64,000 nt of DNA from Halobaculum limi (lineage in GTDB: Archaea > Halobacteriota > Halobacteria > Halobacteriales > Haloferacaceae), in contig NZ_CP120468.1 in the NCBI RefSeq assembly GCF_029490015.1, positions 310,001-374,000 of the forward strand, read 5' to 3'. The translations under genes and the position numbers were made by a program. Positions 1-64,000 of the stretch are shown here, piece by piece. A model generated the notes under the pieces. It saw only the letters and a list, made by a program, of their open reading frames with translations, was not told the origin of the DNA and made no database searches. Position 1 is the first letter of the stretch; each line of letters begins with the position of its first letter.

Positions 1-927
1 GAACGCGTGGAATTTCACGCCGTGCTCCTTGCACGCGGCGGAGAGTTCCTCGCCGGTCAGCCCCGCGGCCTCGCTGTTCACCATCACGATGTTCGTGTCG
101 GGGGCGGGCGCAGAGAGACCCTCGATGTCGTTCAACCCCTCGGCGAGTGCGGCGGCGTTTGCGTGGTCGTCGGCGAGTCGCTCGACGTTCTCTAAGGCGA
201 GGAGGCCGGGCGCGGCGATCATTCCCGCCTGCCGCATCGCGCCGCCGAACAGTTTGCGGATGCGACGCGCGCGGTCGACGAACTCCTGCGGGCCGGCGAC
301 GATGGACCCGACTGGTGCGCCAAGCCCCTTCGAGAGACAGAACATCACCGTGTCCACCTCGGCGGTCATCTCCGCGGGGTCAACGTCGCGGGCGACGCAG
401 GCGTTGAGGAAGCGCGCGCCGTCGAGGTGGACCGGCACGTCGAGGTCGTGCGCGGCGTCGGCGGCCGCGTCGATGTCAGCCTTGGGGACGGCGATGCCGC
501 CGCGGGAATTGTGCGTGTTCTCCAGACAGAGGAGGCCGGTGCCGGGCCGGTGGAGGTCCTCCTCGACGTAGCCCTCGCGCACTTGCTCGGGCGTGGGGAC
601 CGCACGCTCGCCGCAGTCGAGGATACGTGGCTGGACCGACGACAACTGCGCGATGCCGCCGAGTTCCCACTTGTAGATGTGCGCCTGTTCGTCACAGAGC
701 AACTCCTGCCCGCGGTCGGTGTGGGTCCGGATGGCGACCTGGTTGCCCATCGTCCCCGAGGGGACGTACAGCGCCGCCTCCATCCCGACGAGGTCCGCGG
801 CGCGGCGTTCGAGTTCGTTGATCGTCGGGTCGTCTTGGTACACGTCGTCGCCCACCTCGGCGTCGCGGGCGGCGTCGCGCATCTCGTCGCTCGGTCGCGT
901 GACCGTGTCCGAACGGAAGTCGATCAT
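1..927 (-). CDS. ltaE: Low-specificity L-threonine aldolase (3' end cut by the window edge)
   Basis: PLP enzyme of the beta-eliminating lyase family that cleaves L-threonine or allo-threonine to glycine and acetaldehyde. 309 codons are visible and the frame is still open at base 1, so the last part is missing. The protein begins MIDFRSDTVTRP, the hallmark N-terminus of the family, which fixes the start at 927. The PLP-lysine motif FCLSKGLGAP and the glycine-rich VPSGTMGNQ loop are both present. It is transcribed away from the alpha/beta hydrolase gene; the region between them carries a cluster of hairpins. Family assignment is secure. Whether the substrate is L-threonine or the allo form cannot be read from sequence. 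Confidence 0.93.
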   Translation of the reverse strand, partial: MIDFRSDTVTRPSDEMRDAARDAEVGDDVYQDDPTINELERRAADLVGMEAALYVPSGTMGNQVAIRTHTDRGQELLCDEQAHIYKWELGGIAQLSSVQPRILDCGERAVPTPEQVREGYVEEDLHRPGTGLLCLENTHNSRGGIAVPKADIDAAADAAHDLDVPVHLDGARFLNACVARDVDPAEMTAEVDTVMFCLSKGLGAPVGSIVAGPQEFVDRARRIRKLFGGAMRQAGMIAAPGLLALENVERLADDHANAAALAEGLNDIEGLSAPAPDTNIVMVNSEAAGLTGEELSAACKEHGVKFHAF

Positions 928-960
928 GGAGTCAGCGTCGTCGTCCCGGCTGAAATAGGG

Positions 961-1088
961 CGCGGTCGAACGCAAGCGAGACCGCGAGGTGAACGGTAAA
1001 CGGAGCGAGCCGTGAGCGGCGCGCGGTCGCGAGGCCGACGACCGAAGCAGGGAGGCCCCGCGACGCGCGGGAGACGAAGCGACCCGCG
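961..1088. repeat. Cluster of three stem-loops with a shared loop sequence
   Basis: Three hairpins lie in 128 bases. One has stem CGCGGTC/GACCGCG (961-967/980-986) and loop gaacgcaagcga. The second has stem ACGGT/GCCGT with one G-U pair (993-997/1009-1013) and loop aaacggagcga. The third has stem CGCGGG/CCCGCG (1066-1071/1083-1088) and loop agacgaagcga. The stems are unrelated but the 11-12 nt loops are nearly the same, which is not expected of random GC-rich DNA. Similar elements occur elsewhere in the window. Function is unknown; the position is between divergent genes, not at a gene end. Confidence 0.6.
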
Positions 1089-1132
1089 AGCGATCCCGGG
1101 GATTGACGCCACGCGCCCACCAATCGTCTGGC

Positions 1133-1921
1133 GTGCCGTACGCGACGAACGGAGACGTGGACCTGTACTACGAGGTGGACGGCGAGGGGCGCGACGCACA
1201 CGACGTGGACGCCGTCGTCTGCTGCGGCGAGATCGGATACGGCCCGTGGCAGTGGGGGTGGCAACACGCCGCTATCGCTGGGCCCTACCGCACGGTCGTC
1301 CCGGCGACTCGCGGAACCGCCGACTCCGACGCCCAACCCGGCCCCTACACGGTCGGCCAACTCGCCGCCGACCTCGACGCCGTCCTCGCGGACGCGGGGA
1401 TCGACAAGTGCCACGCCGTCGGCGTCGGCCTCGGCGGGATGGTCGCCCTGCACGCGGCGCTGCACTCTCAGCGCATCCGGAACCTCGCGCTCGTTGGAAC
1501 GTCTGCATACGGAGGAGGGCTCGATCCGGACCCGCTGTGGGCCGATCCCGGCGACCCCGCCGCGTTGGAGTCGTCGCTGCGGGCGACGCTCACCGACGAC
1601 TTCCTCGACACCCAACCTGACCTCGTCTCGCGAGTCGTCGAGTGGCGGGCGAACGAGGACGCCGACCGCGAGGCGTGGGAGGCGACCCGAGCGGCCGTCC
1701 GCGAGTTCGACGTGTCCAACCGCCTGTACGAGATTACGAACGAGACGCTCGTCCTCCACGGCCGCGAGGACGTGGTCTGCCCGCCGACGAAGGGGGAGGA
1801 ACTCGCCGAGGGCCTGCCGCGCGGGGAGTTCGTCGGTATCGAGGATGCCGCACACCTCGCGACCATCGAGGCGAGTCGGGAAGTGAACGACCGCATTCTC
1901 GACTTCTTCGCCGAGGAGTGA
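1133..1921 (+). CDS. Alpha/beta-hydrolase fold protein lacking the nucleophile Ser
   Basis: About 262 residues with the alpha/beta hydrolase layout. The nucleophile elbow, normally G-x-S-x-G, reads G97-V-G99-L-G101, so the serine is replaced by glycine (codon GGC at 1427-1429). The later acid and histidine positions look kept: LHGREDVVCPP and EDAAHLATIE. It may therefore be non-hydrolytic or use another chemistry. The start was placed at the GTG that begins VPYATNGDVDLYYE; a TTG at 1103 in the same frame is an alternative. No operon partner is evident. The fold call is safe but the substrate is unknown. Confidence 0.8.
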   Translation: MPYATNGDVDLYYEVDGEGRDAHDVDAVVCCGEIGYGPWQWGWQHAAIAGPYRTVVPATRGTADSDAQPGPYTVGQLAADLDAVLADAGIDKCHAVGVGLGGMVALHAALHSQRIRNLALVGTSAYGGGLDPDPLWADPGDPAALESSLRATLTDDFLDTQPDLVSRVVEWRANEDADREAWEATRAAVREFDVSNRLYEITNETLVLHGREDVVCPPTKGEELAEGLPRGEFVGIEDAAHLATIEASREVNDRILDFFAEE

Positions 1922-2015
1922 GCGGCAGGCTACGACGCAACCGGCCGCGTCACGGACGGCGACGGAACTCGGCGGTGGCGCAATCCCTTTGTCCGCGAGC
2001 GACGCACACCGGGTA

Positions 2016-2744
2016 ATGACACGGCTTCGCCTCGCGCTTCTCAACGCGGCCCACGATGGCGCGAACACTGCCCGCAACTTCCGGCGGGAACTCGACGCCG
2101 ACCTCGCGGAGTTCAACGCGAACGACCAGCAACTCCCCGATGACTTCGAGTTCGACGGCGTGGTGATCACTGGCTCCCGGTCGTCAGTCTACTGGGACGA
2201 GGAGTGGATCGACCCGCTGATCGACTGGACGGCCGAGGCCGCCGAGCGTGGCCTGCCGATCCTTGGGGTCTGTTACGGCCATCAGGTGCTCGCGGAGGCG
2301 CTGGGCGGGCGCGTCGGCGGGATGGACGACTTCGAGATTGGCTACAACCAGATCAGCCACCACGGCGACGACGCACTGTTCGCCGGCATCGACGAGGAGT
2401 TCACCGTCTTCACCACACACGGCGACGCGGTGGTGGAGTTGCCGCCGGGTGCGAAACTGCTCGCGGAAAACGAGTTCGGCGTCCACGCCTTCCGCGACGG
2501 CCATTGCTGGGGCGTCCAGTTCCACCCCGAGTACGACATCGAGACGGCCCGCACCGTCACCGAGGGGAAACGCGAGCGCATCGGCGACGAGAAAGTGGAC
2601 GCGGTGTTGGCGGGTATCACGCCCGAGCACTACGACGCCGCCTGCGAGGCGAAGACGCTGTTCGACAACTTCACCGCCTACTGCCGCCGCGTCCGCGACG
2701 AGGCCGACGGCGACGCAGGCGAGGGTGCGGGCGTCGAAGCCTGA
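2016..2744 (+). CDS. Class I glutamine amidotransferase (GMP synthase-like)
   Basis: 242-residue stand-alone class I amidotransferase domain. The nucleophile elbow is LGVCYGHQ (catalytic Cys) and the other two triad members sit in GVQFHPEYD (His and Glu). The start ATG gives MTRLRLALLNAAHDG. Such proteins hydrolyse glutamine or gamma-glutamyl amides. Without a synthetase domain or a biosynthetic neighbour the acceptor is unknown. A strong inverted repeat follows the stop codon at once. Confidence 0.85.
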   Translation: MTRLRLALLNAAHDGANTARNFRRELDADLAEFNANDQQLPDDFEFDGVVITGSRSSVYWDEEWIDPLIDWTAEAAERGLPILGVCYGHQVLAEALGGRVGGMDDFEIGYNQISHHGDDALFAGIDEEFTVFTTHGDAVVELPPGAKLLAENEFGVHAFRDGHCWGVQFHPEYDIETARTVTEGKRERIGDEKVDAVLAGITPEHYDAACEAKTLFDNFTAYCRRVRDEADGDAGEGAGVEA

Positions 2745-2746
2745 GC

Positions 2747-2784
2747 GGCTACCGACGACGACAAACCCTGCTGTGGCGGTAGCC
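2747..2784 (+). terminator. Hairpin 3' of the amidotransferase gene
   Basis: Perfect 8-bp inverted repeat GGCTACCG (2747-2754) and CGGTAGCC (2777-2784) around a 22-nt loop, starting 3 nt after the stop codon. No U-run follows, so this is a candidate 3'-end or processing structure rather than a classical terminator. Confidence 0.45.
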
Positions 2785-2824
2785 TGTCGAAACCACTATC
2801 CCTCACAGCGACGCATCCGCTGGC

Positions 2825-2980
2825 ATGGCTGTTGTCGACACGCTCATCTCGGCGGTGACGGCGAACCCCGCGTTGACCGTCATCCTCGTCACGCTCTTGG
2901 CGCTCGTGTTCGGCGCGTACCTGTTCATCCGCCGGATCATCGTGAGCGCCGCCGAAGGCTACGATCAGGGACGACGCTGA
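2825..2980 (+). CDS. Small single-span membrane protein
   Basis: 51 residues, MAVVDTLISAVTANPALT onward, with one long hydrophobic segment at about residues 16-38 followed by RRIIVSAAEGYDQGRR, a basic then polar tail. GC-rich codon choice and an ATG 45 bases before the PiT gene's leader support a real gene. I do not recognise the family. It could be an accessory subunit of the phosphate transporter that follows on the same strand, but only proximity says so. Confidence 0.6.
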   Translation: MAVVDTLISAVTANPALTVILVTLLALVFGAYLFIRRIIVSAAEGYDQGRR

Positions 2981-3030
2981 GTCGGTCCGCGACCCAACAA
3001 CGACTTACCCGCGGGCGGTGACGCCCGGGT

Positions 3031-4236
3031 ATGGTCGCAGTCGGCACCCTCGCCACGCTTCTCGTCGCCGCGCTCGCGTCGTTGTTCATGGCGTGGGCCA
3101 TCGGCGCTGGCTCTTCGGGGTCGACGCCGTTCGCCCCCGCCGTCGGCGCGAACGCTATCTCGGTGATGCGCGCCGGCCTCGTCGTCGGCGTCCTCGGCTT
3201 CGCCGGGGCCGTTCTCCAGGGTGCCAACGTCACCGAGGCGGTCGGCACGTCGCTCATCGACGGCGTCACCATCACCGCCGCCGCCGCCATCGTCGGCCTG
3301 ATCACGGCCGCGGTGCTGGTCGCAATCGGCGTGTTCGCGGGCTACCCCATCGCCACGGCGTTCACCGTCACCGGCGCGGTCGTCGGCGTCGGCCTCGCCC
3401 TCGGCGGCGACCCCGCGTGGGCGAAGTACCGCGAAATCGTCTCGCTGTGGGTCGCCGTCCCGTTCGTCGGTGGCTCTATCGCGTACGCCACCGCACGCCT
3501 GCTTCGCTCGAAACACGTCTCCGAGCAAGTCGCCGTCCCGACGCTCGCAGGTTTGGTCGCCGCTATCGTCGCCAACATCGGCTTCACCGTCCTGGGACCG
3601 CCGGGCGTCCAGCGGTCGGCCGCGGGTGCGCTGGGGCGACTCCTGCCCATCGATCCAATTGCGGGCGTCGACAGCGGGCGTGTGCTCGTGACGCTGGCGT
3701 TCGCCATCGTCGTCGCACTCCTCCTGTTTCAGGATATGCTCCGTGACGAGGCGCGTGGCCAACGCCGATTCCTCCTGGCGCTCGGCGGCCTCGTCGCCTT
3801 CTCGGCGGGTGGGTCGCAGGTCGGCCTCGCTATCGGGCCGCTTGTTCCCCTCCTCGGCGGCGAGAGCGCGGCCGTCCAGATTCCGCTCATCGCCGTCCTC
3901 GTCGGCGGCGGCCTCGGTCTCCTCGCGGGGTCGTGGACCGGTGCACCCCGGATGATCAAAGCGCTCGCACAGGACTACTCCTCACTGGGGCCGCGGCGCT
4001 CTATCGCCGCGCTCATCCCCAGTTTCGCGATCGCACAGACCGCCGTCGCGTTCGGTATCCCCGTCTCGTTCAACGAGATCATCGTGAGCGCGATCATCGG
4101 GTCGGGGTACGCCGCCGGTGGCGCGGGTGTGAGCACCCGGAAGATGATCTACACAGTCCTCGCGTGGATCGGATCGCTCGCGCTCGCACTCGGCGTCGGC
4201 TACGGCGCGTTCACCGTCGTCGACGCGGTGTTGTAA
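3031..4236 (+). CDS. pitA: Inorganic phosphate transporter, PiT family
   Basis: 401-residue polytopic membrane protein. The N-terminal half holds VGANAISVMRA, matching the first PiT signature (GAND-type), and the C-terminal half holds a second related repeat with GAGVSTRKM. About ten hydrophobic segments are seen. PiT proteins import phosphate or metal-phosphate by symport with H+ or Na+. The start ATG lies 6 nt after a GGGCGGTGA-rich leader. There is no phoU gene beside it. Confidence 0.85.
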   Translation: MVAVGTLATLLVAALASLFMAWAIGAGSSGSTPFAPAVGANAISVMRAGLVVGVLGFAGAVLQGANVTEAVGTSLIDGVTITAAAAIVGLITAAVLVAIGVFAGYPIATAFTVTGAVVGVGLALGGDPAWAKYREIVSLWVAVPFVGGSIAYATARLLRSKHVSEQVAVPTLAGLVAAIVANIGFTVLGPPGVQRSAAGALGRLLPIDPIAGVDSGRVLVTLAFAIVVALLLFQDMLRDEARGQRRFLLALGGLVAFSAGGSQVGLAIGPLVPLLGGESAAVQIPLIAVLVGGGLGLLAGSWTGAPRMIKALAQDYSSLGPRRSIAALIPSFAIAQTAVAFGIPVSFNEIIVSAIIGSGYAAGGAGVSTRKMIYTVLAWIGSLALALGVGYGAFTVVDAVL

Positions 4237-4546
4237 GTCGACTCGACACGCCACCGATGGCTGTCCGTGCGGTGGTCCGGACACCAATATTGTTCGTAGA
4301 GGACACAACAGCATCAGCCCAAGATTCGCCAGAGAGGACGGGCTTTCGAACTCGTTCGAGTACACAAGTAGTACCGAACGAACGTAACGTGCACGTACGC
4401 TGAAGCCGCGAGCGATGCCTCGAAGGCGTTATATTGGGGAATCCAATTGGGTGAGTTGTACAATTATGCCTGGGAGAGCAGATTGGAACGACGGTCAGGT
4501 ACGCACCGAGACCCGTCACCTCGCCCAGCGACCATCCCGAGTTCCT
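4237..4546. other. 310-bp intergenic region with two palindromes and a TATA-like box
   Basis: I see no convincing gene here. It contains the palindromes TCGAACTCGTTCGA (4346-4359) and ACGTGCACGT (4387-4396), and a TATA-like TTATATT at 4429-4435 that probably drives the HalOD1 gene. The predicted transcription start, near 4459, is close to an in-frame ATG at 4466. That raises the possibility that the HalOD1 protein starts 27 codons earlier than annotated. Confidence 0.5.
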
Positions 4547-4786
4547 ATGAGTACGACACCAACACAGACGATGACGGAAGCCGTCCTCGCGGCGGTCGCA
4601 GAGCACAAAGGCGTCGACCAACGTGCGCTCGACCCGCCGTTGTACGAGGTAATCCGCCCGGAGGCGCTCGACCGACTGTTCGCTGATACCAAGGGCGAAG
4701 TGACGTTCGAGTACCTCGACACCGTCGTGACGGTCGACGCCGACCGGAACGTGTCGGTGCAACCACTCAACGTCCCGCACCCGTAA
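4547..4786 (+). CDS. HalOD1 output-domain protein
   Basis: 79 residues matching halobacterial output domain 1: MTEAVLAAVAEHKGVD, then PPLYEVIRPEALDRLF, then a beta hairpin VTFEYLDTVVTVD. HalOD1 domains are found alone or at the C-terminus of haloarchaeal response regulators; their molecular role is not settled. The start at 4547 gives MSTTPTQTM. An in-frame ATG at 4466 fits the TATA box at 4429-4435 better and would add 27 residues. The gene converges with the CBS/DUF21 gene. Confidence 0.75.
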   Translation: MSTTPTQTMTEAVLAAVAEHKGVDQRALDPPLYEVIRPEALDRLFADTKGEVTFEYLDTVVTVDADRNVSVQPLNVPHP

Positions 4787-4788
4787 CT

Positions 4789-4808
4789 GTCGCTTCCGGC
4801 GAAGCGAC
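4789..4808. terminator. Hairpin between convergent genes
   Basis: Perfect 7-bp stem GTCGCTT/AAGCGAC (4789-4795/4802-4808) with a 6-nt loop, two bases after the HalOD1 stop and upstream (in + coordinates) of the convergent transporter gene's end. Likely a 3'-end structure. Confidence 0.4.
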
Positions 4809-4912
4809 ACTCCGAGACTTCTACTGAGAGAGACGACGACTGCGTGAGTGCCGACAGCCGACCACCGAAGAGAACGTGAACGAACCGCCGTGTGGCGCGA
4901 GTGCGCCTGAGG

Positions 4913-6298
4913 TCAGTTCTCGGCTTCCGCGCCGGTTTCCGCTTCCTCGTCGTCGATGGCGAAGTACTCGTCGGTGACAGTGACGCGAGCACGCATAATC
5001 CGCGTGTGGTCGACCTCTTCGATCCGGATCTTCACGCCCTCGTAGTCGATCTCTTCGCCCTCCTCGACGAGGCGGCCCGCGCGGTTGAACACGAAGCCAG
5101 CGAGCGTCTCGAACTCTTGTCCTTCGGGGAGTTCGATGTCGAGTACCTCGTTCACCTCGTCGATGTTGACCTCGCCGCGCACGAGGACGGTGTTGTCGTC
5201 GACGAACTCGAACGGTTCCTCCTCGTCGCCCTCGAGAATCTCGCCGACGATCTCTTCGACCATGTCCTCCAGCGTGAGGATACCCTCGGTCGTCCCGAAC
5301 TCGTCGATGACGACGACCATCTGCATCCGGGTGTCCTGCATCTCTTCGAGGAGTTCGTCGGCGTTCTTCGACTCGGGGACGTGCAGCGTCGGCTGAACGA
5401 CGCCCGCGAGGGTGTTCTCGCCCTCGCCATAGTAGCGCGCGCGGACCAGGTCGCGGATGTTCACGACGCCGATGATGTTGTCGAGGTTCCCCTCGTACAC
5501 CGGGACCCGTTCGTGGTCGGCCTGCACGCACGTCTCGATAGCCTCGTCGATGGAGGCATCCTTCGGCACCGCCGTCACGTCCAGCCGCGGCGTCATCACC
5601 TCCTTGGCGATGGTCTTGTTGAATCGGAAGATGCGGTCGAGCATCTCGCGTTCCTCCTCCTCGATGACGCCCTCACGTTCCCCGGTCTGGATCATATTCT
5701 GGATCTCGTCGCGGGTGACGTACGAGGTCTCGATGGCCGACCGGCCGCCGGTCACCTTGTTGATGACGCGAGTGAGGTAGTCGAAGACGACGATGAGCGG
5801 GAACAGGACATACTCCGAGAGCTTCAGCGGCCGTGCGATCCGCATCGCCCACGACTCGGAGTTCTCGACGGCGTAGCTCTTGGGTGCGGACTCACCGAAC
5901 AGCAACACCAGCGCGGTGATCCCGAACGTCGCGGCGATGACCGCCTGCCCCTGCGACATGTAGATGGCGAACAGCCCCGTCGCGATCGACGACATCGCGA
6001 TGTTGACGATGTTGTTCCCGACGAGGATCGTGACCAGGAGACGGTGCGGGTCGTCTTTCAGTTCCTTCACCGCCTCCGCGCCGACTTTCCCGTCTTCGAC
6101 CAGTTGCTCGACGCGATGGCTCGCCAACGAGAACATCGCGATCTCCGACGAGGAGAAGAACGCCGACAGTCCGATGAGGACGACGATAGCGAAGACGCCG
6201 GCGATAGTGATCGTGGTGTCGTTGATCGGAACCACGTTCGCGAGTCCCCCGAGTTGCGCGGGCGCGACTACTGATGCGAGTACCGGCGGCAAACCCAT
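4913..6298 (-). CDS. CNNM/CorC-type transporter (DUF21-CBS pair-CorC domain)
   Basis: 461 residues. An N-terminal DUF21 membrane region with about four spans (residues ~25-190) is followed by two CBS motifs (TPRLDVTAVPKDASIDEA and VPESKNADELLEEM) and a C-terminal CorC/HlyC domain that begins near FEFVDDNTVLVRGEVNIDEV. This is the CNNM/MpfA family linked to Mg2+ or Co2+ efflux; older annotations call it hemolysin. The start ATG gives MGLPPVLASVV. It converges with the HalOD1 gene and is divergent from the glutaredoxin gene. Confidence 0.9.
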   Translation of the reverse strand: MGLPPVLASVVAPAQLGGLANVVPINDTTITIAGVFAIVVLIGLSAFFSSSEIAMFSLASHRVEQLVEDGKVGAEAVKELKDDPHRLLVTILVGNNIVNIAMSSIATGLFAIYMSQGQAVIAATFGITALVLLFGESAPKSYAVENSESWAMRIARPLKLSEYVLFPLIVVFDYLTRVINKVTGGRSAIETSYVTRDEIQNMIQTGEREGVIEEEEREMLDRIFRFNKTIAKEVMTPRLDVTAVPKDASIDEAIETCVQADHERVPVYEGNLDNIIGVVNIRDLVRARYYGEGENTLAGVVQPTLHVPESKNADELLEEMQDTRMQMVVVIDEFGTTEGILTLEDMVEEIVGEILEGDEEEPFEFVDDNTVLVRGEVNIDEVNEVLDIELPEGQEFETLAGFVFNRAGRLVEEGEEIDYEGVKIRIEEVDHTRIMRARVTVTDEYFAIDDEEAETGAEAEN

Positions 6299-6418
6299 GT
6301 GATACGGAGGCTAGTCCGGCCCCCGGATTAAGCGTTGTCCTCGCGGGCGGCGATTCGAGAGACAGACTGGCGTTCCGCGGGCGAAGCCATTAGGAGATGG
6401 GAGACGGTACTGGCAGGT

Positions 6419-6691
6419 ATGTCTGAGACCGATATCACCCTGTACCGCCTGCAGGCGTGCCCGTACTGCGAGCGGGTCGTGCGGAAACTCGACCAGTACG
6501 ACCTCGCGTACGAGTCGCGGTTCGTCGAACCGATGCACTCCGACCGGAACGCGGTGGCGCGACTCACCGGCAAGCGCTCGGTGCCGGCCATCCGCGACGA
6601 GAACACCGGCGTCACGATGTCAGAGTCGGGCAACATCGTCGAGTACCTCGACCGCACGTACGGCGAGGGCGGCGCGGCTGGGGGTGCCTGA
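6419..6691 (+). CDS. Glutaredoxin / GST N-terminal domain protein
   Basis: 90 residues with a thioredoxin fold and the dithiol motif CPYCERV near the N-terminus, then a conserved cis-proline (KRSVPAI) and SGNIVEYLD, typical of the GST N-terminal domain. It probably acts as a dithiol reductase with a haloarchaeal low-molecular-weight thiol. The ATG at 6419 gives MSETDITLYRLQACPYC. The stop codon abuts the start of the next gene, a peroxiredoxin-like protein, so the two are surely co-transcribed. Confidence 0.85.
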   Translation: MSETDITLYRLQACPYCERVVRKLDQYDLAYESRFVEPMHSDRNAVARLTGKRSVPAIRDENTGVTMSESGNIVEYLDRTYGEGGAAGGA

Positions 6692-7204
6692 ATGGTCGAC
6701 TTCGACGTCGTCGAACTCCCCGAGACGGACCACGTCGCCGAAGGCGAGGCCGCACCCGACTTCACCCGTCCGCTCGTCGGCGCGGAGTACTGGCGCGACG
6801 CCGCGCTGTCGGACATCGAGGGCCCGGTCGCGCTCGTGTTCTTCCCGATGGACGGCGCGTTCCCCGCGACGTACGTGTGGAACGAGATTCGCGACCGCGA
6901 GTGGGGTCACGGCGACAGCGAGGGCGTCACCGTCGTCGGCGTCTCCATCTCGACGCCGTACGAGCACAAGACGTTCCTCGACGAGCGTGAGATGGAGTAC
7001 GAACTGTTCTCCGACCCCGGCTGTGGCGTCGGCGAGGCGTACGGTGTCGTCCACGACCTCGACGGAATGACCGGCGTCCGCGAACACCGGCCGGCGATCT
7101 TCCTCCTCGACGACGACCACACCGTCGAGTACGCGTGGGTCGCCGCCGAGTGGCCCGACTTCCCCGACTACGACGAGGTCGAATCGCACCTCGACTCCCT
7201 GTAA
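6692..7204 (+). CDS. Peroxiredoxin-like (AhpC/TSA fold) protein without peroxidatic Cys
   Basis: 170 residues with the redoxin fold (APDFTRPLV, then VALVFFPMDGAFPATYVWNE, then HRPAIFLLDDD). In true peroxiredoxins the segment after FFP carries PxxxTxxC; here the position reads FPATYVWNE and no cysteine is present. A lone cysteine remains in DPGCGVGEAYG, around residue 110. The start ATG follows the glutaredoxin stop with no gap. Family and operon are clear, but peroxidase activity is doubtful. Confidence 0.82.
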   Translation: MVDFDVVELPETDHVAEGEAAPDFTRPLVGAEYWRDAALSDIEGPVALVFFPMDGAFPATYVWNEIRDREWGHGDSEGVTVVGVSISTPYEHKTFLDEREMEYELFSDPGCGVGEAYGVVHDLDGMTGVREHRPAIFLLDDDHTVEYAWVAAEWPDFPDYDEVESHLDSL

Positions 7205-7213
7205 CCGAGCGCC

Positions 7214-7831
7214 ATGCCCTCCGACGACCCAACAGACGAGCGCAGCAACGACGATGTCGAGCGAGCGGCAACTGCGATTCGCGCGGGCGAGGCGGTAGTG
7301 TACCCAACCGAGACCGTGTACGGCCTCGGAGCAGACGCGACCAACGCCGACGCGGTCGAACGCGTGTTCGAGTTGAAGGGTCGCGCCCGTGACAAGCCGC
7401 TGTCCGTCGCGTTCGGGTCCGTCGAGGCGGCGCTGTCGCTGGTTCCCGCGAGCGACCGCGCCGCCCGCTTCGCGCAAGCGTTCCTCCCCGGCCCGGTGAC
7501 GGTCGTCGTCGACCGCGGCGACACGCTCGCGCCGGAACTCACCGACGGCGACCCTCGCGTCGGGATTCGCGTGCCCGACCACGCGACGGCGCGGGCGCTC
7601 GCGGACGCCGCCGGTCCGATCACCGCGACGAGCGCGAACCGCTCGGGTGCGGGGAGCGTCCGCCGTGTCGCGGATCTGGACCCAGCGATTCGCGAGGCGG
7701 TCGGCGCGGTCATCGACGAGGGAGAGACCCCCGGCGGCGAGAGTACGGTCGTCGACCCCGACCGCGGTGTGATCCACCGCGCCGGCCCCCTCGCCGACGA
7801 GATACGCGAGTGGCTGGCAACCCACCCCTGA
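7214..7831 (+). CDS. sua5: Threonylcarbamoyl-AMP synthase (Sua5/YrdC)
   Basis: 205 residues with YrdC-family motifs in order: YPTETVYGLGADA, LKGRARDKPLSVAF, PGPVTVVVD, TSANRSG and ESTVVD. The enzyme makes threonylcarbamoyl-AMP from threonine, bicarbonate and ATP for tRNA t6A37 modification. It lacks the long C-terminal Sua5 domain, so it is YrdC-length. It follows the peroxiredoxin-like gene by 9 nt on the same strand. Confidence 0.92.
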   Translation: MPSDDPTDERSNDDVERAATAIRAGEAVVYPTETVYGLGADATNADAVERVFELKGRARDKPLSVAFGSVEAALSLVPASDRAARFAQAFLPGPVTVVVDRGDTLAPELTDGDPRVGIRVPDHATARALADAAGPITATSANRSGAGSVRRVADLDPAIREAVGAVIDEGETPGGESTVVDPDRGVIHRAGPLADEIREWLATHP

Positions 7832-7836
7832 GGTAG

Positions 7837-8550
7837 TCACAGCCCCTGCAGACTCCGGAGACTCCGCGTTCGAACCCCGCAGTTCGTGCGGTGGCGACAG
7901 GCCCGACACTTCTCGTCGTTCGATAGTCGTGCGGGGACGCCCTCCATCGCTCGGAGCGTTCGCAAAACGCGACGGTACGTTCCCGAGCGGCGTACCGACG
8001 CGCGAACCTCGCGAACGACGGCGTGAGCAGGATACTCCACGAGCGCTCGCCGAATTGGTCGTTCCTCGGACCACGACAGCGCCGCCATCGCCGCAACCGC
8101 CTTCACCGACTGTGGCTCCCACACCCCCTGTTCGGGCGGGGAACCGGGCGAGACGATTACGGGCACGGGCGGCGCGTTTGTGGGATCGCCGTCCTCGTCG
8201 CGGGGAACGTCAGACCCCATCGCGCCGAGGACTTTGTGGGCAATCCCGCGAGCATCCTTCCCGTCGAGAAGCGCCCGCGTGTACGGCGGATTCGCGAGCG
8301 TCGCCCAGTCGTCGCGGGCGGCGAGACTATCGAGGGCCACGCGATACTCGTCGGGGCGACAGTCGATGGGTTCCTCGGACAGGGTCGCGTCGTCCATCGA
8401 ACGAAGTTCGGGGTAGCGAAACGCCAGGTCGATCCGACGGGTCGCCTCCGGCGGCGGTGAACGGTCGCCCTCGCGACGGTCGTAGTACAGTTGGCGCGGG
8501 CAGTACGTCGCCGTCGCGAGGTCGGTGAACGTCGCCTTCTCTGTCGACAC
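7837..8550 (-). CDS. Solitary Cas4-like / RecB-type Fe-S nuclease-fold protein
   Basis: 237 residues from a GTG start (MSTEKATFTDLATATYCPRQ). The first cysteine motif, YCPRQLYYDRR (C17), and a C-terminal cluster CRACRHRTNC (C215, C218, C224) match the four [4Fe-4S] ligands of Cas4. The middle of the protein has no clear DxK catalytic pair, so nuclease activity is uncertain. A longer open frame upstream to 8853 is Arg-rich and looks non-coding. The AT-rich stretch just upstream (8565-8580) suits a TATA box for a leaderless GTG start. There are no cas genes or CRISPR repeats in the window. Confidence 0.7.
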   Translation of the reverse strand: MSTEKATFTDLATATYCPRQLYYDRREGDRSPPPEATRRIDLAFRYPELRSMDDATLSEEPIDCRPDEYRVALDSLAARDDWATLANPPYTRALLDGKDARGIAHKVLGAMGSDVPRDEDGDPTNAPPVPVIVSPGSPPEQGVWEPQSVKAVAAMAALSWSEERPIRRALVEYPAHAVVREVRASVRRSGTYRRVLRTLRAMEGVPARLSNDEKCRACRHRTNCGVRTRSLRSLQGL

Positions 8551-8797
8551 GGGGACGCTGGAGCCGTATTCGTATTTGAACGTTCGAGGGAGCGCGGCGG
8601 AGCGGTCGCGGAGGCGTCGGCAGAATGTGGATACTGTGTGCCGTCGGCGCAGTCGCGGTGCGGAAGCGGAACCATCGTGCGCTGTACCGCGAGCGAGGGC
8701 CCTCAGGCCTGAGCGAGCGGCCTTTTGATCATCGACGGGTTTTGGCGGGGGTCGAGTGCGCCGAAGGCGCGCGAGGCCCCCGTGAAAAGTGGTCGGT
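8551..8797. repeat. 247-bp gap with two compact hairpins
   Basis: The region separates two minus-strand genes. Hairpin one has stem AGGCC/GGCCT (8705-8709/8719-8723) with loop tgagcgagc, and on the + strand is followed by TTTT. Hairpin two (8746-8782) has an 8-bp outer stem CGGGGGTC/GGCCCCCG with one G-U pair, then an inner stem GCGCC/GGCGC with loop gaa. Both loops are purine-rich with gcgag, like the cluster at 961-1088. I see no gene here. Confidence 0.5.
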
Positions 8798-9394
8798 TCA
8801 GAAGGAAACGTTCGTCTCGATGTCTTCGGCGGCCTCACGAAGACCGTCCTCACGCGCGTCGGCGGTGTGGCCCTCCTTCAGGTCGGACTCAGTGAGCAGT
8901 TCTGCGAACTCGTCGCGGAAGCGGTCGTTGGCGCGGGTAGAGCGGGCGTCGACGGCGACGACGCGCGAGTAGTGGGCGACCGTCTCCTCGTCGGCGTCGA
9001 GTTCCGCCGCACGCTCGGGTATCGGCACGTCATCGACGTGGAGCGACCGAAGCGCCGCGAACTCGAAGGGAGCGTCCCGGTCGGACTCGCGAACGAGGTG
9101 CAGATCCATCCGAGCGTCGAATACCTCGTCCCCGTCGATTCCGAGTTCGTCCGCGATGGCGTCGTCGTCGGCCTCCTCGAAGAACAGCGAGACGACACGC
9201 TGGAGGTCCGACGCCGAAAGGTCCGATTCGAAGTCGTAGCGCTCGCGCATACGCCCGACCAGTTCGGCGACACGCTCGTCGGCGTTGGACTCGGCTGCGA
9301 GTGAGCCCCGTCCCTCCTCCTGTCGCTCCGTGACCGTCTCCCCGCCGGTCGTGTCGAGGAAGATGTCGCGGAGTTCGGCCGTCTTCTCGTCCAT
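8798..9394 (-). CDS. Conditioned medium-induced protein 4-like haloarchaeal protein
   Basis: 198 acidic residues beginning MDEKTAELRDIFLDTTGGETVT. The central part (ESDLSASDLQRVVSLFFEEADDDAIADELGID) looks like a helix-turn-helix of the resolvase/sigma type, followed by FDARMDLHLVRESD. I recognise it as the haloarchaeal family annotated as conditioned medium-induced protein 4 (Cmi4); this recognition is from memory. An ATG three codons upstream (9403, MGSM) is an alternative start. Role unknown; the fold suggests DNA binding. Confidence 0.65.
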   Translation of the reverse strand: MDEKTAELRDIFLDTTGGETVTERQEEGRGSLAAESNADERVAELVGRMRERYDFESDLSASDLQRVVSLFFEEADDDAIADELGIDGDEVFDARMDLHLVRESDRDAPFEFAALRSLHVDDVPIPERAAELDADEETVAHYSRVVAVDARSTRANDRFRDEFAELLTESDLKEGHTADAREDGLREAAEDIETNVSF

Positions 9395-9506
9395 AGAACC
9401 CATTTCACGCCGGGGAGGGCAAAAAACGTGTTGGAGGGTCCAGCGTACTCAGAGGATGGCGGGGCAACCCGAAAATCGACCGCCGGAAGCCGAGTGCCCC
9501 GGTCGT

Positions 9507-9524
9507 TCACACAAAATGGTGTGA
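9507..9524 (+). promoter_or_regulatory. Palindrome upstream of the HdrD-like gene
   Basis: Dyad TCACAC-aaaatg-GTGTGA ends 4 nt before the TATA-like ATTTAAC (9529-9535), which is itself about 25 nt before the start codon at 9560. A dyad directly upstream of BRE/TATA is a usual place for an archaeal activator site. The binding protein is unknown. Confidence 0.5.
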
Positions 9525-9559
9525 GAAGATTTAACCACGGACGGAAACCCGATACGGAT

Positions 9560-11683
9560 ATGCAAGCCGACGTGACGCGCGAGACCTTCTGGACCATCGG
9601 TCCCGTCGGGAAGGCCGCGTTCTACTACCTCGCGGCGGTCGCGCTGGCGGTGTTCGCCTACGGCACCTACCAGCGGTTCGCGCGGTACGCCGAGGGCGAA
9701 GACGACTGGTTCGACCGCCTCGACGACCTCCCGGGGCGTATCCTGCGGGCCGCCCGCATCGTCGCCTCCAACCGCAACCAGTATGACCGCGACCTGTACG
9801 CGGGCGTGATGCACTCGTTCATCCTGTGGGGCTTCCTCACGCTCCTCATTGGGACGACCATCCTCGGCATCGACCTGGACTTCTGGCGACCGGTGACGGG
9901 CAGTTCCTTCTTCGTCGGCGACTTCTACCTCTCGTACTCGTTCGTGATGGACGCGATGGGCCTGTTGTTCGTCGTCGGCGTCGGGATGGCCATCTACCGC
10001 CGCTACACCGAACGCGAGGGCCGCTTGTGGGGGAAACACACCTCGCTGGAGGACGACGCGTTCGTCTGGACCCTCCTCGCCCTCGGCGTCGGCGGCTACG
10101 TGTTGGAGGCGTTCCGCATCATCGGCTCCGCGGAGTTCGTCGCCTTCGAGCGAGTGTCGTTCGTCGGCTACTTCCTCGCCGGCGTGTTCTTCGAGGCGGG
10201 CGTCGACGCCGGCCTCGCAGAGACGCTGTACCACTGGACGTGGTGGAGTCACGCCATCCTCGCGTTCGCGTTCATCGCGGCCATCCCGTACGCCAAGCCG
10301 TTCCACATGATCTCCTCGTTCGCGAACGTCGTCACGCGCGACGAGAAGGCGGGCGTTCGCCTCCCCGGCGTGCCCGAAGACGCCGGCCCCGACGACATTG
10401 GCTACGGCTCCATCGACGACTTCTCGTGGCGACACATCCTCGACCACGACGCCTGCACGAAGTGTGGTCGGTGTTCGTCAGTCTGCCCGGCGAAAGCATC
10501 CGGTCGCAACCTCGACCCGCGCGACGTGATCCTCGACCTAAAACAGTACCGCGAGGACCTCGACGCCGGGCGAACCGAAGAGATCGAGATCGTCGCCGAC
10601 GGCGGCGAGTCGGTCATCGCGGCAGAGTCGATGGAGTCGTGCATGTCCTGTATGGCGTGCATGGACGCCTGTCCCGTCGACATCGAACACGTCTCGGAGT
10701 TCACGCAGATGAACCGCCGCCTCACCGAGACGGGCCAGATGGACGAGATGGTCCAGGACGCGATGATGAACGTGTTCCAGAACGGCAACACGTTCGGTGA
10801 CCCCGCCCGCAAGCGCCCCGACTGGACCGACGACTTGGACTTCGAGGTGCCCGACGCCCGCGAGGAGGACGTGGAGTTCCTCTGGTACGTCGGCGAGTAC
10901 CCCAGTTACGACGAACGCAACCAACGGGTCGCCCGGTCGCTGGCGACGCTGTTCGAGCGAGCGAACGTCTCCTACGGCATCCTCTACGAGGACGAACAGC
11001 ACGACGGCAACGACGTGCGCCGCGTCGGCGAGGAGGGCCTGTTCGAGATGCTCGTCGAGGACAACGCCGAGGCGTTCGCCTCCTGTACCTTCGAGAAGGT
11101 GGTCACGACCGACCCCCACTCGATGAACACCTTCCGCAACGAGTACCCCGAGATGAGCGAGTTCGACGCGCCCGTGTTCCACTACACGCAGGTCGTCGAG
11201 AACCTCGTTGAGTCGGGTCGACTCGGCCTCGACGGGACGGAACTCGACTACACCGCGACGTACCACGACCCGTGTCACCTCGGTCGGATGAACGACGTGT
11301 ACGAGGCCCCACGCGACCTCATCCGCGCCACGGGCGTCGACCTGTACGAGATGCCGCGCAACCGCGCGGACTCCTTTTGCTGTGGGGGCGGCGGCGGCGG
11401 CCTCTGGATGGACCAAGACGAGGACGTGAAGCCGAGCGAGGAGCGTCTGCGCGAGGCACTGGAGGACACCGACGCGGGCGACGCCGTCGAGAAGTTCGTC
11501 GTCGCCTGTCCGATGTGCGGGACGATGTACGAGGACGGCCGCAAGACCGGCGACTTCGAGGACGACATCGAGATTATCGACATCGCGGAACTGCTGTGTG
11601 AGGCGCTGGCGGCGAAAGAGGGAACGGGTGTCGAGTCGCCCGCCGACGCTGACGGCGACACGTCGCCCGCGGCGGCAGACTGA
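9560..11683 (+). CDS. Membrane HdrD-like oxidoreductase, ETF:menaquinone oxidoreductase type
   Basis: 707 residues. The N-terminus (about 1-260) has five hydrophobic segments with histidines in MHSFILWGF and WWSHAILAF, like the NarI-type cytochrome b domain. Two [4Fe-4S] motifs follow, CTKCGRCSSVCP (299-310) and CMSCMACMDACP (361-372). The C-terminal CCG domain is complete: C572, C607, C608, C650 and C653. The preceding CCG-like domain has lost its cysteines. This architecture matches the EMO family that passes electrons from ETF to menaquinone in acyl-CoA oxidation. The ATG at 9560 fits the TATA-like box at 9529. No etfAB is in the window; glutaryl-CoA dehydrogenase at 17874 could feed it. 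Confidence 0.82.
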   Translation: MQADVTRETFWTIGPVGKAAFYYLAAVALAVFAYGTYQRFARYAEGEDDWFDRLDDLPGRILRAARIVASNRNQYDRDLYAGVMHSFILWGFLTLLIGTTILGIDLDFWRPVTGSSFFVGDFYLSYSFVMDAMGLLFVVGVGMAIYRRYTEREGRLWGKHTSLEDDAFVWTLLALGVGGYVLEAFRIIGSAEFVAFERVSFVGYFLAGVFFEAGVDAGLAETLYHWTWWSHAILAFAFIAAIPYAKPFHMISSFANVVTRDEKAGVRLPGVPEDAGPDDIGYGSIDDFSWRHILDHDACTKCGRCSSVCPAKASGRNLDPRDVILDLKQYREDLDAGRTEEIEIVADGGESVIAAESMESCMSCMACMDACPVDIEHVSEFTQMNRRLTETGQMDEMVQDAMMNVFQNGNTFGDPARKRPDWTDDLDFEVPDAREEDVEFLWYVGEYPSYDERNQRVARSLATLFERANVSYGILYEDEQHDGNDVRRVGEEGLFEMLVEDNAEAFASCTFEKVVTTDPHSMNTFRNEYPEMSEFDAPVFHYTQVVENLVESGRLGLDGTELDYTATYHDPCHLGRMNDVYEAPRDLIRATGVDLYEMPRNRADSFCCGGGGGGLWMDQDEDVKPSEERLREALEDTDAGDAVEKFVVACPMCGTMYEDGRKTGDFEDDIEIIDIAELLCEALAAKEGTGVESPADADGDTSPAAAD

Positions 11684-11701
11684 ACGAAGCGGCGCTGTTG
11701 T

Positions 11702-12100
<399 letters not shown>

Positions 12101-12802
12101 TTACGACCTGCGACGCCCGCGACGGCCAACCACGCCGGCCGCGACTGTGACCGCCGCGAGTGCGAGTGTCGAGACGAGAATGCCGAACCCAGGTGCGGCC
12201 GCGTCGGACGAGGCCGAGTCCGTTCGATCGGTCGTCGTCGCCGCTGCTGTCGCGTTCACACTCCCCGGTGGCGTCGGCGACGACCCCGCCGCGTCACCGA
12301 CGTACAGCGGGATCGAATCCTGAACTGCGCCGGCGGCGTACACGGAGACGGTGTACACGCCCGGCGGAAGGGCGTCGCCGGGTGCGCCCTCGACGGAGAC
12401 GTTTCCGGCCGACCCGTCCGTCACGGAGAGCGCCTCCGTCGACCCGCGCCCGGCGGCGGTCGTGTCGAACCGGGCGGTCAGTTGGACGCCGCCCGTCGGC
12501 CCGACGTCGGCGGCGTACCGGAAGCCGTCGGGGCCGGTCACTCGAAATCGTGCGCCGTAGGCGTTGTGGAAGGTGATTTTCATCGCGACGACGCCACCGG
12601 GGTCCGTCCGGGCCTCTGAGACGTTGAACAGGACGAACGAGTGGGTCGTGGCGGCGGTCGTCGTCACCGACGCCGACTGCGTCGAGAGGGTAGGAGCGGC
12701 CGACGCCGCTGCGACCGCACCGCCCGTGACCAGTGTGACGACGAGACACACGAGCACCAGCGTTCGGACGGTCGTACTCCTCGGTCGACGGTTCACACGC
12801 AC
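12101..12802 (-). CDS. Secreted surface protein with PGF-CTERM anchor
   Basis: 233 residues. An N-terminal signal peptide (TVRTLVLVCLVVTLVTGG, about 11-35) is followed by a beta-rich extracellular domain and a Thr/Ser-rich stretch. The C-terminus is APGFGILVS, one hydrophobic span and RRGRRRS. PGF plus span plus basic tail is the archaeosortase A (ArtA) sorting signal used for lipid anchoring of haloarchaeal surface proteins. The domain between (ITFHNAYGARFRVTGPDGFRY) resembles surface adhesion-type beta modules, but I cannot name it. Confidence 0.75.
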   Translation of the reverse strand: MRVNRRPRSTTVRTLVLVCLVVTLVTGGAVAAASAAPTLSTQSASVTTTAATTHSFVLFNVSEARTDPGGVVAMKITFHNAYGARFRVTGPDGFRYAADVGPTGGVQLTARFDTTAAGRGSTEALSVTDGSAGNVSVEGAPGDALPPGVYTVSVYAAGAVQDSIPLYVGDAAGSSPTPPGSVNATAAATTTDRTDSASSDAAAPGFGILVSTLALAAVTVAAGVVGRRGRRRS

Positions 12803-12885
12803 CGTTCGACGTGGACGGGCGAAACCGCTTCGGAAATCGGTCGTGTGTCCGACACGATTACCTCGCCGACGCGTGAGTCTCCGTC

Positions 12886-13374
12886 GTGAATCGCATCAAC
12901 GTCGACGACCTCGAGTGGGACGAAAACGACCGAAGCGAGACGGTCGGCTGGCGGCGTAAGCGACTGGCCGCGGCCGCCGGGGGCGACGCCCTCGGGTGTA
13001 GCCTGTACGAACTCCCGGCGGGCAAGCGTGCGTGGCCGTACCACTACCACGCGGGCAACGAGGAGGCACTGTACGTCCTCGCGGGCGAGGGTACCATCCG
13101 GCACGACGGCGGGACGAGTCCGCTCCGCGCCGGCGACTACGTGGCGCTGCCCGCCGGCCGCGAGGGTGCGCACCGCGTCGTCAACGACTCCGAGGGCGTC
13201 TTGCGCTACCTCGCCGTCTCGACGATGCGCGACCCAGAGGTGCTCGTGTACCCCGACTCCGACAAGGTCGGAGCGTTAGCCGGGTCCGCGCCTGGTGGGG
13301 AAAAGGAGCGAGACGTGAGCGCGTACTTCCGGCGCGAGGACAGCGTAGACTACTGGAAGGGCGAAGAAGAGTAA
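12886..13374 (+). CDS. Cupin domain protein
   Basis: 162 residues from a GTG start (MNRINVDDLEWDEND). The cupin motifs are WPYHYHAGNEEALYVLAGEG (three His/Glu metal ligands) and, after a turn, AGDYVALPAGREGAHRVVND (His ligand). The tail ALAGSAPGGEKERDVSAYFRREDSVDYWKG is typical of haloarchaeal cupins that resemble sugar isomerase or dioxygenase relatives. It probably binds one metal; the reaction is unknown. A second cupin lies at 56379. Confidence 0.82.
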   Translation: MNRINVDDLEWDENDRSETVGWRRKRLAAAAGGDALGCSLYELPAGKRAWPYHYHAGNEEALYVLAGEGTIRHDGGTSPLRAGDYVALPAGREGAHRVVNDSEGVLRYLAVSTMRDPEVLVYPDSDKVGALAGSAPGGEKERDVSAYFRREDSVDYWKGEEE

Positions 13375-13400
13375 GCGGCGACCGAAGGCGTCCAGTCGTC

Positions 13401-13434
13401 GTCTGAACGGAAGGAGCGAGGAGAGCGCTCAGAC
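13401..13434. repeat. Hairpin between convergent genes, purine-rich loop
   Basis: Stem GTCTGA/TCAGAC (13401-13406/13429-13434) with a 22-nt loop that includes acggaaggagcgag. It sits between the cupin stop and the FKBP stop, and the right arm overlaps the FKBP stop codon. The loop resembles the RRRCGRAGYGA loops described at 961-1088. Could be a shared 3'-end structure. Confidence 0.4.
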
Positions 13435-13956
13435 GGCCTCGCCGGTGCCGCCGGCGTCGGCGTGTGTGTCGTCCTCGGCGTGGACCTCCAAGACCCGTAT
13501 CTCGAACTCGACGCGCCGACCGGCGAGTTCGTGGTTGAAGTCGACGGTCGCCGTGTCGTCGTCGACGGCGACGATCCAGCCGACGTCGCCGCGTTCGCTT
13601 CGCACGAGTTCGTCGACCGCGGCGTCGGTCCCGCTTCGCTCCTCCAGTACCTCCCGCGAGACGGTCACGACCGCGTCGTCGTCGCGGGTGCCGTACGCCT
13701 CTTCGGGGGCGAGCGTGACCGTCTTGGTCTCGCCTGTCTCCATCCCCCGGACCGCCTGGTCGAGGCCGGGGATGACGTGGCCCTCGCCGACCCGGAACTC
13801 CAGCGGCACGAAGTCGCGGCTGTCGTGGTAGATGCCCTCCTCCAGCGCCACATCCACGTCGGTCGTCTCGAAGACGTCGCCTGCGTCGGGGCCGTCGGCG
13901 AAGCTGCCGGTGAGGTGGACAATGGCGATGCGTCCGGGCTTGACGGTCGTCGTCAT
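13429..13956 (-). CDS. slyD: FKBP-type peptidyl-prolyl isomerase (SlyD-like)
   Basis: 175 residues. FKBP motifs flank an inserted-flap domain: IAIVHLTGSFADGPDAGDVFETT, then FVPLEFRVGEGHVIPGLDQAVRGMETGE, an IF-domain (EEAYGTRDDDAV...), then DFNHELAGRRVEFEIRVLEV. This order is the SlyD class, a proline isomerase plus chaperone for metal-containing proteins. The ATG overlaps the sulfite oxidase stop by ATGA (13953-13956), so the two genes are translationally coupled. It may help fold or metallate its neighbour, but that is inference. Confidence 0.9.
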   Translation of the reverse strand: MTTTVKPGRIAIVHLTGSFADGPDAGDVFETTDVDVALEEGIYHDSRDFVPLEFRVGEGHVIPGLDQAVRGMETGETKTVTLAPEEAYGTRDDDAVVTVSREVLEERSGTDAAVDELVRSERGDVGWIVAVDDDTATVDFNHELAGRRVEFEIRVLEVHAEDDTHADAGGTGEAV

Positions 13957-15449
13957 CGCTCCTCGACGGTGCACGTCACCGCGTGGGACATGTACGCGTT
14001 GTTGCCGTAGCCGCCCTGGTTCCACGGGAACTGGTCGTTCTCGATACCGCGGAGTTGCTGGTCGGGTGCGGAGACGGTCGCTGGCTGGGTGTATCCCCGC
14101 TCGTCGGTCGCCCGCGAGGCGAGCGTGTACTCGCCGGGTGAGGGATCGCTCCACACGTAGCGGAACTGCCGCCACCCCGTCGCCTCACCCATCGGTCCGA
14201 AGAACTCCGCCTCGTTCCAGGTGTCGCCGCCGTCGGTCGACACCTCGACCGTCTCGACGGCGTCGTCGCCGGCCCACGCAACGCCGATGACTTCGACGGT
14301 GCCCGACGGTGACGGCGTGACGGTCTGCTCCTCGCCGGGGTAGCCGATGAGCGACTTCTCCACCTGGTCGTACATGTACGCGTTCCGTATCTCCTCGGTC
14401 CGCTCCATCTGCTCGCGCGTGTCGTACGTCGGGATGCGCTCGTACTGTGTGGCGCTGGAGTCTTCGGCGGGGTCGACCCGGTAGGAGTACTGCTGCCAGT
14501 GGGTGAACGTGCGCTGCCCGTTCTCGGGAGCCCCCTCCTCCTCCCACGGCTGTCCGATCACCATCGTCTCCATCACGTGCATCCGGTTGACCCACTTGAC
14601 GTTGTTACAGCCGAACCAGCCCGGGACGAGGAGTCGGACCGGGAAGCCGTGGTCTGCCGACACTGGCGAGCCGTTCATGTTGTACGCCAACAGCGTGTCG
14701 TCGAGCACCTTCGACATCGGGATGGAGCGGGTGAACACGTCCTCACCCTCCGGGTGTTCACCGCCCATCACCGTGAGGAAGTACTCCTCGCTCGTCTCCG
14801 CGCCGTACGCCTCCAGAATCTCCGAGATGGGGGTGCCCGTCCAGACGGTGTTGCCGACGGCACCGTACGTCCACTGGTTGCCACCCACCTGCGGGTCGAA
14901 GTACGACCGGCCGTTCCCCGCACACTGCATCGTGTGCGTCACCGACGCAGTGCCGAAGGAGTTCTTGATCTCGTCCATCGACAACTCCACCTCGCTGTCG
15001 ACGAGGCCGGTCAGCGAGACGGTCCACTCCGACTCTTCGATGCTCGGTGTCGGGTAGTGGTTGCGGATGTAGTGCTCCTCGCGGGAGGTGATGTACTCCG
15101 TGTACGTCGACCGCGCGGCCGCCTCGGCGTTCTCGGGTTCCGGCGAGAGGATTCGGAGTCCGGGATACCGCTCGGCGAGCGACGGACTTTCCTCGGTCGG
15201 TTCCTCCGTCTCCGTCTCCGTCTCCGTTGGCTCCTCCGTCTCGGTCGCCATCGGCGACTCGGTGTCCGTCCCAGTCGGTGACCCCGTCTCGGTCTCCGGT
15301 GCGCTCCCACCACACCCCGCGAGGACGCCGACACCGGCCAACGCGCCCGTCGCCAGCAGGAACCGTCGTCGCTCCACGTAGCGGTCGCGCGCTGGTGCCC
15401 CCTCTCGGTCGTCGGCCTCGGGTCGCCGCTCGCTCTCCTTTTGTGACAT
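13953..15449 (-). CDS. Sulfite oxidase-family molybdopterin oxidoreductase, Tat lipoprotein
   Basis: 498 residues. RRRFLLATGALAGVGVLAGC gives a twin-arginine signal with lipobox cysteine C46, so the mature enzyme is probably lipid-anchored outside. A Glu/Thr linker follows. The molybdopterin ligand cysteine is C176 in THTMQCAGNGRS, and the C-terminal part (IGVAWAGDDAVETVEVSTDGG) is the dimerisation domain of the sulfite oxidase family. The start MSQKESERR (15449) is preferred over a longer frame at 15500. A palindrome sits 37 nt upstream, shared with the halocyanin gene. Natural substrate is not proven; sulfite is the best guess. Confidence 0.88.
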   Translation of the reverse strand: MSQKESERRPEADDREGAPARDRYVERRRFLLATGALAGVGVLAGCGGSAPETETGSPTGTDTESPMATETEEPTETETETEEPTEESPSLAERYPGLRILSPEPENAEAAARSTYTEYITSREEHYIRNHYPTPSIEESEWTVSLTGLVDSEVELSMDEIKNSFGTASVTHTMQCAGNGRSYFDPQVGGNQWTYGAVGNTVWTGTPISEILEAYGAETSEEYFLTVMGGEHPEGEDVFTRSIPMSKVLDDTLLAYNMNGSPVSADHGFPVRLLVPGWFGCNNVKWVNRMHVMETMVIGQPWEEEGAPENGQRTFTHWQQYSYRVDPAEDSSATQYERIPTYDTREQMERTEEIRNAYMYDQVEKSLIGYPGEEQTVTPSPSGTVEVIGVAWAGDDAVETVEVSTDGGDTWNEAEFFGPMGEATGWRQFRYVWSDPSPGEYTLASRATDERGYTQPATVSAPDQQLRGIENDQFPWNQGGYGNNAYMSHAVTCTVEER

Positions 15450-15486
15450 ATGATACCGTACAGCATATCTGGTCATCAAATGTCGG

Positions 15487-15501
15487 TTGGCCCACACCAA
15501 T
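15487..15501 (-). promoter_or_regulatory. Operator-like palindrome of the sulfite oxidase operon
   Basis: On the minus strand it reads ATTGGTGTGGGCCAA, a dyad with TTGG/CCAA arms. It ends 37 nt before the ATG at 15449, directly upstream of the AT-rich promoter stretch, the usual place for an archaeal activator. It matches 13 of 15 bases of the site at 16117-16131 before the halocyanin gene. Confidence 0.6.
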
Positions 15502-15550
15502 TGGGTCGAGCGTCCACCGTTGCGGCTGGGAGTCCGACGCCGCGGGTAGT

Positions 15551-16078
15551 CTACTCGACGACGCGAACCGTGCCGAACATCCCCTGCCCCGCGTGGGGAA
15601 CGCAGACGTAGACGTACTCGCCGGGGACGGTGAACGTGTGCTCGAACACGTCTCCGACGGACATAATCGCGTAGTGCTGTTCACCTTCGTAGGAGGCGAA
15701 CGGTTCGGCTCCCTCGGGGTTCGAACAGCGCGGGTCGGCGCTCGGGAGACTGGAGACGTTGTGACCGGGACTGAGCGCCTCCCATCGGACCGTGTCGCCG
15801 ACGCCGACTTCGACGACCTCCGGGACGAACCGGAGTCGCCCGTCCGGCCCGACTGCGACTTCGGTGGCGCCCTCATTGGTGGGAGTCGCGGTCGCGGTTG
15901 ACTCCGGCGTGGGAGTCGCGGTTGGCTCAGGTGAGGGGGTCGCCGTGGGCGACGGCGTCGGCGAGGTCTCGGTATCGGCCGCCGGGGCACCACCGGTACA
16001 CCCCGCGAGCGACGCGCCGACCGCGAGGGATCCAGCCATCCGAACGAGCGTCCGTCGATCGATGTCAGTCAGGCTCAT
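15551..16078 (-). CDS. Halocyanin-type blue copper protein, Tat lipoprotein
   Basis: 175 residues. The Tat signal is DRRTLVRMAGSLAVGASLAGC with lipobox cysteine C27, followed by a Pro/Thr-rich linker of about 45 residues, then a plastocyanin-like domain. The copper ligands are visible: H106 (GHNV), C159, H162 and M167 (CVPHAGQGM). It is a membrane-anchored electron carrier on the outer face. Placed upstream of the sulfite oxidase on the same strand and with the same palindrome, it is a likely electron acceptor for that enzyme. Confidence 0.9.
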   Translation of the reverse strand: MSLTDIDRRTLVRMAGSLAVGASLAGCTGGAPAADTETSPTPSPTATPSPEPTATPTPESTATATPTNEGATEVAVGPDGRLRFVPEVVEVGVGDTVRWEALSPGHNVSSLPSADPRCSNPEGAEPFASYEGEQHYAIMSVGDVFEHTFTVPGEYVYVCVPHAGQGMFGTVRVVE

Positions 16079-16116
16079 GTCTGGTATCGAAGAGGTCTGA
16101 CGGCATAGATACTGCA

Positions 16117-16131
16117 TTGGCACGCACCAAT
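16117..16131 (-). promoter_or_regulatory. Operator-like palindrome of the halocyanin gene
   Basis: On the minus strand it reads ATTGGTGCGTGCCAA and ends 38 nt before the halocyanin ATG (16078). It is just upstream of the TATA-like GTATCTAT (about 16104-16111). It matches 13 of 15 bases of 15487-15501 and lies in the divergent region shared with the HTH regulator gene at 16255. Confidence 0.6.
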
Positions 16132-16254
16132 CACCGTCACCACGACGTGGGGATCGTCGCTACCCCTAATGTCGACCACCGAGTACTTCGCGACCCGTGA
16201 ACCGAGGTATCCAGATCGACGACCGGTCCGAGAGGGTGGTAATCGGGCGGGAGT

Positions 16255-17019
16255 ATGCGTGAACTGACGTTCGACCTCGTGTACGAGGCCAAGGCGGACC
16301 CGCTGGCAGACGTCTTCATCGACTATCCGTCGCTGGCCGCCGACGCCATCGCGAGTTGCATCCGTCGAGATCGGCTGTGGCGCATCGAGCGGTTCGTCGG
16401 GCCGCGTGCGGCGCTCGACCGCGTCGAACGCCACCGCCTCGACCCGGACGCGCCGCGCGAGGAGATGACCGACACCGAGTGCCGAGCAGTCCGGGATCAC
16501 GAGGTGCTCGAACGCTCACCAACGACGCTCGTCGTGTACACGTTCGTCAAGCGACTCCACCGATGCGACTCGGTGTTGGCCCAAGCTGCACGACGCCTCG
16601 ATCTGGGGTTCGTCTTCCAGTCACGCCGACGTGAACACCGACACCACTGGCGACTCCTGTTGCGGTCGGCGACGAACGTGGACGTGTTTCACCGCGAGGC
16701 GAGCGCACACCTCGGCGACGGAATCCGACTGGACGTCGGGCGACTCGGCCCCGTCGACCGCTGGGACGACGACTCGCTGGCGACCGTCTCGATGCCGCCC
16801 GAACAGCGCGAGACGCTCCGGGCGGGCGTCGACCACGGCTACTACGAGACGCCGCGAGGGGTGACGGTGAGCGAACTCGCCGACGCCCTCGACCTGCCCT
16901 CGTCGACCGTCTCTTACCGCCTTCGCCAGGCCGAGGCGCACCTCGCGAAGGGGTATCTGAGCCGGTTCCGAGTCGACGCCGACGAGCGAACGCTAGACCT
17001 CGATGGGACCACCGGCTGA
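16255..17019 (+). CDS. Bat-like helix-turn-helix regulator (HTH_10)
   Basis: 254 residues. The C-terminal helix-turn-helix, RGVTVSELADALDLPSSTVSYRLRQAEAHLAKGYLSRF, matches the bacterio-opsin activator-like HTH_10 family. The N-terminal 190 residues hold a ligand-type domain (MRELTFDLVYEAKADPLADVF...). Divergent from the halocyanin gene and 124 bp from its palindrome, it is the natural candidate for the protein that binds the ATTGGTGYGKGCCAA sites. That link is inferred from position only. Confidence 0.85.
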   Translation: MRELTFDLVYEAKADPLADVFIDYPSLAADAIASCIRRDRLWRIERFVGPRAALDRVERHRLDPDAPREEMTDTECRAVRDHEVLERSPTTLVVYTFVKRLHRCDSVLAQAARRLDLGFVFQSRRREHRHHWRLLLRSATNVDVFHREASAHLGDGIRLDVGRLGPVDRWDDDSLATVSMPPEQRETLRAGVDHGYYETPRGVTVSELADALDLPSSTVSYRLRQAEAHLAKGYLSRFRVDADERTLDLDGTTG

Positions 17020-17061
17020 GCCACCCGAAGCCACAAATCCACGGCACGCCTAGAAGTTAGT

Positions 17062-17424
17062 ATGGCACGCCCACTGCTCGTGTACGACGACGACTGCGGG
17101 TTCTGTCGGTTCTGCGTCTCACACGCGCTCGAACTGGGCGAGTTCGAGGCCGTCGGCTTCTCCGCGATGGACGACGGCGTGCGCGCCCGCCTGCCCGACG
17201 ACTACGAGGAGTGTATGCACCTCGTCACGGACACGCGCGTCTACTCGTGTGGCGAGGCGGTCGAACAGGTGGCAAAGCGGACGGGCGCGACGGGGTGGTG
17301 GCTCACCGCCGCGGCGAAGGGGCTCCCGAAGTATCCCGAAGCGCGCGAGAACCTGTATCGCTGGGCGGCCGACCGACGCGGTCTGTGGGGGTCGTTCGTC
17401 CGCAAAGAGTCGTTGTCTGAGTGA
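17062..17424 (+). CDS. DCC-family thiol-disulfide oxidoreductase (DUF393)
   Basis: 120 residues beginning LLVYDDDCGFCRFCV, the DCC signature with a CxxC pair. The rest (LVTDTRVYSCGEAVEQVAKRTG) is typical of DUF393. Members are small thioredoxin-fold proteins of unclear electron partner. It follows the HTH gene by 42 nt on the same strand. Confidence 0.85.
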   Translation: MARPLLVYDDDCGFCRFCVSHALELGEFEAVGFSAMDDGVRARLPDDYEECMHLVTDTRVYSCGEAVEQVAKRTGATGWWLTAAAKGLPKYPEARENLYRWAADRRGLWGSFVRKESLSE

Positions 17425-17433
17425 GACCGTCGC

Positions 17434-17724
17434 TCAGGAGTGTTCGGTTCGGCGGAGTGCGCCGTGGCCCGGTGCGAGGTCGCGCGGCGGCGCAGTGACG
17501 AGATACGCCTTCAGCGCGTCGCGGATGACCGACACCTCGCTGGGATCGAATCGCTCACGGCCAGCCTCGATCGCCGTCATCGCGTCGAGTTCGGGGTAGC
17601 ACTCCTCCGAGTCGCCCGCTTCGACTGCCTGTCTGACCCGGTCGAGGAGCGCGGCGTGGACGACCCACGCCTCCTCACGGGAGAACGCGAGCGTTCGCCA
17701 ACCACCCTCGATCGGTTTCACCAT
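17434..17724 (-). CDS. Small haloarchaeal protein of unknown function
   Basis: 96 residues, MVKPIEGGWRTLAFSREEAW onward, mostly helical with a Glu-rich middle (VEAGDSEECYPELDAMTAIEAG). GC-rich codons and a purine-rich leader support a real gene. The family is not one I can name. It converges with the DCC gene. Confidence 0.6.
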   Translation of the reverse strand: MVKPIEGGWRTLAFSREEAWVVHAALLDRVRQAVEAGDSEECYPELDAMTAIEAGRERFDPSEVSVIRDALKAYLVTAPPRDLAPGHGALRRTEHS

Positions 17725-17835
17725 ACGATGATAGCCGGCTCAGAGCGCATCCACTTAACTATGGGCTTGCTGCCACCCGCTATCAGCCAACTAACGCGGT
17801 TCACGGGCGAAAACGTCCGATCCACGGCTCGCATA

Positions 17836-17865
17836 GTCACCGCGTACCGAGCGGTATCCGGTGAC
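17836..17865. terminator. Nested hairpin after glutaryl-CoA dehydrogenase
   Basis: Outer stem GTCACC/GGTGAC (17836-17841/17860-17865) encloses the near-perfect TACCGAGCGGTA (17845-17856). It lies on the 3' side of the minus-strand dehydrogenase gene (stop at 17874). A 3'-end structure is likely. Confidence 0.35.
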
Positions 17866-17873
17866 TCACTCGG

Positions 17874-19037
17874 TCACTCGTAGGCCGCGAACCCGGTGAG
17901 GTCCTCACCGAGGACGAGCGAGTGGATGTCGTGGGTGCCCTCGTAGGTGTACACCGTCTCCAGGTTGCTCATGTGCCGCATCGGCGAGTAGTCGGTCGTG
18001 ATGCCGTTGCCGCCGAGCATCTCGCGGGCGATACGCGCCTGGTCGCGTGCCATCCGGACGTTGTTGCGCTTCGCCATCGACACCTGCTGGGGCCGAAGGT
18101 CGCCGCGCTCTTTCAGGTCCGCGAGGCGGTACGCGAGCAGTTGTGCGAGCGTGATTTGGGTGGCCATCTCGGCGAACTTCTCCTGCTGGATCTGGAACCG
18201 CGCGATGGGGCCGCCGAACTGGTCGCGGTCGGTCTGGTACTCGCGGGCCGTCTCGAAGCAGTCGCGGGCCGCGCCGACCGCGCCCCACGCGATGCCGTAG
18301 CGGGCCTGCGTGAGACACGACAGCGGCCCCTTCATCCCGGAGACGCCCGGCAGGACGTTCTCCTCGGGGACGCGGGCGTCGTCGAGGACGATGCCGCCGG
18401 TGACGGAGGCGCGCATCGAGAGTTTGTCGTCGATTTTCGGCGTCTCGACGCCGTCGCGGTCCGTCTCGACGAGGAAGCCGCGCACGGGCGACCCCTCCTC
18501 GGAGGTGAGTCGCGCCCACACCACGGCCACATCCGCGATGGGCGCGTTCGTGATCCACGTCTTCTCGCCATTGAGGACGAACCCGTCGGCGTCGCGTTCG
18601 GCGTGCGTCTCCATCCCCGCGGGGTTCGACCCGTGCGCGGGTTCGGTGAGGCCGAAACAGCCGACCGCCTCACCCTGCCCGAGGTCCGGGAGCCACTCGT
18701 CTTTCTGCGCTTCGCTGCCGAACGCGTGGATGGGATACATCACGAGTGCCCCCTGCACACTCGCCATCGAGCGCAGGCCGGAGTCGCACGCCTCCAGTTC
18801 CTGCATCAGCAGGCCGTAGGCGCGTTCGGAGACGTTCGGAGAGCCGTAGCCTTCGAGGTTGGGGGCGTAGAAGCCGAGTTCACCCATCTCGGGGATGAGG
18901 TCGGTGGGGAACGTCCCGGCCTCGTAGTGGTCAGCGATGTCGGGGGCGACCTCCTCGGCGACGAACTCCCGCGCGGTGTCACGGATCAGTTTCTCCTCCG
19001 CCGAGAGGTCTGCCTCCAGATCGACGTAATCCAGCAT
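17874..19037 (-). CDS. gcdH: Glutaryl-CoA dehydrogenase-type acyl-CoA dehydrogenase
   Basis: 387 residues of the FAD acyl-CoA dehydrogenase family. Key motifs of glutaryl-CoA dehydrogenase are seen: SGLRSMASVQGALVM (R89, the glutarate-binding Arg), CFGLTEPAHGSNP (flavin), RYGIAWG and YEGTHDIH with base E366. Close similarity to the human enzyme is recognised from memory. It probably oxidises and decarboxylates glutaryl-CoA, passing electrons to ETF and then to a membrane EMO-type complex such as the one at 9560. A dyad lies just before the start codon. Confidence 0.85.
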   Translation of the reverse strand: MLDYVDLEADLSAEEKLIRDTAREFVAEEVAPDIADHYEAGTFPTDLIPEMGELGFYAPNLEGYGSPNVSERAYGLLMQELEACDSGLRSMASVQGALVMYPIHAFGSEAQKDEWLPDLGQGEAVGCFGLTEPAHGSNPAGMETHAERDADGFVLNGEKTWITNAPIADVAVVWARLTSEEGSPVRGFLVETDRDGVETPKIDDKLSMRASVTGGIVLDDARVPEENVLPGVSGMKGPLSCLTQARYGIAWGAVGAARDCFETAREYQTDRDQFGGPIARFQIQQEKFAEMATQITLAQLLAYRLADLKERGDLRPQQVSMAKRNNVRMARDQARIAREMLGGNGITTDYSPMRHMSNLETVYTYEGTHDIHSLVLGEDLTGFAAYE

Positions 19038-19038
19038 A

Positions 19039-19052
19039 CACTGAACACAGTG
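19039..19052 (-). promoter_or_regulatory. Palindrome directly before the gcdH start
   Basis: CACTG-aaca-CAGTG (read on +) ends one base from the start ATG. The TATA-like CATTAGTC on the minus strand is about 27 nt before the ATG, so the dyad lies between TATA and the leaderless start, a repressor position. Confidence 0.4.
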
Positions 19053-19194
19053 ACACGCCGACTAATGGGTATCGGGTTCCTACTGGTTCTTCGTGAGGGA
19101 CAGTCGACGGCAGGGTCGTCCTGACCGTCGGCGGGCGAGCATCCGTCGAAGGCACGGAAGGCTTACACGCCCCACCGCGAAAGAGGAACGACGA

Positions 19195-20025
19195 ATGGCC
19201 GATATGCCCTCCTCTATCCCCGGTATCGGTGGGCCGTGGTCCCGCGGCGACGACGACGACCCCGACCCGCGCGTCATCGGCGTCGACGGCGAGGACGCCG
19301 ACGCGGTGCTCGCCGCACTCTCCTCGGAGACTGCCCGCGCCATCCTCTCGGCGCTCCACGACAGCCCCGGTCCCGCCAGCGACGTGGCCGACCGCGTCGA
19401 TAGCTCCCTGCAGAACACGCAGTACCACCTGAAGCGCCTGCGCGATGCGGGCGTCGTCGAAGTCGTCGACACCGCATATTCGCAGAAGGGGCGCGAGATG
19501 GACGTGTACGCGCCCGCAGACGGTCCACTCGTCCTCGTCGCTGGGACGGAGTCGCAGGCGTCGGGAATCCGCTCGACGCTCCGGCGGTTGCTCGGTGGCG
19601 TCGGCGCCGTCGGCCTCGGTGCGGTCGTCGTCGAGACGGCGCTGGGCGGGCCGTTCGCGCCCTCCGTCGGCCTCGGCGCGAGCGGAGGTGCGGGCGGTGC
19701 GGCCCCCGACAGCGGTGCCGAGAGCGGTGGGTCAGACGTCAGCCTCGAGTCGGCGAACGCGACCACGACGGAAGCCGCGGAAACGGCCACCGAGACGGCG
19801 ACCGAAGGCGGAATGGGCATCGCAGAGGCGACGCCGACCCCTGCGCCCACGTCGACGCCCTCGCCAACGTCCGCACCGACGGAGACGGCCACCGAGATAG
19901 CGACCACCGCAGCACAGACCGGCCCGTCGCTCGTCGACCAACTCGCCGCGTCGCCGGGGTTCGTCTTCCTCTTGGGTGGACTGCTCGCGCTTGCGGTCGT
20001 GGCAGTCGTCGCGACGCGTCGGTGA
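19195..20025 (+). CDS. Membrane-anchored winged-helix protein
   Basis: 276 residues. An ArsR/HTH_20-like winged helix at about 35-105 (LSSETARAILSALHDSPGPA... LQNTQYHLKRLRDAGVVEVV). Then a hydrophobic segment (RRLLGGVGAVGLGAVVVETALGG, about 131-152), a long Thr/Ala/Glu-rich linker (about 160-245), and a second hydrophobic span (FVFLLGGLLALAVVAVVATRR) at the C-terminus. Such a layout suggests a transcription factor tied to the membrane with an exposed Thr-rich loop. What it senses is unknown. The ATG at 19195 gives MADMPSSIPG. Confidence 0.75.
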   Translation: MADMPSSIPGIGGPWSRGDDDDPDPRVIGVDGEDADAVLAALSSETARAILSALHDSPGPASDVADRVDSSLQNTQYHLKRLRDAGVVEVVDTAYSQKGREMDVYAPADGPLVLVAGTESQASGIRSTLRRLLGGVGAVGLGAVVVETALGGPFAPSVGLGASGGAGGAAPDSGAESGGSDVSLESANATTTEAAETATETATEGGMGIAEATPTPAPTSTPSPTSAPTETATEIATTAAQTGPSLVDQLAASPGFVFLLGGLLALAVVAVVATRR

Positions 20026-20186
20026 GGAATTGGGGCGTGTTCAGCACGCTCGCGCGGGAACTCACCCTGACTCGGGGTAACTAAAAACCGTGTTTGAGCT
20101 TAGAGAAGGTACTTGACAAAAGCGCCACAAGCGGAGGGTACGGTTCCCGCTGACGCACCTACCCTCCCCTCCCCTCCCGCCCTCGC

Positions 20187-20220
20187 GCCGTTCGCTTCAC
20201 ACCCCTCCCGAGCGAACGGC
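20187..20220. terminator. Strong hairpin between convergent genes
   Basis: Perfect 10-bp stem GCCGTTCGCT/AGCGAACGGC (20187-20196/20211-20220) with a pyrimidine-rich 14-nt loop. It lies between the winged-helix gene end and the phosphodiesterase gene end, following a CTCCCCTCCCCTCCC tract. Bidirectional 3'-end structure is likely. Confidence 0.5.
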
Positions 20221-20239
20221 CCGGTCGCGACGACGCCGC

Positions 20240-20758
20240 TCAGTCGTCGGTGACCGGGACGACGAACTCCGCGAACACCTCGCCGTCCGGCGTGACCAGT
20301 CTCCCCGAGAGTCCATCGTCCGTCCGGACGAGTTCCGCGTGCGCCGGGCGGTTGCCGCGTGGCTGTGCGTAACTGCCCGGGTTGAGCAGTGGTACCGCGC
20401 CGGAGTCGTCGAACTCCGGGCGGTGGCTGTGGCCGAACACGACGAGGTCGGCGTCGCGTTCGCGCCCGAGCATCGTGAGACCCGTCGTCCCGCTTCGGCT
20501 TCGATGTTTGACGGCGATGGTCGCACCCTCGTAGCCGACGACCCGCGCCTCGGGCAGTCGCTCGCGAAGCGGGCCGTCGTCGTTGTTGCCGGTGACGGCG
20601 TACACCGTGTCGTTCACGTCGAAGAGGGCGTCTAGCACCGGTTCGCGATAGAAGTCGCCTGCGTGGACGACCGCGTCGGCCTCGCGAACGGCCTCCAGCG
20701 TCCGCCCGCGAAGCCGATGGGAGTCGGTCCCGTGCGTGTCAGAGATGACGGTGAGCAT
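20240..20758 (-). CDS. Phosphodiesterase, YfcE/MJ0936 metallophosphatase family
   Basis: 172 residues. The calcineurin-like metal motifs are visible in order: ISDTHG, AGDFYR, TGNNDD and FGHSHRPEF. This short form is the YfcE/MJ0936 class, acting on phosphodiesters such as bis-pNPP in vitro. The natural substrate is unknown. Confidence 0.88.
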   Translation of the reverse strand: MLTVISDTHGTDSHRLRGRTLEAVREADAVVHAGDFYREPVLDALFDVNDTVYAVTGNNDDGPLRERLPEARVVGYEGATIAVKHRSRSGTTGLTMLGRERDADLVVFGHSHRPEFDDSGAVPLLNPGSYAQPRGNRPAHAELVRTDDGLSGRLVTPDGEVFAEFVVPVTDD

Positions 20759-20855
20759 ACCGGTTCGAGGCGGGGGACGGTACTAACGGTTGGGAGTCGT
20801 CCACCGACTCGCAGATTCCACGGGCTTGATTACGGTCGGCAGAGTCGACGCAACA

Positions 20856-21821
20856 ATGGCTGGAGGAAGCAGGTCGGTCGTGATCGCGGCGCTCATCGCC
20901 AACGGCGCCATCGCGGTGCTGAAGTTCTTCGGCTTCCTGCTGACTGGGTCGCCGTCGATGCTCTCGGAGACGTACCACTCTATCTCCGACACCGGGAACC
21001 AGGTGTTCCTGCTCATCGGCATCCGCTACTCCGAGCAGGAGGCGAGCAGAGCACACCCGTTCGGCTACGGGAAGGCGCAGTTCTTCTACGCGTTCCTCGT
21101 CGCCGTCCTCCTGTTCGGCATCGCCGGGTGGGAGTCGCTCAAACACGGCTACGAGGCCATTATGCACCCCACGCACGGCGGCGAACGCGCCGACGTGATC
21201 CTCGCGGGCGTCAACTTCACCGAACTCGTCCCCGTCGACCCGTTCTGGATCAACGTCGTGGTCCTCGTCGGTGCGATTCTGTTCGAGACGTACGCGTTCG
21301 TGAAGGCGAACGCGGAGTTGCAGCGACAGATCGAGACGTACGGCTGGTCGGGGCTCCGTGAAGCGTTCTCGAAGACGAGCGACGTGACGACGCTCACAGC
21401 GTTCACCGAGGACGCAATCGCACTCGGCGGCGCGGCCATCGCCCTTGTCGGCATCTCGCTGGCGCGGTTCCTCCAGATGCCCATCTTCGACGCCATCGCC
21501 AGCGTCGTCATCGGCCTGTTGCTGATGGGGTTCGCGGTCGCGCTAGCGTGGGAGAACAAGCGCCTCATCCTCGGCGAGTCGCTCCCCGCCGACGTGGAGG
21601 CGTCGCTTCGGGAGGCGATCACCACCCACGACGGCGTCGCCCACATCGACGGCTTCCGCACCGTCTTCGTCGGCCCGGGTGAGGTGCTCGTCACCGCCGA
21701 CGTGAGCTTCGACGACGCCCTCGACACGAACGGTCTCGACGACGACATCACGCAGATCGAAGAGCGACTCCGCAGTATCGACGACCGCGTGCGAATGGTC
21801 TACATCGAACCCGAGGCGTAA
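20856..21821 (+). CDS. Cation diffusion facilitator (CDF) exporter
   Basis: 321 residues with six hydrophobic spans and a C-terminal cytosolic domain. CDF features: SETYHSISDTGNQVFL (HxxxD metal site), HPFGYGKAQFF, and SLARFLQMPIFDAIASVVIGLLL. The C-terminal part (TTHDGVAHIDGFRTVFVG) is the CDF dimerisation domain. Exports a divalent metal such as Zn2+, Fe2+ or Mn2+; which one is not clear. The ATG at 20856 gives MAGGSRSVVIAALIANG. Confidence 0.88.
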   Translation: MAGGSRSVVIAALIANGAIAVLKFFGFLLTGSPSMLSETYHSISDTGNQVFLLIGIRYSEQEASRAHPFGYGKAQFFYAFLVAVLLFGIAGWESLKHGYEAIMHPTHGGERADVILAGVNFTELVPVDPFWINVVVLVGAILFETYAFVKANAELQRQIETYGWSGLREAFSKTSDVTTLTAFTEDAIALGGAAIALVGISLARFLQMPIFDAIASVVIGLLLMGFAVALAWENKRLILGESLPADVEASLREAITTHDGVAHIDGFRTVFVGPGEVLVTADVSFDDALDTNGLDDDITQIEERLRSIDDRVRMVYIEPEA

Positions 21822-21861
21822 GCGGCGAGCCACCCGAAAACCAGATTCCGTTCCGCGCTCG

Positions 21862-22854
21862 CTACTCGTCCGCGAGCGCCAGCGACGCCAACAGCGCCTC
21901 CAACTGCACCTGCTCGTTCGCACCCTCGGTGATGCGGTAGTCCGCCTCGCCGATACGCTCCATCAGGCGCACCGCCTCCCGATCCGAGAGGCCGAACTCC
22001 CACACCGAGCGATGGAGTTGGTCGATGATGTCGCCGCCGGCCATCCCGGTCTCCGTGAGGAGGGTGTCGAGCGTGGCCCGCGACTTCGAGAAGTCGCCCG
22101 CGAGGGCGTCCTCGACCATCGCCTCGATCTCTTCGGGGCGAGCGGTCGCCGTTATCTCGTAGACGGCCTGTTCGTCGACCACCTCGCCGGTCGTCGCCGC
22201 CGCCTGCAGGGAGTTGATCGCCCGTCGCATGTCGCCGTTGGCGGCGTACACCAGTGCGTCGAGACCGTCGTCGGTGAGTTCGATCCCCTGTTCGTCGGCG
22301 ATGTCGCGAACCTGCGCGGCGACCGCCGCGTCCGACAGCGGCGAGAAGCGGAAGACGGCACACCGCGACTGGATGGGGTCGATGATCTTCGAGGAGTAGT
22401 TACACGAGAGAATAAAGCGCGTGTTGTCGGAGAACTGCTCCATCGTCCGACGGAGGGCAGACTGGGCGTCGTCGGTGAGGGAGTCGGCCTCGTCGAGGAA
22501 GATGATCCGGTAGTCGTGGCCGCCGAACGACGACCGCGCGAAGTTCTTGATTCGATCCCTGACCACGTCGATACCGCGCTGGTCGGAGGCGTTGAGTTCG
22601 AGGAAGTTCGTCCGCCAGTCGTCGCCGTAGATGGACTTCGCGATGGCGACCGCGCTGGTGGTCTTGCCCACGCCCGCCGGGCCCGCAAACAGGAGGTGCG
22701 GCAGGTCGTCCTGTTCGATGTAACTCTGCAGGCGCGAGACGATCTGTTCGTGTCCGTAGACGTCCTCCAGCGTCTGCGGGCGGTACTTCTCGATCCAAAC
22801 CTCCCGCCCGGGCGTGTCGCCCGAATCGGCCTCGGCGTCGTCGGCCTCGCTCAT
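21862..22854 (-). CDS. rfcS: Replication factor C small subunit
   Basis: 330 residues, the clamp loader AAA+ ATPase that loads PCNA. Walker A is GPAGVGKTT (58-66), Walker B is FLDEAD, the SRC arginine finger is in [11 protein letters not shown]. No intein is present. The ATG gives [20 protein letters not shown]. It is divergent from the SAMP2 gene. Confidence 0.97.
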
Positions 22855-22957
22855 ATCCCACGCTCGGCGGGCCGGGGGGATAAACGCCCCGAGATGCCGA
22901 GGCGACACCCCCGGTGCGGGAGGAAAGCGGGAAGTCCACGGCCCGCCCACGACGGGT

Positions 22958-23158
22958 ATGAACGTGACCGCGGAGGTCGTCGGCGAGGGGACCGAACACC
23001 TCTCGCTCGACGACGACGCCACCTACGCCGACGTGTGCCGGGCCACAGGATACTCCCCGCACGAGGTGACGGTCCTCGTCGACGGGTCGCCAGTTCCCGA
23101 GGACGCCCCTGTGGAGGCGAGCGAGGTGCAGGTGATTCGACTGATCAAGGGCGGATGA
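22958..23158 (+). CDS. samp2: Ubiquitin-like small archaeal modifier protein SAMP2
   Basis: 66 residues with a beta-grasp fold ending in the diglycine LIKGG, the form used for isopeptide conjugation. The sequence ([29 protein letters not shown]) is very like Haloferax SAMP2, recognised from memory. It also acts in tRNA 2-thiolation through the UbaA E1. Its stop codon overlaps the next gene by ATGA (23155-23158), so the acetyltransferase is coupled to it. Confidence 0.92.
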
Positions 23159-23553
23159 GCGACGCTGGCGTCGAGATTCGACCTGCGACCGCCGCCGAGA
23201 CGGACGCGGTCAGACACCTCCTCGACGCCGCGGTGTTGACCGTGCCGGAAGACCTCTCGGCCCGCGTCGCCGCCGGCGACTGTCTCCTCGCGGTCGATAG
23301 CGGACGGGCCGTCGGGACACTCGTCCTCGACGAGAACTGTATCGACGCAGTCGCCGTGAACCGCTCGCGGCGTGTGGAGGGAATCGGCCGCCAGTTGGTC
23401 GAAGCCGCGGCCGCCCAAACGGACGACCCGCTCACAGCGACGTTCCGGCCGCAGGTGCGGCCGTTCTACGAGGCGCTGGGGTTTGCTATCGACCCGGTCG
23501 AGGGCGACGACGGCCGGTTCCGGGGGCGACTGGACGGCGACCCGACGAAGTGA
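23155..23553 (+). CDS. GNAT-family N-acetyltransferase
   Basis: 132 residues. GNAT motifs include AVNRSRRVEGIGRQLVEAA (acetyl-CoA binding) and PFYEALGF. The ATG overlaps the SAMP2 stop by ATGA, so translation is coupled. Substrate unknown; the link to SAMP2 is only positional. Confidence 0.85.
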   Translation: MSDAGVEIRPATAAETDAVRHLLDAAVLTVPEDLSARVAAGDCLLAVDSGRAVGTLVLDENCIDAVAVNRSRRVEGIGRQLVEAAAAQTDDPLTATFRPQVRPFYEALGFAIDPVEGDDGRFRGRLDGDPTK

Positions 23554-23571
23554 CCGCCCGCCCGACCCGAC

Positions 23572-24951
23572 TCAGACGAGCGGTGCGACCAGGTCCCGAC
23601 CGTCCGCGAGGATGGCCTTCGTCCGCTTCTCGGAACTCGACTCGGCGTACACGCGCATCTTCGGCTCCGTGCCCGAAGGGCGCACGAGGAGCCACGACCC
23701 GTCTTCGAGGAGGAGTTTGAAGCCGTCGACGGTGACGACGTTCGCGACTTCCTGTCCGGCCACCTCGTCGGGGATGTGGTCCGAGAGGTCGTCGATGACG
23801 CGGGCTTTCTCGCTGTCGGGGCAGTCGACGCTAACCTTGTCGGCGACGATGCGACCGTGTTCGTCGACGAGGCGGTCCACGCGGTCGTCGTACGCCTCCT
23901 CGTTTGTGGCGACGGCCGCGAGCAACGCCATCAACACGCCGTCTTTTTCGCGGACGTGTCCGCGCACGGAGAACCCGCCGGACTCCTCGCCGCCCATCAG
24001 CGCGTCGTGTTCGCCCATCGCCTGCGCGACCCACTTGAAGCCGACCGCCGTCTCGAACACCTCCTCACCGTGTGCCTCCGCGATGCGGTCGATGAGGAAC
24101 GTCGTCGAGACAGTGCGGATTGCCGGCCCCGAGTCGTCGTCGAGGAGGTGGTCGTACGTCGCGGCGAAAAAGAGGTTCTCGTCGAGGTAGCCACGCTCGG
24201 GCGTGACGACCGCGAGGCGGTCGGCGTCGCCGTCGTTGGCGATGCCCAAGTCTGCGTCGCCCTCGGTGACCTGGTCGACCAGCGCTTCGAGGTTCTCCGC
24301 CGCGGGTTCGGGCGCACCGCCGCCGAACTCGGGGTCGCGTTCACAGCGGAGACGGACCACGTCCGCCCCCGCGGATTCGAGGAGGGCGTCGGTGACGCCG
24401 CGGCCGCTCCCGTGCATCGCGTCGTACGCGACGGTCAGTCCCGAGAGGTCGCCACCGACCAGTCCGCGGGCGTGGTCGGCGTGCGGGGTGACGAGGTCGA
24501 CTCGTTCGACCGTGCCCTCGTCGTCGGTGCCGGCGGCCGCGAGGTCGGGGTCGCGGAGGTTCTCGACGATTCGTTCGGTCACTTCGGGGAGCGCCGGCGC
24601 GCCGTCGTCGGGAATGAACTTCACGCCGTTGTACTCGGGCGGGTTGTGTGAGGCCGTCAGCATCAGCGCCCCGGCGGCGTCGCGTTCGACGATGGCGTGT
24701 GCGACCAGCGGCGTCGGGCAGTCACGCTCCGGTAGGAGGACATCGAAGCCGTTGCCTGTCAGCACTTCCGCGAGCGACTCCGCGAATCCCTCTGAGGTGG
24801 GTCGCGCGTCGTAGCCGACGATGACCGGGCGGTCGGTTCCGGCGGCGGCGAGGGTGTCGGCGACGGCCTGGCCGACGATGCGTACGCGGCGGTCGGTGAA
24901 CGTGTCGAGGGTGGCACGCCACCCGTCCGTTCCGAAGGAGATCTGATCCAT
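23572..24951 (-). CDS. Phosphohexomutase (phosphoglucomutase/phosphomannomutase)
   Basis: 459 residues of the alpha-D-phosphohexomutase superfamily. The phosphoserine loop TASHNPPEYNGVKF (S101), the metal loop DGDADR and the sugar loop GGEESGG are in order, and a RPSGTEPKMRVYAES phosphate loop is at the C-terminus. Probably makes sugar-1-phosphates for glycan or nucleotide sugar synthesis; sugar specificity cannot be told. The ATG at 24951 gives MDQISFGTDGWRATLDT. The longer frame adds nine residues. Confidence 0.93.
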   Translation of the reverse strand: MDQISFGTDGWRATLDTFTDRRVRIVGQAVADTLAAAGTDRPVIVGYDARPTSEGFAESLAEVLTGNGFDVLLPERDCPTPLVAHAIVERDAAGALMLTASHNPPEYNGVKFIPDDGAPALPEVTERIVENLRDPDLAAAGTDDEGTVERVDLVTPHADHARGLVGGDLSGLTVAYDAMHGSGRGVTDALLESAGADVVRLRCERDPEFGGGAPEPAAENLEALVDQVTEGDADLGIANDGDADRLAVVTPERGYLDENLFFAATYDHLLDDDSGPAIRTVSTTFLIDRIAEAHGEEVFETAVGFKWVAQAMGEHDALMGGEESGGFSVRGHVREKDGVLMALLAAVATNEEAYDDRVDRLVDEHGRIVADKVSVDCPDSEKARVIDDLSDHIPDEVAGQEVANVVTVDGFKLLLEDGSWLLVRPSGTEPKMRVYAESSSEKRTKAILADGRDLVAPLV

Positions 24952-25060
24952 AGCCGACGTGTCGAGGGGCCCTGTCAAAAATCCGGGTGTCAGCAGTCTG
25001 TTCGCCGGCTGACGTTCCGGAACCCGACGGGCTTTTGCTCGCGCCCGGGAACACGAGCGT

Positions 25061-25678
25061 ATGTCTGAGAGGCCCCTCGTCGTCGCGGTGAACGGATCGC
25101 GGCGCGACGGGAGTTACGGCCGTGCGACGCTAGAGTACGCCCTCGACGCCGCCGCCGACTACGGCGTTGAGACGGAGTTTATCAACCTCGGTGACCCGGC
25201 GCTCGACGTTCCGCTGTACCACCCGGACGTCGACGCCGAAGACGCCGGCGACGTGGCCGACCTCCTCGCGACGATGCGTCGTGCCGACGGCGTCCTCGTC
25301 TGCTCACCCGTGTACCACGGGTCGTACTCGTCAGCGTTCCGTTCGTTCCACGACTGGTGCAGTTTCGACGAGTACGAAGACACCGTCGTCGGCCTGTTCG
25401 CCGTCGCCGGCGGTGGCTCCTACGGCGGGACGCTCGAACACATGCGGTCGACCATCCGCGGCGTCCACGGCTGGGTCGCTCCCCTCCAAGTCGGTATCCG
25501 CGGCGCGCGCAACAAGTTCGAACCGTGGGATGGCGAGCGACCGTCCGCGGACGCCATCGGGTCGGGTGCACGCTACGAGTTCGTCGACGACAGTCTCCGT
25601 GAGCGAACGGAGAAACTCGGCCGGCGCATCGCCCACTACGCCGGTCACAAAGACGAGTTCCTCGACGTTCCCGAGTGA
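25061..25678 (+). CDS. NADPH-dependent FMN reductase
   Basis: 205 residues with a flavodoxin-like fold: VVAVNGSRRDGSYGRAT binds FMN phosphate, then CSPVYHGSYSSAFRSF, and AGGGSYGGTLEHMRSTIRGVHGW. It probably reduces FMN or quinones with NAD(P)H. Starts 8 nt after an AT-poor leader. Single gene. Confidence 0.88.
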   Translation: MSERPLVVAVNGSRRDGSYGRATLEYALDAAADYGVETEFINLGDPALDVPLYHPDVDAEDAGDVADLLATMRRADGVLVCSPVYHGSYSSAFRSFHDWCSFDEYEDTVVGLFAVAGGGSYGGTLEHMRSTIRGVHGWVAPLQVGIRGARNKFEPWDGERPSADAIGSGARYEFVDDSLRERTEKLGRRIAHYAGHKDEFLDVPE

Positions 25679-25696
25679 CTTCACTCGACAGGTGGC

Positions 25697-26041
25697 TCAC
25701 TCGACGAGTCGCTCCTTTCGCGCCCGCGAGAACTGTTTGACCTCGTACTCGCGGGACATCGCCGCCGACCGCGAGTCGAACGCCTCGACGTACACCAAGG
25801 TCACCGGCGTTCGCCCGCGGGTGTACTTCGCGCCCTCGCCCGCGTCGTGTTCGGCGACGCGGCGGGATACGTCGGTCGTGTAGCCGGTGTACAGCGAGTC
25901 GTCGGCACACGCGAGGACGTACACGTAGTGGTCGGCGGGCGGGACAGAGACACCGTCGACGCGGTCGCTCGCGCCTGTCACCTCGGCGTCGGTGTCCGTC
26001 TCTGCGTCGCGGCCGGCGGTGTCAGAAGTGCGGTCGCTCAC
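25697..26041 (-). CDS. GIY-YIG domain protein (UPF0213-like)
   Basis: 114 residues from a GTG start. The core is [41 protein letters not shown], the GIY-YIG motif in the small UPF0213 style, with the conserved Arg in DVSRR and a final [14 protein letters not shown]. An acidic N-terminal extension of about 35 residues is unusual for the family but common in haloarchaea. Enzyme activity is not proven for this subfamily. Confidence 0.88.
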
Positions 26042-26160
26042 GGTGTGAGACTCGATAAACGGTGGCGACGCGGCGCGACGCCGCGCTCCACGCTTCCCCC
26101 GGGGGGTTGGGTGGTTGGGTTGGTGGCCGTTGCGGTGCGATGGGGTGGTCCCAGAGCGGT

Positions 26161-26313
26161 TCAATCGTCAGCGCGGGTCCGCTCTCGTGCCGCTTCCGCG
26201 ATACCCGCGTTAGCTGAGCACGACGGGCACGCATTGAGTCGCCCGTGTTCGTCGCTGAACACGCGAGCGAAGCGGTCGGATACGTGCGACCCGCAGTGGT
26301 CGCAGCGTGGCAT
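26161..26313 (-). CDS. Small zinc-ribbon protein (DUF7563-like)
   Basis: 50 residues beginning [19 protein letters not shown] and carrying CDHCG and ACPSC, a zinc ribbon, followed by a helical tail [16 protein letters not shown] recognise it as a haloarchaeal small zinc-finger family annotated DUF7563, from memory. A TATA-like AGTATATG on the minus strand near 26369 suits an ATG at 26313; an in-frame start at 26367 is possible. Role unknown. Confidence 0.75.
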
Positions 26314-26416
26314 ATGATCGACCGGCATCCACCGCTTGCCGGTATCCTCGCTATGGGTTGCTTGCACATATACTCTTTCACGGTTATTTCAGGGTTCCGT
26401 CAGGGGATCTTGTCCG

Positions 26417-27193
26417 TTAGGTATCACGTGCATCACGGCGGCCACCAACTCCACGAGCGATCAGTGCTGCCTGCGTTCCAGCGACAAACCCGGCGTCGAC
26501 GTTGACGACGGACAGGACCGTACACGACTGCAGTAGGCCGTACAGCGCTGCGAGGCCGTCGCCGCCGACACCGTACCCCGTGGAGGTCGGTACGCCGATG
26601 ACCGGCGCGTCGACGAGACCGGCGACGACCGGCGGGAGCGCCGCCTCTCGACCCGCGACAGCGACGACGACGTCGGCCTCGCGCAACGTCTCCACCTCGT
26701 CGAGGACGCGCGTGAGGTTCGCCACGCCGACGTCTTCGACGAGTTCGACGCGAGCGCCACCCTCGCGAGCGACGACGGCCGCCTCGCGTGCGGCCGGTGC
26801 GTCGGCAGTTCCGCCGGAGACGACGACCACGTCGGCGTCGACCTGCGGGGAGTCGTAGTCGGCGGCGTGAGCGACGACGGTTCGGGCGCGTGCGTCTCTG
26901 TCGACGGTCGCGTCGGGGTGTTCTTGGTCGAGATACGCGCGGACCTGTTCGGCCGTCTCGTCGTCCGCGCGGGTGACGAGTGCGCGCCCCGTCGAGTCGA
27001 CGGCGGCGTCGGCCATCGCCGCCACTTCGGCGGGCGTCTTTCCCTCCGCGAGGATACCCTCAGGGATGCCGCGTCGGCGTTCACGGGCGGCGTCGAACCG
27101 TCCGGCCTCTGTCGTCGCGTAGCCGCGGAGGCGTGCCTCCGCCTGTGCGGGCGTGAGGTCGCCGTCTGCGAGGGCTTCCAGGGTTTCGCGCAT
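26417..27193 (-). CDS. larB: Nickel-pincer cofactor biosynthesis protein LarB
   Basis: 258 residues. The C-terminal PurE-like domain has DVVVVSGGTADAPAAREAAVVAR and VVAVAGREAALPPVVAGL, typical of LarB, the carboxylase/hydrolase that makes pyridinium-3,5-bisdicarboxylic acid mononucleotide for lactate racemase and related enzymes. The ATG gives MRETLEALADGDLTPAQAEARL; a GTG four codons earlier (27205) is an alternative. The larC and larE partners are not nearby. Confidence 0.9.
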   Translation of the reverse strand: MRETLEALADGDLTPAQAEARLRGYATTEAGRFDAARERRRGIPEGILAEGKTPAEVAAMADAAVDSTGRALVTRADDETAEQVRAYLDQEHPDATVDRDARARTVVAHAADYDSPQVDADVVVVSGGTADAPAAREAAVVAREGGARVELVEDVGVANLTRVLDEVETLREADVVVAVAGREAALPPVVAGLVDAPVIGVPTSTGYGVGGDGLAALYGLLQSCTVLSVVNVDAGFVAGTQAALIARGVGGRRDARDT

Positions 27194-27314
27194 ACCGTGG
27201 GGCACGCAACGGGGCGACTCGAAGGCTCCGACCGGCGGTCGTATATAAACCTATGGAACGAAACCCCCGCGAACGGGTCCGTGGGGGCTTCTTCGCGGAG
27301 AAAGTTGGGAAATC

Positions 27315-27320
27315 TTATAA
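27315..27320 (+). promoter_or_regulatory. TATA box of the histone-fold gene
   Basis: TTATAA, about 26 nt before the ATG at 27346, so the transcript is probably leaderless. A second TATA-like TATATAAA at 27242-27249 lies between larB and this gene and could serve larB on the other strand. Confidence 0.5.
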
Positions 27321-27345
27321 GGAGCCGTCCGGAAAAGTCGGGTGC

Positions 27346-27513
27346 ATGGCAGACCTCATCGTCAAGGCAGCCGTCAAGGAGTACCTCGAGGAGAAGAACG
27401 TCGCGTCCGATTTCTACGACGCGCTCGACGAGGAAGTTGCTGAGCTGCTCGAGGACGCCGCCCGGCGTGCCGAGGAGAACGACCGAAAGACGGTTCAGCC
27501 GCGCGACCTGTAA
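27346..27513 (+). CDS. Small histone-fold / DUF1931-type protein
   Basis: 55 residues, MADLIVKAAVKEYLEEKNVASDFYDALDEEVAELL then helices ending in VQPRDL. This resembles the archaeal histone-fold family (DUF1931) and carries the helix-loop-helix spacing of that fold. Too short for a complete classical histone pair. Codon use is like neighbours. Chromatin role is unproved. Confidence 0.7.
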   Translation: MADLIVKAAVKEYLEEKNVASDFYDALDEEVAELLEDAARRAEENDRKTVQPRDL

Positions 27514-27532
27514 GCAGGTTCCCTTCCTCCAC

Positions 27533-28231
27533 TTATTTCAGCGACCGCACAGCGACAGCGCCGTCCGCGTCGCCGACGTACACCGCGTCCGCAAGTCCGA
27601 CGAACAGCCCGTGTTCCACGACACCAGCGACGCCCGAGAGCGCCGTCGCCAGCGAGGCGGGGTCGTCGACGCCGCCGAAGTCACAGTCGACGACGAGGTT
27701 GCCGTTGTCCGTGATGACGGGGCCGTCTTTCCGCTCTGCCTCCCGGAGCACCGGGTCGCCGCCGACGTCGCGAAGCGCTCGCTCGACTCGTGCGTGTGCG
27801 TCGGGCAGTACCTCGACCGGCACCGGGTAGTCGAGTGGCGCGGCGAGTTTCGAGTCGTCGGCGACGACGAGGAAGCGGTCGGCCGCCGACGCGACGACTT
27901 TCTCCCTGGCGTGGGCCGCACCGCCGCCTTTCACGAGTGCGTTGGCGTCCGTCGCTACCTGGTCGGCCCCGTCGATTGCCACGTCGACGCGAGCCACGTC
28001 CGACAGCGACCGCAGGGGGATACCCACATCCTTCGCCAACGCCCGTGACTGGTAGGAGGTGGCGACGCCCTCGACGTCGAGGCCGTCGGCGACGCGGTCG
28101 CCGAGCGTTCGGATGGCGTGTGCCGCCGTCGACCCGGTTCCCAGTCCGACGAGGTCGCCGTCGCTCACCTCGGCGGCGGCCGCCTCGCCCGCCGCTCGCT
28201 TCGCCGTCTCGCCGCCGCCCGTGTTCTTCAT
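27533..28231 (-). CDS. rpiA: Ribose-5-phosphate isomerase A
   Basis: 232 residues. RpiA motifs: LGTGSTAAHAIRTLG, DGADQV, LVKGGGAAHAREKVVA and DDSKL. It interconverts ribose 5-phosphate and ribulose 5-phosphate. The ATG gives MKNTGGGETAKRAAGEA. It converges with the histone-fold gene. Confidence 0.95.
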   Translation of the reverse strand: MKNTGGGETAKRAAGEAAAAEVSDGDLVGLGTGSTAAHAIRTLGDRVADGLDVEGVATSYQSRALAKDVGIPLRSLSDVARVDVAIDGADQVATDANALVKGGGAAHAREKVVASAADRFLVVADDSKLAAPLDYPVPVEVLPDAHARVERALRDVGGDPVLREAERKDGPVITDNGNLVVDCDFGGVDDPASLATALSGVAGVVEHGLFVGLADAVYVGDADGAVAVRSLK

Positions 28232-28362
28232 ACGCGGTGACTCGGCGGCGGGCGCAAAACGCTTGTCCGTCGCCGGTAGGACAGGTGAGCGGTCGGGCGT
28301 CCGGACGCGATAGGAAAATCGCCGGGCGAAGACGTTACCACGCCCGGCGACGACCGTCGCGT

Positions 28363-28605
28363 ATGCGCATCGAGTACGACCGGGACACCTGCGTCGGGAT
28401 GTTCCAGTGCGTGGCCGAGTGGGACGCCTTCGAGAAGGACATGGACGCCGGCAAGGCGGTCCTCGTCGACAGCGAGGAAATCGAGGACGGCGTGTTCTCG
28501 CTGGAAGTTCCCGACGGCGAGGAACTCGACGCGAAGTTCGCCGCCCGCACCTGCCCCGTCGACGCCATCCGCCTGTACGACGACGACGGCGAGCAACTGA
28601 TCTGA
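28363..28605 (+). CDS. Small ferredoxin, probably [3Fe-4S]
   Basis: 80 residues. Only three ligand cysteines are visible: C10, C16 (C-x5-C) and C64 followed by P (RTCPVDAI). The second position of a CxxCxxC motif is not cysteine, so the cluster is likely [3Fe-4S], as in P450-type ferredoxins. Electron partner is unknown. Confidence 0.85.
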   Translation: MRIEYDRDTCVGMFQCVAEWDAFEKDMDAGKAVLVDSEEIEDGVFSLEVPDGEELDAKFAARTCPVDAIRLYDDDGEQLI

Positions 28606-28616
28606 GCCGGCGACCC

Positions 28617-28621
28617 GTTTT
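28617..28621 (+). terminator. T-run after the ferredoxin gene
   Basis: TTTTT in a GC-rich setting, 11 nt after the stop codon. Such U-rich stretches end archaeal transcripts. It separates the ferredoxin from the convergent bacteriorhodopsin gene. Confidence 0.4.
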
Positions 28622-28750
28622 TCGCCGACGACCAAACGGCGCTGTCGCTGTCCGGGTAGCGTGCAATAAAATCGGGCAAGAGGCCCGAGATCGCCCGCGT
28701 GGACGAGATGCCTCCGAACCGACGGTACCGGTGTGTCGAGACGCCGTGTC

Positions 28751-29488
28751 TCAGTCTGCGGTCTGCGCGGTCGTCGCGCCCGAACCGCTCAGGACGCTCC
28801 GACTGCGAAGCAGAATGAACCCGAAGCCGACCTTCGCCGCGAGGTCGAGCACCGCGAACGCGGCCGTCTCGACGGGCAGCGGGATGAGCGCCAGGCCACT
28901 CTCAGTGCCGATGATCCAGACGACGGGGTACAGCGACCACAGCACCAACACGAGGTTGCGGAGTTGACTGAACAGCGCCGCCCGTTCGCCCGACATCTTG
29001 CTGGCCTGTTCGGACATCGTGCCGAGCAGGTAGTACAGCAGGACGATGAACGCGCCCGTGGAGATGGCCCACCACGCGATGCGGATGGCCTGCCCCTCAC
29101 GCGCCAGTGCACCGACGAGGCCGGTGACGATCATAAACACGTCGAGGCCGATCAGCGTCGCGATGGTGTTTCGATCTGCTCCCGCTAACAGCGCGAGGTC
29201 GAGCAGAAGCAGTGGTGTGGTGAACAGCCAGTCAGCGTACCGCGCCCAATAGATGTCGAGTGTCTCGAGACCTTGGACGGGCACTTCGATGAGGCCGAAC
29301 CCTGTCGCCATCGCGAAGTATGACGCCGCCGCGATAGCAGGGATGAAGATGGTGATGATGTAGTACTCCTGTTGTTCCGGATCACGTACCGACCAACCCT
29401 GTGCGATGAAGTACAGGGTGCCGAGCGTCATCCCGATCGTTCCGATCCAGAGGCTGATCGATTCCAGCCCTGCGGTTGGTGTTGCCAT
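28751..29488 (-). CDS. bop: Bacteriorhodopsin, light-driven proton pump
   Basis: 245 residues with seven helices. Key residues by alignment to Halobacterium bacteriorhodopsin: R83 (R82), D86 (proton acceptor D85) and D97 (donor D96) in [19 protein letters not shown]196 and E207 (E194, E204 release group), D215 and Schiff-base lysine K219 (D212, K216). These fit an outward H+ pump, not a halorhodopsin or sensory rhodopsin. It is divergent from crtY and blh, which make its retinal. Confidence 0.97.
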
Positions 29489-29712
29489 ACGCGAAATATT
29501 ACACGGCTGACTACCACTTAGTTCCTTTTGCCGAAAACGGCCTATGTGAGCCCCCTACATCATATTTTTGGCCGTCTGGGGACCGAACATATTTGTGTTA
29601 GTTTCTTATAATGTTACGTTCGACCCCGCACGCTTATCCACGCTGCGGGTGGGGGAGAGAGTATGCCTTCGACACCCCGCCGTCGGTCGGTCACACGGAG
29701 GTTCTTCACGTG
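29489..29712. promoter_or_regulatory. Divergent bop / crtY control region
   Basis: AT-rich 224-bp gap. It contains GCCGAAAACGGC (29530-29541) and an inverted pair ACGGCC (29537-29542) and GGCCGT (29570-29575) spaced 33 bp centre to centre, near three helical turns. CTTATAATG at 29604-29612 is a TATA-like box for the crtY-blh transcript, with a leader of about 75 nt. Light or oxygen control by a Bat-like regulator is plausible but not shown. Confidence 0.5.
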
Positions 29713-30486
29713 ATGTTGACGTATCTCGGCTTTCACGTTCTGTTCGTTCTCCCGGTCGTCGCCCTGTTGCTGTGGCGGCGACCTGTGCTTCCCGCACGCC
29801 GCCGCAGAATCGGCCGGGTCGGTCTCGTGTTGATGGGGACGGTGGCGTTCTGCTACACGACTCCGTGGGACAACTATCTCATCGAACGCGGGGCGTGGTT
29901 CTACGGCGACGGCCGCGTGTTCGCGCGGGTGTGGCTCGCCCCCGTGGGTGAGTATCTCTTCTTCGTCCTCCAGACCGTCATCGTCGGTCTGTGGCTCTAC
30001 TGCGTCGACTTCGACGCCTCGCCGGTCGACGGCGACCTCGACCGCCTCCCGCGCGCCGTGGGTGCCCTCGTACTGCTCGCACTCGGTGTCGCCGGTGGCG
30101 TCCTCGTCGTCGCGGGGGCCGAGCGATTCTTCTATCTCGGTGCGATTCTCGTCTGGGCGTGCCCCATCCTCGCGCTTCAGTGGGCAGTCGGCGGCGCGTT
30201 CCTGCTCGCACGACCGCGGCCGTGGCTCGTCGGTATCGGCGTCCCGACGCTGTACCTGTGGGCCGTCGACCGCGTCGCTATCGGCCTCGGCATCTGGACA
30301 ATCGCCGACGACACGTCGACCGGTGTGCTGCTGCTCGGACTGCCTATCGAGGAGGCGGTGTTCTTCGTCGTGACGAGTGCGCTCGTCGTGTTCGGCCTCG
30401 TCCTCTTCGAGTGGGTGCTCCAGCGATTCGACGCGCGCACGGACGCCGACCGACACGACCCAGTCGCCACACCAGGTGACGATTGA
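29713..30486 (+). CDS. crtY: Lycopene cyclase (CrtY, CarR/CrtYcd type)
   Basis: 257 residues, about seven membrane spans, with FCYTTPWDNYLIERGAWFY and LPIEEAVFFVV, the two cyclase repeat motifs of the haloarchaeal/fungal type. It makes beta-carotene from lycopene. Start chosen at the ATG giving MLTYLGFHVLF; a GTG one codon earlier is equal. The stop overlaps the blh start by one base (TGATG at 30484-30488). Confidence 0.92.
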   Translation: MLTYLGFHVLFVLPVVALLLWRRPVLPARRRRIGRVGLVLMGTVAFCYTTPWDNYLIERGAWFYGDGRVFARVWLAPVGEYLFFVLQTVIVGLWLYCVDFDASPVDGDLDRLPRAVGALVLLALGVAGGVLVVAGAERFFYLGAILVWACPILALQWAVGGAFLLARPRPWLVGIGVPTLYLWAVDRVAIGLGIWTIADDTSTGVLLLGLPIEEAVFFVVTSALVVFGLVLFEWVLQRFDARTDADRHDPVATPGDD

Positions 30487-31523
30487 TGGCGGTGACGGAG
30501 TACCTCTCGCCGTCACTCTCGGCAGCACTCGACCGCTGGGGGATACGGGCGTCGTGGGTCGCACTCGCGGTCGCACTGCCGTTCGGCCTCGTCGCGTCGT
30601 CGCTCCCGCCCGCGCTCCGGTACGCGCCGTTTCTCGTCTCGGTGGTCGTCTTCGGCCTCCCGCACGGGGCCGTCGACCACCTCGTTCCGGCACGGCTCTC
30701 GGCGGTCGGACTCGTTCGGTCGGTCGGTGTCGTCGTCGCAGTGTACGGCGTGCTCGGCGTCGGCTACGGGCTGTGGTGGATGCTCGCACCCGTCTCGGCG
30801 TTCGTGTTCTTCATCCTCCTTACCTGGGCCCACTGGGGACAAGGCGACGTGTACGCTCTGCTCGTGTTGGCCGACGCCGACCACCTTCGCACGCGTGCAG
30901 AGCGGGTGCTGACGCTGGTCGTCCGCGGCGGTCTCCCGATGCTCGTCCCGTTGGTCGGCCACCCCGACGAGTACCGACGGGTCGCGGCGGCGCTCGTCGG
31001 CTTGTTCGCTACCGACGCGACCGCGCTCGACCCGTTCTTCACCCCGACCGCCCGCGCCGCCGTCGCCGTCGGTTTCGGGGCGGTGACGCTCGCGTCGTTG
31101 GCGCTGGGCGCGCGTCACGTCCGCAGCGACGATGCCGACCGCCACCCGTGGCTCGTCGACTGCGGCGAGACGCTCGGCCTGTGGGCGTACTTCCTCATCG
31201 TGCCGCCAATACTCGCCATCGGCGTCTACTTCTGCCTGTGGCACGCGACCCGCCACATCGCCCGACTGGAACTGCTCGACTCGGGCGCACGCGAGGCGCT
31301 CGCAGCGGGTGACCTCACGAAGACGCTCCGGCGGTTCGCCCGCGACGCCACGCCCGCGACGATCGGTGGCCTCGTCGTCGTCGCCGGCGTGTGGGCGCTC
31401 GCGCCGCGTCCATCTGCCGGCCCGGAGGGACTACTGGCGGTGTACCTCGTCGCCATCGCGGTGATGACGCTCCCGCACGTCGCCGTCGTCACGTGGATGG
31501 ATCTGCGGCAGGGCGTGTGGTGA
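30486..31523 (+). CDS. blh: Beta-carotene 15,15'-dioxygenase (Brp/Blh)
   Basis: 345 residues, polytopic. Iron-binding histidine motifs: FGLPHGAVDHL, TWAHWGQGD, LWHATRHIARL and LPHVAVVTWMD. It cleaves beta-carotene to two retinals. The ATG sits in a TGATG overlap with crtY, so the two are translationally coupled and together supply the bacteriorhodopsin chromophore. Confidence 0.95.
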   Translation: MAVTEYLSPSLSAALDRWGIRASWVALAVALPFGLVASSLPPALRYAPFLVSVVVFGLPHGAVDHLVPARLSAVGLVRSVGVVVAVYGVLGVGYGLWWMLAPVSAFVFFILLTWAHWGQGDVYALLVLADADHLRTRAERVLTLVVRGGLPMLVPLVGHPDEYRRVAAALVGLFATDATALDPFFTPTARAAVAVGFGAVTLASLALGARHVRSDDADRHPWLVDCGETLGLWAYFLIVPPILAIGVYFCLWHATRHIARLELLDSGAREALAAGDLTKTLRRFARDATPATIGGLVVVAGVWALAPRPSAGPEGLLAVYLVAIAVMTLPHVAVVTWMDLRQGVW

Positions 31524-31529
31524 GACACA

Positions 31530-31559
31530 GCGTTCGGACGCGGACGGTGGTACGAACGC
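31530..31559 (+). terminator. Hairpin after blh
   Basis: Stem GCGTTCG/CGAACGC (31530-31536/31553-31559) with a 16-nt loop, starting 7 nt after the stop. The right arm also forms the palindrome CGAACGCGTTCG (31553-31564). Candidate 3'-end structure. Confidence 0.4.
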
Positions 31560-31641
31560 GTTCGGGTCGCCACGGTTGCGAGCCCCAGTCGCGGGGAATC
31601 GGGGAGAGTGTTTATCACAGACGTTCGTGTCGATTCACACG

Positions 31642-31755
31642 ATGACAGACGATTCGTGCCACATCCCGGAGTGGGCCGCCCTGCTCGGAGAGTCCGTCCC
31701 GGAGGAGGCCTGCGACCGCCGACAGTTCGACTTCCGCCCGCGCGACCTGGCCTGA
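31642..31755 (+). CDS. Small ORF upstream of hef
   Basis: 37 codons, MTDDSCHIPEWAALLGESVP then an acidic/basic tail ending RPRDLA. A TATA-like TTTATCA (31610-31616) is about 28 nt before the ATG, which supports a leaderless gene. It has two cysteines and one His but no clear motif. It ends 86 nt before hef. Unrecognised, and could be spurious, though the promoter fit is good. Confidence 0.5.
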   Translation: MTDDSCHIPEWAALLGESVPEEACDRRQFDFRPRDLA

Positions 31756-31841
31756 ACCGCCTCGTCGAACCGACTGGCAGCAGGCTTCACTTTCACCCCG
31801 GTTCGCGAAGGTTTACCCGGAACGACGAGTAAGGTCGGACA

Positions 31842-34358
31842 ATGGCCGAGGCCGCCGAGGAGACCGAGTACGTCGACCACCCGCTGCTGGTACCGGGGTT
31901 CATCGAGAACCGTCGCTACCAGACCGAACTCGCGGCGACCGCCCGCGAGGGGAACACGCTCGTCTGTCTGCCGACCGGCCTCGGGAAGACCACCGTCTCG
32001 CTGCTCGTCACCGCCCACCGCCTGTACGAGGTCGGCGGGAAGTCGCTGTTTCTCGCACCGACGAAACCGCTGGTGCAACAGCACGCCGACTTCTACCGGG
32101 AGGCGCTCGACATCGCCGACGAGGAAATCGTCGTGTTCACCGGCGAGGTGCGACCCGACGACCGCGCCGAATTGTGGGAGAGCGCCAGCATCGTCATCGC
32201 GACGCCGCAAGTCGTCGAGAACGACCTCGTCGGCAACCGCATCTCCCTGGCAGACGTGACGCATCTCACCTTCGACGAGTGCCACCGTGCGAGCGGCGAC
32301 TACGCGTACGTCTACATCGCCGAGCGGTACCACGCCGACGCCGAACAGCCGTTGGTGACGGGGATGTCCGCCTCCCCCGGCGGCGACCGCGAGGAGATAA
32401 TGGACGTGTGCGAGAACCTCGGCATCGACGAGGTAGAGGTGATGACCGAGGAGGACGCCGACGTGGCGGCGTACACCCACGACACCGACGTCCAGTGGGA
32501 GCGCATCGACCTGCCCGACCCGATCATCGAGATTCGCGACGCCCTCAACGAGGTGATCCGTGACCGACTGGAACACCTGAAGTCGCTCGGCGTCTCGAAG
32601 ACGACCCAACCGAACGTCTCCCAGAAGGACCTCAATCGGATGCGCGGGCAGTTGCAACAGATGATGGACAACGGCAAGTCGGACGCGTACAAGGGGATGT
32701 CCGTCCACGCGGAGGTGATGAAACTCCGCCGCGCCGTCGAACTCGTCGAGACGCAGAGCGTCGAGGCGCTCCGGCGCTACTTCGAGCGCCAGCGCAACGC
32801 CGCCCGGTCGTCGGGCGCGTCGAAGGCGAGTCAGCGTCTCGTCTCCGAACCGAAGGTGCGCGAGGCGATGCGCAAGACGGAGAACTTCGACGACCTCCAC
32901 CCGAAGTTCCGACGGACGCGCGTCCTCCTCGCGCAGACGCTCGGCATCGGCGGCGGCGAACGCGTCATCGTGTTCACCGAGTCGCGCGATACCGCCGAGG
33001 CGCTGACGGAGTTCCTCTCGACCTCCTTCGACACCCGCCGCTTCGTCGGCCAGGGGGACAAGGAAGGGTCGGATGGGATGACCCAAAAGGAGCAACAGGA
33101 GACGCTCGACGCCTTCCGCGCCGGAGAGTTCGAGGTGCTCGTCTCCACGAGCGTCGCCGAGGAGGGCCTAGACGTGCCCGAGGTGGATCTCGTTCTCTTC
33201 TTCGAGCCAGTTCCCACCGCGATCCGGTCCATCCAGCGGAAGGGCCGGACCGGGCGACAGGACGAGGGCGCGGTCGTCGTCCTCCTCGCGAACGACACGC
33301 GCGACGAGGCGTTCTTCTGGATCTCGCGGCGGCGCGAGAAGGAGATGGAGCAGGAACTGCGGAAACTGAAGGGCGTCGCCGACGAGTTGTCGGCGGAACT
33401 CGACGACGACCAGGCGGGACTGGCGGACTTCGATAGTGACGGCAAGAGTGACACGACAGTCGACGCTGACGGCTCCGGCGACAACGCGGTCGCGAACGGC
33501 GAGACGACGGGGTCTGCGGACGCGAGCGCCGAGACACCGACGGCCGACCGCGACGCCAACGACGGACAGCCAGGCTTGACCGACTTCGACACCGGCAGCG
33601 AGGACGGTGACGGCGACGCGGACGCGAGCGATGACGAGGACGCAGATACTGCCACCGACGACGACTCAGACGACGGCGTCGTCGCGAAGGCGGGAACCGA
33701 TACCGAGGGCGTCGAAATCGTCATCGACCAGCGCGAACTCGACTCGACTATCGCCCGCGACCTCTCCACGCGCGAGGGGATCACCACCCGCTTAGAGACG
33801 CTCGCAGTCGGCGACTACGTCCTCTCCGACCGCGTCGCCGTCGAGCGGAAATCCGTGGCAGACTTCCTCGACACGCTCGTCGGCGGCGACCGTTCGATGT
33901 TCGAGCAGGTTGGCGACACCGCCCGTGCGTACGCCCGACCTGTCGTGATCATCGAGGGCGAGGACTTGTACGGCGAGCGCAACGTCCACCCGAACGCCAT
34001 CCGTGGGGCACTGGCGTCGCTCGCGATCGACTTCGACGCAAGCGTCCTGCGAACCGCGAACGAGTCGGAGACGGCCGATATGCTGGAGACCATCGCCCGC
34101 CGCGAACAGGAGGAACACGACCGCGAGGTGTCCGCCCACGGCGAGAAGGGCGCGAAGACGCTCGCGGAGCAACAGGAGTACGTCGTCTCCTCTATCGGCG
34201 ACATCGGCCCTGTCACCGCGCGGGCGCTCCTCGACCACTTCGGCACCGTCGAGGCCGTGATGACCGCCCGTGAGGAGGACTTGCTAGAGGTCAGCGGCGT
34301 CGGACAGGTGACCGCCGACCGCATCCGCGAAGTCGTCGGCAGCGACTACCCGGAGTAG
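31842..34358 (+). CDS. hef: Hef: SF2 helicase fused to XPF/ERCC4 nuclease
   Basis: 838 residues. N-terminal SF2 helicase: Walker A LPTGLGKTT (43-51), FDECH box, SASPGG, and QRKGRTGR motif VI. A 100-residue acidic linker follows, with two PIP-like boxes (524-531, 576-583). The C-terminal ERCC4 nuclease carries GDYVLSDRVAVERKSVADF (GDxnERKxxxD) and tandem helix-hairpin-helix (IGPVTARALLDHFG, VSGVGQVTADRI). Hef processes stalled forks and branched DNA. The ATG gives MAEAAEETEYVDHPLL. Confidence 0.97.
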   Translation: MAEAAEETEYVDHPLLVPGFIENRRYQTELAATAREGNTLVCLPTGLGKTTVSLLVTAHRLYEVGGKSLFLAPTKPLVQQHADFYREALDIADEEIVVFTGEVRPDDRAELWESASIVIATPQVVENDLVGNRISLADVTHLTFDECHRASGDYAYVYIAERYHADAEQPLVTGMSASPGGDREEIMDVCENLGIDEVEVMTEEDADVAAYTHDTDVQWERIDLPDPIIEIRDALNEVIRDRLEHLKSLGVSKTTQPNVSQKDLNRMRGQLQQMMDNGKSDAYKGMSVHAEVMKLRRAVELVETQSVEALRRYFERQRNAARSSGASKASQRLVSEPKVREAMRKTENFDDLHPKFRRTRVLLAQTLGIGGGERVIVFTESRDTAEALTEFLSTSFDTRRFVGQGDKEGSDGMTQKEQQETLDAFRAGEFEVLVSTSVAEEGLDVPEVDLVLFFEPVPTAIRSIQRKGRTGRQDEGAVVVLLANDTRDEAFFWISRRREKEMEQELRKLKGVADELSAELDDDQAGLADFDSDGKSDTTVDADGSGDNAVANGETTGSADASAETPTADRDANDGQPGLTDFDTGSEDGDGDADASDDEDADTATDDDSDDGVVAKAGTDTEGVEIVIDQRELDSTIARDLSTREGITTRLETLAVGDYVLSDRVAVERKSVADFLDTLVGGDRSMFEQVGDTARAYARPVVIIEGEDLYGERNVHPNAIRGALASLAIDFDASVLRTANESETADMLETIARREQEEHDREVSAHGEKGAKTLAEQQEYVVSSIGDIGPVTARALLDHFGTVEAVMTAREEDLLEVSGVGQVTADRIREVVGSDYPE

Positions 34359-34381
34359 GTCGATAGCCCGTCGCCAACCGT

Positions 34382-35050
34382 TCAGCGACGTAACGCCGCC
34401 AGCGCCTCCGCCGCCTCGCGGGCCGCCTCCAGGTGCGCGCTGGCGGTATGGGGATCCGACGCCTCCGCGCCCGCCTCTGCGTGCCGGCGGAGCGCACGCG
34501 CGAGGGCGTCGCGGGCGGCGGGCAGGTCGTCGTCGGTTGCGGAGGTGGAGGCACGAGCGGGGGCGGGCGTTGAAGAGTCGTCTGCCGCGTCCGTCGCAGT
34601 CGCGTGTCCGTTCGCGGGCGGCGTTGCCGACGGTGTCTCCGTCGGTGTGGGCGTCCCGTCGGGCGTTCCAGCCTGCTGGTGCTGTGGAGTCTGCTGGTTC
34701 TGTTTGTCCGGTACTCCCGGTGTCGCGTCGGCGACGTTCGCGTCGACCGCGTCGCCAGCGGTGGCGGCGTCGCTCTCGGCAGCGGTCGGCCCAGCCTCGC
34801 CTTCGGCCGCGGCCGTCGCATTCCCGTCGCCGCCGTCGCACTGCGGGCAGAACTCCTGGCCGTTCTGCCGGAAGATAGGCGACCCGCAGTTGTCACAGTG
34901 GGCGTTCGTCATCGTCGCGCCCTTCAACAGGAGTTCGCTCATCCGTCGCGTCGACTGGCGCTTCTGGTCGTCGCGGGCGAACTTCTCGCGGAGTTTCTCG
35001 CGTTCGGCCTCCTTGTCGAAGCCGGAGTCGTCGGCGGCGTCGTCGCTCAT
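34382..35050 (-). CDS. Sjogren's syndrome/scleroderma autoantigen 1-type zinc-finger protein
   Basis: 222 residues. The N-terminus matches the Auto_anti-p27 family: REKLREKFARDDQKRQSTRRMSELLLKGATMTNAHCDNCGSPIF, followed by GQEFCPQCDG, completing a CxxC...CxxC zinc ribbon. The rest is a low-complexity Thr/Pro/Gln linker and a C-terminal Ala/Glu helix pair. Archaeal role unknown. The gene converges with hef. Confidence 0.85.
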   Translation of the reverse strand: MSDDAADDSGFDKEAEREKLREKFARDDQKRQSTRRMSELLLKGATMTNAHCDNCGSPIFRQNGQEFCPQCDGGDGNATAAAEGEAGPTAAESDAATAGDAVDANVADATPGVPDKQNQQTPQHQQAGTPDGTPTPTETPSATPPANGHATATDAADDSSTPAPARASTSATDDDLPAARDALARALRRHAEAGAEASDPHTASAHLEAAREAAEALAALRR

Positions 35051-35118
35051 ACGCGGTGGAAGTACGCCTGCGGCGAAAAAGTCAGCGGCAAACAGTCACC
35101 GGCGCCGGCGTGGAAGCA

Positions 35119-35592
35119 TCACAGCGAGCGCAGCGACGGGACCAGCGCGCCCAGCACCGCCCCGTACAGCACGTGGGCCGCGAGGCTGAGCGTGTCGAGG
35201 TTGGGCAGCGGCGGGTTCGCGGGAGATCCGACCGCCGTGAGCCACACCGGCATCACGATTGCCGCGAGTGCAATCCAGAGGACGACCCCGTAGCCCGCCC
35301 CGAGGAGCGTCGACCGGGTCGGCTCGGTGACGTCGAGCGCGTTCGCGAGCGCGACGAACGCGACTCCGAGGACCGCCCCGTGGCTCACGTGGACGACCCA
35401 GCCGGCGAGTCCACCCGACAGTCCGTACAGCGAGGGGATCGCGACCTCCAACGCGGGCGGGGCGAAGATCGAGAACACCGCACCCATCACGATGCCCGCG
35501 ACCGCGCCCGCGACGACGCCGCCGCGCCAGCTGCTGTGTCCTGTCTCCATCTCCGAGTCCGTCGCCGTCACCGTGGGTGTTCGTGTCGCCAT
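35119..35592 (-). CDS. Haloarchaeal membrane protein, four spans
   Basis: 157 residues beginning MATRTPTVTATDSEM, then about four hydrophobic segments (GGVVAGAVAGIVMGAVFSIF, GGLAGWVVHVSHGAVLGVAF, GAGYGVVLWIALAAIVMP, LAAHVLYGAVLGALV). No recognised motif. The ATG at 35592 is chosen over an upstream in-frame start. Function unknown. Confidence 0.6.
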   Translation of the reverse strand: MATRTPTVTATDSEMETGHSSWRGGVVAGAVAGIVMGAVFSIFAPPALEVAIPSLYGLSGGLAGWVVHVSHGAVLGVAFVALANALDVTEPTRSTLLGAGYGVVLWIALAAIVMPVWLTAVGSPANPPLPNLDTLSLAAHVLYGAVLGALVPSLRSL

Positions 35593-35757
35593 AACGAAAC
35601 GTCCGATCGCGTGCACCGGACATAGCCGTACGTGCGTCGTGCGTCCCCCACGCCCAGTCAGTTTCTGTCGTTCGGTTCGGCGGTCGCACCCCGGCGGTTG
35701 CGTTCACTTCCACTGCGCCACCCGTAGGTTGAAATTCGATGAGGAGGAAGGACACCT

Positions 35758-37929
35758 GTGTCGACGACGGACGGTCACCTGCGCTTTTTCCCGTACGAAG
35801 AGCCGTATCCGAACCAGCGCGAGGCGATGGACCGCGTCGCCAACTCGCTGGAACGCGGACAGGACGTGCTCTTCGAGGGCGCACCCGGCACGGGCAAGAC
35901 GCTCTCGGCGCTCGTGCCGGCGCTCGACCACGCCCGCGAACACGACCGGACCGTCGTCATCACCACGAACGTCCACCAACAGATGCGGCAGTTCGTCGAG
36001 GACGCCCGCGCCATCCACGACACCGAGCGCATCCGCGCGACCGTGTTCAAAGGGAAGGCGTCGATGTGCCACATCGACGTCGACTATCAAGAGTGTCAGA
36101 CGCTCCGCGATACCACCCGGTCGCTGGTCGACGACCAATCCGACAAAGAACAACTGGAGCAGCGACTCGACGACCTCACCGACGAGATGCGCGACGGCGG
36201 CGACGGGAGCGCCGCCGAGGCGCGACAGGCCGTCAAAGAGGAGGTGGAGCGACTCGACGAAGAGATAGACGACGAGGCGGCCAACACCTGCGACCACTAC
36301 TTGCAGAATCTCACCGCCGACACCGGCGAGTTCTTCTCGTGGCTGTTCGACGACGTGCGCAGGCCCGAGGAGGTGTACGAGTACGCTGGTGAGCGCGGCT
36401 TCTGCGGCTACGAGTTGCTCAAGGAGGGGATGGAAGACGTCGAACTCGTCGTCTGCAACTACCACCACCTGCTCGACCCGCAGATTCGCGAGCAGTTCTT
36501 CCGGTGGCTCGACCGCGACCCGCAGGACGTCATCACGGTGTTCGACGAGGCGCACAACATCGAGGACGCCGCCCGCGACCACGCCTCGAAGACGCTCACC
36601 GAGAACACGCTGACGGCCGCGCTCGACGAACTCGAGGAGTCCGACGACTCCCGTGCGGAACCCGCGGAGAACGTGTTGCAGGCGTTCACCGAGGCGCTCC
36701 AGGACACCTACGACGAACAACTCGGCTTCGGCGCCCGCGAGGGCATCGGCGACCACTGGGAGGATCTGAGCATCGCCAACGAAGACCGCCGTGACGACCT
36801 CACGATGGCGTTTCTCGACCGCTACGAGGGGCGTGGCATCCGCGCGGAGTGTGACCTGGCGCTCCAACTGGGCAAACGCCTCGACGAGGAGTACGAGGAG
36901 GCGTACCGCGACGGCGAGACGACGACCCGCCGGGAGTGTCAGACCCTCCAGGCGGCGGCGTTCATCTCCGCGTGGATGGACGGCGGCGGCGAGTTGGGGC
37001 AGCACCCGGTCGTCTCGGTGCGGCGCGACGGCGGCACCGACGAGGTGTACGGCCGCGCGGAGTTGTACACCTGCATCCCACGGGAGGTGACCGAGGAGTT
37101 GTTCGACGAGGTGTACGCGAGCGTGCTGATGTCGGCGACCCTGCGCCCATTCGACGTGACGCAGGACGTCCTCGGCCTCTCGGACCCGGCGACGCTAGCG
37201 TACGGGATGGAGTACCCCGAGGCGAATCGCCGCACCTTCTCCGTGGCGACGCCCGCGCTGTTCGCGTCCGAACGCGACGACCCCGCGACCCAGGAGACTA
37301 TCGCCGCGACGCTGTCGGACGTGATTCACTTCACGCCGGGGGCGAGTCTCCTCTTTTTCCCGTCGTACGCGGAGGCGGAGCGGTATCACGAACTCCTTTC
37401 GGGCGACCCGAACCTCGGGACACTGCTCCTCGACGGGTCTGAACCAGACACCGAGCAGTTGCGGAAGCGACTCGTCGCCAGCGACGATGCCACGCTGTTC
37501 ACGTCGCTGTGGGGCACGCTCGCGGAGGGGGTGAGTTTCGACGGCGACGACGCCCGGACGGTCGCGGTCGTCGGTGTTCCGTACCCGCACCTCTCCGAGC
37601 GGATGGAGGCCGTGCAGGACGCCTACGACCGCGCGTTCGCCGAGCGCTCGCGCGAGGCGGGGTGGGAGTACGCCGTCGAGATTCCGACGATCCGAAAGAC
37701 GCGACAGGCACTCGGACGGGTGATCCGTGCGCCCGACGACTTCGGCGTGCGCGTCCTCCTCGACAAGCGGTACACGTCGGCGGATATGGGGAAGTACTCT
37801 GTGCGCGATGCGTTCCCGCCTGAAGAGCGCGAGGAGTTGATCGACATCGGCCCGGAGAAACTGAAGTTCGCGATGCTCAACTTTTTTACCGACCACGACG
37901 CCTACGCCGGGTCGCCGCCGGAGCCGTAG
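35758..37929 (+). CDS. XPD/Rad3-type DNA helicase with Fe-S cluster
   Basis: 723 residues from a GTG start (MSTTDGHLRFFPYEEPYPNQ). Walker A is GAPGTGKT, DEAH is VFDEAHNIED, motif VI is QALGRVIRAPDDFG. Four cysteines in the Fe-S domain position are C104, C113, C178 and C216. Archaeal XPD relatives are 5'-3' helicases of nucleotide excision repair or recombination. It lies near hef but in its own transcript. Confidence 0.93.
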   Translation: MSTTDGHLRFFPYEEPYPNQREAMDRVANSLERGQDVLFEGAPGTGKTLSALVPALDHAREHDRTVVITTNVHQQMRQFVEDARAIHDTERIRATVFKGKASMCHIDVDYQECQTLRDTTRSLVDDQSDKEQLEQRLDDLTDEMRDGGDGSAAEARQAVKEEVERLDEEIDDEAANTCDHYLQNLTADTGEFFSWLFDDVRRPEEVYEYAGERGFCGYELLKEGMEDVELVVCNYHHLLDPQIREQFFRWLDRDPQDVITVFDEAHNIEDAARDHASKTLTENTLTAALDELEESDDSRAEPAENVLQAFTEALQDTYDEQLGFGAREGIGDHWEDLSIANEDRRDDLTMAFLDRYEGRGIRAECDLALQLGKRLDEEYEEAYRDGETTTRRECQTLQAAAFISAWMDGGGELGQHPVVSVRRDGGTDEVYGRAELYTCIPREVTEELFDEVYASVLMSATLRPFDVTQDVLGLSDPATLAYGMEYPEANRRTFSVATPALFASERDDPATQETIAATLSDVIHFTPGASLLFFPSYAEAERYHELLSGDPNLGTLLLDGSEPDTEQLRKRLVASDDATLFTSLWGTLAEGVSFDGDDARTVAVVGVPYPHLSERMEAVQDAYDRAFAERSREAGWEYAVEIPTIRKTRQALGRVIRAPDDFGVRVLLDKRYTSADMGKYSVRDAFPPEEREELIDIGPEKLKFAMLNFFTDHDAYAGSPPEP

Positions 37930-37960
37930 CGAATCACTCGCCGCTCGTCACCAGTCGTGT

Positions 37961-38413
37961 TCACCGTCGACGCCGGAGGAACGCCACAACACGTCCGAGC
38001 GTGAATCCGACGAGGGCGACGACGACCCCAGCGACGACGAAGTACAGCACCACTCCCCACAGCGGCGCGTCTCCGGCGGAAAGCGAGCGGCCGAGGGCTC
38101 GCGAGACGCCACGTGCGACGACAACCGCGAGCGCCCACGCCGCGCCGGGAACGACGCCGAGCACGACTGCGAAAGCCGGACCACGACCCTCCGCGGCGCG
38201 AATCGCCGCCGGGAGCGCGGGTGCGACCAACGCCGCCGGAATGGCCGCGTAGTACGCGGGGGCGAGCCACGATGCCCCACGGAACGGAACCGAAGCGAGC
38301 GTGAGCGTGACGAGCGCGAACACGGCCGCCCCGAAAATGATACTCGACGCTCGCCACAGCCAGTTCTGGCCGTCTTCGTCGGGTCGCCCGCTGATTCGTG
38401 ATATGACGTTCAC
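37961..38413 (-). CDS. Small membrane protein, member of a tandem paralogous pair
   Basis: 150 residues from a GTG start, with about four hydrophobic segments; the C-terminal part reads APLWGVVLYFVVAGVVVALVGFTLGRV. The GTG overlaps the upstream gene's stop by GTGA (38410-38413). The neighbour at 38410 has the same ending pattern, so they look like a tandem duplication. Function unknown. Confidence 0.6.
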   Translation of the reverse strand: MNVISRISGRPDEDGQNWLWRASSIIFGAAVFALVTLTLASVPFRGASWLAPAYYAAIPAALVAPALPAAIRAAEGRGPAFAVVLGVVPGAAWALAVVVARGVSRALGRSLSAGDAPLWGVVLYFVVAGVVVALVGFTLGRVVAFLRRRR

Positions 38414-38892
38414 GCTACCTCACCACCGGACCCGAGTCGTCGCCACACGAGCAGTCCCGCCCTTCCGACCGTGAAGCCGGCGAGTACGCTCACGACGCCG
38501 ATGACGAGAGCTGTGCCCGCGATGGCCCACAGCGGCGAGTCGGGAATCGCCGCCGGAATCGACAACAGCGCCTGTACCGCGTCGCCGACGACGACTGCGA
38601 GCGCCCAAACGAGTGCTGGGGCCGTCCCAAGTGCGAGCGCTTGCGACAGACCGCCGCCGAGCGCAGCACAGGCGGCCCCAAAGAGGGGCGGCGCGTAGAA
38701 CAGCACGACGGGGAGTAGTATCTCATACAGCGGATCGACCGCGGTGTCGTGGTCGAACGCGGCGATGGCGACCGTGACGGTGGCGAGGGCGGCGACGAGA
38801 CTCCCCTCGACGGCAACGAGCGGTCGCCAGTAGCGAGGCCGAGCGTCGAGCGGAACGAGTCGATGGAGGGCGTCGCGGGCGGAGGAGGGCAC
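38410..38892 (-). CDS. Small membrane protein, paralog of the next gene
   Basis: 160 residues with about four hydrophobic segments; its end SPLWAIAGTALVIGVVSVLAGFTVGRAG aligns with the paralog at 37961. First gene of a two-gene operon coupled by GTGA. Function unknown. Confidence 0.6.
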   Translation of the reverse strand: MPSSARDALHRLVPLDARPRYWRPLVAVEGSLVAALATVTVAIAAFDHDTAVDPLYEILLPVVLFYAPPLFGAACAALGGGLSQALALGTAPALVWALAVVVGDAVQALLSIPAAIPDSPLWAIAGTALVIGVVSVLAGFTVGRAGLLVWRRLGSGGEVA

Positions 38893-38960
38893 GCTGAATG
38901 CTACTCAGCAACCTGTCAAGAATCTGCCTGTGCGGGCGACTACTCGGCCACCGCCAGCGA

Positions 38961-39896
38961 CTACTCCAGCATCTCCACCAACAGCCCCTTCTGCGCGTGC
39001 ATCCGGTTCTCTGCCTGCTCCCACACGAGCGAGCGCTCCGACTCCAACACGGCCTCCGTCACTTCCTCGCCGCGGTGGGCGGGCAGGCAGTGCATAAACG
39101 CAGCGTCCGTGTCCGCGAGCAACTCCTCGTTCACCTGGTAGCCGTCGAAGTCGGGGAGTTTCACTTCGCGCAGGTCCTCCTCACCCATACTCACCCAGAC
39201 GTCGGTGTACACCACGTCGGCGTCCGCGACGGCCTCCTCGGCTGTGTCGACGGCGGTCGGCTCAGTTCCCAGTTCCGCACAGCGCTCGTACACGTCGTCG
39301 CCGAGGCCATAGCCGTCGGGCGTCGCGACCGTCAGATCGAGGCCGGCCAGCGCCGCGCCGACAGCGAACGAGCGGCCGACGTTGTTGCCGTCGCCGACCC
39401 ACGCGGCCTGCACCTCCGAGAGGTCGCCCACCTCCTCGTGGATGGTGAGCAGGTCCGCGAGCGTCTGACAGGGATGGGCGTCGTCGGTGAGGCCGTTGAC
39501 GACTGGGACGTCGGCGTACTCTGCGAGAATCTTCGCGTTCTCGTGTGCGAACGTGCGGACCATAATGGCGTCGACGTAGCCCGCGAGTGCACGGGCGGTG
39601 TCGCGCAGGGGTTCGCCGTGGCCCAGTTGGATGGCGTCGGGGCCGAGGAACATCGCGTGGCCGCCGAGTTGGGTCATCCCCGTCTCGAAACTCGCGCGGG
39701 TGCGCGTCGACGGCTTCTCGAACAGCATCGCCAGCGTCGTCCGCGGGAGTTGCGTGAGGTCTTTTCCGGCCTTCAGGTCGGATGCGCGGGCGAGTACCGT
39801 CGCGAGTTGGTCGGCGGTCAGGTCGTCGATGTCGAGGAAGTCGCTCGGGAACTCCTCGCTGTCGTCGGTCGTGGTGTGGGTCGTGTTCGTGCTCAT
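38961..39896 (-). CDS. argF: Ornithine carbamoyltransferase
   Basis: 311 residues. The carbamoyl-phosphate loop is FEKPSTRTR, with DAHPCQTLADLL and HCLPAHRGEE (ornithine/HCLP motif). It makes citrulline. Last gene of the arginine cluster, 102 nt after argE, so it may have its own promoter or share the long transcript. Confidence 0.97.
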   Translation of the reverse strand: MSTNTTHTTTDDSEEFPSDFLDIDDLTADQLATVLARASDLKAGKDLTQLPRTTLAMLFEKPSTRTRASFETGMTQLGGHAMFLGPDAIQLGHGEPLRDTARALAGYVDAIMVRTFAHENAKILAEYADVPVVNGLTDDAHPCQTLADLLTIHEEVGDLSEVQAAWVGDGNNVGRSFAVGAALAGLDLTVATPDGYGLGDDVYERCAELGTEPTAVDTAEEAVADADVVYTDVWVSMGEEDLREVKLPDFDGYQVNEELLADTDAAFMHCLPAHRGEEVTEAVLESERSLVWEQAENRMHAQKGLLVEMLE

Positions 39897-39998
39897 CTGC
39901 GTGTCGTGTGTGGGTGAGTGGATCGAGATCGGGTGTCGTCGGTGTGTGCGTCGGTCGGTAGTGCGTCGAAAACGGGGCGGCGGTCTGGATACGACCGC

Positions 39999-41096
39999 TC
40001 AGTCGTCTGTTCGGTCTCGCAGTCTTCGGCCCGCGTCGGTCAGTACCTCGACCGTCCGGTCGAACTCCGCGAGGGGGAGTCGCTCGTCGGGCGCGTGGTC
40101 CAGCGAGGAGTCGCCGGGGCCGTACGTCGCCATCGGCACGTCCCACTCGCCGGCGAAGATGTTCACGTCGGCGGTGCCGGTCTTGCGGAGGAGGCGCGGG
40201 TCGCCACCAGCCCTGCGGATGCCGCCCCGAAGGGCGGTCGCCACGGGGTCGCGCGGGTCGCCCATCACGGGCGGGATGGGGTCGTTCCAGTGGACCGTCC
40301 CCGCCTCCAGTTCGGCGTCGGCGCGTTCGCGCACGTCCTCGGGCGTCAGCGACGGTGGCACGCGGAACTGCACGTCCATCGTCGTCTCCATCGAGAGGCC
40401 GTCCGTCGAGAGACCGCCGTCGACGGCGACGGGCTTGGCCGTCACCTGCTCGAACACCGCACCGTAGTCGTAGTAGTCGAACGCGCCCTCGACGCGTTGC
40501 CACCAGTGCATCGCGTGCTGGACGGCGTTGGCGTCGGGCCGAGAGGTGTGGCCCGACTCGCTGGTGGCGACGTAGGTACCCGAGATGAGCCCCCGGTAGC
40601 CGAGCGTCACGGCGTCCCAGCCAGAGGGCTCGCCGTTGATGACGGCCTCGGGTGCGTCGCGCGTCTCGACGAGGTGGCGTGCGCCGCGGGAGTCCGTCTC
40701 CTCGCCGACGACGCCGACGAACGAGACGCCCGTCTCGACGGCCGCGACGGCCATCGCCGCCAGCGGTCCGGTCGCGTCGACGCTGCCGCGGCCCCAGAGG
40801 ACAGGCCCCTCGACGCCGAGTTCCTCGTCGCCGTCGGCGATGTCGACCGGCACGTCTCCGGGGACGGTGTCGACGTGGGACGTGAGGAGGAGCGAGTCGT
40901 CACCGGGTGCGTGGACGTTGCCCACCTCGTCGGTGTACGCCTCGCGACCGTGGTCCTCGAAGAACTCCACGAGGACGGCCGCGGCCGCCTCCTCGTCACC
41001 GGAAACCGAGGGCGTCGACACGAGGTCGTACAGCAGTTGCCGCCCCTCGGTGTCGAGGGCCGTCTCGGGTTCGACGGGGTTGGGGACGACCATCAT
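39999..41096 (-). CDS. argE: [LysW]-ornithine/lysine hydrolase
   Basis: 365 residues of the M20 peptidase family. Metal ligands: LLTSHVDTVPG, WGRGSVDATGPLA and VVGEETDSRGARH. In this LysW-type pathway it releases ornithine from the carrier. The ATG (41096) overlaps the argD stop in TGATG; an ATG one codon later is in frame. Confidence 0.92.
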   Translation of the reverse strand: MMVVPNPVEPETALDTEGRQLLYDLVSTPSVSGDEEAAAAVLVEFFEDHGREAYTDEVGNVHAPGDDSLLLTSHVDTVPGDVPVDIADGDEELGVEGPVLWGRGSVDATGPLAAMAVAAVETGVSFVGVVGEETDSRGARHLVETRDAPEAVINGEPSGWDAVTLGYRGLISGTYVATSESGHTSRPDANAVQHAMHWWQRVEGAFDYYDYGAVFEQVTAKPVAVDGGLSTDGLSMETTMDVQFRVPPSLTPEDVRERADAELEAGTVHWNDPIPPVMGDPRDPVATALRGGIRRAGGDPRLLRKTGTADVNIFAGEWDVPMATYGPGDSSLDHAPDERLPLAEFDRTVEVLTDAGRRLRDRTDD

Positions 41097-42259
41097 CACA
41101 GCACCTCGGTCAGGGCGTCCACGACCTCGCGGGCGTGCCCCTCGTTCACCACGAGCGGCGGGAGCAGGCGGACCACCGAGCGACCCGCAGGCAGCGCGAG
41201 GATCTGGTGGTTCAGCGCCAAATCGCGCAGGTATCGGTTCGCGCCGCGCTTCACCTCGACGCCGACCATCAGGCCCTCGCCGCGCACCTCGCGCACGGGC
41301 AGGTCGTGGTCCTCGACCGCGTCTTCGAGGATGGTCGTGAGGTAGTCGCCAACCTTCGCGGCGTTGCCGGGAACGTCGTGGGCGACGAGTTCCTCCAGCG
41401 TTGCGTTCGCGGCGGCGGCGACGACTGGGTTGCCCGAGAACGTCGAGCCGTGACTGGCCGCGCCGTCGGCGATCCAGTCGGCACACAGCGTCGCACCCAG
41501 CGGCAGACCGGAGGCGACACCTTTCGCCGTCGTCAACACGTCGGGGACGACGCCCGCGCCCTCGCAGGCCCAAATGTCGCCCGTCCGCCCGAGGCCAGTC
41601 TGAATCTCGTCGAACACGAGCGCCGCGCCCGCGTCCTCCGTTAGGTCGCGGGCCGTCTGCAGGTAGCCAGGGTCGGCGGGATTGATGCCGCCCTCCCCTT
41701 GCACAGGTTCGAGGAAGACCGCGGCGGTCTCGTCGTCGACGGCCTCCGCGAGCGCCTCGCTGTCGCCGTAGTCGACGAACTCGACGCCGCCCGCGACCGG
41801 TTCGAACGGCGCGCGGTACTTCTTCTTCCACGTCATCGCGAGCGCTCCTAGCGTTCTGCCGTGGAAACCGCGCTTCGTGGCGACGATCTTCTCGCGGCCG
41901 GTCGCCGAGCGAGCGAACTTCAGCGCCGCCTCGTTCGCCTCCGTCCCGGAGTTACACAGCCACACCTTCGAGAGGTCGCCGGGCGCGATTGCGCCGAGGC
42001 GTTCATACAGTTCCGTGCGGGCGGCGTTCGGGTACGACGCCTGCACGTACAGCAGGTCGGCCGCTTGCTCCTGCACCGCGTCGACCACGCCGTCGGGGCA
42101 GTGCCCCAGCGGCGTGCAGGCGTAACTCGCACCGAAGTCGAGGTACTCGGTGCCGTCGCTGGCGGTGAGGTGGACGCCGTCGCCAGATTCGATCTCGATG
42201 GGCTTCTCCGAGAAGACGAATCCCTCGCCGTGTTCGGAGGGGTCGTCGAAGACGCTCAT
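41096..42259 (-). CDS. argD: Acetylornithine/[LysW]-glutamate semialdehyde aminotransferase
   Basis: 387 residues of class III PLP aminotransferases. SGTEANEAALKFAR, FDEIQTGLGRTG and the PLP-lysine TTAKGVASGLPLGA are present. Overlaps argB by ATGA (42256-42259) and argE by TGATG. Transfers an amino group to the carrier-bound semialdehyde. Confidence 0.95.
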   Translation of the reverse strand: MSVFDDPSEHGEGFVFSEKPIEIESGDGVHLTASDGTEYLDFGASYACTPLGHCPDGVVDAVQEQAADLLYVQASYPNAARTELYERLGAIAPGDLSKVWLCNSGTEANEAALKFARSATGREKIVATKRGFHGRTLGALAMTWKKKYRAPFEPVAGGVEFVDYGDSEALAEAVDDETAAVFLEPVQGEGGINPADPGYLQTARDLTEDAGAALVFDEIQTGLGRTGDIWACEGAGVVPDVLTTAKGVASGLPLGATLCADWIADGAASHGSTFSGNPVVAAAANATLEELVAHDVPGNAAKVGDYLTTILEDAVEDHDLPVREVRGEGLMVGVEVKRGANRYLRDLALNHQILALPAGRSVVRLLPPLVVNEGHAREVVDALTEVL

Positions 42260-43212
42260 TCGCTCACCTCCGCGTCGGCATCAGCGGCGGTGTCCGTGTC
42301 GTCGGTCGCGTCTTCGTCGACAACTGCGGACCGCTCGATGCGCGTTCCTGTCCCGTCGAGTGCCGCGACGATGGGGTCGCGGACGTTCGCGTCGGCGACG
42401 GTGACCGCGGGGGCGCCCGCTTCGAGCGCCTCGGTCGCCGCCATCACCTTCCGCGTCATGAATCCCTCGGCGGCGTCGGTGAGCGCCTCGTACTCTCCCG
42501 GCGTCGCCACCGACTCGATGAGCGTCTCGGGGTCGTCCGGGTCGGCGTACACGCCCGAGACGTCCGTGAGGACGACCAGTTCCGCGCCGAGTGCGCCCGC
42601 GACGGCCGCGGCCGCACGGTCTGCGTCAGTGTTGACGGGCGTTCCCTCGCTCTCGGACTCCATCCCGAACATCGGCGGCGAGACGACCGGCGTGTAACCG
42701 TCCGCCAACAACGTGTCGAGGAGACCGTCGTTCACCTGCTTGGGCGTCCCCGAGTGGTCGCCGCGTCTGATCTTCTTCTTCCCGTCCTCGACGACGCGGA
42801 CCGCGGACTTGCGCGGGCCGGTGAGGAGGCCGCCGTCGACGCCGGAGAGGCCGACCGCGTCGACGCCCGCGTTCTTCAGCGCCGTGACCAAGTCGGTGTT
42901 CACTTGCCCGGCAAGCGCCATCGTGAACGCTTCCATCGTCTCGGCGTCGGTGAAGCGGCCGGTGACCCCCGAGGGCGTCTCGACGTACTCCGACTCCTTG
43001 CCGAGGGCTGCGAGCAGGTCGTCGACGGCGGTCGATCCGCCGTGAACGACGACCACGTCACGGCCGTTGGCGACGAGGTGCGCGATATCACCGACTGCGC
43101 CCGCGGGGTCGACGGCGCGCGCGCCGCCGAGTTTCACGACGACAGGCGGGCCGTTGCCGCCGTCGGCCAGCACTTCGCCGTCGGCCACGGCGGCCGCACC
43201 GGGCCAACTCAC
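42256..43212 (-). CDS. argB: [LysW]-glutamate/aminoadipate kinase
   Basis: 318 residues of the amino-acid kinase family: VVKLGGARAVDPAG, VVVHGGSTAVDDL, and VLTDVSGVYADPDDPE. From a GTG start that overlaps the argC stop by GTGA (43209-43212). A longer frame upstream is Arg-rich and not coding. Phosphorylates the carrier-bound glutamate. Confidence 0.93.
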   Translation of the reverse strand: MSWPGAAAVADGEVLADGGNGPPVVVKLGGARAVDPAGAVGDIAHLVANGRDVVVVHGGSTAVDDLLAALGKESEYVETPSGVTGRFTDAETMEAFTMALAGQVNTDLVTALKNAGVDAVGLSGVDGGLLTGPRKSAVRVVEDGKKKIRRGDHSGTPKQVNDGLLDTLLADGYTPVVSPPMFGMESESEGTPVNTDADRAAAAVAGALGAELVVLTDVSGVYADPDDPETLIESVATPGEYEALTDAAEGFMTRKVMAATEALEAGAPAVTVADANVRDPIVAALDGTGTRIERSAVVDEDATDDTDTAADADAEVSE

Positions 43213-44246
43213 GGCGACCCCACGGGGTGGAGCCCCTGGAAGTCGAGGCCGGCCGTCTCCTCGAACTCGAGCGCGATGTTTGCGGCGTGGACCGCCTGCC
43301 CAGCCGCGCCTTTCATCACGTTGTCGATGGCCGAGAAGGCGACCACGCGACCGTTCGCGGGGTCGAGTTCGAATCCAACCTCCGCGTAGTTCGTCCCGGC
43401 AACGGCCTTCGGTTCGGGGTAGCGATACACGCCGCCGCCGCCCGCGACGAGGCGGACGAACGGTTCGTCGTCGTACGCCTCCCGATACGCGCCCCACAGG
43501 TCGCCCGTGGTAACGCGGTCGGCGGGGAAGGCGTGACACGTCGCGGCCGCGCCGCGCGTCATATCCACCGCGTGGACGGTGAACGACAGCGACAGACCCA
43601 GTTCCTGTTGGATCTCCGCCTCGTGGCGGTGGCCCGTCGGCGCGTACGGACGGACGACGCCCGAGCGCTCGGGGTGGCTGGAGGCGGCACCGCCGCCCGC
43701 GCCACCCTCCGAGGAGCCGACCTTCAAGTCCGCGACGACGCGGTCGTCGGGCGTGATGACGCCCGAGTCGACCAGCGGCTTCAGCGCCAGCATCGTCGCG
43801 GTCGCGTTACAGCCGCCGGAGGCGATCAGATCCGCGCCCTCCAACTTCTCGCGCCCGAGTTCGGGCAGCGCGTACGCGGCGTCTGCGAGGTGTTCGGGTG
43901 CGACGTGGCCGTCGTACCACTCGTCGTAGTCGTCTTCGTCGTTCAGGCGGAAGTCCGCCGAGAGGTCGACCACGGTGCCCGCCGTCTCGCGGAACGTGTC
44001 GATGTGCTCCATCGAGACGCCGTGGGGCGTCGACGCGAACAGCACGTCCACCGACTCCAGATCCTCCGGCGAGGAGAAGCGCAGGTCGACCCCGCGGAGG
44101 TTCGGGTGGACGTAGCCGAGCGTCTTGTTCTCGTACTCGCGGCTCGTCGCCTGCGCCAGTTCGAGGTCGGGATGGCCCGTGATGAGACGGCACAGTTCGC
44201 CGCCCGCGAAGCCAGACGCACCGACGACAGATGCGGTGAGCGTCAC
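43209..44246 (-). CDS. argC: [LysW]-glutamyl/aminoadipyl phosphate reductase
   Basis: 345 residues. GASGFAGGELCRLI binds NADPH; GGCNATATMLALKPL holds the active cysteine; HRHEAEIQQELG follows. Overlaps argX by ATGA (44243-44246). Second reductive step of the arginine route. Confidence 0.95.
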   Translation of the reverse strand: MTLTASVVGASGFAGGELCRLITGHPDLELAQATSREYENKTLGYVHPNLRGVDLRFSSPEDLESVDVLFASTPHGVSMEHIDTFRETAGTVVDLSADFRLNDEDDYDEWYDGHVAPEHLADAAYALPELGREKLEGADLIASGGCNATATMLALKPLVDSGVITPDDRVVADLKVGSSEGGAGGGAASSHPERSGVVRPYAPTGHRHEAEIQQELGLSLSFTVHAVDMTRGAAATCHAFPADRVTTGDLWGAYREAYDDEPFVRLVAGGGGVYRYPEPKAVAGTNYAEVGFELDPANGRVVAFSAIDNVMKGAAGQAVHAANIALEFEETAGLDFQGLHPVGSP

Positions 44247-45118
44247 GCTGTCATCACGGCGTCGTTCGCCACGTCAGCCTTCAGTTCCAGCCAGTCGACG
44301 ACCGCCGCAGGCACATCGACGTCGGTCGCCTCGTTCAGCGCCTTGAACTCGACGGTGTGGTTCACTTCGTGGACGGTGTACTCGCCGTCTGCAGTCTCCA
44401 TCAGGTCGACGCCGAGGAGGCCGCCGCCGACGGCGTCGCTCGCGGTCTGCACCAACTCCTTCGCCTCGTCGTCGAGCGCGAAGTCGGCCGTCTCGCCGCC
44501 CTTCGCGGCGTTGGTGAGCCAGTGGTCCGAAGAGCGCGTCATCGCGGCGACGGGTTCGCCGTCACACGCCAGCACGCGGATGTCGCGGCCGGGCTTCTCG
44601 ACGTACTCCTGCACGTAGAACACCTTGTGCTCGTAGTGGCCGAGCGTCGCCTTGTGCTCCAGAATCGCTTCGGCGGCCGTCTCGGAGTCGAGTTTCGCCA
44701 TCAGGCGACCCCACGAGCCGACGACCGGCTTGACCACGCAGGGGTAGCCGAACTCCTCGATGGCGTCCATCGCGGTCTCCTTCGTGAACGCGACCGTCGT
44801 TGCGGGCGTCGGCACGCCCGCCGACTCCAGCGCGAGACTGTTCTTCACCTTGTCCGCACACACCGCGGCCGTCTCCGGGGCGTTGACGACGGGGACGCCG
44901 TAGTGCGCGAGGAAGCGCGTCGCGTACAGCGAGCGCGAGGTGGCGAGACAGCGGTCGATCACGAGGTCGCAGTCGGTCACGTCCGCGCTGGTCGCGTCGA
45001 GGCCGAACTGCTGTTTGCGAACGTCGATCTTGACGACCTCGTGGCCGCGCTCGCGCAACTCCGCGAGGAGCAGTTTCTCGTCTTTCCGGATCCGTGAGTA
45101 GAGCAGCCCGAACTTCAT
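44243..45118 (-). CDS. argX: RimK-type ligase, glutamate-LysW ligase (ArgX/LysX)
   Basis: 291 residues with an ATP-grasp fold: VVKPVVGSWGRLMAKL and the ADP-forming ligase features EVNHTVEFKALNEATD. It joins glutamate to the C-terminal Glu of LysW at the start of the pathway. The ATG lies one base after the lysW stop (TGAGATG). Confidence 0.93.
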   Translation of the reverse strand: MKFGLLYSRIRKDEKLLLAELRERGHEVVKIDVRKQQFGLDATSADVTDCDLVIDRCLATSRSLYATRFLAHYGVPVVNAPETAAVCADKVKNSLALESAGVPTPATTVAFTKETAMDAIEEFGYPCVVKPVVGSWGRLMAKLDSETAAEAILEHKATLGHYEHKVFYVQEYVEKPGRDIRVLACDGEPVAAMTRSSDHWLTNAAKGGETADFALDDEAKELVQTASDAVGGGLLGVDLMETADGEYTVHEVNHTVEFKALNEATDVDVPAAVVDWLELKADVANDAVMTA

Positions 45119-45119
45119 C

Positions 45120-45290
45120 TCACTCCCCCCAGTCCTCTTCGAGCTCGGGGGCTCGGTCGAGGACCGGCGGGGAGATGTCGACGACTTCCAGTTCGGCACC
45201 GCACGTCTCACAGTCGACGATCTCTCCGACTTCCAGGTCGTCGTGCAGGGCCACCGTACCCCCACACTCGACGCATTCGGCTTCGGTCAT
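45120..45290 (-). CDS. lysW: Amino-group carrier protein LysW
   Basis: 56 residues, acidic, with two zinc CxxC knuckles (CVECGG and CETCGA) and the C-terminal carrier end LEEDWGE, where glutamate is attached. It starts MTEAECVECGG and is followed after one base by argX. It proves that arginine is made by the LysW-carrier route rather than by N-acetylated intermediates. Confidence 0.95.
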   Translation of the reverse strand: MTEAECVECGGTVALHDDLEVGEIVDCETCGAELEVVDISPPVLDRAPELEEDWGE

Positions 45291-45628
45291 GATGTACTCG
45301 ACAGTATCCGAGAGAGGGACTTTAATCCGTCGATGTTGTCAGCAGAAAATAATGTCTGAGGCGTCGCTACGCGGCGATTTCGGGCAGTTCGGCGCGGATC
45401 TCGAATCCGATGTTCGAAATCTGAGTAGTGTAGGCCCCGAGGGGGGCCGGCGGGGCCACCGCCGCCGGCGGACGCGGGGCGGTGGCCTGCACCGGACGCG
45501 TCGACGGTCGGGGCCGGAGCGGTCGTCGCCGCGCCCCTCGTCGTCGCACACCAGTCGCTCGCGGTCGGGCGAGCGGTCGGGGTCGTCGGAGTCCGGTCAT
45601 CGGTCGGGTGGTATTCGTGTCGTGGCGT
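45291..45628 (-). other. 338-bp gap between argH and lysW
   Basis: No secure gene. It holds an 8-bp GC stem GCCGGCGG/CCGCCGGC (45446-45453/45462-45469) with an 8-nt loop. A TATA-like GATTAAAG (about 45328-45335) may give lysW its own promoter. A 77-codon Arg-rich minus frame (45367-45600, ending QISNIGFEIRAELPEIAA) lies here; I do not call it a gene. Confidence 0.5.
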
Positions 45629-47143
45629 TCAGACGTACGTGTCGACCGCGTCGGCCAACGCCACCTCGGCGGCCGCGAGGCCGTCGCGGCGGGTGTCGAG
45701 GGCGGCCGTATGGTCGTCGTACGTCTCGGTCATCCGCGCGACCGACTCGGCGACCGCGTCGGGGGCGGGCCCCCCACGGGATCCACGGGAGGCGACGCTC
45801 CCGGCGGGGTCAAGCGCCGAGTCGAGGGCCGCGCTACTCACGTACTCGTAGAGGGACTCCCCAAGTACTTCTTGTGTGGCCGAGTCAAGATTTGCGGCAA
45901 GTGTCTCTGCGTCGGCGTCGTCTGGTGCGGCCGCGGCCGCCGCCGCGACGACTTCGTGGGCCGTGCGGAAGGGGATGCCCGCCGACGCGAGGGCGTCCGC
46001 GACGCCCGTCGCAGTCGAGAAGCCAGCGCCAGCGTCGGCGGCGCAGGCGTCGGCGTTCCAGTCACCGGTGGCGACCGCGCCCGCGACGACTTCGGTCGCC
46101 TCCGTTGCGTCGTCGACGGCGTCCCACGCGTGCGGCGTCGCACGCTGGAGGTCGCGGTTGTACGCGCGCGGTAGACCCTTCAGCGTCGTCAGCAGACCCG
46201 TCAGATCACCCGACACGTCGCCCGCAACCGCGCGAGCGAGTTCGAGCGTGTCGGGGTTCACCTTCTGTGGCATAATCGACGAGGTCGACGCGTAGTCGTC
46301 GGAGGGGTCGAAGTAGCCGTCTTTCGCGTGTTCGATGAGGTCGGCCGACAGGCCCGACAGCGTCGCCGTCAGGTTCGCCAGCGCCGCGGTTCCCTCGACG
46401 AGGAAGTCGCGGGCCGAGGCGGCGTCGGTCGAGTTCTCGACGACGCCGTCGAAGCCGAGTAACTCGGCCGTACGCTCGCGGTCGACGTCGAACGTGGTGC
46501 CTGCGAACGCCGCGCCGCCCAGCGGCGAGACGTTCGTACGCTCGACCGCCGCGAGCAGACGCTCGGTGTCGCGTTCGACCGCACCCGCGTACGACGACAG
46601 GAAGTGGCCCACCGTCGTCGGTTGGGCGTACTGCCGGTGGGTGAACCCCGGCATCACCGTGTCGGCGTGGTCGGCGGCCGTCTCAAGCAACGCCTCCCGA
46701 AGCGCCAGCGTCGCCTCAGCGGCGTCCAACAGGTCTTCGCGGTAGCGGTAGCGGATGCACGCGGCCACCTCGTCGTTGCGCGAACGGGCAGTGTGCATCT
46801 TCCCCCCAACGGGGCCGACGTGGTCGACGACGGCCGACTCGATAGCCTCGTGGACGTCCTCGCCCTCGGGAAGCGCGGCGTGGCCGGCGTCTTCGACGGC
46901 GGCGAGGCCCGACAGGACTTCGCTCGCCTCATCGTCTGCGATGATGTCCTGCTCCGCGAGCATCACCGTGTGCGCGCGGTCGACCGCCAGGTCCGCGGCG
47001 AAGATGCGCTCGTCGGCCGCGAGACTCGACAGAAAGCCACGGGCGGGGCCGCCCGCGAAGCGGTCGCGCCGGACGACCGTCTCGGCGTCCGCAGTCTCCG
47101 CGGGGTCAGCCCCGTCGCCGTCGTGCGCATCCTCGTCGGTCAT
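45629..47143 (-). CDS. argH: Argininosuccinate lyase
   Basis: 504 residues with the fumarase-superfamily signature TSSIMPQKVNPD, and AGQEMHTARSRND-like GGKMHTARSRNDEVA. It splits argininosuccinate to arginine and fumarate. Its ATG abuts the argG stop (47144). Confidence 0.97.
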   Translation of the reverse strand: MTDEDAHDGDGADPAETADAETVVRRDRFAGGPARGFLSSLAADERIFAADLAVDRAHTVMLAEQDIIADDEASEVLSGLAAVEDAGHAALPEGEDVHEAIESAVVDHVGPVGGKMHTARSRNDEVAACIRYRYREDLLDAAEATLALREALLETAADHADTVMPGFTHRQYAQPTTVGHFLSSYAGAVERDTERLLAAVERTNVSPLGGAAFAGTTFDVDRERTAELLGFDGVVENSTDAASARDFLVEGTAALANLTATLSGLSADLIEHAKDGYFDPSDDYASTSSIMPQKVNPDTLELARAVAGDVSGDLTGLLTTLKGLPRAYNRDLQRATPHAWDAVDDATEATEVVAGAVATGDWNADACAADAGAGFSTATGVADALASAGIPFRTAHEVVAAAAAAAPDDADAETLAANLDSATQEVLGESLYEYVSSAALDSALDPAGSVASRGSRGGPAPDAVAESVARMTETYDDHTAALDTRRDGLAAAEVALADAVDTYV

Positions 47144-48409
47144 CTACTCTGCGACCTCGCCACCATCTGCTTTCAGTTTCTCGCCGTCTTCGTCCTCGGA
47201 GTCCGTCTCCTCGCTCTCCTTCACGCTCGCGAGAATCTTGTTGGCGAGACGCTCTTGGAAGCCGTGGTACTTCGCCACGCCCGTCGCGTCGGCCTGTTCG
47301 ATGCCGTCGACCGTCTCGGTGTTGAACGAGGCGGCCGACTCCGAGTAGACGCCGTACGCGGAGTCGCGGGCGACCGGGCGGCACTGCCCGCCCTGGAGTT
47401 TCACCGTCACCGTCCCCGTCACCTTCTCCTGCCCGGCGTCGAGGTAGCCCTCCAGCGAAGACATCAGCGGCGTGTCGACGAGACCCTTGTACCCCTGCTG
47501 GGCCCACTGGTCGTCGATCTGCTGTTTGAAGTCGCGCTCGGACTTCGTGAACACGAGTTGTTCGAGCGCCTCGTGGGCGGTGAGGAGGACGGTCGCCGCG
47601 GGGTGCTCGTAGTTCTCGCGCACTTTCAGGCCGAGCATCCGGTCTTCCATCATATCGGTGCGGCCGACGCCGTACGCGCCCGCGAGGTCGTTCAGTTCCT
47701 CGATGAGCGTCACTGCGTCGAGTTCCTCGCCGTTCAGCGCGACCGGATGGCCGCCCGCGAACTCGATGTCGACGAGTTCCTCGCCGTCGACGTCGCCGGG
47801 CGTCGTCGTCCAGTCGTAGATGTCCTCCGGCGGGACGTAGGTGGGGTCTTCGAGGTCGTCGCCCTCGACGGAACGCGACCAGAGGTTCGTGTCGATAGAC
47901 CACGCGCCCTCGTTGCCGCCCTCGACGGGGAGGTCCTTCTCGTCGGCGTACTCGATCTCCCACTCGCGGGTGAGGCCGAGTTCGCGGACGGGGGCGATGA
48001 CCTCCTTGTCGGAGGCGCGCCACACGGTCTCGAAGCGGAGTTGGTCGTTACCTTTGCCCGTACACCCGTGCGCGAGCGCGTCACAGTCGTGTTCCTCGGC
48101 GACGCCGAGGATGGCTTCCGCGATGACCGGGCGTGCCAGCGCCGTCCCGAGCGGATACCCCTGATAGGTGGCGTTCGCGCGGACGGAGTCGAGACACAAC
48201 TCCGCGAACTCCTGTTTCGCGTCGACGACGTAGTGTTCCAAGTCGAGTGCCTCCGCGGTCTCCTCGGCCTCGTCGAACTCCTCGCTCGGCTGTCCCACGT
48301 CGACGGTGACGCCGACGACTTCGTCGTAGCCGTACTCCTCTTCGAGCAACGGAACACACACTGTGGTGTCGAGTCCACCGCTGAATGCGAGCGCAACGCG
48401 TTTTGTCAT
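47144..48409 (-). CDS. argG: Argininosuccinate synthase
   Basis: 421 residues. KRVALAFSGGLDTTVCVPLL is the PP-loop; GCTGKGNDQLRFE and NLWSRSVEGDDLEDP follow. First gene of the minus-strand arginine cluster; a TATA-like ATTTATG near 48435-48441 lies about 26 nt before the ATG, which suits a leaderless transcript. Confidence 0.97.
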   Translation of the reverse strand: MTKRVALAFSGGLDTTVCVPLLEEEYGYDEVVGVTVDVGQPSEEFDEAEETAEALDLEHYVVDAKQEFAELCLDSVRANATYQGYPLGTALARPVIAEAILGVAEEHDCDALAHGCTGKGNDQLRFETVWRASDKEVIAPVRELGLTREWEIEYADEKDLPVEGGNEGAWSIDTNLWSRSVEGDDLEDPTYVPPEDIYDWTTTPGDVDGEELVDIEFAGGHPVALNGEELDAVTLIEELNDLAGAYGVGRTDMMEDRMLGLKVRENYEHPAATVLLTAHEALEQLVFTKSERDFKQQIDDQWAQQGYKGLVDTPLMSSLEGYLDAGQEKVTGTVTVKLQGGQCRPVARDSAYGVYSESAASFNTETVDGIEQADATGVAKYHGFQERLANKILASVKESEETDSEDEDGEKLKADGGEVAE

Positions 48410-48769
48410 ACCTCACGCTCGAACGTTGAGACACATAAATTCGGCGCTTGGGAGTTGTGAAATTTAATCGCGGACTGCACGCTACCCGGAGGAACGCGAG
48501 CGGTTCGAGACGAGGGAGAGGGGATGAAGTGGGCCTATCGGGCCCGTCGTCGCGGCGCGACGACTCGCTGTCGCGCCGCGACCGGTCGGACGCGTCGCTC
48601 GAACGAAGAGCGGACGTGAGCGACGGCGTCCACGGTCATACTCGACTGTTTTCGCCCGTCGTCTTAAACCGTATCGGTTTGGCGAAACTTGCATCCCGTG
48701 ACGTGTCCGCAGGCGCCGGTCGCCGTCGGAAACGAACCCGTTTTCCCCGGTCGCATCCGACTCCGAGGT
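48410..48769. other. 360-bp divergent argG / hemC region
   Basis: TATA-like ATTTATG (minus, near 48435-48441) serves argG. On the plus strand AATTTAAT (near 48459-48466) and CTTAAAC (48663-48669) are possible boxes; the second would give hemC a leader of about 75 nt. Between them are three stem-loops annotated separately. Confidence 0.5.
48531..48631 (+). ncRNA. Candidate structured RNA: three consecutive hairpins
   Basis: Hairpin 1: GGGCC/GGCCC (48531-48535/48541-48545). Hairpin 2: perfect 13-bp GTCGCGGCGCGAC/GTCGCGCCGCGAC (48549-48561/48570-48582), 8-nt loop. Hairpin 3: GGACGC-GTCGCTC/GAGCGAC-g-GCGTCC (48588-48600/48618-48631), 13 bp with one bulged G. A plus-strand TATA-like box near 48459 and TTTT at 48650-48653 bracket it. 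Strand is unsure. It could be an RNA gene, a leader, or a set of the GCGAG-loop repeats. Confidence 0.35.
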
Positions 48770-49942
48770 ATGACAACCGGGACGCTGCGGCTCGCCACCC
48801 GCGGCTCCGACCTCGCGCTTCGACAGGCGGCAGGCGTACAGGACGAAATCTCGACACGCCGCCGCGACGTCGAACTGGTCGAGGTGGAGACGCGCGGCGA
48901 CCGCATCGACGACGAACTCATCAGTCGCCTCGGGAAGACGGGCGCGTTCGTGCGCGCCCTCGACCAGAAGGTCCTCGCCGGCGAGGTGGACGCCGCGGTC
49001 CACTCGCTGAAGGACATGCCCACCGAGATGCCCGACGACCTCGTCGTCGCGGCCGTCGGCGAACGCGCCCCCGCCGGCGACGTACTCGTGACCCGCGACG
49101 GCGGCGACCTCGCGGACCTCCCGCGCGGGTCGGTCGTCGGCACCTCCTCGCTCCGGCGGAAAGCGCAGGTGCTGGCCGAACGCCCGGACCTAGAGGTGCG
49201 ACCGCTCCGCGGCAACGTCGACACGCGCCTCCAGAAACTCATCGCACCCGATCTGCAGGCGGAACACGAGCGCCGCGTCGAGGCGGAGGCCGACAAGAAG
49301 GGGAACGCGGCGGAGTTCCGAGAGACCGATGCCGAGTTCGAACGCAGCGTCGAGGAGTGGTTCGACGACCTCACCGAGTTCCAGCGCGGCGCACTCGAAC
49401 ACGATCTCGACCACGAGTACGACGCCATCGTCCTCGCGGAGGCGGGCCTCCGCCGGTCGGACCTGTTCTACCGCGACGAGTACGAAGTCGAGCGCCTCGA
49501 CCGCGCAGACCACGTCCCTGCGCCAGGACAGGGTGCCGTCGCGGTCACCGCGAGCGACCCCGACGTGATCGAGGTCATCCGCAAGGCGATGGACGACGAA
49601 CCGACCCGCGTCGCCACGAGCACGGAACGAACCGTCCTCGCGGAACTGGGCGGGGGCTGTATCGCTCCCATCGGCGTCAACTCGCTCGTCCAGGGCGAAC
49701 ATGTCAAGACTCGCGTGCGCGTGTTGTCCGCGGACGGCGAGACGGAAGTGAGTTCGACGCGCGACCTCCCGCTTCGAACCTACCGAGAGGCCGCCACCGA
49801 GTTCGCCGACTCGCTCCGCAGTCAGGGTGCGGCGGAACTCATCGCGGCCGCGAAGCGAGCGGCGGGCGATGCAGACCCCGGGACGGCCGACGACGCCGAC
49901 GAGACGGCGGACTCGACCGACGACGACACGACGGAGGCGTAG
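48770..49942 (+). CDS. hemC: Porphobilinogen deaminase (hydroxymethylbilane synthase)
   Basis: 390 residues. RLATRGSDLALRQA, HSLKDMPTEMPDDL, GTSSLRRKAQ and the dipyrromethane cofactor cysteine C297 in GGGCIAPIG. A haloarchaeal insertion of about 60 residues follows RGNVDTRLQKL. The ATG gives MTTGTLRLATRGSD. First gene of hemC-cobA-hemD. Confidence 0.97.
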   Translation: MTTGTLRLATRGSDLALRQAAGVQDEISTRRRDVELVEVETRGDRIDDELISRLGKTGAFVRALDQKVLAGEVDAAVHSLKDMPTEMPDDLVVAAVGERAPAGDVLVTRDGGDLADLPRGSVVGTSSLRRKAQVLAERPDLEVRPLRGNVDTRLQKLIAPDLQAEHERRVEAEADKKGNAAEFRETDAEFERSVEEWFDDLTEFQRGALEHDLDHEYDAIVLAEAGLRRSDLFYRDEYEVERLDRADHVPAPGQGAVAVTASDPDVIEVIRKAMDDEPTRVATSTERTVLAELGGGCIAPIGVNSLVQGEHVKTRVRVLSADGETEVSSTRDLPLRTYREAATEFADSLRSQGAAELIAAAKRAAGDADPGTADDADETADSTDDDTTEA

Positions 49943-50803
49943 ATGTCGGGGGACAGCGACCCCGCAGGGACCGACCCGAACGACGCCGTCGGGACCGTCT
50001 ACCTCGTCGGCTCCGGCCCCGGTGATCCCGAACTGCTCACCGTGAAAGCGAGGCGGTTGCTGGACGAGGCAGACGTCGTCCTCCACGACAAACTCCCCGG
50101 ACCCGAGATACTCGGCTCCATCCCAGCCGAGAAGCGCGAGGACGTGGGCAAACGCGCGGGCGGCGAGCGCACGAGTCAGGAGTACACCAACGACCGCCTG
50201 GTGGAACTCGCGCGCGAGGGGAACACCGTCGTCCGCCTGAAGGGCGGCGACCCGTTCGTCTTCGGCCGCGGCGGCGAGGAGGCCGAACACCTCGCGGCCA
50301 ACGGCGTCCCCTTTGAGGTCGTGCCGGGCGTCACCTCACCCATCGCCGCGCCGGGCGTCGCGGGCATCCCCGTCACCCACCGCGACCACGCCTCCTCCGT
50401 CTCATTTGTCACAGGTCACGAGGACCCCGACAAGGAGGAGTCGGCCGTGAACTGGCCGGCACTCGCGGAGACGGGCGGCACTATCGTCGTCCTGATGGGC
50501 GTCGGGAAGTTGCCGGGGTACACGCAGGCCCTGCTGGACGCGGGGATGGCTCCCGAGACGCCGGTCGCCCTCGTCGAACGCGGGACGTGGCCGGAGATGC
50601 GCGTCGCCTCGGGCACCCTCGCGGACATCGTCGACGTGCGCGACGACACCGGCATCGAACCGCCTGCCATCACTGTCATCGGTGAGGTGGCAGCCACGCG
50701 TGACACGGTGGCAGAGTTCCTCCGCGGGCGCGGTGACGCGGACGCGACCGCCGATCTAACTGCCGGTTCGACCGCCGACGCGGACGGGGAGGGAGCCGAA
50801 TGA
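49943..50803 (+). CDS. cobA: Uroporphyrinogen-III C-methyltransferase
   Basis: 286 residues of the SUMT family: VYLVGSGPGDPELLTVKARRLLDEADVVLHD, VRLKGGDPFVFGRGGEEAE and GIPVTHRDHASSVSFVTGH. It makes precorrin-2 for siroheme/cobalamin. The ATG abuts the hemC stop and its stop overlaps hemD by ATGA. Confidence 0.96.
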   Translation: MSGDSDPAGTDPNDAVGTVYLVGSGPGDPELLTVKARRLLDEADVVLHDKLPGPEILGSIPAEKREDVGKRAGGERTSQEYTNDRLVELAREGNTVVRLKGGDPFVFGRGGEEAEHLAANGVPFEVVPGVTSPIAAPGVAGIPVTHRDHASSVSFVTGHEDPDKEESAVNWPALAETGGTIVVLMGVGKLPGYTQALLDAGMAPETPVALVERGTWPEMRVASGTLADIVDVRDDTGIEPPAITVIGEVAATRDTVAEFLRGRGDADATADLTAGSTADADGEGAE

Positions 50804-51549
50804 GCGACCGCCCGCGCGTGGCGGTGTTCCGCCCGGACGACGAGCGACTGACCGAGGCGGTCGAGACGCTCGGATCGCTCGGCGTCGACGCCGTCGCCGA
50901 CCCGATGCTCGCGGTCGAACCCACGGGCACGGTGCCGCAGGCGGCCGACTGGATCGTATTCACGTCCAAGACCGGCGTCGAACTCGCGACGCAGGCCGGG
51001 TGGTCGCCCGCAAACCCCGACGGCCACGACCCTGCGCTCGCGTGTATTGGTCCCGCGACCGCCGACGCGGCGCGGACGGCCGGGTGGACGGTCGACCTGG
51101 TCCCCAGCGAGTACTCCTCGACGGGGCTGGTGGCGGCGTTCGATGCCGTCGGCGTCGACGGCGTGGGCGTGGAGGTAGCCCGATCTGACCACGGGAGCGA
51201 GGTACTCCTCGACGGCCTGCGCGACGCTGGCGCGAGCGTCCACGAGACGGTCCTGTACGAACTCGTCAGACCTCCCGAGAGCGGCCACTCCGCTGAGGCC
51301 GCCGCCGACGGCGACCTCGCCGGCGCGTGTTTCACCTCGTCGCTGACGGTCGATCACTTCCTCGACGCCGCCGCCGACCGCGGCGTGCGCGAGGCGGCGG
51401 TAGCGGGCCTGAACGACGCGGTCGTCGGCTGTATCGGTCATCCGACCCGCGAGACCGCCGAGGACCACGGCGTCGACGTGGACGTGGTGCCCGGCGAGGC
51501 GTCGTTCGAGTCGCTCGCGGCGGCGGTCGTCGCAGAACTGAACGACTGA
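50800..51549 (+). CDS. hemD: Uroporphyrinogen-III synthase
   Basis: 249 residues of the HemD fold: VAVFRPDDERLTEAVETLGSLGV, DWIVFTSKTGVE and FTSSLTVDHFLDAA. Poorly conserved family but position after hemC-cobA and these motifs make the call firm. ATGA overlap with cobA (50800-50803). Confidence 0.9.
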   Translation: MSDRPRVAVFRPDDERLTEAVETLGSLGVDAVADPMLAVEPTGTVPQAADWIVFTSKTGVELATQAGWSPANPDGHDPALACIGPATADAARTAGWTVDLVPSEYSSTGLVAAFDAVGVDGVGVEVARSDHGSEVLLDGLRDAGASVHETVLYELVRPPESGHSAEAAADGDLAGACFTSSLTVDHFLDAAADRGVREAAVAGLNDAVVGCIGHPTRETAEDHGVDVDVVPGEASFESLAAAVVAELND

Positions 51550-51913
51550 CCGCATTTTCGTCTCTCCATAGGCACTTCGATCATCCCGATCCGGAGAGAG
51601 GCAACGTTCGGAGCGCGCGTGCGAGCAATTCACCCCGATATTTGCTGATCTCGGCCTAATATACCAGATTTTTTACACTACGTCTGTCGGGTTTCCGTGC
51701 AAAACTCGCCAACCGTGCGGCGATGTTACACCCTTATATTACCTATATGCGCCTAAATATTCGACGCCCATCCGAATATCGAGGATATTTTTGAAAATAC
51801 CCAACTGCAGGGTTTATGTACTTCCATATCGGCGTGTCTCGCGTGAAGATGTGCCAAAATCGCACGGAATACGAGAAAAGTATGAACGAATGCAGCTGGT
51901 CTGAGGTGGGAGC
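51550..51913 (+). promoter_or_regulatory. AT-rich control region upstream of amt-glnK
   Basis: The 364-bp gap is much more AT-rich than its surroundings. GATTTTTTACA (51667-51676) is a probable hemD terminator. Two dyads follow: ATATTCG-N9-CGAATAT (51757-51779) and TATTTTTGAAAATA (51786-51799). A TATA-like GTTTATGT (about 51810-51817) comes next. The transcript would start near 51840 and have a leader of about 70 nt. Nitrogen control is a reasonable guess; neither dyad matches the NrpR operator I know. Confidence 0.55.
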
Positions 51914-51917
51914 GTGA
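51882..51917 (+). CDS. Upstream ORF of 11 codons overlapping amt-glnK
   Basis: Reads [11 protein letters not shown] with its TGA at 51915-51917 overlapping the amt GTG (51914-51916). Such overlap would let translation pass directly to the transporter start. It may be a chance ORF; the overlap is the only evidence. Confidence 0.3.
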
Positions 51918-53593
51918 GCCTCCTGCAGGTCGACCCCGCGGTCCTGGCGGAGGGGGTCAACTTGATGTGGGTGCTCGTGGTCACCTTCCTCATCTTCTTC
52001 ATGCACGCCGGCTTCGCGATGCTGGAAGCGGGGCAGGTGCGCTCGAAGAACGTCGCCAACCAGTTGACCAAGAACCTCCTGACGTGGAGTGTCGGTGTAA
52101 CGGTGTTCTTCCTCGTCGGCGCAGGCGTCTCCGCGCTCGTCGGCGCGTACACCAGCGGTGGAAGTATCTCGCTCGCTGAGGCGTTCGGCGTCTTGACGAC
52201 GAGTGCCACTACTGACTGGGTCGGCTGGCTGTTCGGTGCTGTGTTCGCCATGACGGCGGCGACCATCGTTTCCGGCGCAGTTGCTGGACGGATGAAACTC
52301 CGTGCATACGTGAGTTACACCGTTCTGATCGCGGCAGTCATCTACCCGGTCGTCACCGGCCTGACGTGGGGCGGAGGACTCCTCTACGACCTTGGCTTCA
52401 CTGACTTCGCTGGCGGGATGATCGTCCACGGGATGGGCGGTATCGCGGGCCTGACGGCGGCGTACTTCGTCGGCCCGCGCATCGGGCGCTACAACGACGA
52501 TGGGTCGGTCAACGTCATTCCCGGGCACTCGCTACCGTTCGCAGTGCTGGGTACGCTCGTGCTGGCGTTCGGCTGGTACGGTTTCAACGTCGGGACCGCG
52601 GCCTCCGTGTTCGCCGTCGAGAACGGCGAACTCACGCTCGGCGCGTTCTCCTACGTGGGTCGCGTCGCGCTGACCACTACCCTCGGAATGGCCGCCGGTG
52701 CCATCGGCGCCTCGGCTGTCTCGCTGTACAAGACCGGAAAGGTCGACACGCTGTACGTCGCGAACGGCTTGCTTGCGGGCCTCGTCGGTATCACCTCGAA
52801 CACTGACCTCATCACTTGGATTGGTGCGATCGTCATCGGCCTGCTCGCCGGTGCACAGCTGCCCATCGTCTTCGAGTTCGTCGAGAAGCGCCTGAAGATC
52901 GACGACGTGTGTGCAGTCTTCCCGGTCCACGGCTCCGCAGGAGTGCTGGGCGCGTTGCTACTGCCGTTCTTCGTCGTCGACGGGTTCACCGTTGGCCTGC
53001 TCGTCTCACAGGTGATCGGTGTCGTCGTCATCGCCGCGTGGACCATCGCCGCGACCGCAGTCGTCTTCGGCGCGATCAAAGCGATGGGCGAGATTCGCGT
53101 CACCCGTGACCACGAGATCGAGGGCCTCGACGCCTCCGAACACGGCGTCGACACCTACCCCGAGTTCGGTCGCCCCGACACCGCCGCCGACGGCGGCTTC
53201 GTCGAGCGCGACGGCATCGTCCGCCCCGACGGCGGCGTCGCCAACGACGGCGGCATCAAGATGATCACGGCGTTCATCCGCCCCGACAAACTCTCCGCGG
53301 TCAAGACCGGCCTCGCCGAGGTCGGTGCACCATCGCTGACGGTCACGAACGTCTCCGGTCGCGGCAGCCAGCCCGCCAAGAAGGGCCAGTGGCGCGGCGA
53401 GGAGTACACCGTCGACCTCCACCAGAAGGTGAAACTGGAGTGCGTCGTCGCGGACATCCCCGCCGAGGACGTCGCGGAGGCGATCCGTGACGCCGCGCAG
53501 ACGGGCGAGAAGGGCGACGGCAAGGTGTTCATTATGCCCGTCGAGCAGGCGTACCAGATCCGGACCGGCGAGGTGGGTCGCGAAGCGGTGTAA
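51914..53593 (+). CDS. amt: Ammonium transporter fused in frame to a P-II (GlnK) protein
   Basis: 559 residues from a GTG start. Residues ~1-395 form the eleven-span Amt domain with [11 protein letters not shown] and [15 protein letters not shown] (the two pore histidines). A ~50-residue acidic linker is followed by a P-II domain (449-559): [20 protein letters not shown], the T-loop [10 protein letters not shown] (Y498 at the Tyr51 position), and [19 protein letters not shown] normally acts as a separate protein that plugs the transporter; here it is tethered. No frameshift is needed. Confidence 0.95.
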
Positions 53594-53958
53594 CCGACGC
53601 CGACCCGTTTCGACTCGTATCGGCGCTTGAACGACATCCGACATCCCGTTTCGCCACGCCTGCCCCGCACGCGGCGCGGACGCGGCCGCCGGGGGCACCG
53701 CGACGGAGGGCTCCATTGGTACTGGTGCGCTCCTCCGCGCGAGTATGCCACCGTGCCACGTTCCGTGTCACCGTCCCCGCGGCCGCCGTAGCCGCCTGCC
53801 GGGTGACGCGTTCGGCTGTCCGCGACGTGTCCGCCAGCGCGTCGCGGGTCGTCACCTTTCTATCCCGGCCGTCGTGTCCATCGGCCGGGTCATTCTCACA
53901 GCCAGCCGCTCACGACGACCCAGTAACTACTTTCGGGTCCACCCCTGTACCACCGCGT
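53594..53958. other. 365-bp gap between amt-glnK and hemL
   Basis: CGCCGA/TCGGCG (53598-53603/53620-53625) forms a hairpin right after the amt stop, a probable terminator. No gene is convincing; the hemL frame continues upstream but is Arg/Ser-rich. A weak AT box (CAGTAACTAC, 53921-53930) is about 30 nt before the hemL ATG. Confidence 0.45.
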
Positions 53959-55302
53959 ATGAATCACGAGCGTTCGCGGGACCTGTACGACCGCGCCCTC
54001 TCCGTGCTCGCGGGAGGCGTCAACTCCTCGGTTCGCGCGACTCGACCGTACCCGTTCGTCATCGAACGCGGCGACGGTGCACACGTCGTCGACGCCGACG
54101 GCAACCGCTACCTCGACTACGTGATGGGGTACGGCCCGCTCCTGTACGGCCACGACGCGCCCGAGGCTGTGCAGTCGGCAGTCCAGCGCCACACCAGCCA
54201 GGGGCCGATGTACGGCGGCCCCACCGAGATCGAGATCGACCACGCAGAGTTCGTCGCCCGCCACGTCCCCTCCGTCGAGATGCTCCGGTTCGTCAACTCC
54301 GGCACCGAAGCCACCGTCTCGGCGGTGCGCCTCGCCCGCGCGTACACGGGGCGTGACAAGATCGTGATTATGCAGGGCGGCTACCACGGCGCGCAGGAGT
54401 CGACGCTCGTCGAGGCCGGCGACGACCCCTACCACACGCACCCCTCCTCGCCGGGCATCCCCGAGAACTTCGCCGAGCACACCATCGCCGTTCCGTTCAA
54501 CGACGAGGACGCCATCCACGAGGTGTTCACCGAACACGGCGACGACATCGCCGCGGTGTTGACCGAACCGATCCTCGCCAACTACGGCATCGTCCTCCCG
54601 GTCGACGGCTACCACGAGACGCTGCGCGATCTGTGTGACGACTACGGATCGCTGCTGATGTTCGACGAGGTGATCACCGGCTTCCGCGTCGGCGGTCTCC
54701 AGTGTGCTCAAGGGAAGTACGGCGTCACGCCCGACGTGACGACGTTCGGCAAGATCATCGGCGGCGGCTTCCCAGTCGGCGCAATCGGCGGCCGCGCGGA
54801 GATTATCGAGCACTTCACGCCCAGCGGCGACGTGTTCCAGTCGGGCACTTTCTCGGGCCACCCGGTGACGATGGCTGCCGGCCACGAGTACCTTCGATAC
54901 GCCGCCGAGAACGACGTGTACGACCACGTCAATCGCCTCGGGGACAAACTCCGATCGGGGATTCAGGAGATCTGTAAGGACCAAGCGCCCGAGTACACCG
55001 TCGTCGGCACCGACTCGATGTTCAAGACGGTGTTCACCCGCGAGGCCCCGGACACGTTCGAGGGGCACTGCGAGGGTGGCTGTAAGCAGCAAGAGTCGTG
55101 CCCGCGGTTCGACACCTGCCCGAAGACCGGTGCAGACACCGCGAAGGCGGCGACCGAGCGGTGGGAGCGCGTGTTCTGGCAGGAGATGAAAGAGCAGGGG
55201 ATCTGGCTCACCGCCAACCAGTTCGAGTCGCAGTTCGTCTCCTACGCCCACACCGACGAAGACATCGAGGAGACGCTGGAAGCCTACAAGGAAGCGCTGT
55301 AG
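53959..55302 (+). CDS. hemL: Glutamate-1-semialdehyde 2,1-aminomutase
   Basis: 447 residues. [15 protein letters not shown] and the PLP lysine in [16 protein letters not shown] are typical. The final step of C5-pathway ALA formation, feeding hemC above. An odd insert near the C-terminus carries four cysteines (C371, C375, C381, C387) in [17 protein letters not shown]. The ATG gives [20 protein letters not shown]. Confidence 0.97.
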
Positions 55303-55310
55303 GTCGCCAA

Positions 55311-55628
55311 CTACGCGTCCGAATCCGGGTCCGATCCCGGATCACTGCGCTCCGCGATCCGCGTCTCGTACTTCTCGATAGCCTCCGCGAGTGCCTCGTC
55401 GGCGTCGACGTCGAGCGAATTACACAGCGACAGCAACGAGAACAGGGCGTCCCCGAGTTCGTCCGTCTCGACTGCCAACTTCTCCGGGTGTTCGCCGTAC
55501 GTGGTCGACTTGGCGGCGTCGCCGGCGATTTCGCCCACCTCGCTCGCCAGGTCGAGCGCCTGATACGCCGGTCGACCCTCGAACCCGTGACGGTCGAAGA
55601 AGGCGGCGACGCGGTCTTGTGCGTCCAT
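55311..55628 (-). CDS. MazG-like nucleotide pyrophosphohydrolase
   Basis: 105 residues. The MazG helix pair AYQALDLASEVGEIAGDAAK and VETDELGDALFSLLSLCN holds the ExxE/ExxD metal ligands. It cleaves NTPs to NMP and PPi. The ATG gives MDAQDRVAAFFDRHGFEG. Converges with hemL. Confidence 0.85.
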   Translation of the reverse strand: MDAQDRVAAFFDRHGFEGRPAYQALDLASEVGEIAGDAAKSTTYGEHPEKLAVETDELGDALFSLLSLCNSLDVDADEALAEAIEKYETRIAERSDPGSDPDSDA

Positions 55629-55675
55629 AGCGACGACACCGCGCGGAGCGGCAAAAGCGGTCGTGGTCGGATCGC

Positions 55676-56377
55676 CTACCCGCGAAGCCGTCTGAGCAGT
55701 CCAGAGAGGAATCCGCCCGAGCGCCGGTCGGGCAGGTCGTCCCACAGCGCGAACGCGGCGACGACGTCGGCCTCCCGGCTGGCAACGGCGTCCTCCTCGT
55801 CGGGCGCGACGACGCCGAGATTGATCTCGTAGTGGCCGTAGTAGCCGAGTTTCAGGAGTTGGCGCTCGCGGAAGTTGACGACGAACTCCCGTACGTCGTT
55901 GGGGATAGTCGGTGCGACCAGCACGAACGAGAAGTCCGTCCCGAAGTGTTCTTCGTGGCCGTCGACGCGGTCGTCCGCGAGTGCGTGGCCCAGTTCCACG
56001 AGGCGTTCGAGGTCGCGCACGCTGACCGAGTCGACGCGGCGAGCGAACAGGTGCTCGTCGCTGTGGTGGTTGGCGTAGTCGAGCGACGGGTGGAAGAACT
56101 CCTTTTGCGACCGAATCCGCATCGTGCCGTAGAGGTCGAACGGCTCACCCCGTGCGCGATAATCGCGCTTCAGGTCGTAGTTGAACATCAGCCGGTCGCT
56201 CACGCGGTCGAGGTACTCGTCGTCCCAGACGGGGACGTTCTCGTAGGCGTCGCCGTCGAGGATGCGCCCCTCGGCGTCGGTTCGGTACTCCTCGTCGTCG
56301 CCGGCGGCCGCTGGCGTCACGCCGCCGCCGACGCTGTCGTCCGAAGACGACTCGCCGCCGTGCTCCTCCTCGCTCAT
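55676..56377 (-). CDS. Haloarchaeal protein of unknown function
   Basis: 233 residues: an acidic low-complexity N-terminus (about 50 aa), then a globular part with DRLMFNYDLKRDYR, FFHPSLDYANHHSDEHLFARRV and FALWDDLPDRRSGGF. No family recognised. Follows the cupin gene by TGAGATG, so they form an operon. Confidence 0.6.
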   Translation of the reverse strand: MSEEEHGGESSSDDSVGGGVTPAAAGDDEEYRTDAEGRILDGDAYENVPVWDDEYLDRVSDRLMFNYDLKRDYRARGEPFDLYGTMRIRSQKEFFHPSLDYANHHSDEHLFARRVDSVSVRDLERLVELGHALADDRVDGHEEHFGTDFSFVLVAPTIPNDVREFVVNFRERQLLKLGYYGHYEINLGVVAPDEEDAVASREADVVAAFALWDDLPDRRSGGFLSGLLRRLRG

Positions 56378-56378
56378 C

Positions 56379-56753
56379 TCACGCCTCCGGGTCGTACGCG
56401 TGCACGTCGTCGACGGCGGGTGCACCGACAGCGAGCGTCGTCACCGCGCCGTCGGCATCCTCGGGGTTGTGTGCGCGCTGGGGGCTGTCGGGTTCGACCG
56501 CGAACAGCGAGCCCTCCGGCACCTCGAACGTGCCCTCGGGCGTCTCAACGTGTAGCGTTCCCTCGACGACGTAGAACAGTTCTTCCTGGTCGTCGTGGTA
56601 GTGGTACGCCAACGGGATATCCTCACCCGGTTCCGCGCGGAACCAGTTGGCCGCCATCTCCTCGAAGCCCGCGGCCTCGCTGACGCGCCGCAGGTCACAC
56701 GGGCGGTCCGGCACCGACTCTAACTCGTCGGGGGTCACGACGTGGTATCCCAT
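56379..56753 (-). CDS. Cupin domain protein
   Basis: 124 residues. Metal-binding motif AYHYHDDQEELFYVVEGTLHV and PEGSLFAVEPDSPQRAHNPED. The ATG gives MGYHVVTPDELESV. First gene of a two-gene operon; the next gene starts one base after its stop. Confidence 0.82.
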   Translation of the reverse strand: MGYHVVTPDELESVPDRPCDLRRVSEAAGFEEMAANWFRAEPGEDIPLAYHYHDDQEELFYVVEGTLHVETPEGTFEVPEGSLFAVEPDSPQRAHNPEDADGAVTTLAVGAPAVDDVHAYDPEA

Positions 56754-56898
56754 ACCTCGCGCGTGGTGGACCGATGTGAAAAGCCCGTCGTCCGCTCTGG
56801 ACGCCCGCCTCACTTCCGTAAGTGTCGTATTCGAGGCCGAGACGGGTCGAGAGACCAGGGATTTATCATCGTCGTCCACGAGAGTACTGACAGTACCT

Positions 56899-57117
56899 AT
56901 GGGATTCGGCGAACAGGAGGCGTGCGGACGATGTTCGATGACGACGGTCGTCGACGCGACCGAAGACGAATCGGACGCCGACCGTGACCCGTTCGGCGAC
57001 GAGCGAATCGAACTCGACGACGACACCCTCCGTCGCGTCTCGCCGGGCGCGTGGCTCGGGGCGGCCGTCTCGAAACTCGACGACCTCGCGACGAATCTCA
57101 CCTACGGACGACGCTGA
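56899..57117 (+). CDS. Small protein with a CGRC motif
   Basis: 72 residues, MGFGEQEACGRCSMTTVVDATE then an acidic stretch and a helix SPGAWLGAAVSKLDDLATNL. A TATA-like ATTTATC (56860-56866) is about 36 nt upstream. Family not recognised; a CxxC suggests redox or metal binding. Confidence 0.55.
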   Translation: MGFGEQEACGRCSMTTVVDATEDESDADRDPFGDERIELDDDTLRRVSPGAWLGAAVSKLDDLATNLTYGRR

Positions 57118-57208
57118 ACTTTCACACTCCTGCCGCGTCGATTTGTCCTGTCGCGGACGACGGAGAGACGTTTATCACTGTCCACCTCGTACGCCGGCCG
57201 TAATCCCA

Positions 57209-57922
57209 ATGGAAGAGAGCATCTCCGGGTTCAAGGTCCGTGGCGAGTGGGGCGACGCCGTCGAACACGGCGAACGCATCACTCGGGCCCTCCACGAAGC
57301 CGGCGCTCCGGAGGGCCACCGTGACGCCTTCGAGGCGTGGGACGAGTGGCGACCGAAGGCGCACGAACGACTCAACAAAGACGTCAGCGAGAAGACCGCG
57401 GCACAGGCCAGCGTCGCCGAGGGGAGGGGCGAGCGAGAAGGGAAAACACCCGAGGAGGACCTCCAGACCGCGGGTGAGAAACTCTCCGAGTCGTACGAGC
57501 GCGTCGAGAACGGCGATAACGACGGCGCGCTCGACTCCTGGCGCGACTCCATCGGCCACGTCGCACGGGCGGCCGACTCCGCGGGACGCAAGGCGATGCG
57601 GAAGTTCGAGAACACCGTCTACCAGCGCGTGATGACGCAACTCGCGCCGTACTACTTCGACAACGAACTCGTCTCCGCGAACATCCAGAAGTCGACGCGG
57701 GGCGACGCTGGGCCGGAGTTCGTCTTCGAGGTGAACGTCAACGACGACGACCTGAAGGGAGCGGTCTCGGAGCGACTCTCGACGTACGAAGACGACGTCG
57801 ACCGCTGGCACGTCGACACGCCGAAGGTGGTCGAGTCGGCGGAGGCCGCCGAAGGGGCCGAGCCACCGCCAGACACGGTCGAAGACGGAACAGATGGGGA
57901 GTCGACCCCGACGACGAACTGA
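57209..57922 (+). CDS. Haloarchaeal DUF5828 family protein
   Basis: 237 residues, highly charged and helical: GFKVRGEWGDAVEHGERIT, RWHVDTPKVVESAEAA. I recall it as DUF5828; function unknown. TATA-like GTTTATC at 57170 and the ATG at 57209 fit a short leader. Its 3' end is duplicated downstream. Confidence 0.7.
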   Translation: MEESISGFKVRGEWGDAVEHGERITRALHEAGAPEGHRDAFEAWDEWRPKAHERLNKDVSEKTAAQASVAEGRGEREGKTPEEDLQTAGEKLSESYERVENGDNDGALDSWRDSIGHVARAADSAGRKAMRKFENTVYQRVMTQLAPYYFDNELVSANIQKSTRGDAGPEFVFEVNVNDDDLKGAVSERLSTYEDDVDRWHVDTPKVVESAEAAEGAEPPPDTVEDGTDGESTPTTN

Positions 57923-58008
57923 GGCCGTTCGTCGGCCGTGTCGGTCGGCGTCGGGGTCGAAGATTCCTACGACGAACTGAGGTCGTCTCTCGGCCGAGTC
58001 GGTCGGCG
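57911..58008. repeat. 58-bp spaced imperfect direct repeat over the gene end
   Basis: Copy 1 is 57911-57950, copy 2 is 57969-58008; 35 of 40 aligned bases agree (acgacgaactgagg, then tcggccg and gtcggtcggcg). Copy 1 contains the stop codon region of the DUF5828 gene. Looks like a recent tandem duplication with divergence. Confidence 0.65.
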
Positions 58009-58013
58009 CTCGT

Positions 58014-58418
58014 TTACGTCGCCTCGACCGGTTCTTTCAACTCTACCCGATAGCCGAACGGGTCGCGGACGTACACTGCCCCGGCCTCTCCGGTCGCACC
58101 GAGAGGGCTGTCGAGTTCTTGTTCCACGTCGATTCCGGCGGCCGCGAGCGTTTCCTTCACCGATTCGACGTCCTCCTCGACGACGAGTGCGACGTGGTCG
58201 TAGTTCGTCGCCTCCGGCGAGTCGAACTCGTCGGTCGGCCACAGGTGGATGACGTGCGCGGGTGCGAGTCGGACGTCGAAGAACGGCTTCTCGCCCGCCT
58301 CGAAGCGGTCGACGCCCTCCAACTCGAAGCCGAGTGCGTCGGCGTAGAAGGTGCGGGCGTCGGCGAGGCCGTCGGCAGGGATACGGAGGTTCACGTGGTC
58401 GATAGAGCGGACGTTCAC
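58014..58418 (-). CDS. VOC-family (glyoxalase-fold) protein
   Basis: 134 residues from a GTG start (MNVRSIDHVNLRIPADGLADARTFY). The paired beta-alpha-beta modules end in YVRDPFGYRVELKE with the metal Glu. Could be a glyoxalase, lyase or dioxygenase. Converges with the DUF5828 gene. Confidence 0.88.
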   Translation of the reverse strand: MNVRSIDHVNLRIPADGLADARTFYADALGFELEGVDRFEAGEKPFFDVRLAPAHVIHLWPTDEFDSPEATNYDHVALVVEEDVESVKETLAAAGIDVEQELDSPLGATGEAGAVYVRDPFGYRVELKEPVEAT

Positions 58419-58476
58419 AGCGTATCGTGGTGTCGCGGAGGCAAGAAAGATAACGGCGGCCCACGGACGACCCGCT

Positions 58477-58740
58477 ATGAGCCCGCTCGAAGTCGACGCC
58501 GGCGAACTCACCGCCGAGGAGATCATCGAGGCCATACGCGAGGGCCGTCGTGTCGTCGTGACCGCCGACCTGTTCGGGAGCGAGCGGCGACTCACCCTCC
58601 GCCACGACGGCGAGACGTTCTACTGCGACACGCCGACGCGCCTGCACAAACACCAAGAGGAGGCGGAGATGCTCGCGTGCATCGAGAAGATGGGCTACGC
58701 GCGGACGCCCGACGCCGTCGAGTCGGATACAGAAGACTGA
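58477..58740 (+). CDS. Small haloarchaeal protein of unknown function
   Basis: 87 residues: LTAEEIIEAIREGRRVVVTADLFGSERRLTLRHDGETFYCDTPTRLHKH then a helix. Clean GC-rich coding bias. Family not recognised. Divergent from the VOC gene. Confidence 0.65.
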   Translation: MSPLEVDAGELTAEEIIEAIREGRRVVVTADLFGSERRLTLRHDGETFYCDTPTRLHKHQEEAEMLACIEKMGYARTPDAVESDTED

Positions 58741-58844
58741 CTGCGACCCTCTGATCGGAACGCAGACGACTGGGAGCCTCAGACAGCCGTCCCGGTCGCC
58801 GCGACCGCCGGGCTTTATTCGCGGCGACCGCGTCTGGTAGCGGT

Positions 58845-59219
58845 ATGAGCGACACGCCGGATATGGAGGACCTCATCGACTCGCAGGACCCCAGTTTCGG
58901 GCACGTGATGGCGTGCGTCTTCGGCATCCAAGAACACGAGAGCCGGACGTATCTCCGTCTACTGGAGAACCCCGGCAGCACCGTGGAAGAACTCGCAGAC
59001 GTCCTCGACCGCGACCGCTCGAACGTGAATCGGTCGCTGACGACGCTGTTGGAGAAGGGACTCGCAGCGCGCGAGCGCCGCCTGCTCGACCCCGGCGGCT
59101 ACGTGTATCAGTACACGGCGACGCCGTTACCGGAGGCGAAGGAACTCCTCCACGAGTCGCTCGATGAGTGGGCCGAGACGGTCCACGGCGTCATCGAGGA
59201 GTTCGGCGACGAGGAGTAG
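58845..59219 (+). CDS. MarR/TrmB-type transcriptional regulator
   Basis: 124 residues with a winged helix: QEHESRTYLRLLENPGSTVEELADVLDRDRSNVNRSLTTLLEKGLAARERRLL, then a C-terminal helix. Probably a DNA-binding regulator. Its target is not evident. Confidence 0.85.
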   Translation: MSDTPDMEDLIDSQDPSFGHVMACVFGIQEHESRTYLRLLENPGSTVEELADVLDRDRSNVNRSLTTLLEKGLAARERRLLDPGGYVYQYTATPLPEAKELLHESLDEWAETVHGVIEEFGDEE

Positions 59220-59264
59220 GCGACCCCGGCCCAGGTCGTCGTCGGCCGCCGTCGCGCACCGCTC

Positions 59265-59285
59265 ACGGGTCACTCCGCTCCCCGT
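59265..59285 (-). repeat. Hairpin with RRRCGRAGYGA-like loop
   Basis: Stem ACGGG/CCCGT (59265-59269/59281-59285) with an 11-nt loop that reads gagcggagtga on the minus strand. Same loop length and pattern as the hairpins at 993-1013 and 1066-1088. Located in the gap between the regulator and threonine synthase. Confidence 0.45.
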
Positions 59286-59375
59286 TCGCGTTCTCGCGGT
59301 CTCGCTCGCTCGACCGTGCTGGCACTACCCGCCACGAACGGCCGACTTTTAGGTGGTGAGACCAACCCACTCGCT

Positions 59376-60638
59376 ATGAGCCTCGCCCTCGATGCGCCCA
59401 CGCAGGAGGCACCCACCGTCGCCGACGACGGCGTCTGGCTGGAGTGTATCGCCTGCGGCGCGCAGTTCGCGCCGTTCGACGACGTTCGATTCACCTGTGA
59501 CGACTGCGACGGACTGCTGGAAGTCCGCTACGCCGACCCGCCCACGTTCGACGACTTCGCCGGCGAAGGAGTCTGGCGGTACTCGGCCGCCCTCCCGTTC
59601 GAGGAGGGCGTTTCGCTTCCCGAGGGGCACACGCCGCTCCACGAGGTGCCGCGCCTCCGCGAGGACATCGGCGTCAATCGTCTCCGGATCAAACACGAGG
59701 GGATGAACCCGACGGGGTCGTTCAAGGATCGCGGAATGACCGTCGGCGTCCGCGTCGCGAAGGAACTCGGCGTCGGCCGCCTCGCGTGCGCCTCGACGGG
59801 CAACACCTCTGCCGCCCTCGCCGCCTACGGCGCACGCGGCGGGATGGAGACGCTCGTCCTCCTCCCCGCCGGGAAAGTCGCCGCCGGGAAGGTCGCACAG
59901 GCGAGCCTCCACGACGCCCGGATTCTGGAGGTCGACGGCAACTTCGACGACTGCCTCGACATCGTGCAGGATCTGGCCAACCGCGGCGAGGTGTACCTCC
60001 TCAACTCCCTCAATCCGTTCCGCTTGGAGGGGCAGAAGACCATCGGCTTCGAGATTCTCGAGGAGTTCCGTGACGACTACGGCCGCTTCCCCGACCGCAT
60101 CGTCCTGCCCGTCGGCAACGCGGGCAACACCTCCGCGCTGTTCAAGGCGTTCCGCGAACTCGTCGCCGCCGGCGCGATGGACCCCGACGACGTGCCCGCG
60201 CTGACCGGCGTGCAGGCCGCCGGTGCCGCACCGATGGTCGAGGCAATCGAGGAGGGCAACGACGAAGTACGACGCTGGGACTCAGTCGAGACGCGCGCGA
60301 CCGCCATCCGCATCGGCAACCCAGTGAACGCGCCGAAGGCGCTCCCGGGCATCCGCCAGACCGGCGGCACCGCCGTCGCCGTCGACGACGACGCCATCAC
60401 CGAGGCGCAACGCGACCTGGCACGCGAGGGCGTCGGCGTCGAACCCGCCTCCGCGGCGTCGGTCGCCGGTCTGCGGAAACTGCGCGAACAGGGCGTCGTC
60501 GACGCCGACGAGGACGTGGTGTGTCTCACGACCGGCCACCTGCTGAAAGACCCCGACGCCGCCTACGAGGCCGGCGGCGACCCCGAGCCCGTGGCGAACT
60601 CGACGGATGCGGTGCTGAAGCACATCGGCGCAGAGTGA
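59376..60638 (+). CDS. thrC: Threonine synthase
   Basis: 420 residues. PLP lysine in NPTGSFKDRGM; N-terminal zinc ribbon CIACG...CDDCD; GNAGNTSALFKAF. Makes threonine from O-phosphohomoserine. The ATG gives MSLALDAPTQEAPTVADDG. Confidence 0.97.
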   Translation: MSLALDAPTQEAPTVADDGVWLECIACGAQFAPFDDVRFTCDDCDGLLEVRYADPPTFDDFAGEGVWRYSAALPFEEGVSLPEGHTPLHEVPRLREDIGVNRLRIKHEGMNPTGSFKDRGMTVGVRVAKELGVGRLACASTGNTSAALAAYGARGGMETLVLLPAGKVAAGKVAQASLHDARILEVDGNFDDCLDIVQDLANRGEVYLLNSLNPFRLEGQKTIGFEILEEFRDDYGRFPDRIVLPVGNAGNTSALFKAFRELVAAGAMDPDDVPALTGVQAAGAAPMVEAIEEGNDEVRRWDSVETRATAIRIGNPVNAPKALPGIRQTGGTAVAVDDDAITEAQRDLAREGVGVEPASAASVAGLRKLREQGVVDADEDVVCLTTGHLLKDPDAAYEAGGDPEPVANSTDAVLKHIGAE

Positions 60639-60714
60639 GCCGTCGCTGTAGGTGACGCAAGCGCACCCCCGGTCGACCGAACGCTTCACGTAGCGCTGTC
60701 GAGTGGTCGGCGTC

Positions 60715-60885
60715 GTGTCCGACCGCACCGACCGACTGCTCGCCCTCCACGTCGTGTTGCTCGCGCTGTTGACCGTCTCACAGACGACCACCGTCCCGCG
60801 GAATCAACTCCTAGGAACGATCGGAGTGACTGCCGGAGCCATCGCTATCGTGTACGCGGTCGTCGAGTTGGTTCGCGCGTCCTGA
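60715..60885 (+). CDS. Small two-span membrane protein
   Basis: 56 residues from a GTG start: MSDRTDRLLALHVVLLALL then VTAGAIAIVYAVVELVRAS. Two hydrophobic segments. Unrecognised; conserved-looking but too short to be sure. Confidence 0.5.
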   Translation: MSDRTDRLLALHVVLLALLTVSQTTTVPRNQLLGTIGVTAGAIAIVYAVVELVRAS

Positions 60886-60996
60886 TGGCGCTACGCTTCT
60901 GTCTCAGAAGCCGGACCCGATCTGTAGCGACGCGACCCGGACGTACACCGAGCGCGACAACGAGTGAGAAAACGGGCGAGCGGCTGTGAAACGTCC

Positions 60997-62595
60997 TCAG
61001 CGGCCGTTTTCGGCGTCGTCGAGAACGATCCGAGTGACCGAGATGATCCGTGAGTCGTCGAGGAGTCGGTCGACCGCCTCGTCGGGGACCGGGTCGTCGA
61101 GGTTGTAGACGGTAAGCGCCTCGCCGCCGATGGTCTCGCGGCCGTTGAACATCCCCGCGATGTTCACGTCGGTGTCGCCGAGGACGCTCCCGATGAGGCC
61201 GATGACGCCGGGTTCGTCGCGGTTACGAGCGACGAGCATCTGCCCGTACGGGCGGGCGTCGACGCGGTAGCCGTCGATGCGGACGATACGCGGGTCGTCG
61301 CCCGCGAACAGCGTTCCGCAGACGGACATCTCCGTGTCGCCGTCTTTCACCGTCACCGTGACCAGACTCTGGAAGTCTTCGGCCTGCCGGGTCTTGCTCT
61401 CGGTCACCTCGATGCCGCGGTCTTTCGCCAGTTGCGGGGCGTTGACCGCGTTCACCTCGTACTCCAGCGGCGAGAACACGCCTTTGAGTGCGCTGGCGGT
61501 GACCAGGTCGACCTTCTCGGCGGCGATGTCGCCCTCGTAGTGGACTTCGACGCCGGAGATACGCTCACCGAGCAACTGGGCGGCGATTTTCCCGGCGGTC
61601 TCTGCCACGTCGAGGTACGGTTCGATGCGCGGGAACGCCGACTCGTCGACCGAGGGAGCGTTCAGGGCATTGACCACGGGGTCGTCCTCGAACGCCGCGA
61701 GCACCTGTTTCGCGGTGTCGACGGCGACGTTCTCTTGGGCCGCCTCGGTGCTGGCACCGAGGTGGGGCGTCGTGATGACCTCGTCGACGTCGAGCAACGG
61801 CGAGTCCGCGGGGAGCGGTTCCTCCGCGAACACGTCCAGCGCCGCACCGGGGACCGGGCCGTTCTCGACGGCCTCGGCAAGTGCCGCCTCGTCGACGATG
61901 CCGCCGCGCGCGCAGTTGATAAGGTACGCGTCGCCCATCGTCTCCAGTTCCTCCGTGCCGATCATCCCCTCCGTCTCGGGGAGCAGCGGCGTGTGGATGG
62001 TGACGAAGTCCGCGCGGGCGAGACAGTCGTCGAGGTCGTCGACGAGTTCCGCGCCGAACTGCGCGGCGCGTTCCTCGTTGATGTAGGGGTCGTAGACGAC
62101 CAGATCCATCCCCAGCGAGTCGAGCCGCTTGGCGACTTCTTGGCCGACGCGCCCCAGGCCGACGATGCCGAGCGTCTTGTTGTTCACCTCGCGCCCGAGG
62201 TAGTCGCCCTTCGCCCACTCGCCGTCCTTCAGGCGGCCGTGCGCCTGTGGGATGGAGCGGGCAGCGGCGAACGTCATCGCGACGGTGTGTTCGGCGGCCG
62301 CGCGGACGTTCCCCTCGGGTGCGTTGGCGACGACGACGCCGTGGTCGGTCGCCGCCTCAATGTCGATGTTGTCGACGCCGATGCCGGCGCGGCCGACGAT
62401 GACCAGTTCGGGGGCCGCCTCGAACACCTCGGCGGTCACCTCCGTCCCCGACCGGACGACGAGCGCGTTCGCGTCCGCGACCGCCTCCAGCAGGGCGTCG
62501 CCCTCCAGATCGTAGCCCGTGACGACCTCGTGGCCGGCGTCTCGCAGCGTTTCGATCCCCGCGTCTGCGATGGGGTCCGTGACGAGTACCTTCAT
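60997..62595 (-). CDS. serA: D-3-phosphoglycerate dehydrogenase
   Basis: 532 residues. NAD motif GIVGLGRVGQEVA, catalytic NCARGGIVDE and HLGAST, an ASB domain, and a C-terminal ACT domain (RNRDEPGVIGLIGSVLGD) for serine feedback. The ATG gives MKVLVTDPIADAGIE. Divergent from serB. Confidence 0.96.
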   Translation of the reverse strand: MKVLVTDPIADAGIETLRDAGHEVVTGYDLEGDALLEAVADANALVVRSGTEVTAEVFEAAPELVIVGRAGIGVDNIDIEAATDHGVVVANAPEGNVRAAAEHTVAMTFAAARSIPQAHGRLKDGEWAKGDYLGREVNNKTLGIVGLGRVGQEVAKRLDSLGMDLVVYDPYINEERAAQFGAELVDDLDDCLARADFVTIHTPLLPETEGMIGTEELETMGDAYLINCARGGIVDEAALAEAVENGPVPGAALDVFAEEPLPADSPLLDVDEVITTPHLGASTEAAQENVAVDTAKQVLAAFEDDPVVNALNAPSVDESAFPRIEPYLDVAETAGKIAAQLLGERISGVEVHYEGDIAAEKVDLVTASALKGVFSPLEYEVNAVNAPQLAKDRGIEVTESKTRQAEDFQSLVTVTVKDGDTEMSVCGTLFAGDDPRIVRIDGYRVDARPYGQMLVARNRDEPGVIGLIGSVLGDTDVNIAGMFNGRETIGGEALTVYNLDDPVPDEAVDRLLDDSRIISVTRIVLDDAENGR

Positions 62596-62807
62596 AGGCG
62601 GTCGGAATAACGGCGCGTGGGTAAGGCTTTCCACGTCGGCGTAACTCGCCCGACAGAGTGATCCACAAATTCGGATCGTCAACCCCCTCGTTTCGGGTGG
62701 AGATATCATAGTTATGGGGAAGAGACAAGTTGGCACACCAACGCGGTCCCCGCCGGAGGAATCGCCCGAGTCGGGGAGTTGAAGCCGCGCGGGACGAAGG
62801 GTGAGCT
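62596..62807. promoter_or_regulatory. Divergent serA / serB control region
   Basis: Contains GATCC-N8-GGATC (62660-62677) and GTTGG-CACA-CCAAC (62729-62742). TATA-like GTTATG (62711-62716) lies about 90 nt before serB. The second dyad resembles but does not equal the sulfite oxidase/halocyanin site. Palindromes of this size may be chance. Confidence 0.35.
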
Positions 62808-63470
62808 ATGACACGACTCGTTGCGTTCGACTTCGACGGGACGCTCTCGGACTCGGAGATGACGGTCTTGCTCGGCGAGCGATGTGGCGTCGCCGACGAG
62901 ATGGCCGATATCACCGAGCGAGCGATGAACGACGAACTCAGTTACGCCGAGAGCCTGCGCAAGCGGGCGAGCCTCCTCGAACATCTCGAAACGGAGGAGG
63001 CGGAGGTGGCGTTCGATCAGGTAGAACTACGCGAGGGCGCGGCGGGCGTCATCGAGCGTCTGCGCGACCGCGGTCACTACGTCGCCATCTTCACCGGCGG
63101 CTTCGAACGCGGCGTCGCGAGCGCTCTCGACCGCGCGGGCGTCGAAGTGGACGAGATCGTCGCCAACCGCCTGCCCGTCAAGGGTGGTCGCCTCACGGGC
63201 GAGGTGGAGGGACCGCTCATCGAGGGGACGAAAGACGAACAGTTGGAGCGCGTCGCGGGCGAACGGGACACCCCGATGACGCGGACCGTCGCCGTCGGCG
63301 ACGGCGCGAACGACCTCCCGATGCTGGAGGTGGCGGGCCTCGCCGTCGGCTACGAGCCGAAACCGGCGGTCGAACCCGCGTGTGACGTGGTCGTGGAGTC
63401 GATGTTCGAACTCGCGGACCTGTTCGAGAACGAGGGCATCCTCGTGCCGGACGTACAGCACGAACGGTAA
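62808..63470 (+). CDS. serB: Phosphoserine phosphatase
   Basis: 220 residues of the HAD family: AFDFDGTLSDSE, FTGGFERGV and GDGANDLPMLEVAG. Last step of serine synthesis. Divergent from serA, so the two genes of the pathway share one control region. Confidence 0.93.
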   Translation: MTRLVAFDFDGTLSDSEMTVLLGERCGVADEMADITERAMNDELSYAESLRKRASLLEHLETEEAEVAFDQVELREGAAGVIERLRDRGHYVAIFTGGFERGVASALDRAGVEVDEIVANRLPVKGGRLTGEVEGPLIEGTKDEQLERVAGERDTPMTRTVAVGDGANDLPMLEVAGLAVGYEPKPAVEPACDVVVESMFELADLFENEGILVPDVQHER

Positions 63471-63566
63471 CTGGCCGACTGCGGCGGAGCCGCCACCCCC
63501 GCGACCGATCGCTCGTCGCCGGAACCGTCGTGTGGGTTCATTCCGATGGCGCGAGATGTAGTAGCT

Positions 63567-63953
63567 ATGCTCAGAACCATCCTCACCGCGGTCTGTACGC
63601 TCGAAGTCGTCGCCCCGAAGACACTCGTCGCCGCCGCCGAACGACTCGCACTCGACAACCCCGAGGAGTGCGACTGGCGGTCGTGGGTGCTTCCGGGTGC
63701 GCGACTCGAAGGGCTACTCATCCTCTGGTCGATGTGGCGAAGCGACGCGTCGTACGCGTCGTTCAAGCGCTTCCTCGGGGTCATCGGCGTCCTCGCGCTG
63801 CTGTACCCGCGTGCGTACGTCGACTACGGATCGTCGCTCGCGTACACCAGTGACTCTACCCCCGAGTGGAAGCCGTGGGTGTACACGGGAACGCGAATCG
63901 TCGGCCTCCTCTACGTCCTGATCGCAGTTGGAGAACTCCGCCGCGGATCGTAG
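63567..63953 (+). CDS. Small membrane protein
   Basis: 128 residues, MLRTILTAVCTLEVVAPK then several hydrophobic segments (RFLGVIGVLALLYPRAYVD, GTRIVGLLYVLIAVGEL). An ATG seven codons earlier (63546) is an alternative. No recognised motif; the gene is intact, and the last 47 bases of the window carry no call. Confidence 0.6.
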   Translation: MLRTILTAVCTLEVVAPKTLVAAAERLALDNPEECDWRSWVLPGARLEGLLILWSMWRSDASYASFKRFLGVIGVLALLYPRAYVDYGSSLAYTSDSTPEWKPWVYTGTRIVGLLYVLIAVGELRRGS

Positions 63954-64000
63954 TCTGAATGGGAAGCGTCGGCACGCTCCGATGGATTCACGCGAGCGCC

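Follow-up and report, generated by a model that had tools for sequence, protein, structure and literature searches.

The open reading frame at positions 31842..34358 on the plus strand of the window (i.e., the whole 64,000-nucleotide stretch of DNA analyzed here) encodes a protein of 838 amino acids that is a genuine Hef, a helicase-nuclease of the FANCM/XPF type. This is evident from its translation, from its Pfam domains (DEAD, Helicase_C, a helical bundle representing the helical insert, ERCC4, and HhH), and from its closest solved relatives, 1wp9 for the helicase part and 1j22 for the nuclease part. Namely, an SF2 helicase with a helical insert at about residues 20-503 (31899..33350), as delimited by a phmmer match to 1wp9 over these residues, is followed by a linker of acidic composition with 28% Asp at residues 512-623 (33375..33710), an ERCC4 nuclease domain at residues 628-750 (33723..34091; PF02732, E value of 2e-30), and a helix-hairpin-helix region at residues 783-830 (34188..34331; PF14520), all on the plus strand. 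Long open reading frames also run antisense to hef, for example at 32831-33787 on the minus strand of the window, and seem to result from the GC-rich coding rather than to be genes. The choice of how to deal with a stalled replication fork lies with the Hef/FANCM proteins.

The linker carries two short motifs on the plus strand: QAGLADFD at residues 524-531 (33411-33434), hereafter box 1, and QPGLTDFD at residues 576-583 (33567-33590), hereafter box 2. In a preliminary description of this DNA, these had been read as two PCNA-binding-like boxes, 52 residues apart and with a common GLxDFD ending, in an acidic linker between helicase and nuclease. Indeed, their positions are exact to the base, the distance of 52 residues is right when measured between the first residues of the boxes (F7 of box 1 and Q1 of box 2 being separated by 45 residues), the linker is acidic as given above, and the GLxDFD ending is present, being a lineage-specific feature in that box 1 is usually QQxLxxF elsewhere. 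Both boxes have Gln at position 1, Leu, Ile, or Met at position 4, and an aromatic residue at position 7, which is the haloarchaeal QxxLxxFx form of a PIP (PCNA-interacting) motif. The second aromatic residue of the classical QxxhxxaA form is absent at position 8, where both boxes have Asp, and we have hence classed them under the haloarchaeal form only. When the structure of Hef was predicted by AlphaFold2 with 36 orthologues, residues 524-620, and thus both boxes, had a pLDDT of <50 and are predicted to be disordered. A helix at residues 487-523 closes the helicase and ends exactly at box 1 in the model. As for the 3-10 turn with which a PIP box plugs the pocket beneath the connector loop, a one-turn helix at residues 525-528 was predicted within box 1 but none within box 2 (very low confidence, Hef being modeled without PCNA). 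As modeled, therefore, box 1 would cap the helicase, directly at the end of its closing helix, while box 2 would be free in the middle of the tether.

The form of the two boxes is identical to that in known PCNA clients. In 14 haloarchaeal genomes, RFC-L ends with QSGLSDFM, QAGLTDF-stop, QTGLGDFT, and similar sequences, and QxGLxDF is the usual RFC-L form; the C-termini of the other clients are QTGLGSFM in PolB, QTGLDDWT in Fen1, and QSSLADFL or QATLSDF-stop in NreA. These client boxes share with those of Hef the pattern QxxLxx[FW]x, frequent Gly at position 3 and Asp or Ser at position 6, and a free position 8; unlike the Hef pair, which is internal and lies between folded domains, they are single (except that PolB has a further, N-terminal candidate) and located at or near protein ends. 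The PIP box of Haloferax volcanii NreA, which is of the same form, has been proven genetically to be required for the NreA function (PMC4929162). In the haloarchaeal clients, furthermore, position 8 is rarely aromatic and some of the boxes end at F7; Asp at this position is therefore no formal objection to the Hef boxes. It would nonetheless count to some extent against a PIP reading by analogy with PolY, in which a modeled box with Asp at position 8 was predicted to make an unfavorable contact with Met46 (PMC2737543). When we scanned all 21,015 heptamers of the window proteins with a profile built from 52 boxes of RFC-L, PolB, Fen1, and NreA (Hef being excluded), box 1 ranked first (17.3 bits) and box 2 second (14.6 bits), followed by a heptamer with 13.4 bits. 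Also, the 3.48-Mb genome was searched in six frames with DNA patterns for QxGLxDF alone, for which a composition like that of the window predicts about 0.5 occurrences per million residues. Four sites were found, all of them in frame and in three replication/repair proteins. Two of them are the Hef boxes, one forms the very end of RFC-L (...EEDDGQSGLSDFM-stop), and one is at the start of PolB (MSDSQAGLGDFG). Given that the reversed pattern produced three matches in the same DNA, it is the location of the QxGLxDF matches and not their number that tells.

We then compared 136 Hef proteins from 17 families of Halobacteriales and 46 from the rest of the phylum, defining a strict box as Q..[LIMV]..[FY] and a relaxed box as the same pattern with Q dropped. 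At least one strict box was present in all of the 136 Halobacteriales proteins, two strict boxes in 77, and two relaxed boxes in 121; box 1 matched strictly in about 125, and in the 11 proteins where it is degenerate or missing, the remaining box is always strict. Such retention of at least one strict box suggests that the boxes are redundant, at least as far as sequences of lineages that are not independent of each other can indicate. Close relatives thus keep the boxes, whose absence there had been named in advance as an outcome that would speak against them, and this deep conservation together with the grammar shared with RFC-L, PolB, Fen1, and NreA lends strong support to their PCNA-binding-like character. 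Elsewhere in the phylum, one strict box was found in 32 of the 46 proteins and two in none; the Hefs of one family there have the canonical QKSLQDFF/QKKLQDFF. In two families represented by loci L222 (family f28) and L227 (family f31), Hef is split, and the helicase reading frame stops exactly after a PIP-like box (...QKTLGEF-stop and ...QKQLVDF-stop), with the nuclease following in the same frame after TAA in L227. PIP boxes are classically located at the end of a protein, the position that the boxes have in these split helicases.

As for the partner, a single PCNA match was found in the genome. It is 84% identical to PCNA of H. volcanii (3hi8/3ifv), shares the pocket residues M46 and M239 with it, differs from it at a single residue of the connector loop (residues 109-129), and is expected to form a homotrimer with three equal pockets. 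The earlier statement that Hef works with PCNA agrees with published binding in Thermococcus kodakarensis, Pyrococcus abyssi, and Thermoplasma acidophilum; for H. volcanii, the same review notes a PIP box in Hef and describes the binding to PCNA as yet to be shown (PMC7776575). In T. kodakarensis, the PCNA contact has been mapped to a disordered region between helicase and nuclease (PMC7776575, PMC5717133); a second PIP box in that linker is unmentioned in the searchable literature, and the Hefs examined from outside Halobacteriales have one strict box at most. No report of a two-box Hef linker was found in the searchable literature, which did not cover the primary paper on the T. kodakarensis linker. 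While it is hence already known that archaeal Hef binds PCNA and that Hef of H. volcanii has one PIP box, the conserved two-box linker would appear to be new.

Because of the genome-wide sites, the ranks in the profile scan, and the conservation, the identity of the boxes as PIP motifs is very probable. We thus consider, with a probability of about 0.78, that both boxes are PIP motifs of the QxxLxxFx type found in haloarchaea and that they sit on a tether, predicted to be disordered, which joins the helicase to the nuclease.

An alternative is that PCNA is bound by box 1 only and that box 2 serves another partner, such as the RecJ-like nuclease HAN or a protein with a similar groove, its likeness to a PIP box being partly convergent. 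Among the 121 proteins of the two-box set, Q1 of box 1 is kept in 119, at a nearly constant distance from the helicase, while Q1 of box 2 is kept in only 79; G3 (110 proteins) and L4 (117) are nearly fixed in box 2 only, where F7 is found in 116. With Q lost in 42 of the 121, box 2 may be weaker in these proteins or indeed serve another partner, and the Hef linker of Thermococcus is known to bind the nuclease HAN as well as PCNA, the two being mutually exclusive (PMC7776575). Nevertheless, box 2 of the protein studied here fits the RFC-L/PolB form, of which QxGLxDF is the usual haloarchaeal representative in RFC-L, and the remaining box is strict in each of the 11 Hefs with a degenerate or absent box 1. 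A missing Q is also known in PIP boxes, e.g., in the cPIP of PolD (PMC7101311). We therefore regard a different partner for box 2 as unlikely.

It had also been proposed in the preliminary description that the two boxes could bind two subunits of the PCNA ring; in such an arrangement, neighboring subunits of one ring would be engaged at once and Hef would thereby be fixed to the clamp. Both boxes match the PIP profile well, and given that neighboring PCNA pockets are roughly 50-60 Å apart, the 45-residue disordered gap, which stretches to ~160 Å, would be ample; the proposal thus stands as a geometrical possibility in this protein. As a conserved function, however, it is disfavored. The gap between the boxes ranges from 6 to 88 residues across the two-box Hefs of Halobacteriales, by which any fixed spacing or geometry of the pair is ruled out, and gaps of 6-10 residues reach ~40 Å at most, hardly enough for two pockets of one ring. 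In all of the nine Hefs with a gap of ≤12 residues, furthermore, box 2 has lost its Q; the median gap is 24 residues in Q-less versus 34 in Q-bearing Hefs (Mann-Whitney p of 4e-5, uncorrected for kinship). With the gap so variable and box 2 often degenerate, there is no conserved need for bridging one ring. PolD (DP2 of Pyrococcus, with iPIP and cPIP), the best studied archaeal client that has two PIP boxes as Hef does, uses them in a mutually exclusive manner, and one of the two lacks the consensus Q; its boxes, of which one is a loop within a folded domain and the other a C-terminal tail, address one pocket, while those of Hef are both in one linker (PMC7101311). Also, Hef of H. volcanii is an elongated homodimer (PMC3905845), and in a Hef dimer, four boxes are available to three pockets, which makes pairing within one chain unnecessary. 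Simultaneous engagement of two subunits is accordingly improbable in our estimate.

Finally, short motifs in disordered regions commonly arise by chance, and the reversed pattern matched the genomic DNA almost as often, but an origin of the boxes as chance or low-complexity by-products of the acidic linker is excluded for practical purposes by their retention in all 136 orthologues, by the aromatic residues of the linkers in the two-box set, 257 of 273 of which are inside boxes, and by shuffling. Indeed, among 200,000 shuffles of the Hef linker, none had two Q..[LIM]..[FY] boxes and 0.1% had at least one; in composition shuffles of the first 110 linkers, a box occurred in 0.3 linkers on average against 110 observed, and two boxes never against 66 observed.

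With both boxes taken as PIP motifs, the sequences would predict that Hef binds PCNA through its linker, with an effect on fork repair. Box 1, capping the last helix of the helicase, would hold the helicase beside the clamp, while box 2, free in the tether, would lie some distance toward the nuclease. The homotrimeric clamp having three equivalent pockets, each of them could accept either box at a stalled fork, and two boxes per chain in a homodimer such as that shown for H. volcanii would raise the local concentration and allow handover between positions. Docking might then be redundant or alternating and aided by avidity, and this is likelier than one fixed bridge between two subunits. More speculatively, and with even less confidence than for the alternatives on partner and bridging above, haloarchaeal Hef might have evolved its two-PIP linker such that one Hef can change from one clamp position to another, or bridge them, and thereby choose between fork remodeling (by the helicase, through box 1) and cleavage (by the nuclease, through box 2), with lineages tuning the choice by the number and spacing of the boxes. 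The two boxes provide the exact residues to be mutated for studying Hef recruitment to the fork in genetically tractable haloarchaea. The natural variants, i.e., those with one or two boxes, short or long gaps, a Q-less box 2, or a split helicase that ends at the box, are likewise at hand for studying the need of a clamp client for several docking motifs.

Regarding the origin of the second box, a Hef tree based on helicase and nuclease columns (the linker being excluded) placed Halobacteriales in one clade, the earliest branches of which are one-box. Parsimony on the box number required seven changes, with one-box families basal within the order. The single box resembles box 1 in families f9 and f11 (QRSLGEFD) and box 2 in families f2 and f15 (QPTLTDFT and QPALDAFD). 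A simple story in which the second box was gained once and late is thus rejected; since the single boxes of early branches match different boxes, two boxes at the base followed by reciprocal losses are an equally good account. A duplication at the DNA level was also considered as the source of the pair and rejected: no repeat or inverted repeat extends over the boxes, whose coding DNA is identical at 17 of 24 bases, and in the two nearest relatives, the box 2 peptide is identical but its synonymous codons differ, i.e., close relatives alter the codons while the peptide stays. In some Hef linkers of family f4 (L066 and L248), degenerate GGDETGGS-type tandem repeats are found both in the gap separating the boxes and beyond them, which shows that the spacer lengthens by repeat expansion.

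Several observations were made on other proteins in the course of these comparisons. A second protein of the XPG/Fen1 type in the same genome (L164, G000:C1:3038567-3038806) has a C-terminus without a PIP box. In the tail of RFC-L (L040/L122), the C-terminal PIP box, DDGQSGLSDFM, is preceded by a degenerate second copy, DDGQTSLADAGG. PolB (L041/L136) likewise carries a pair of PIP-like boxes: besides the known QTGLGSFM at the C-terminus, there is MSDSQAGLGDFG at the N-terminus (G000:C1:2610444-2610464, minus strand). Of the 14 haloarchaeal PolB loci that were examined, 9 have a strict Q..[LIMV]..[FYW] match near the N-terminus, and Q-less variants such as MSNTDLSQF and STTLTDF are present in others of these loci.
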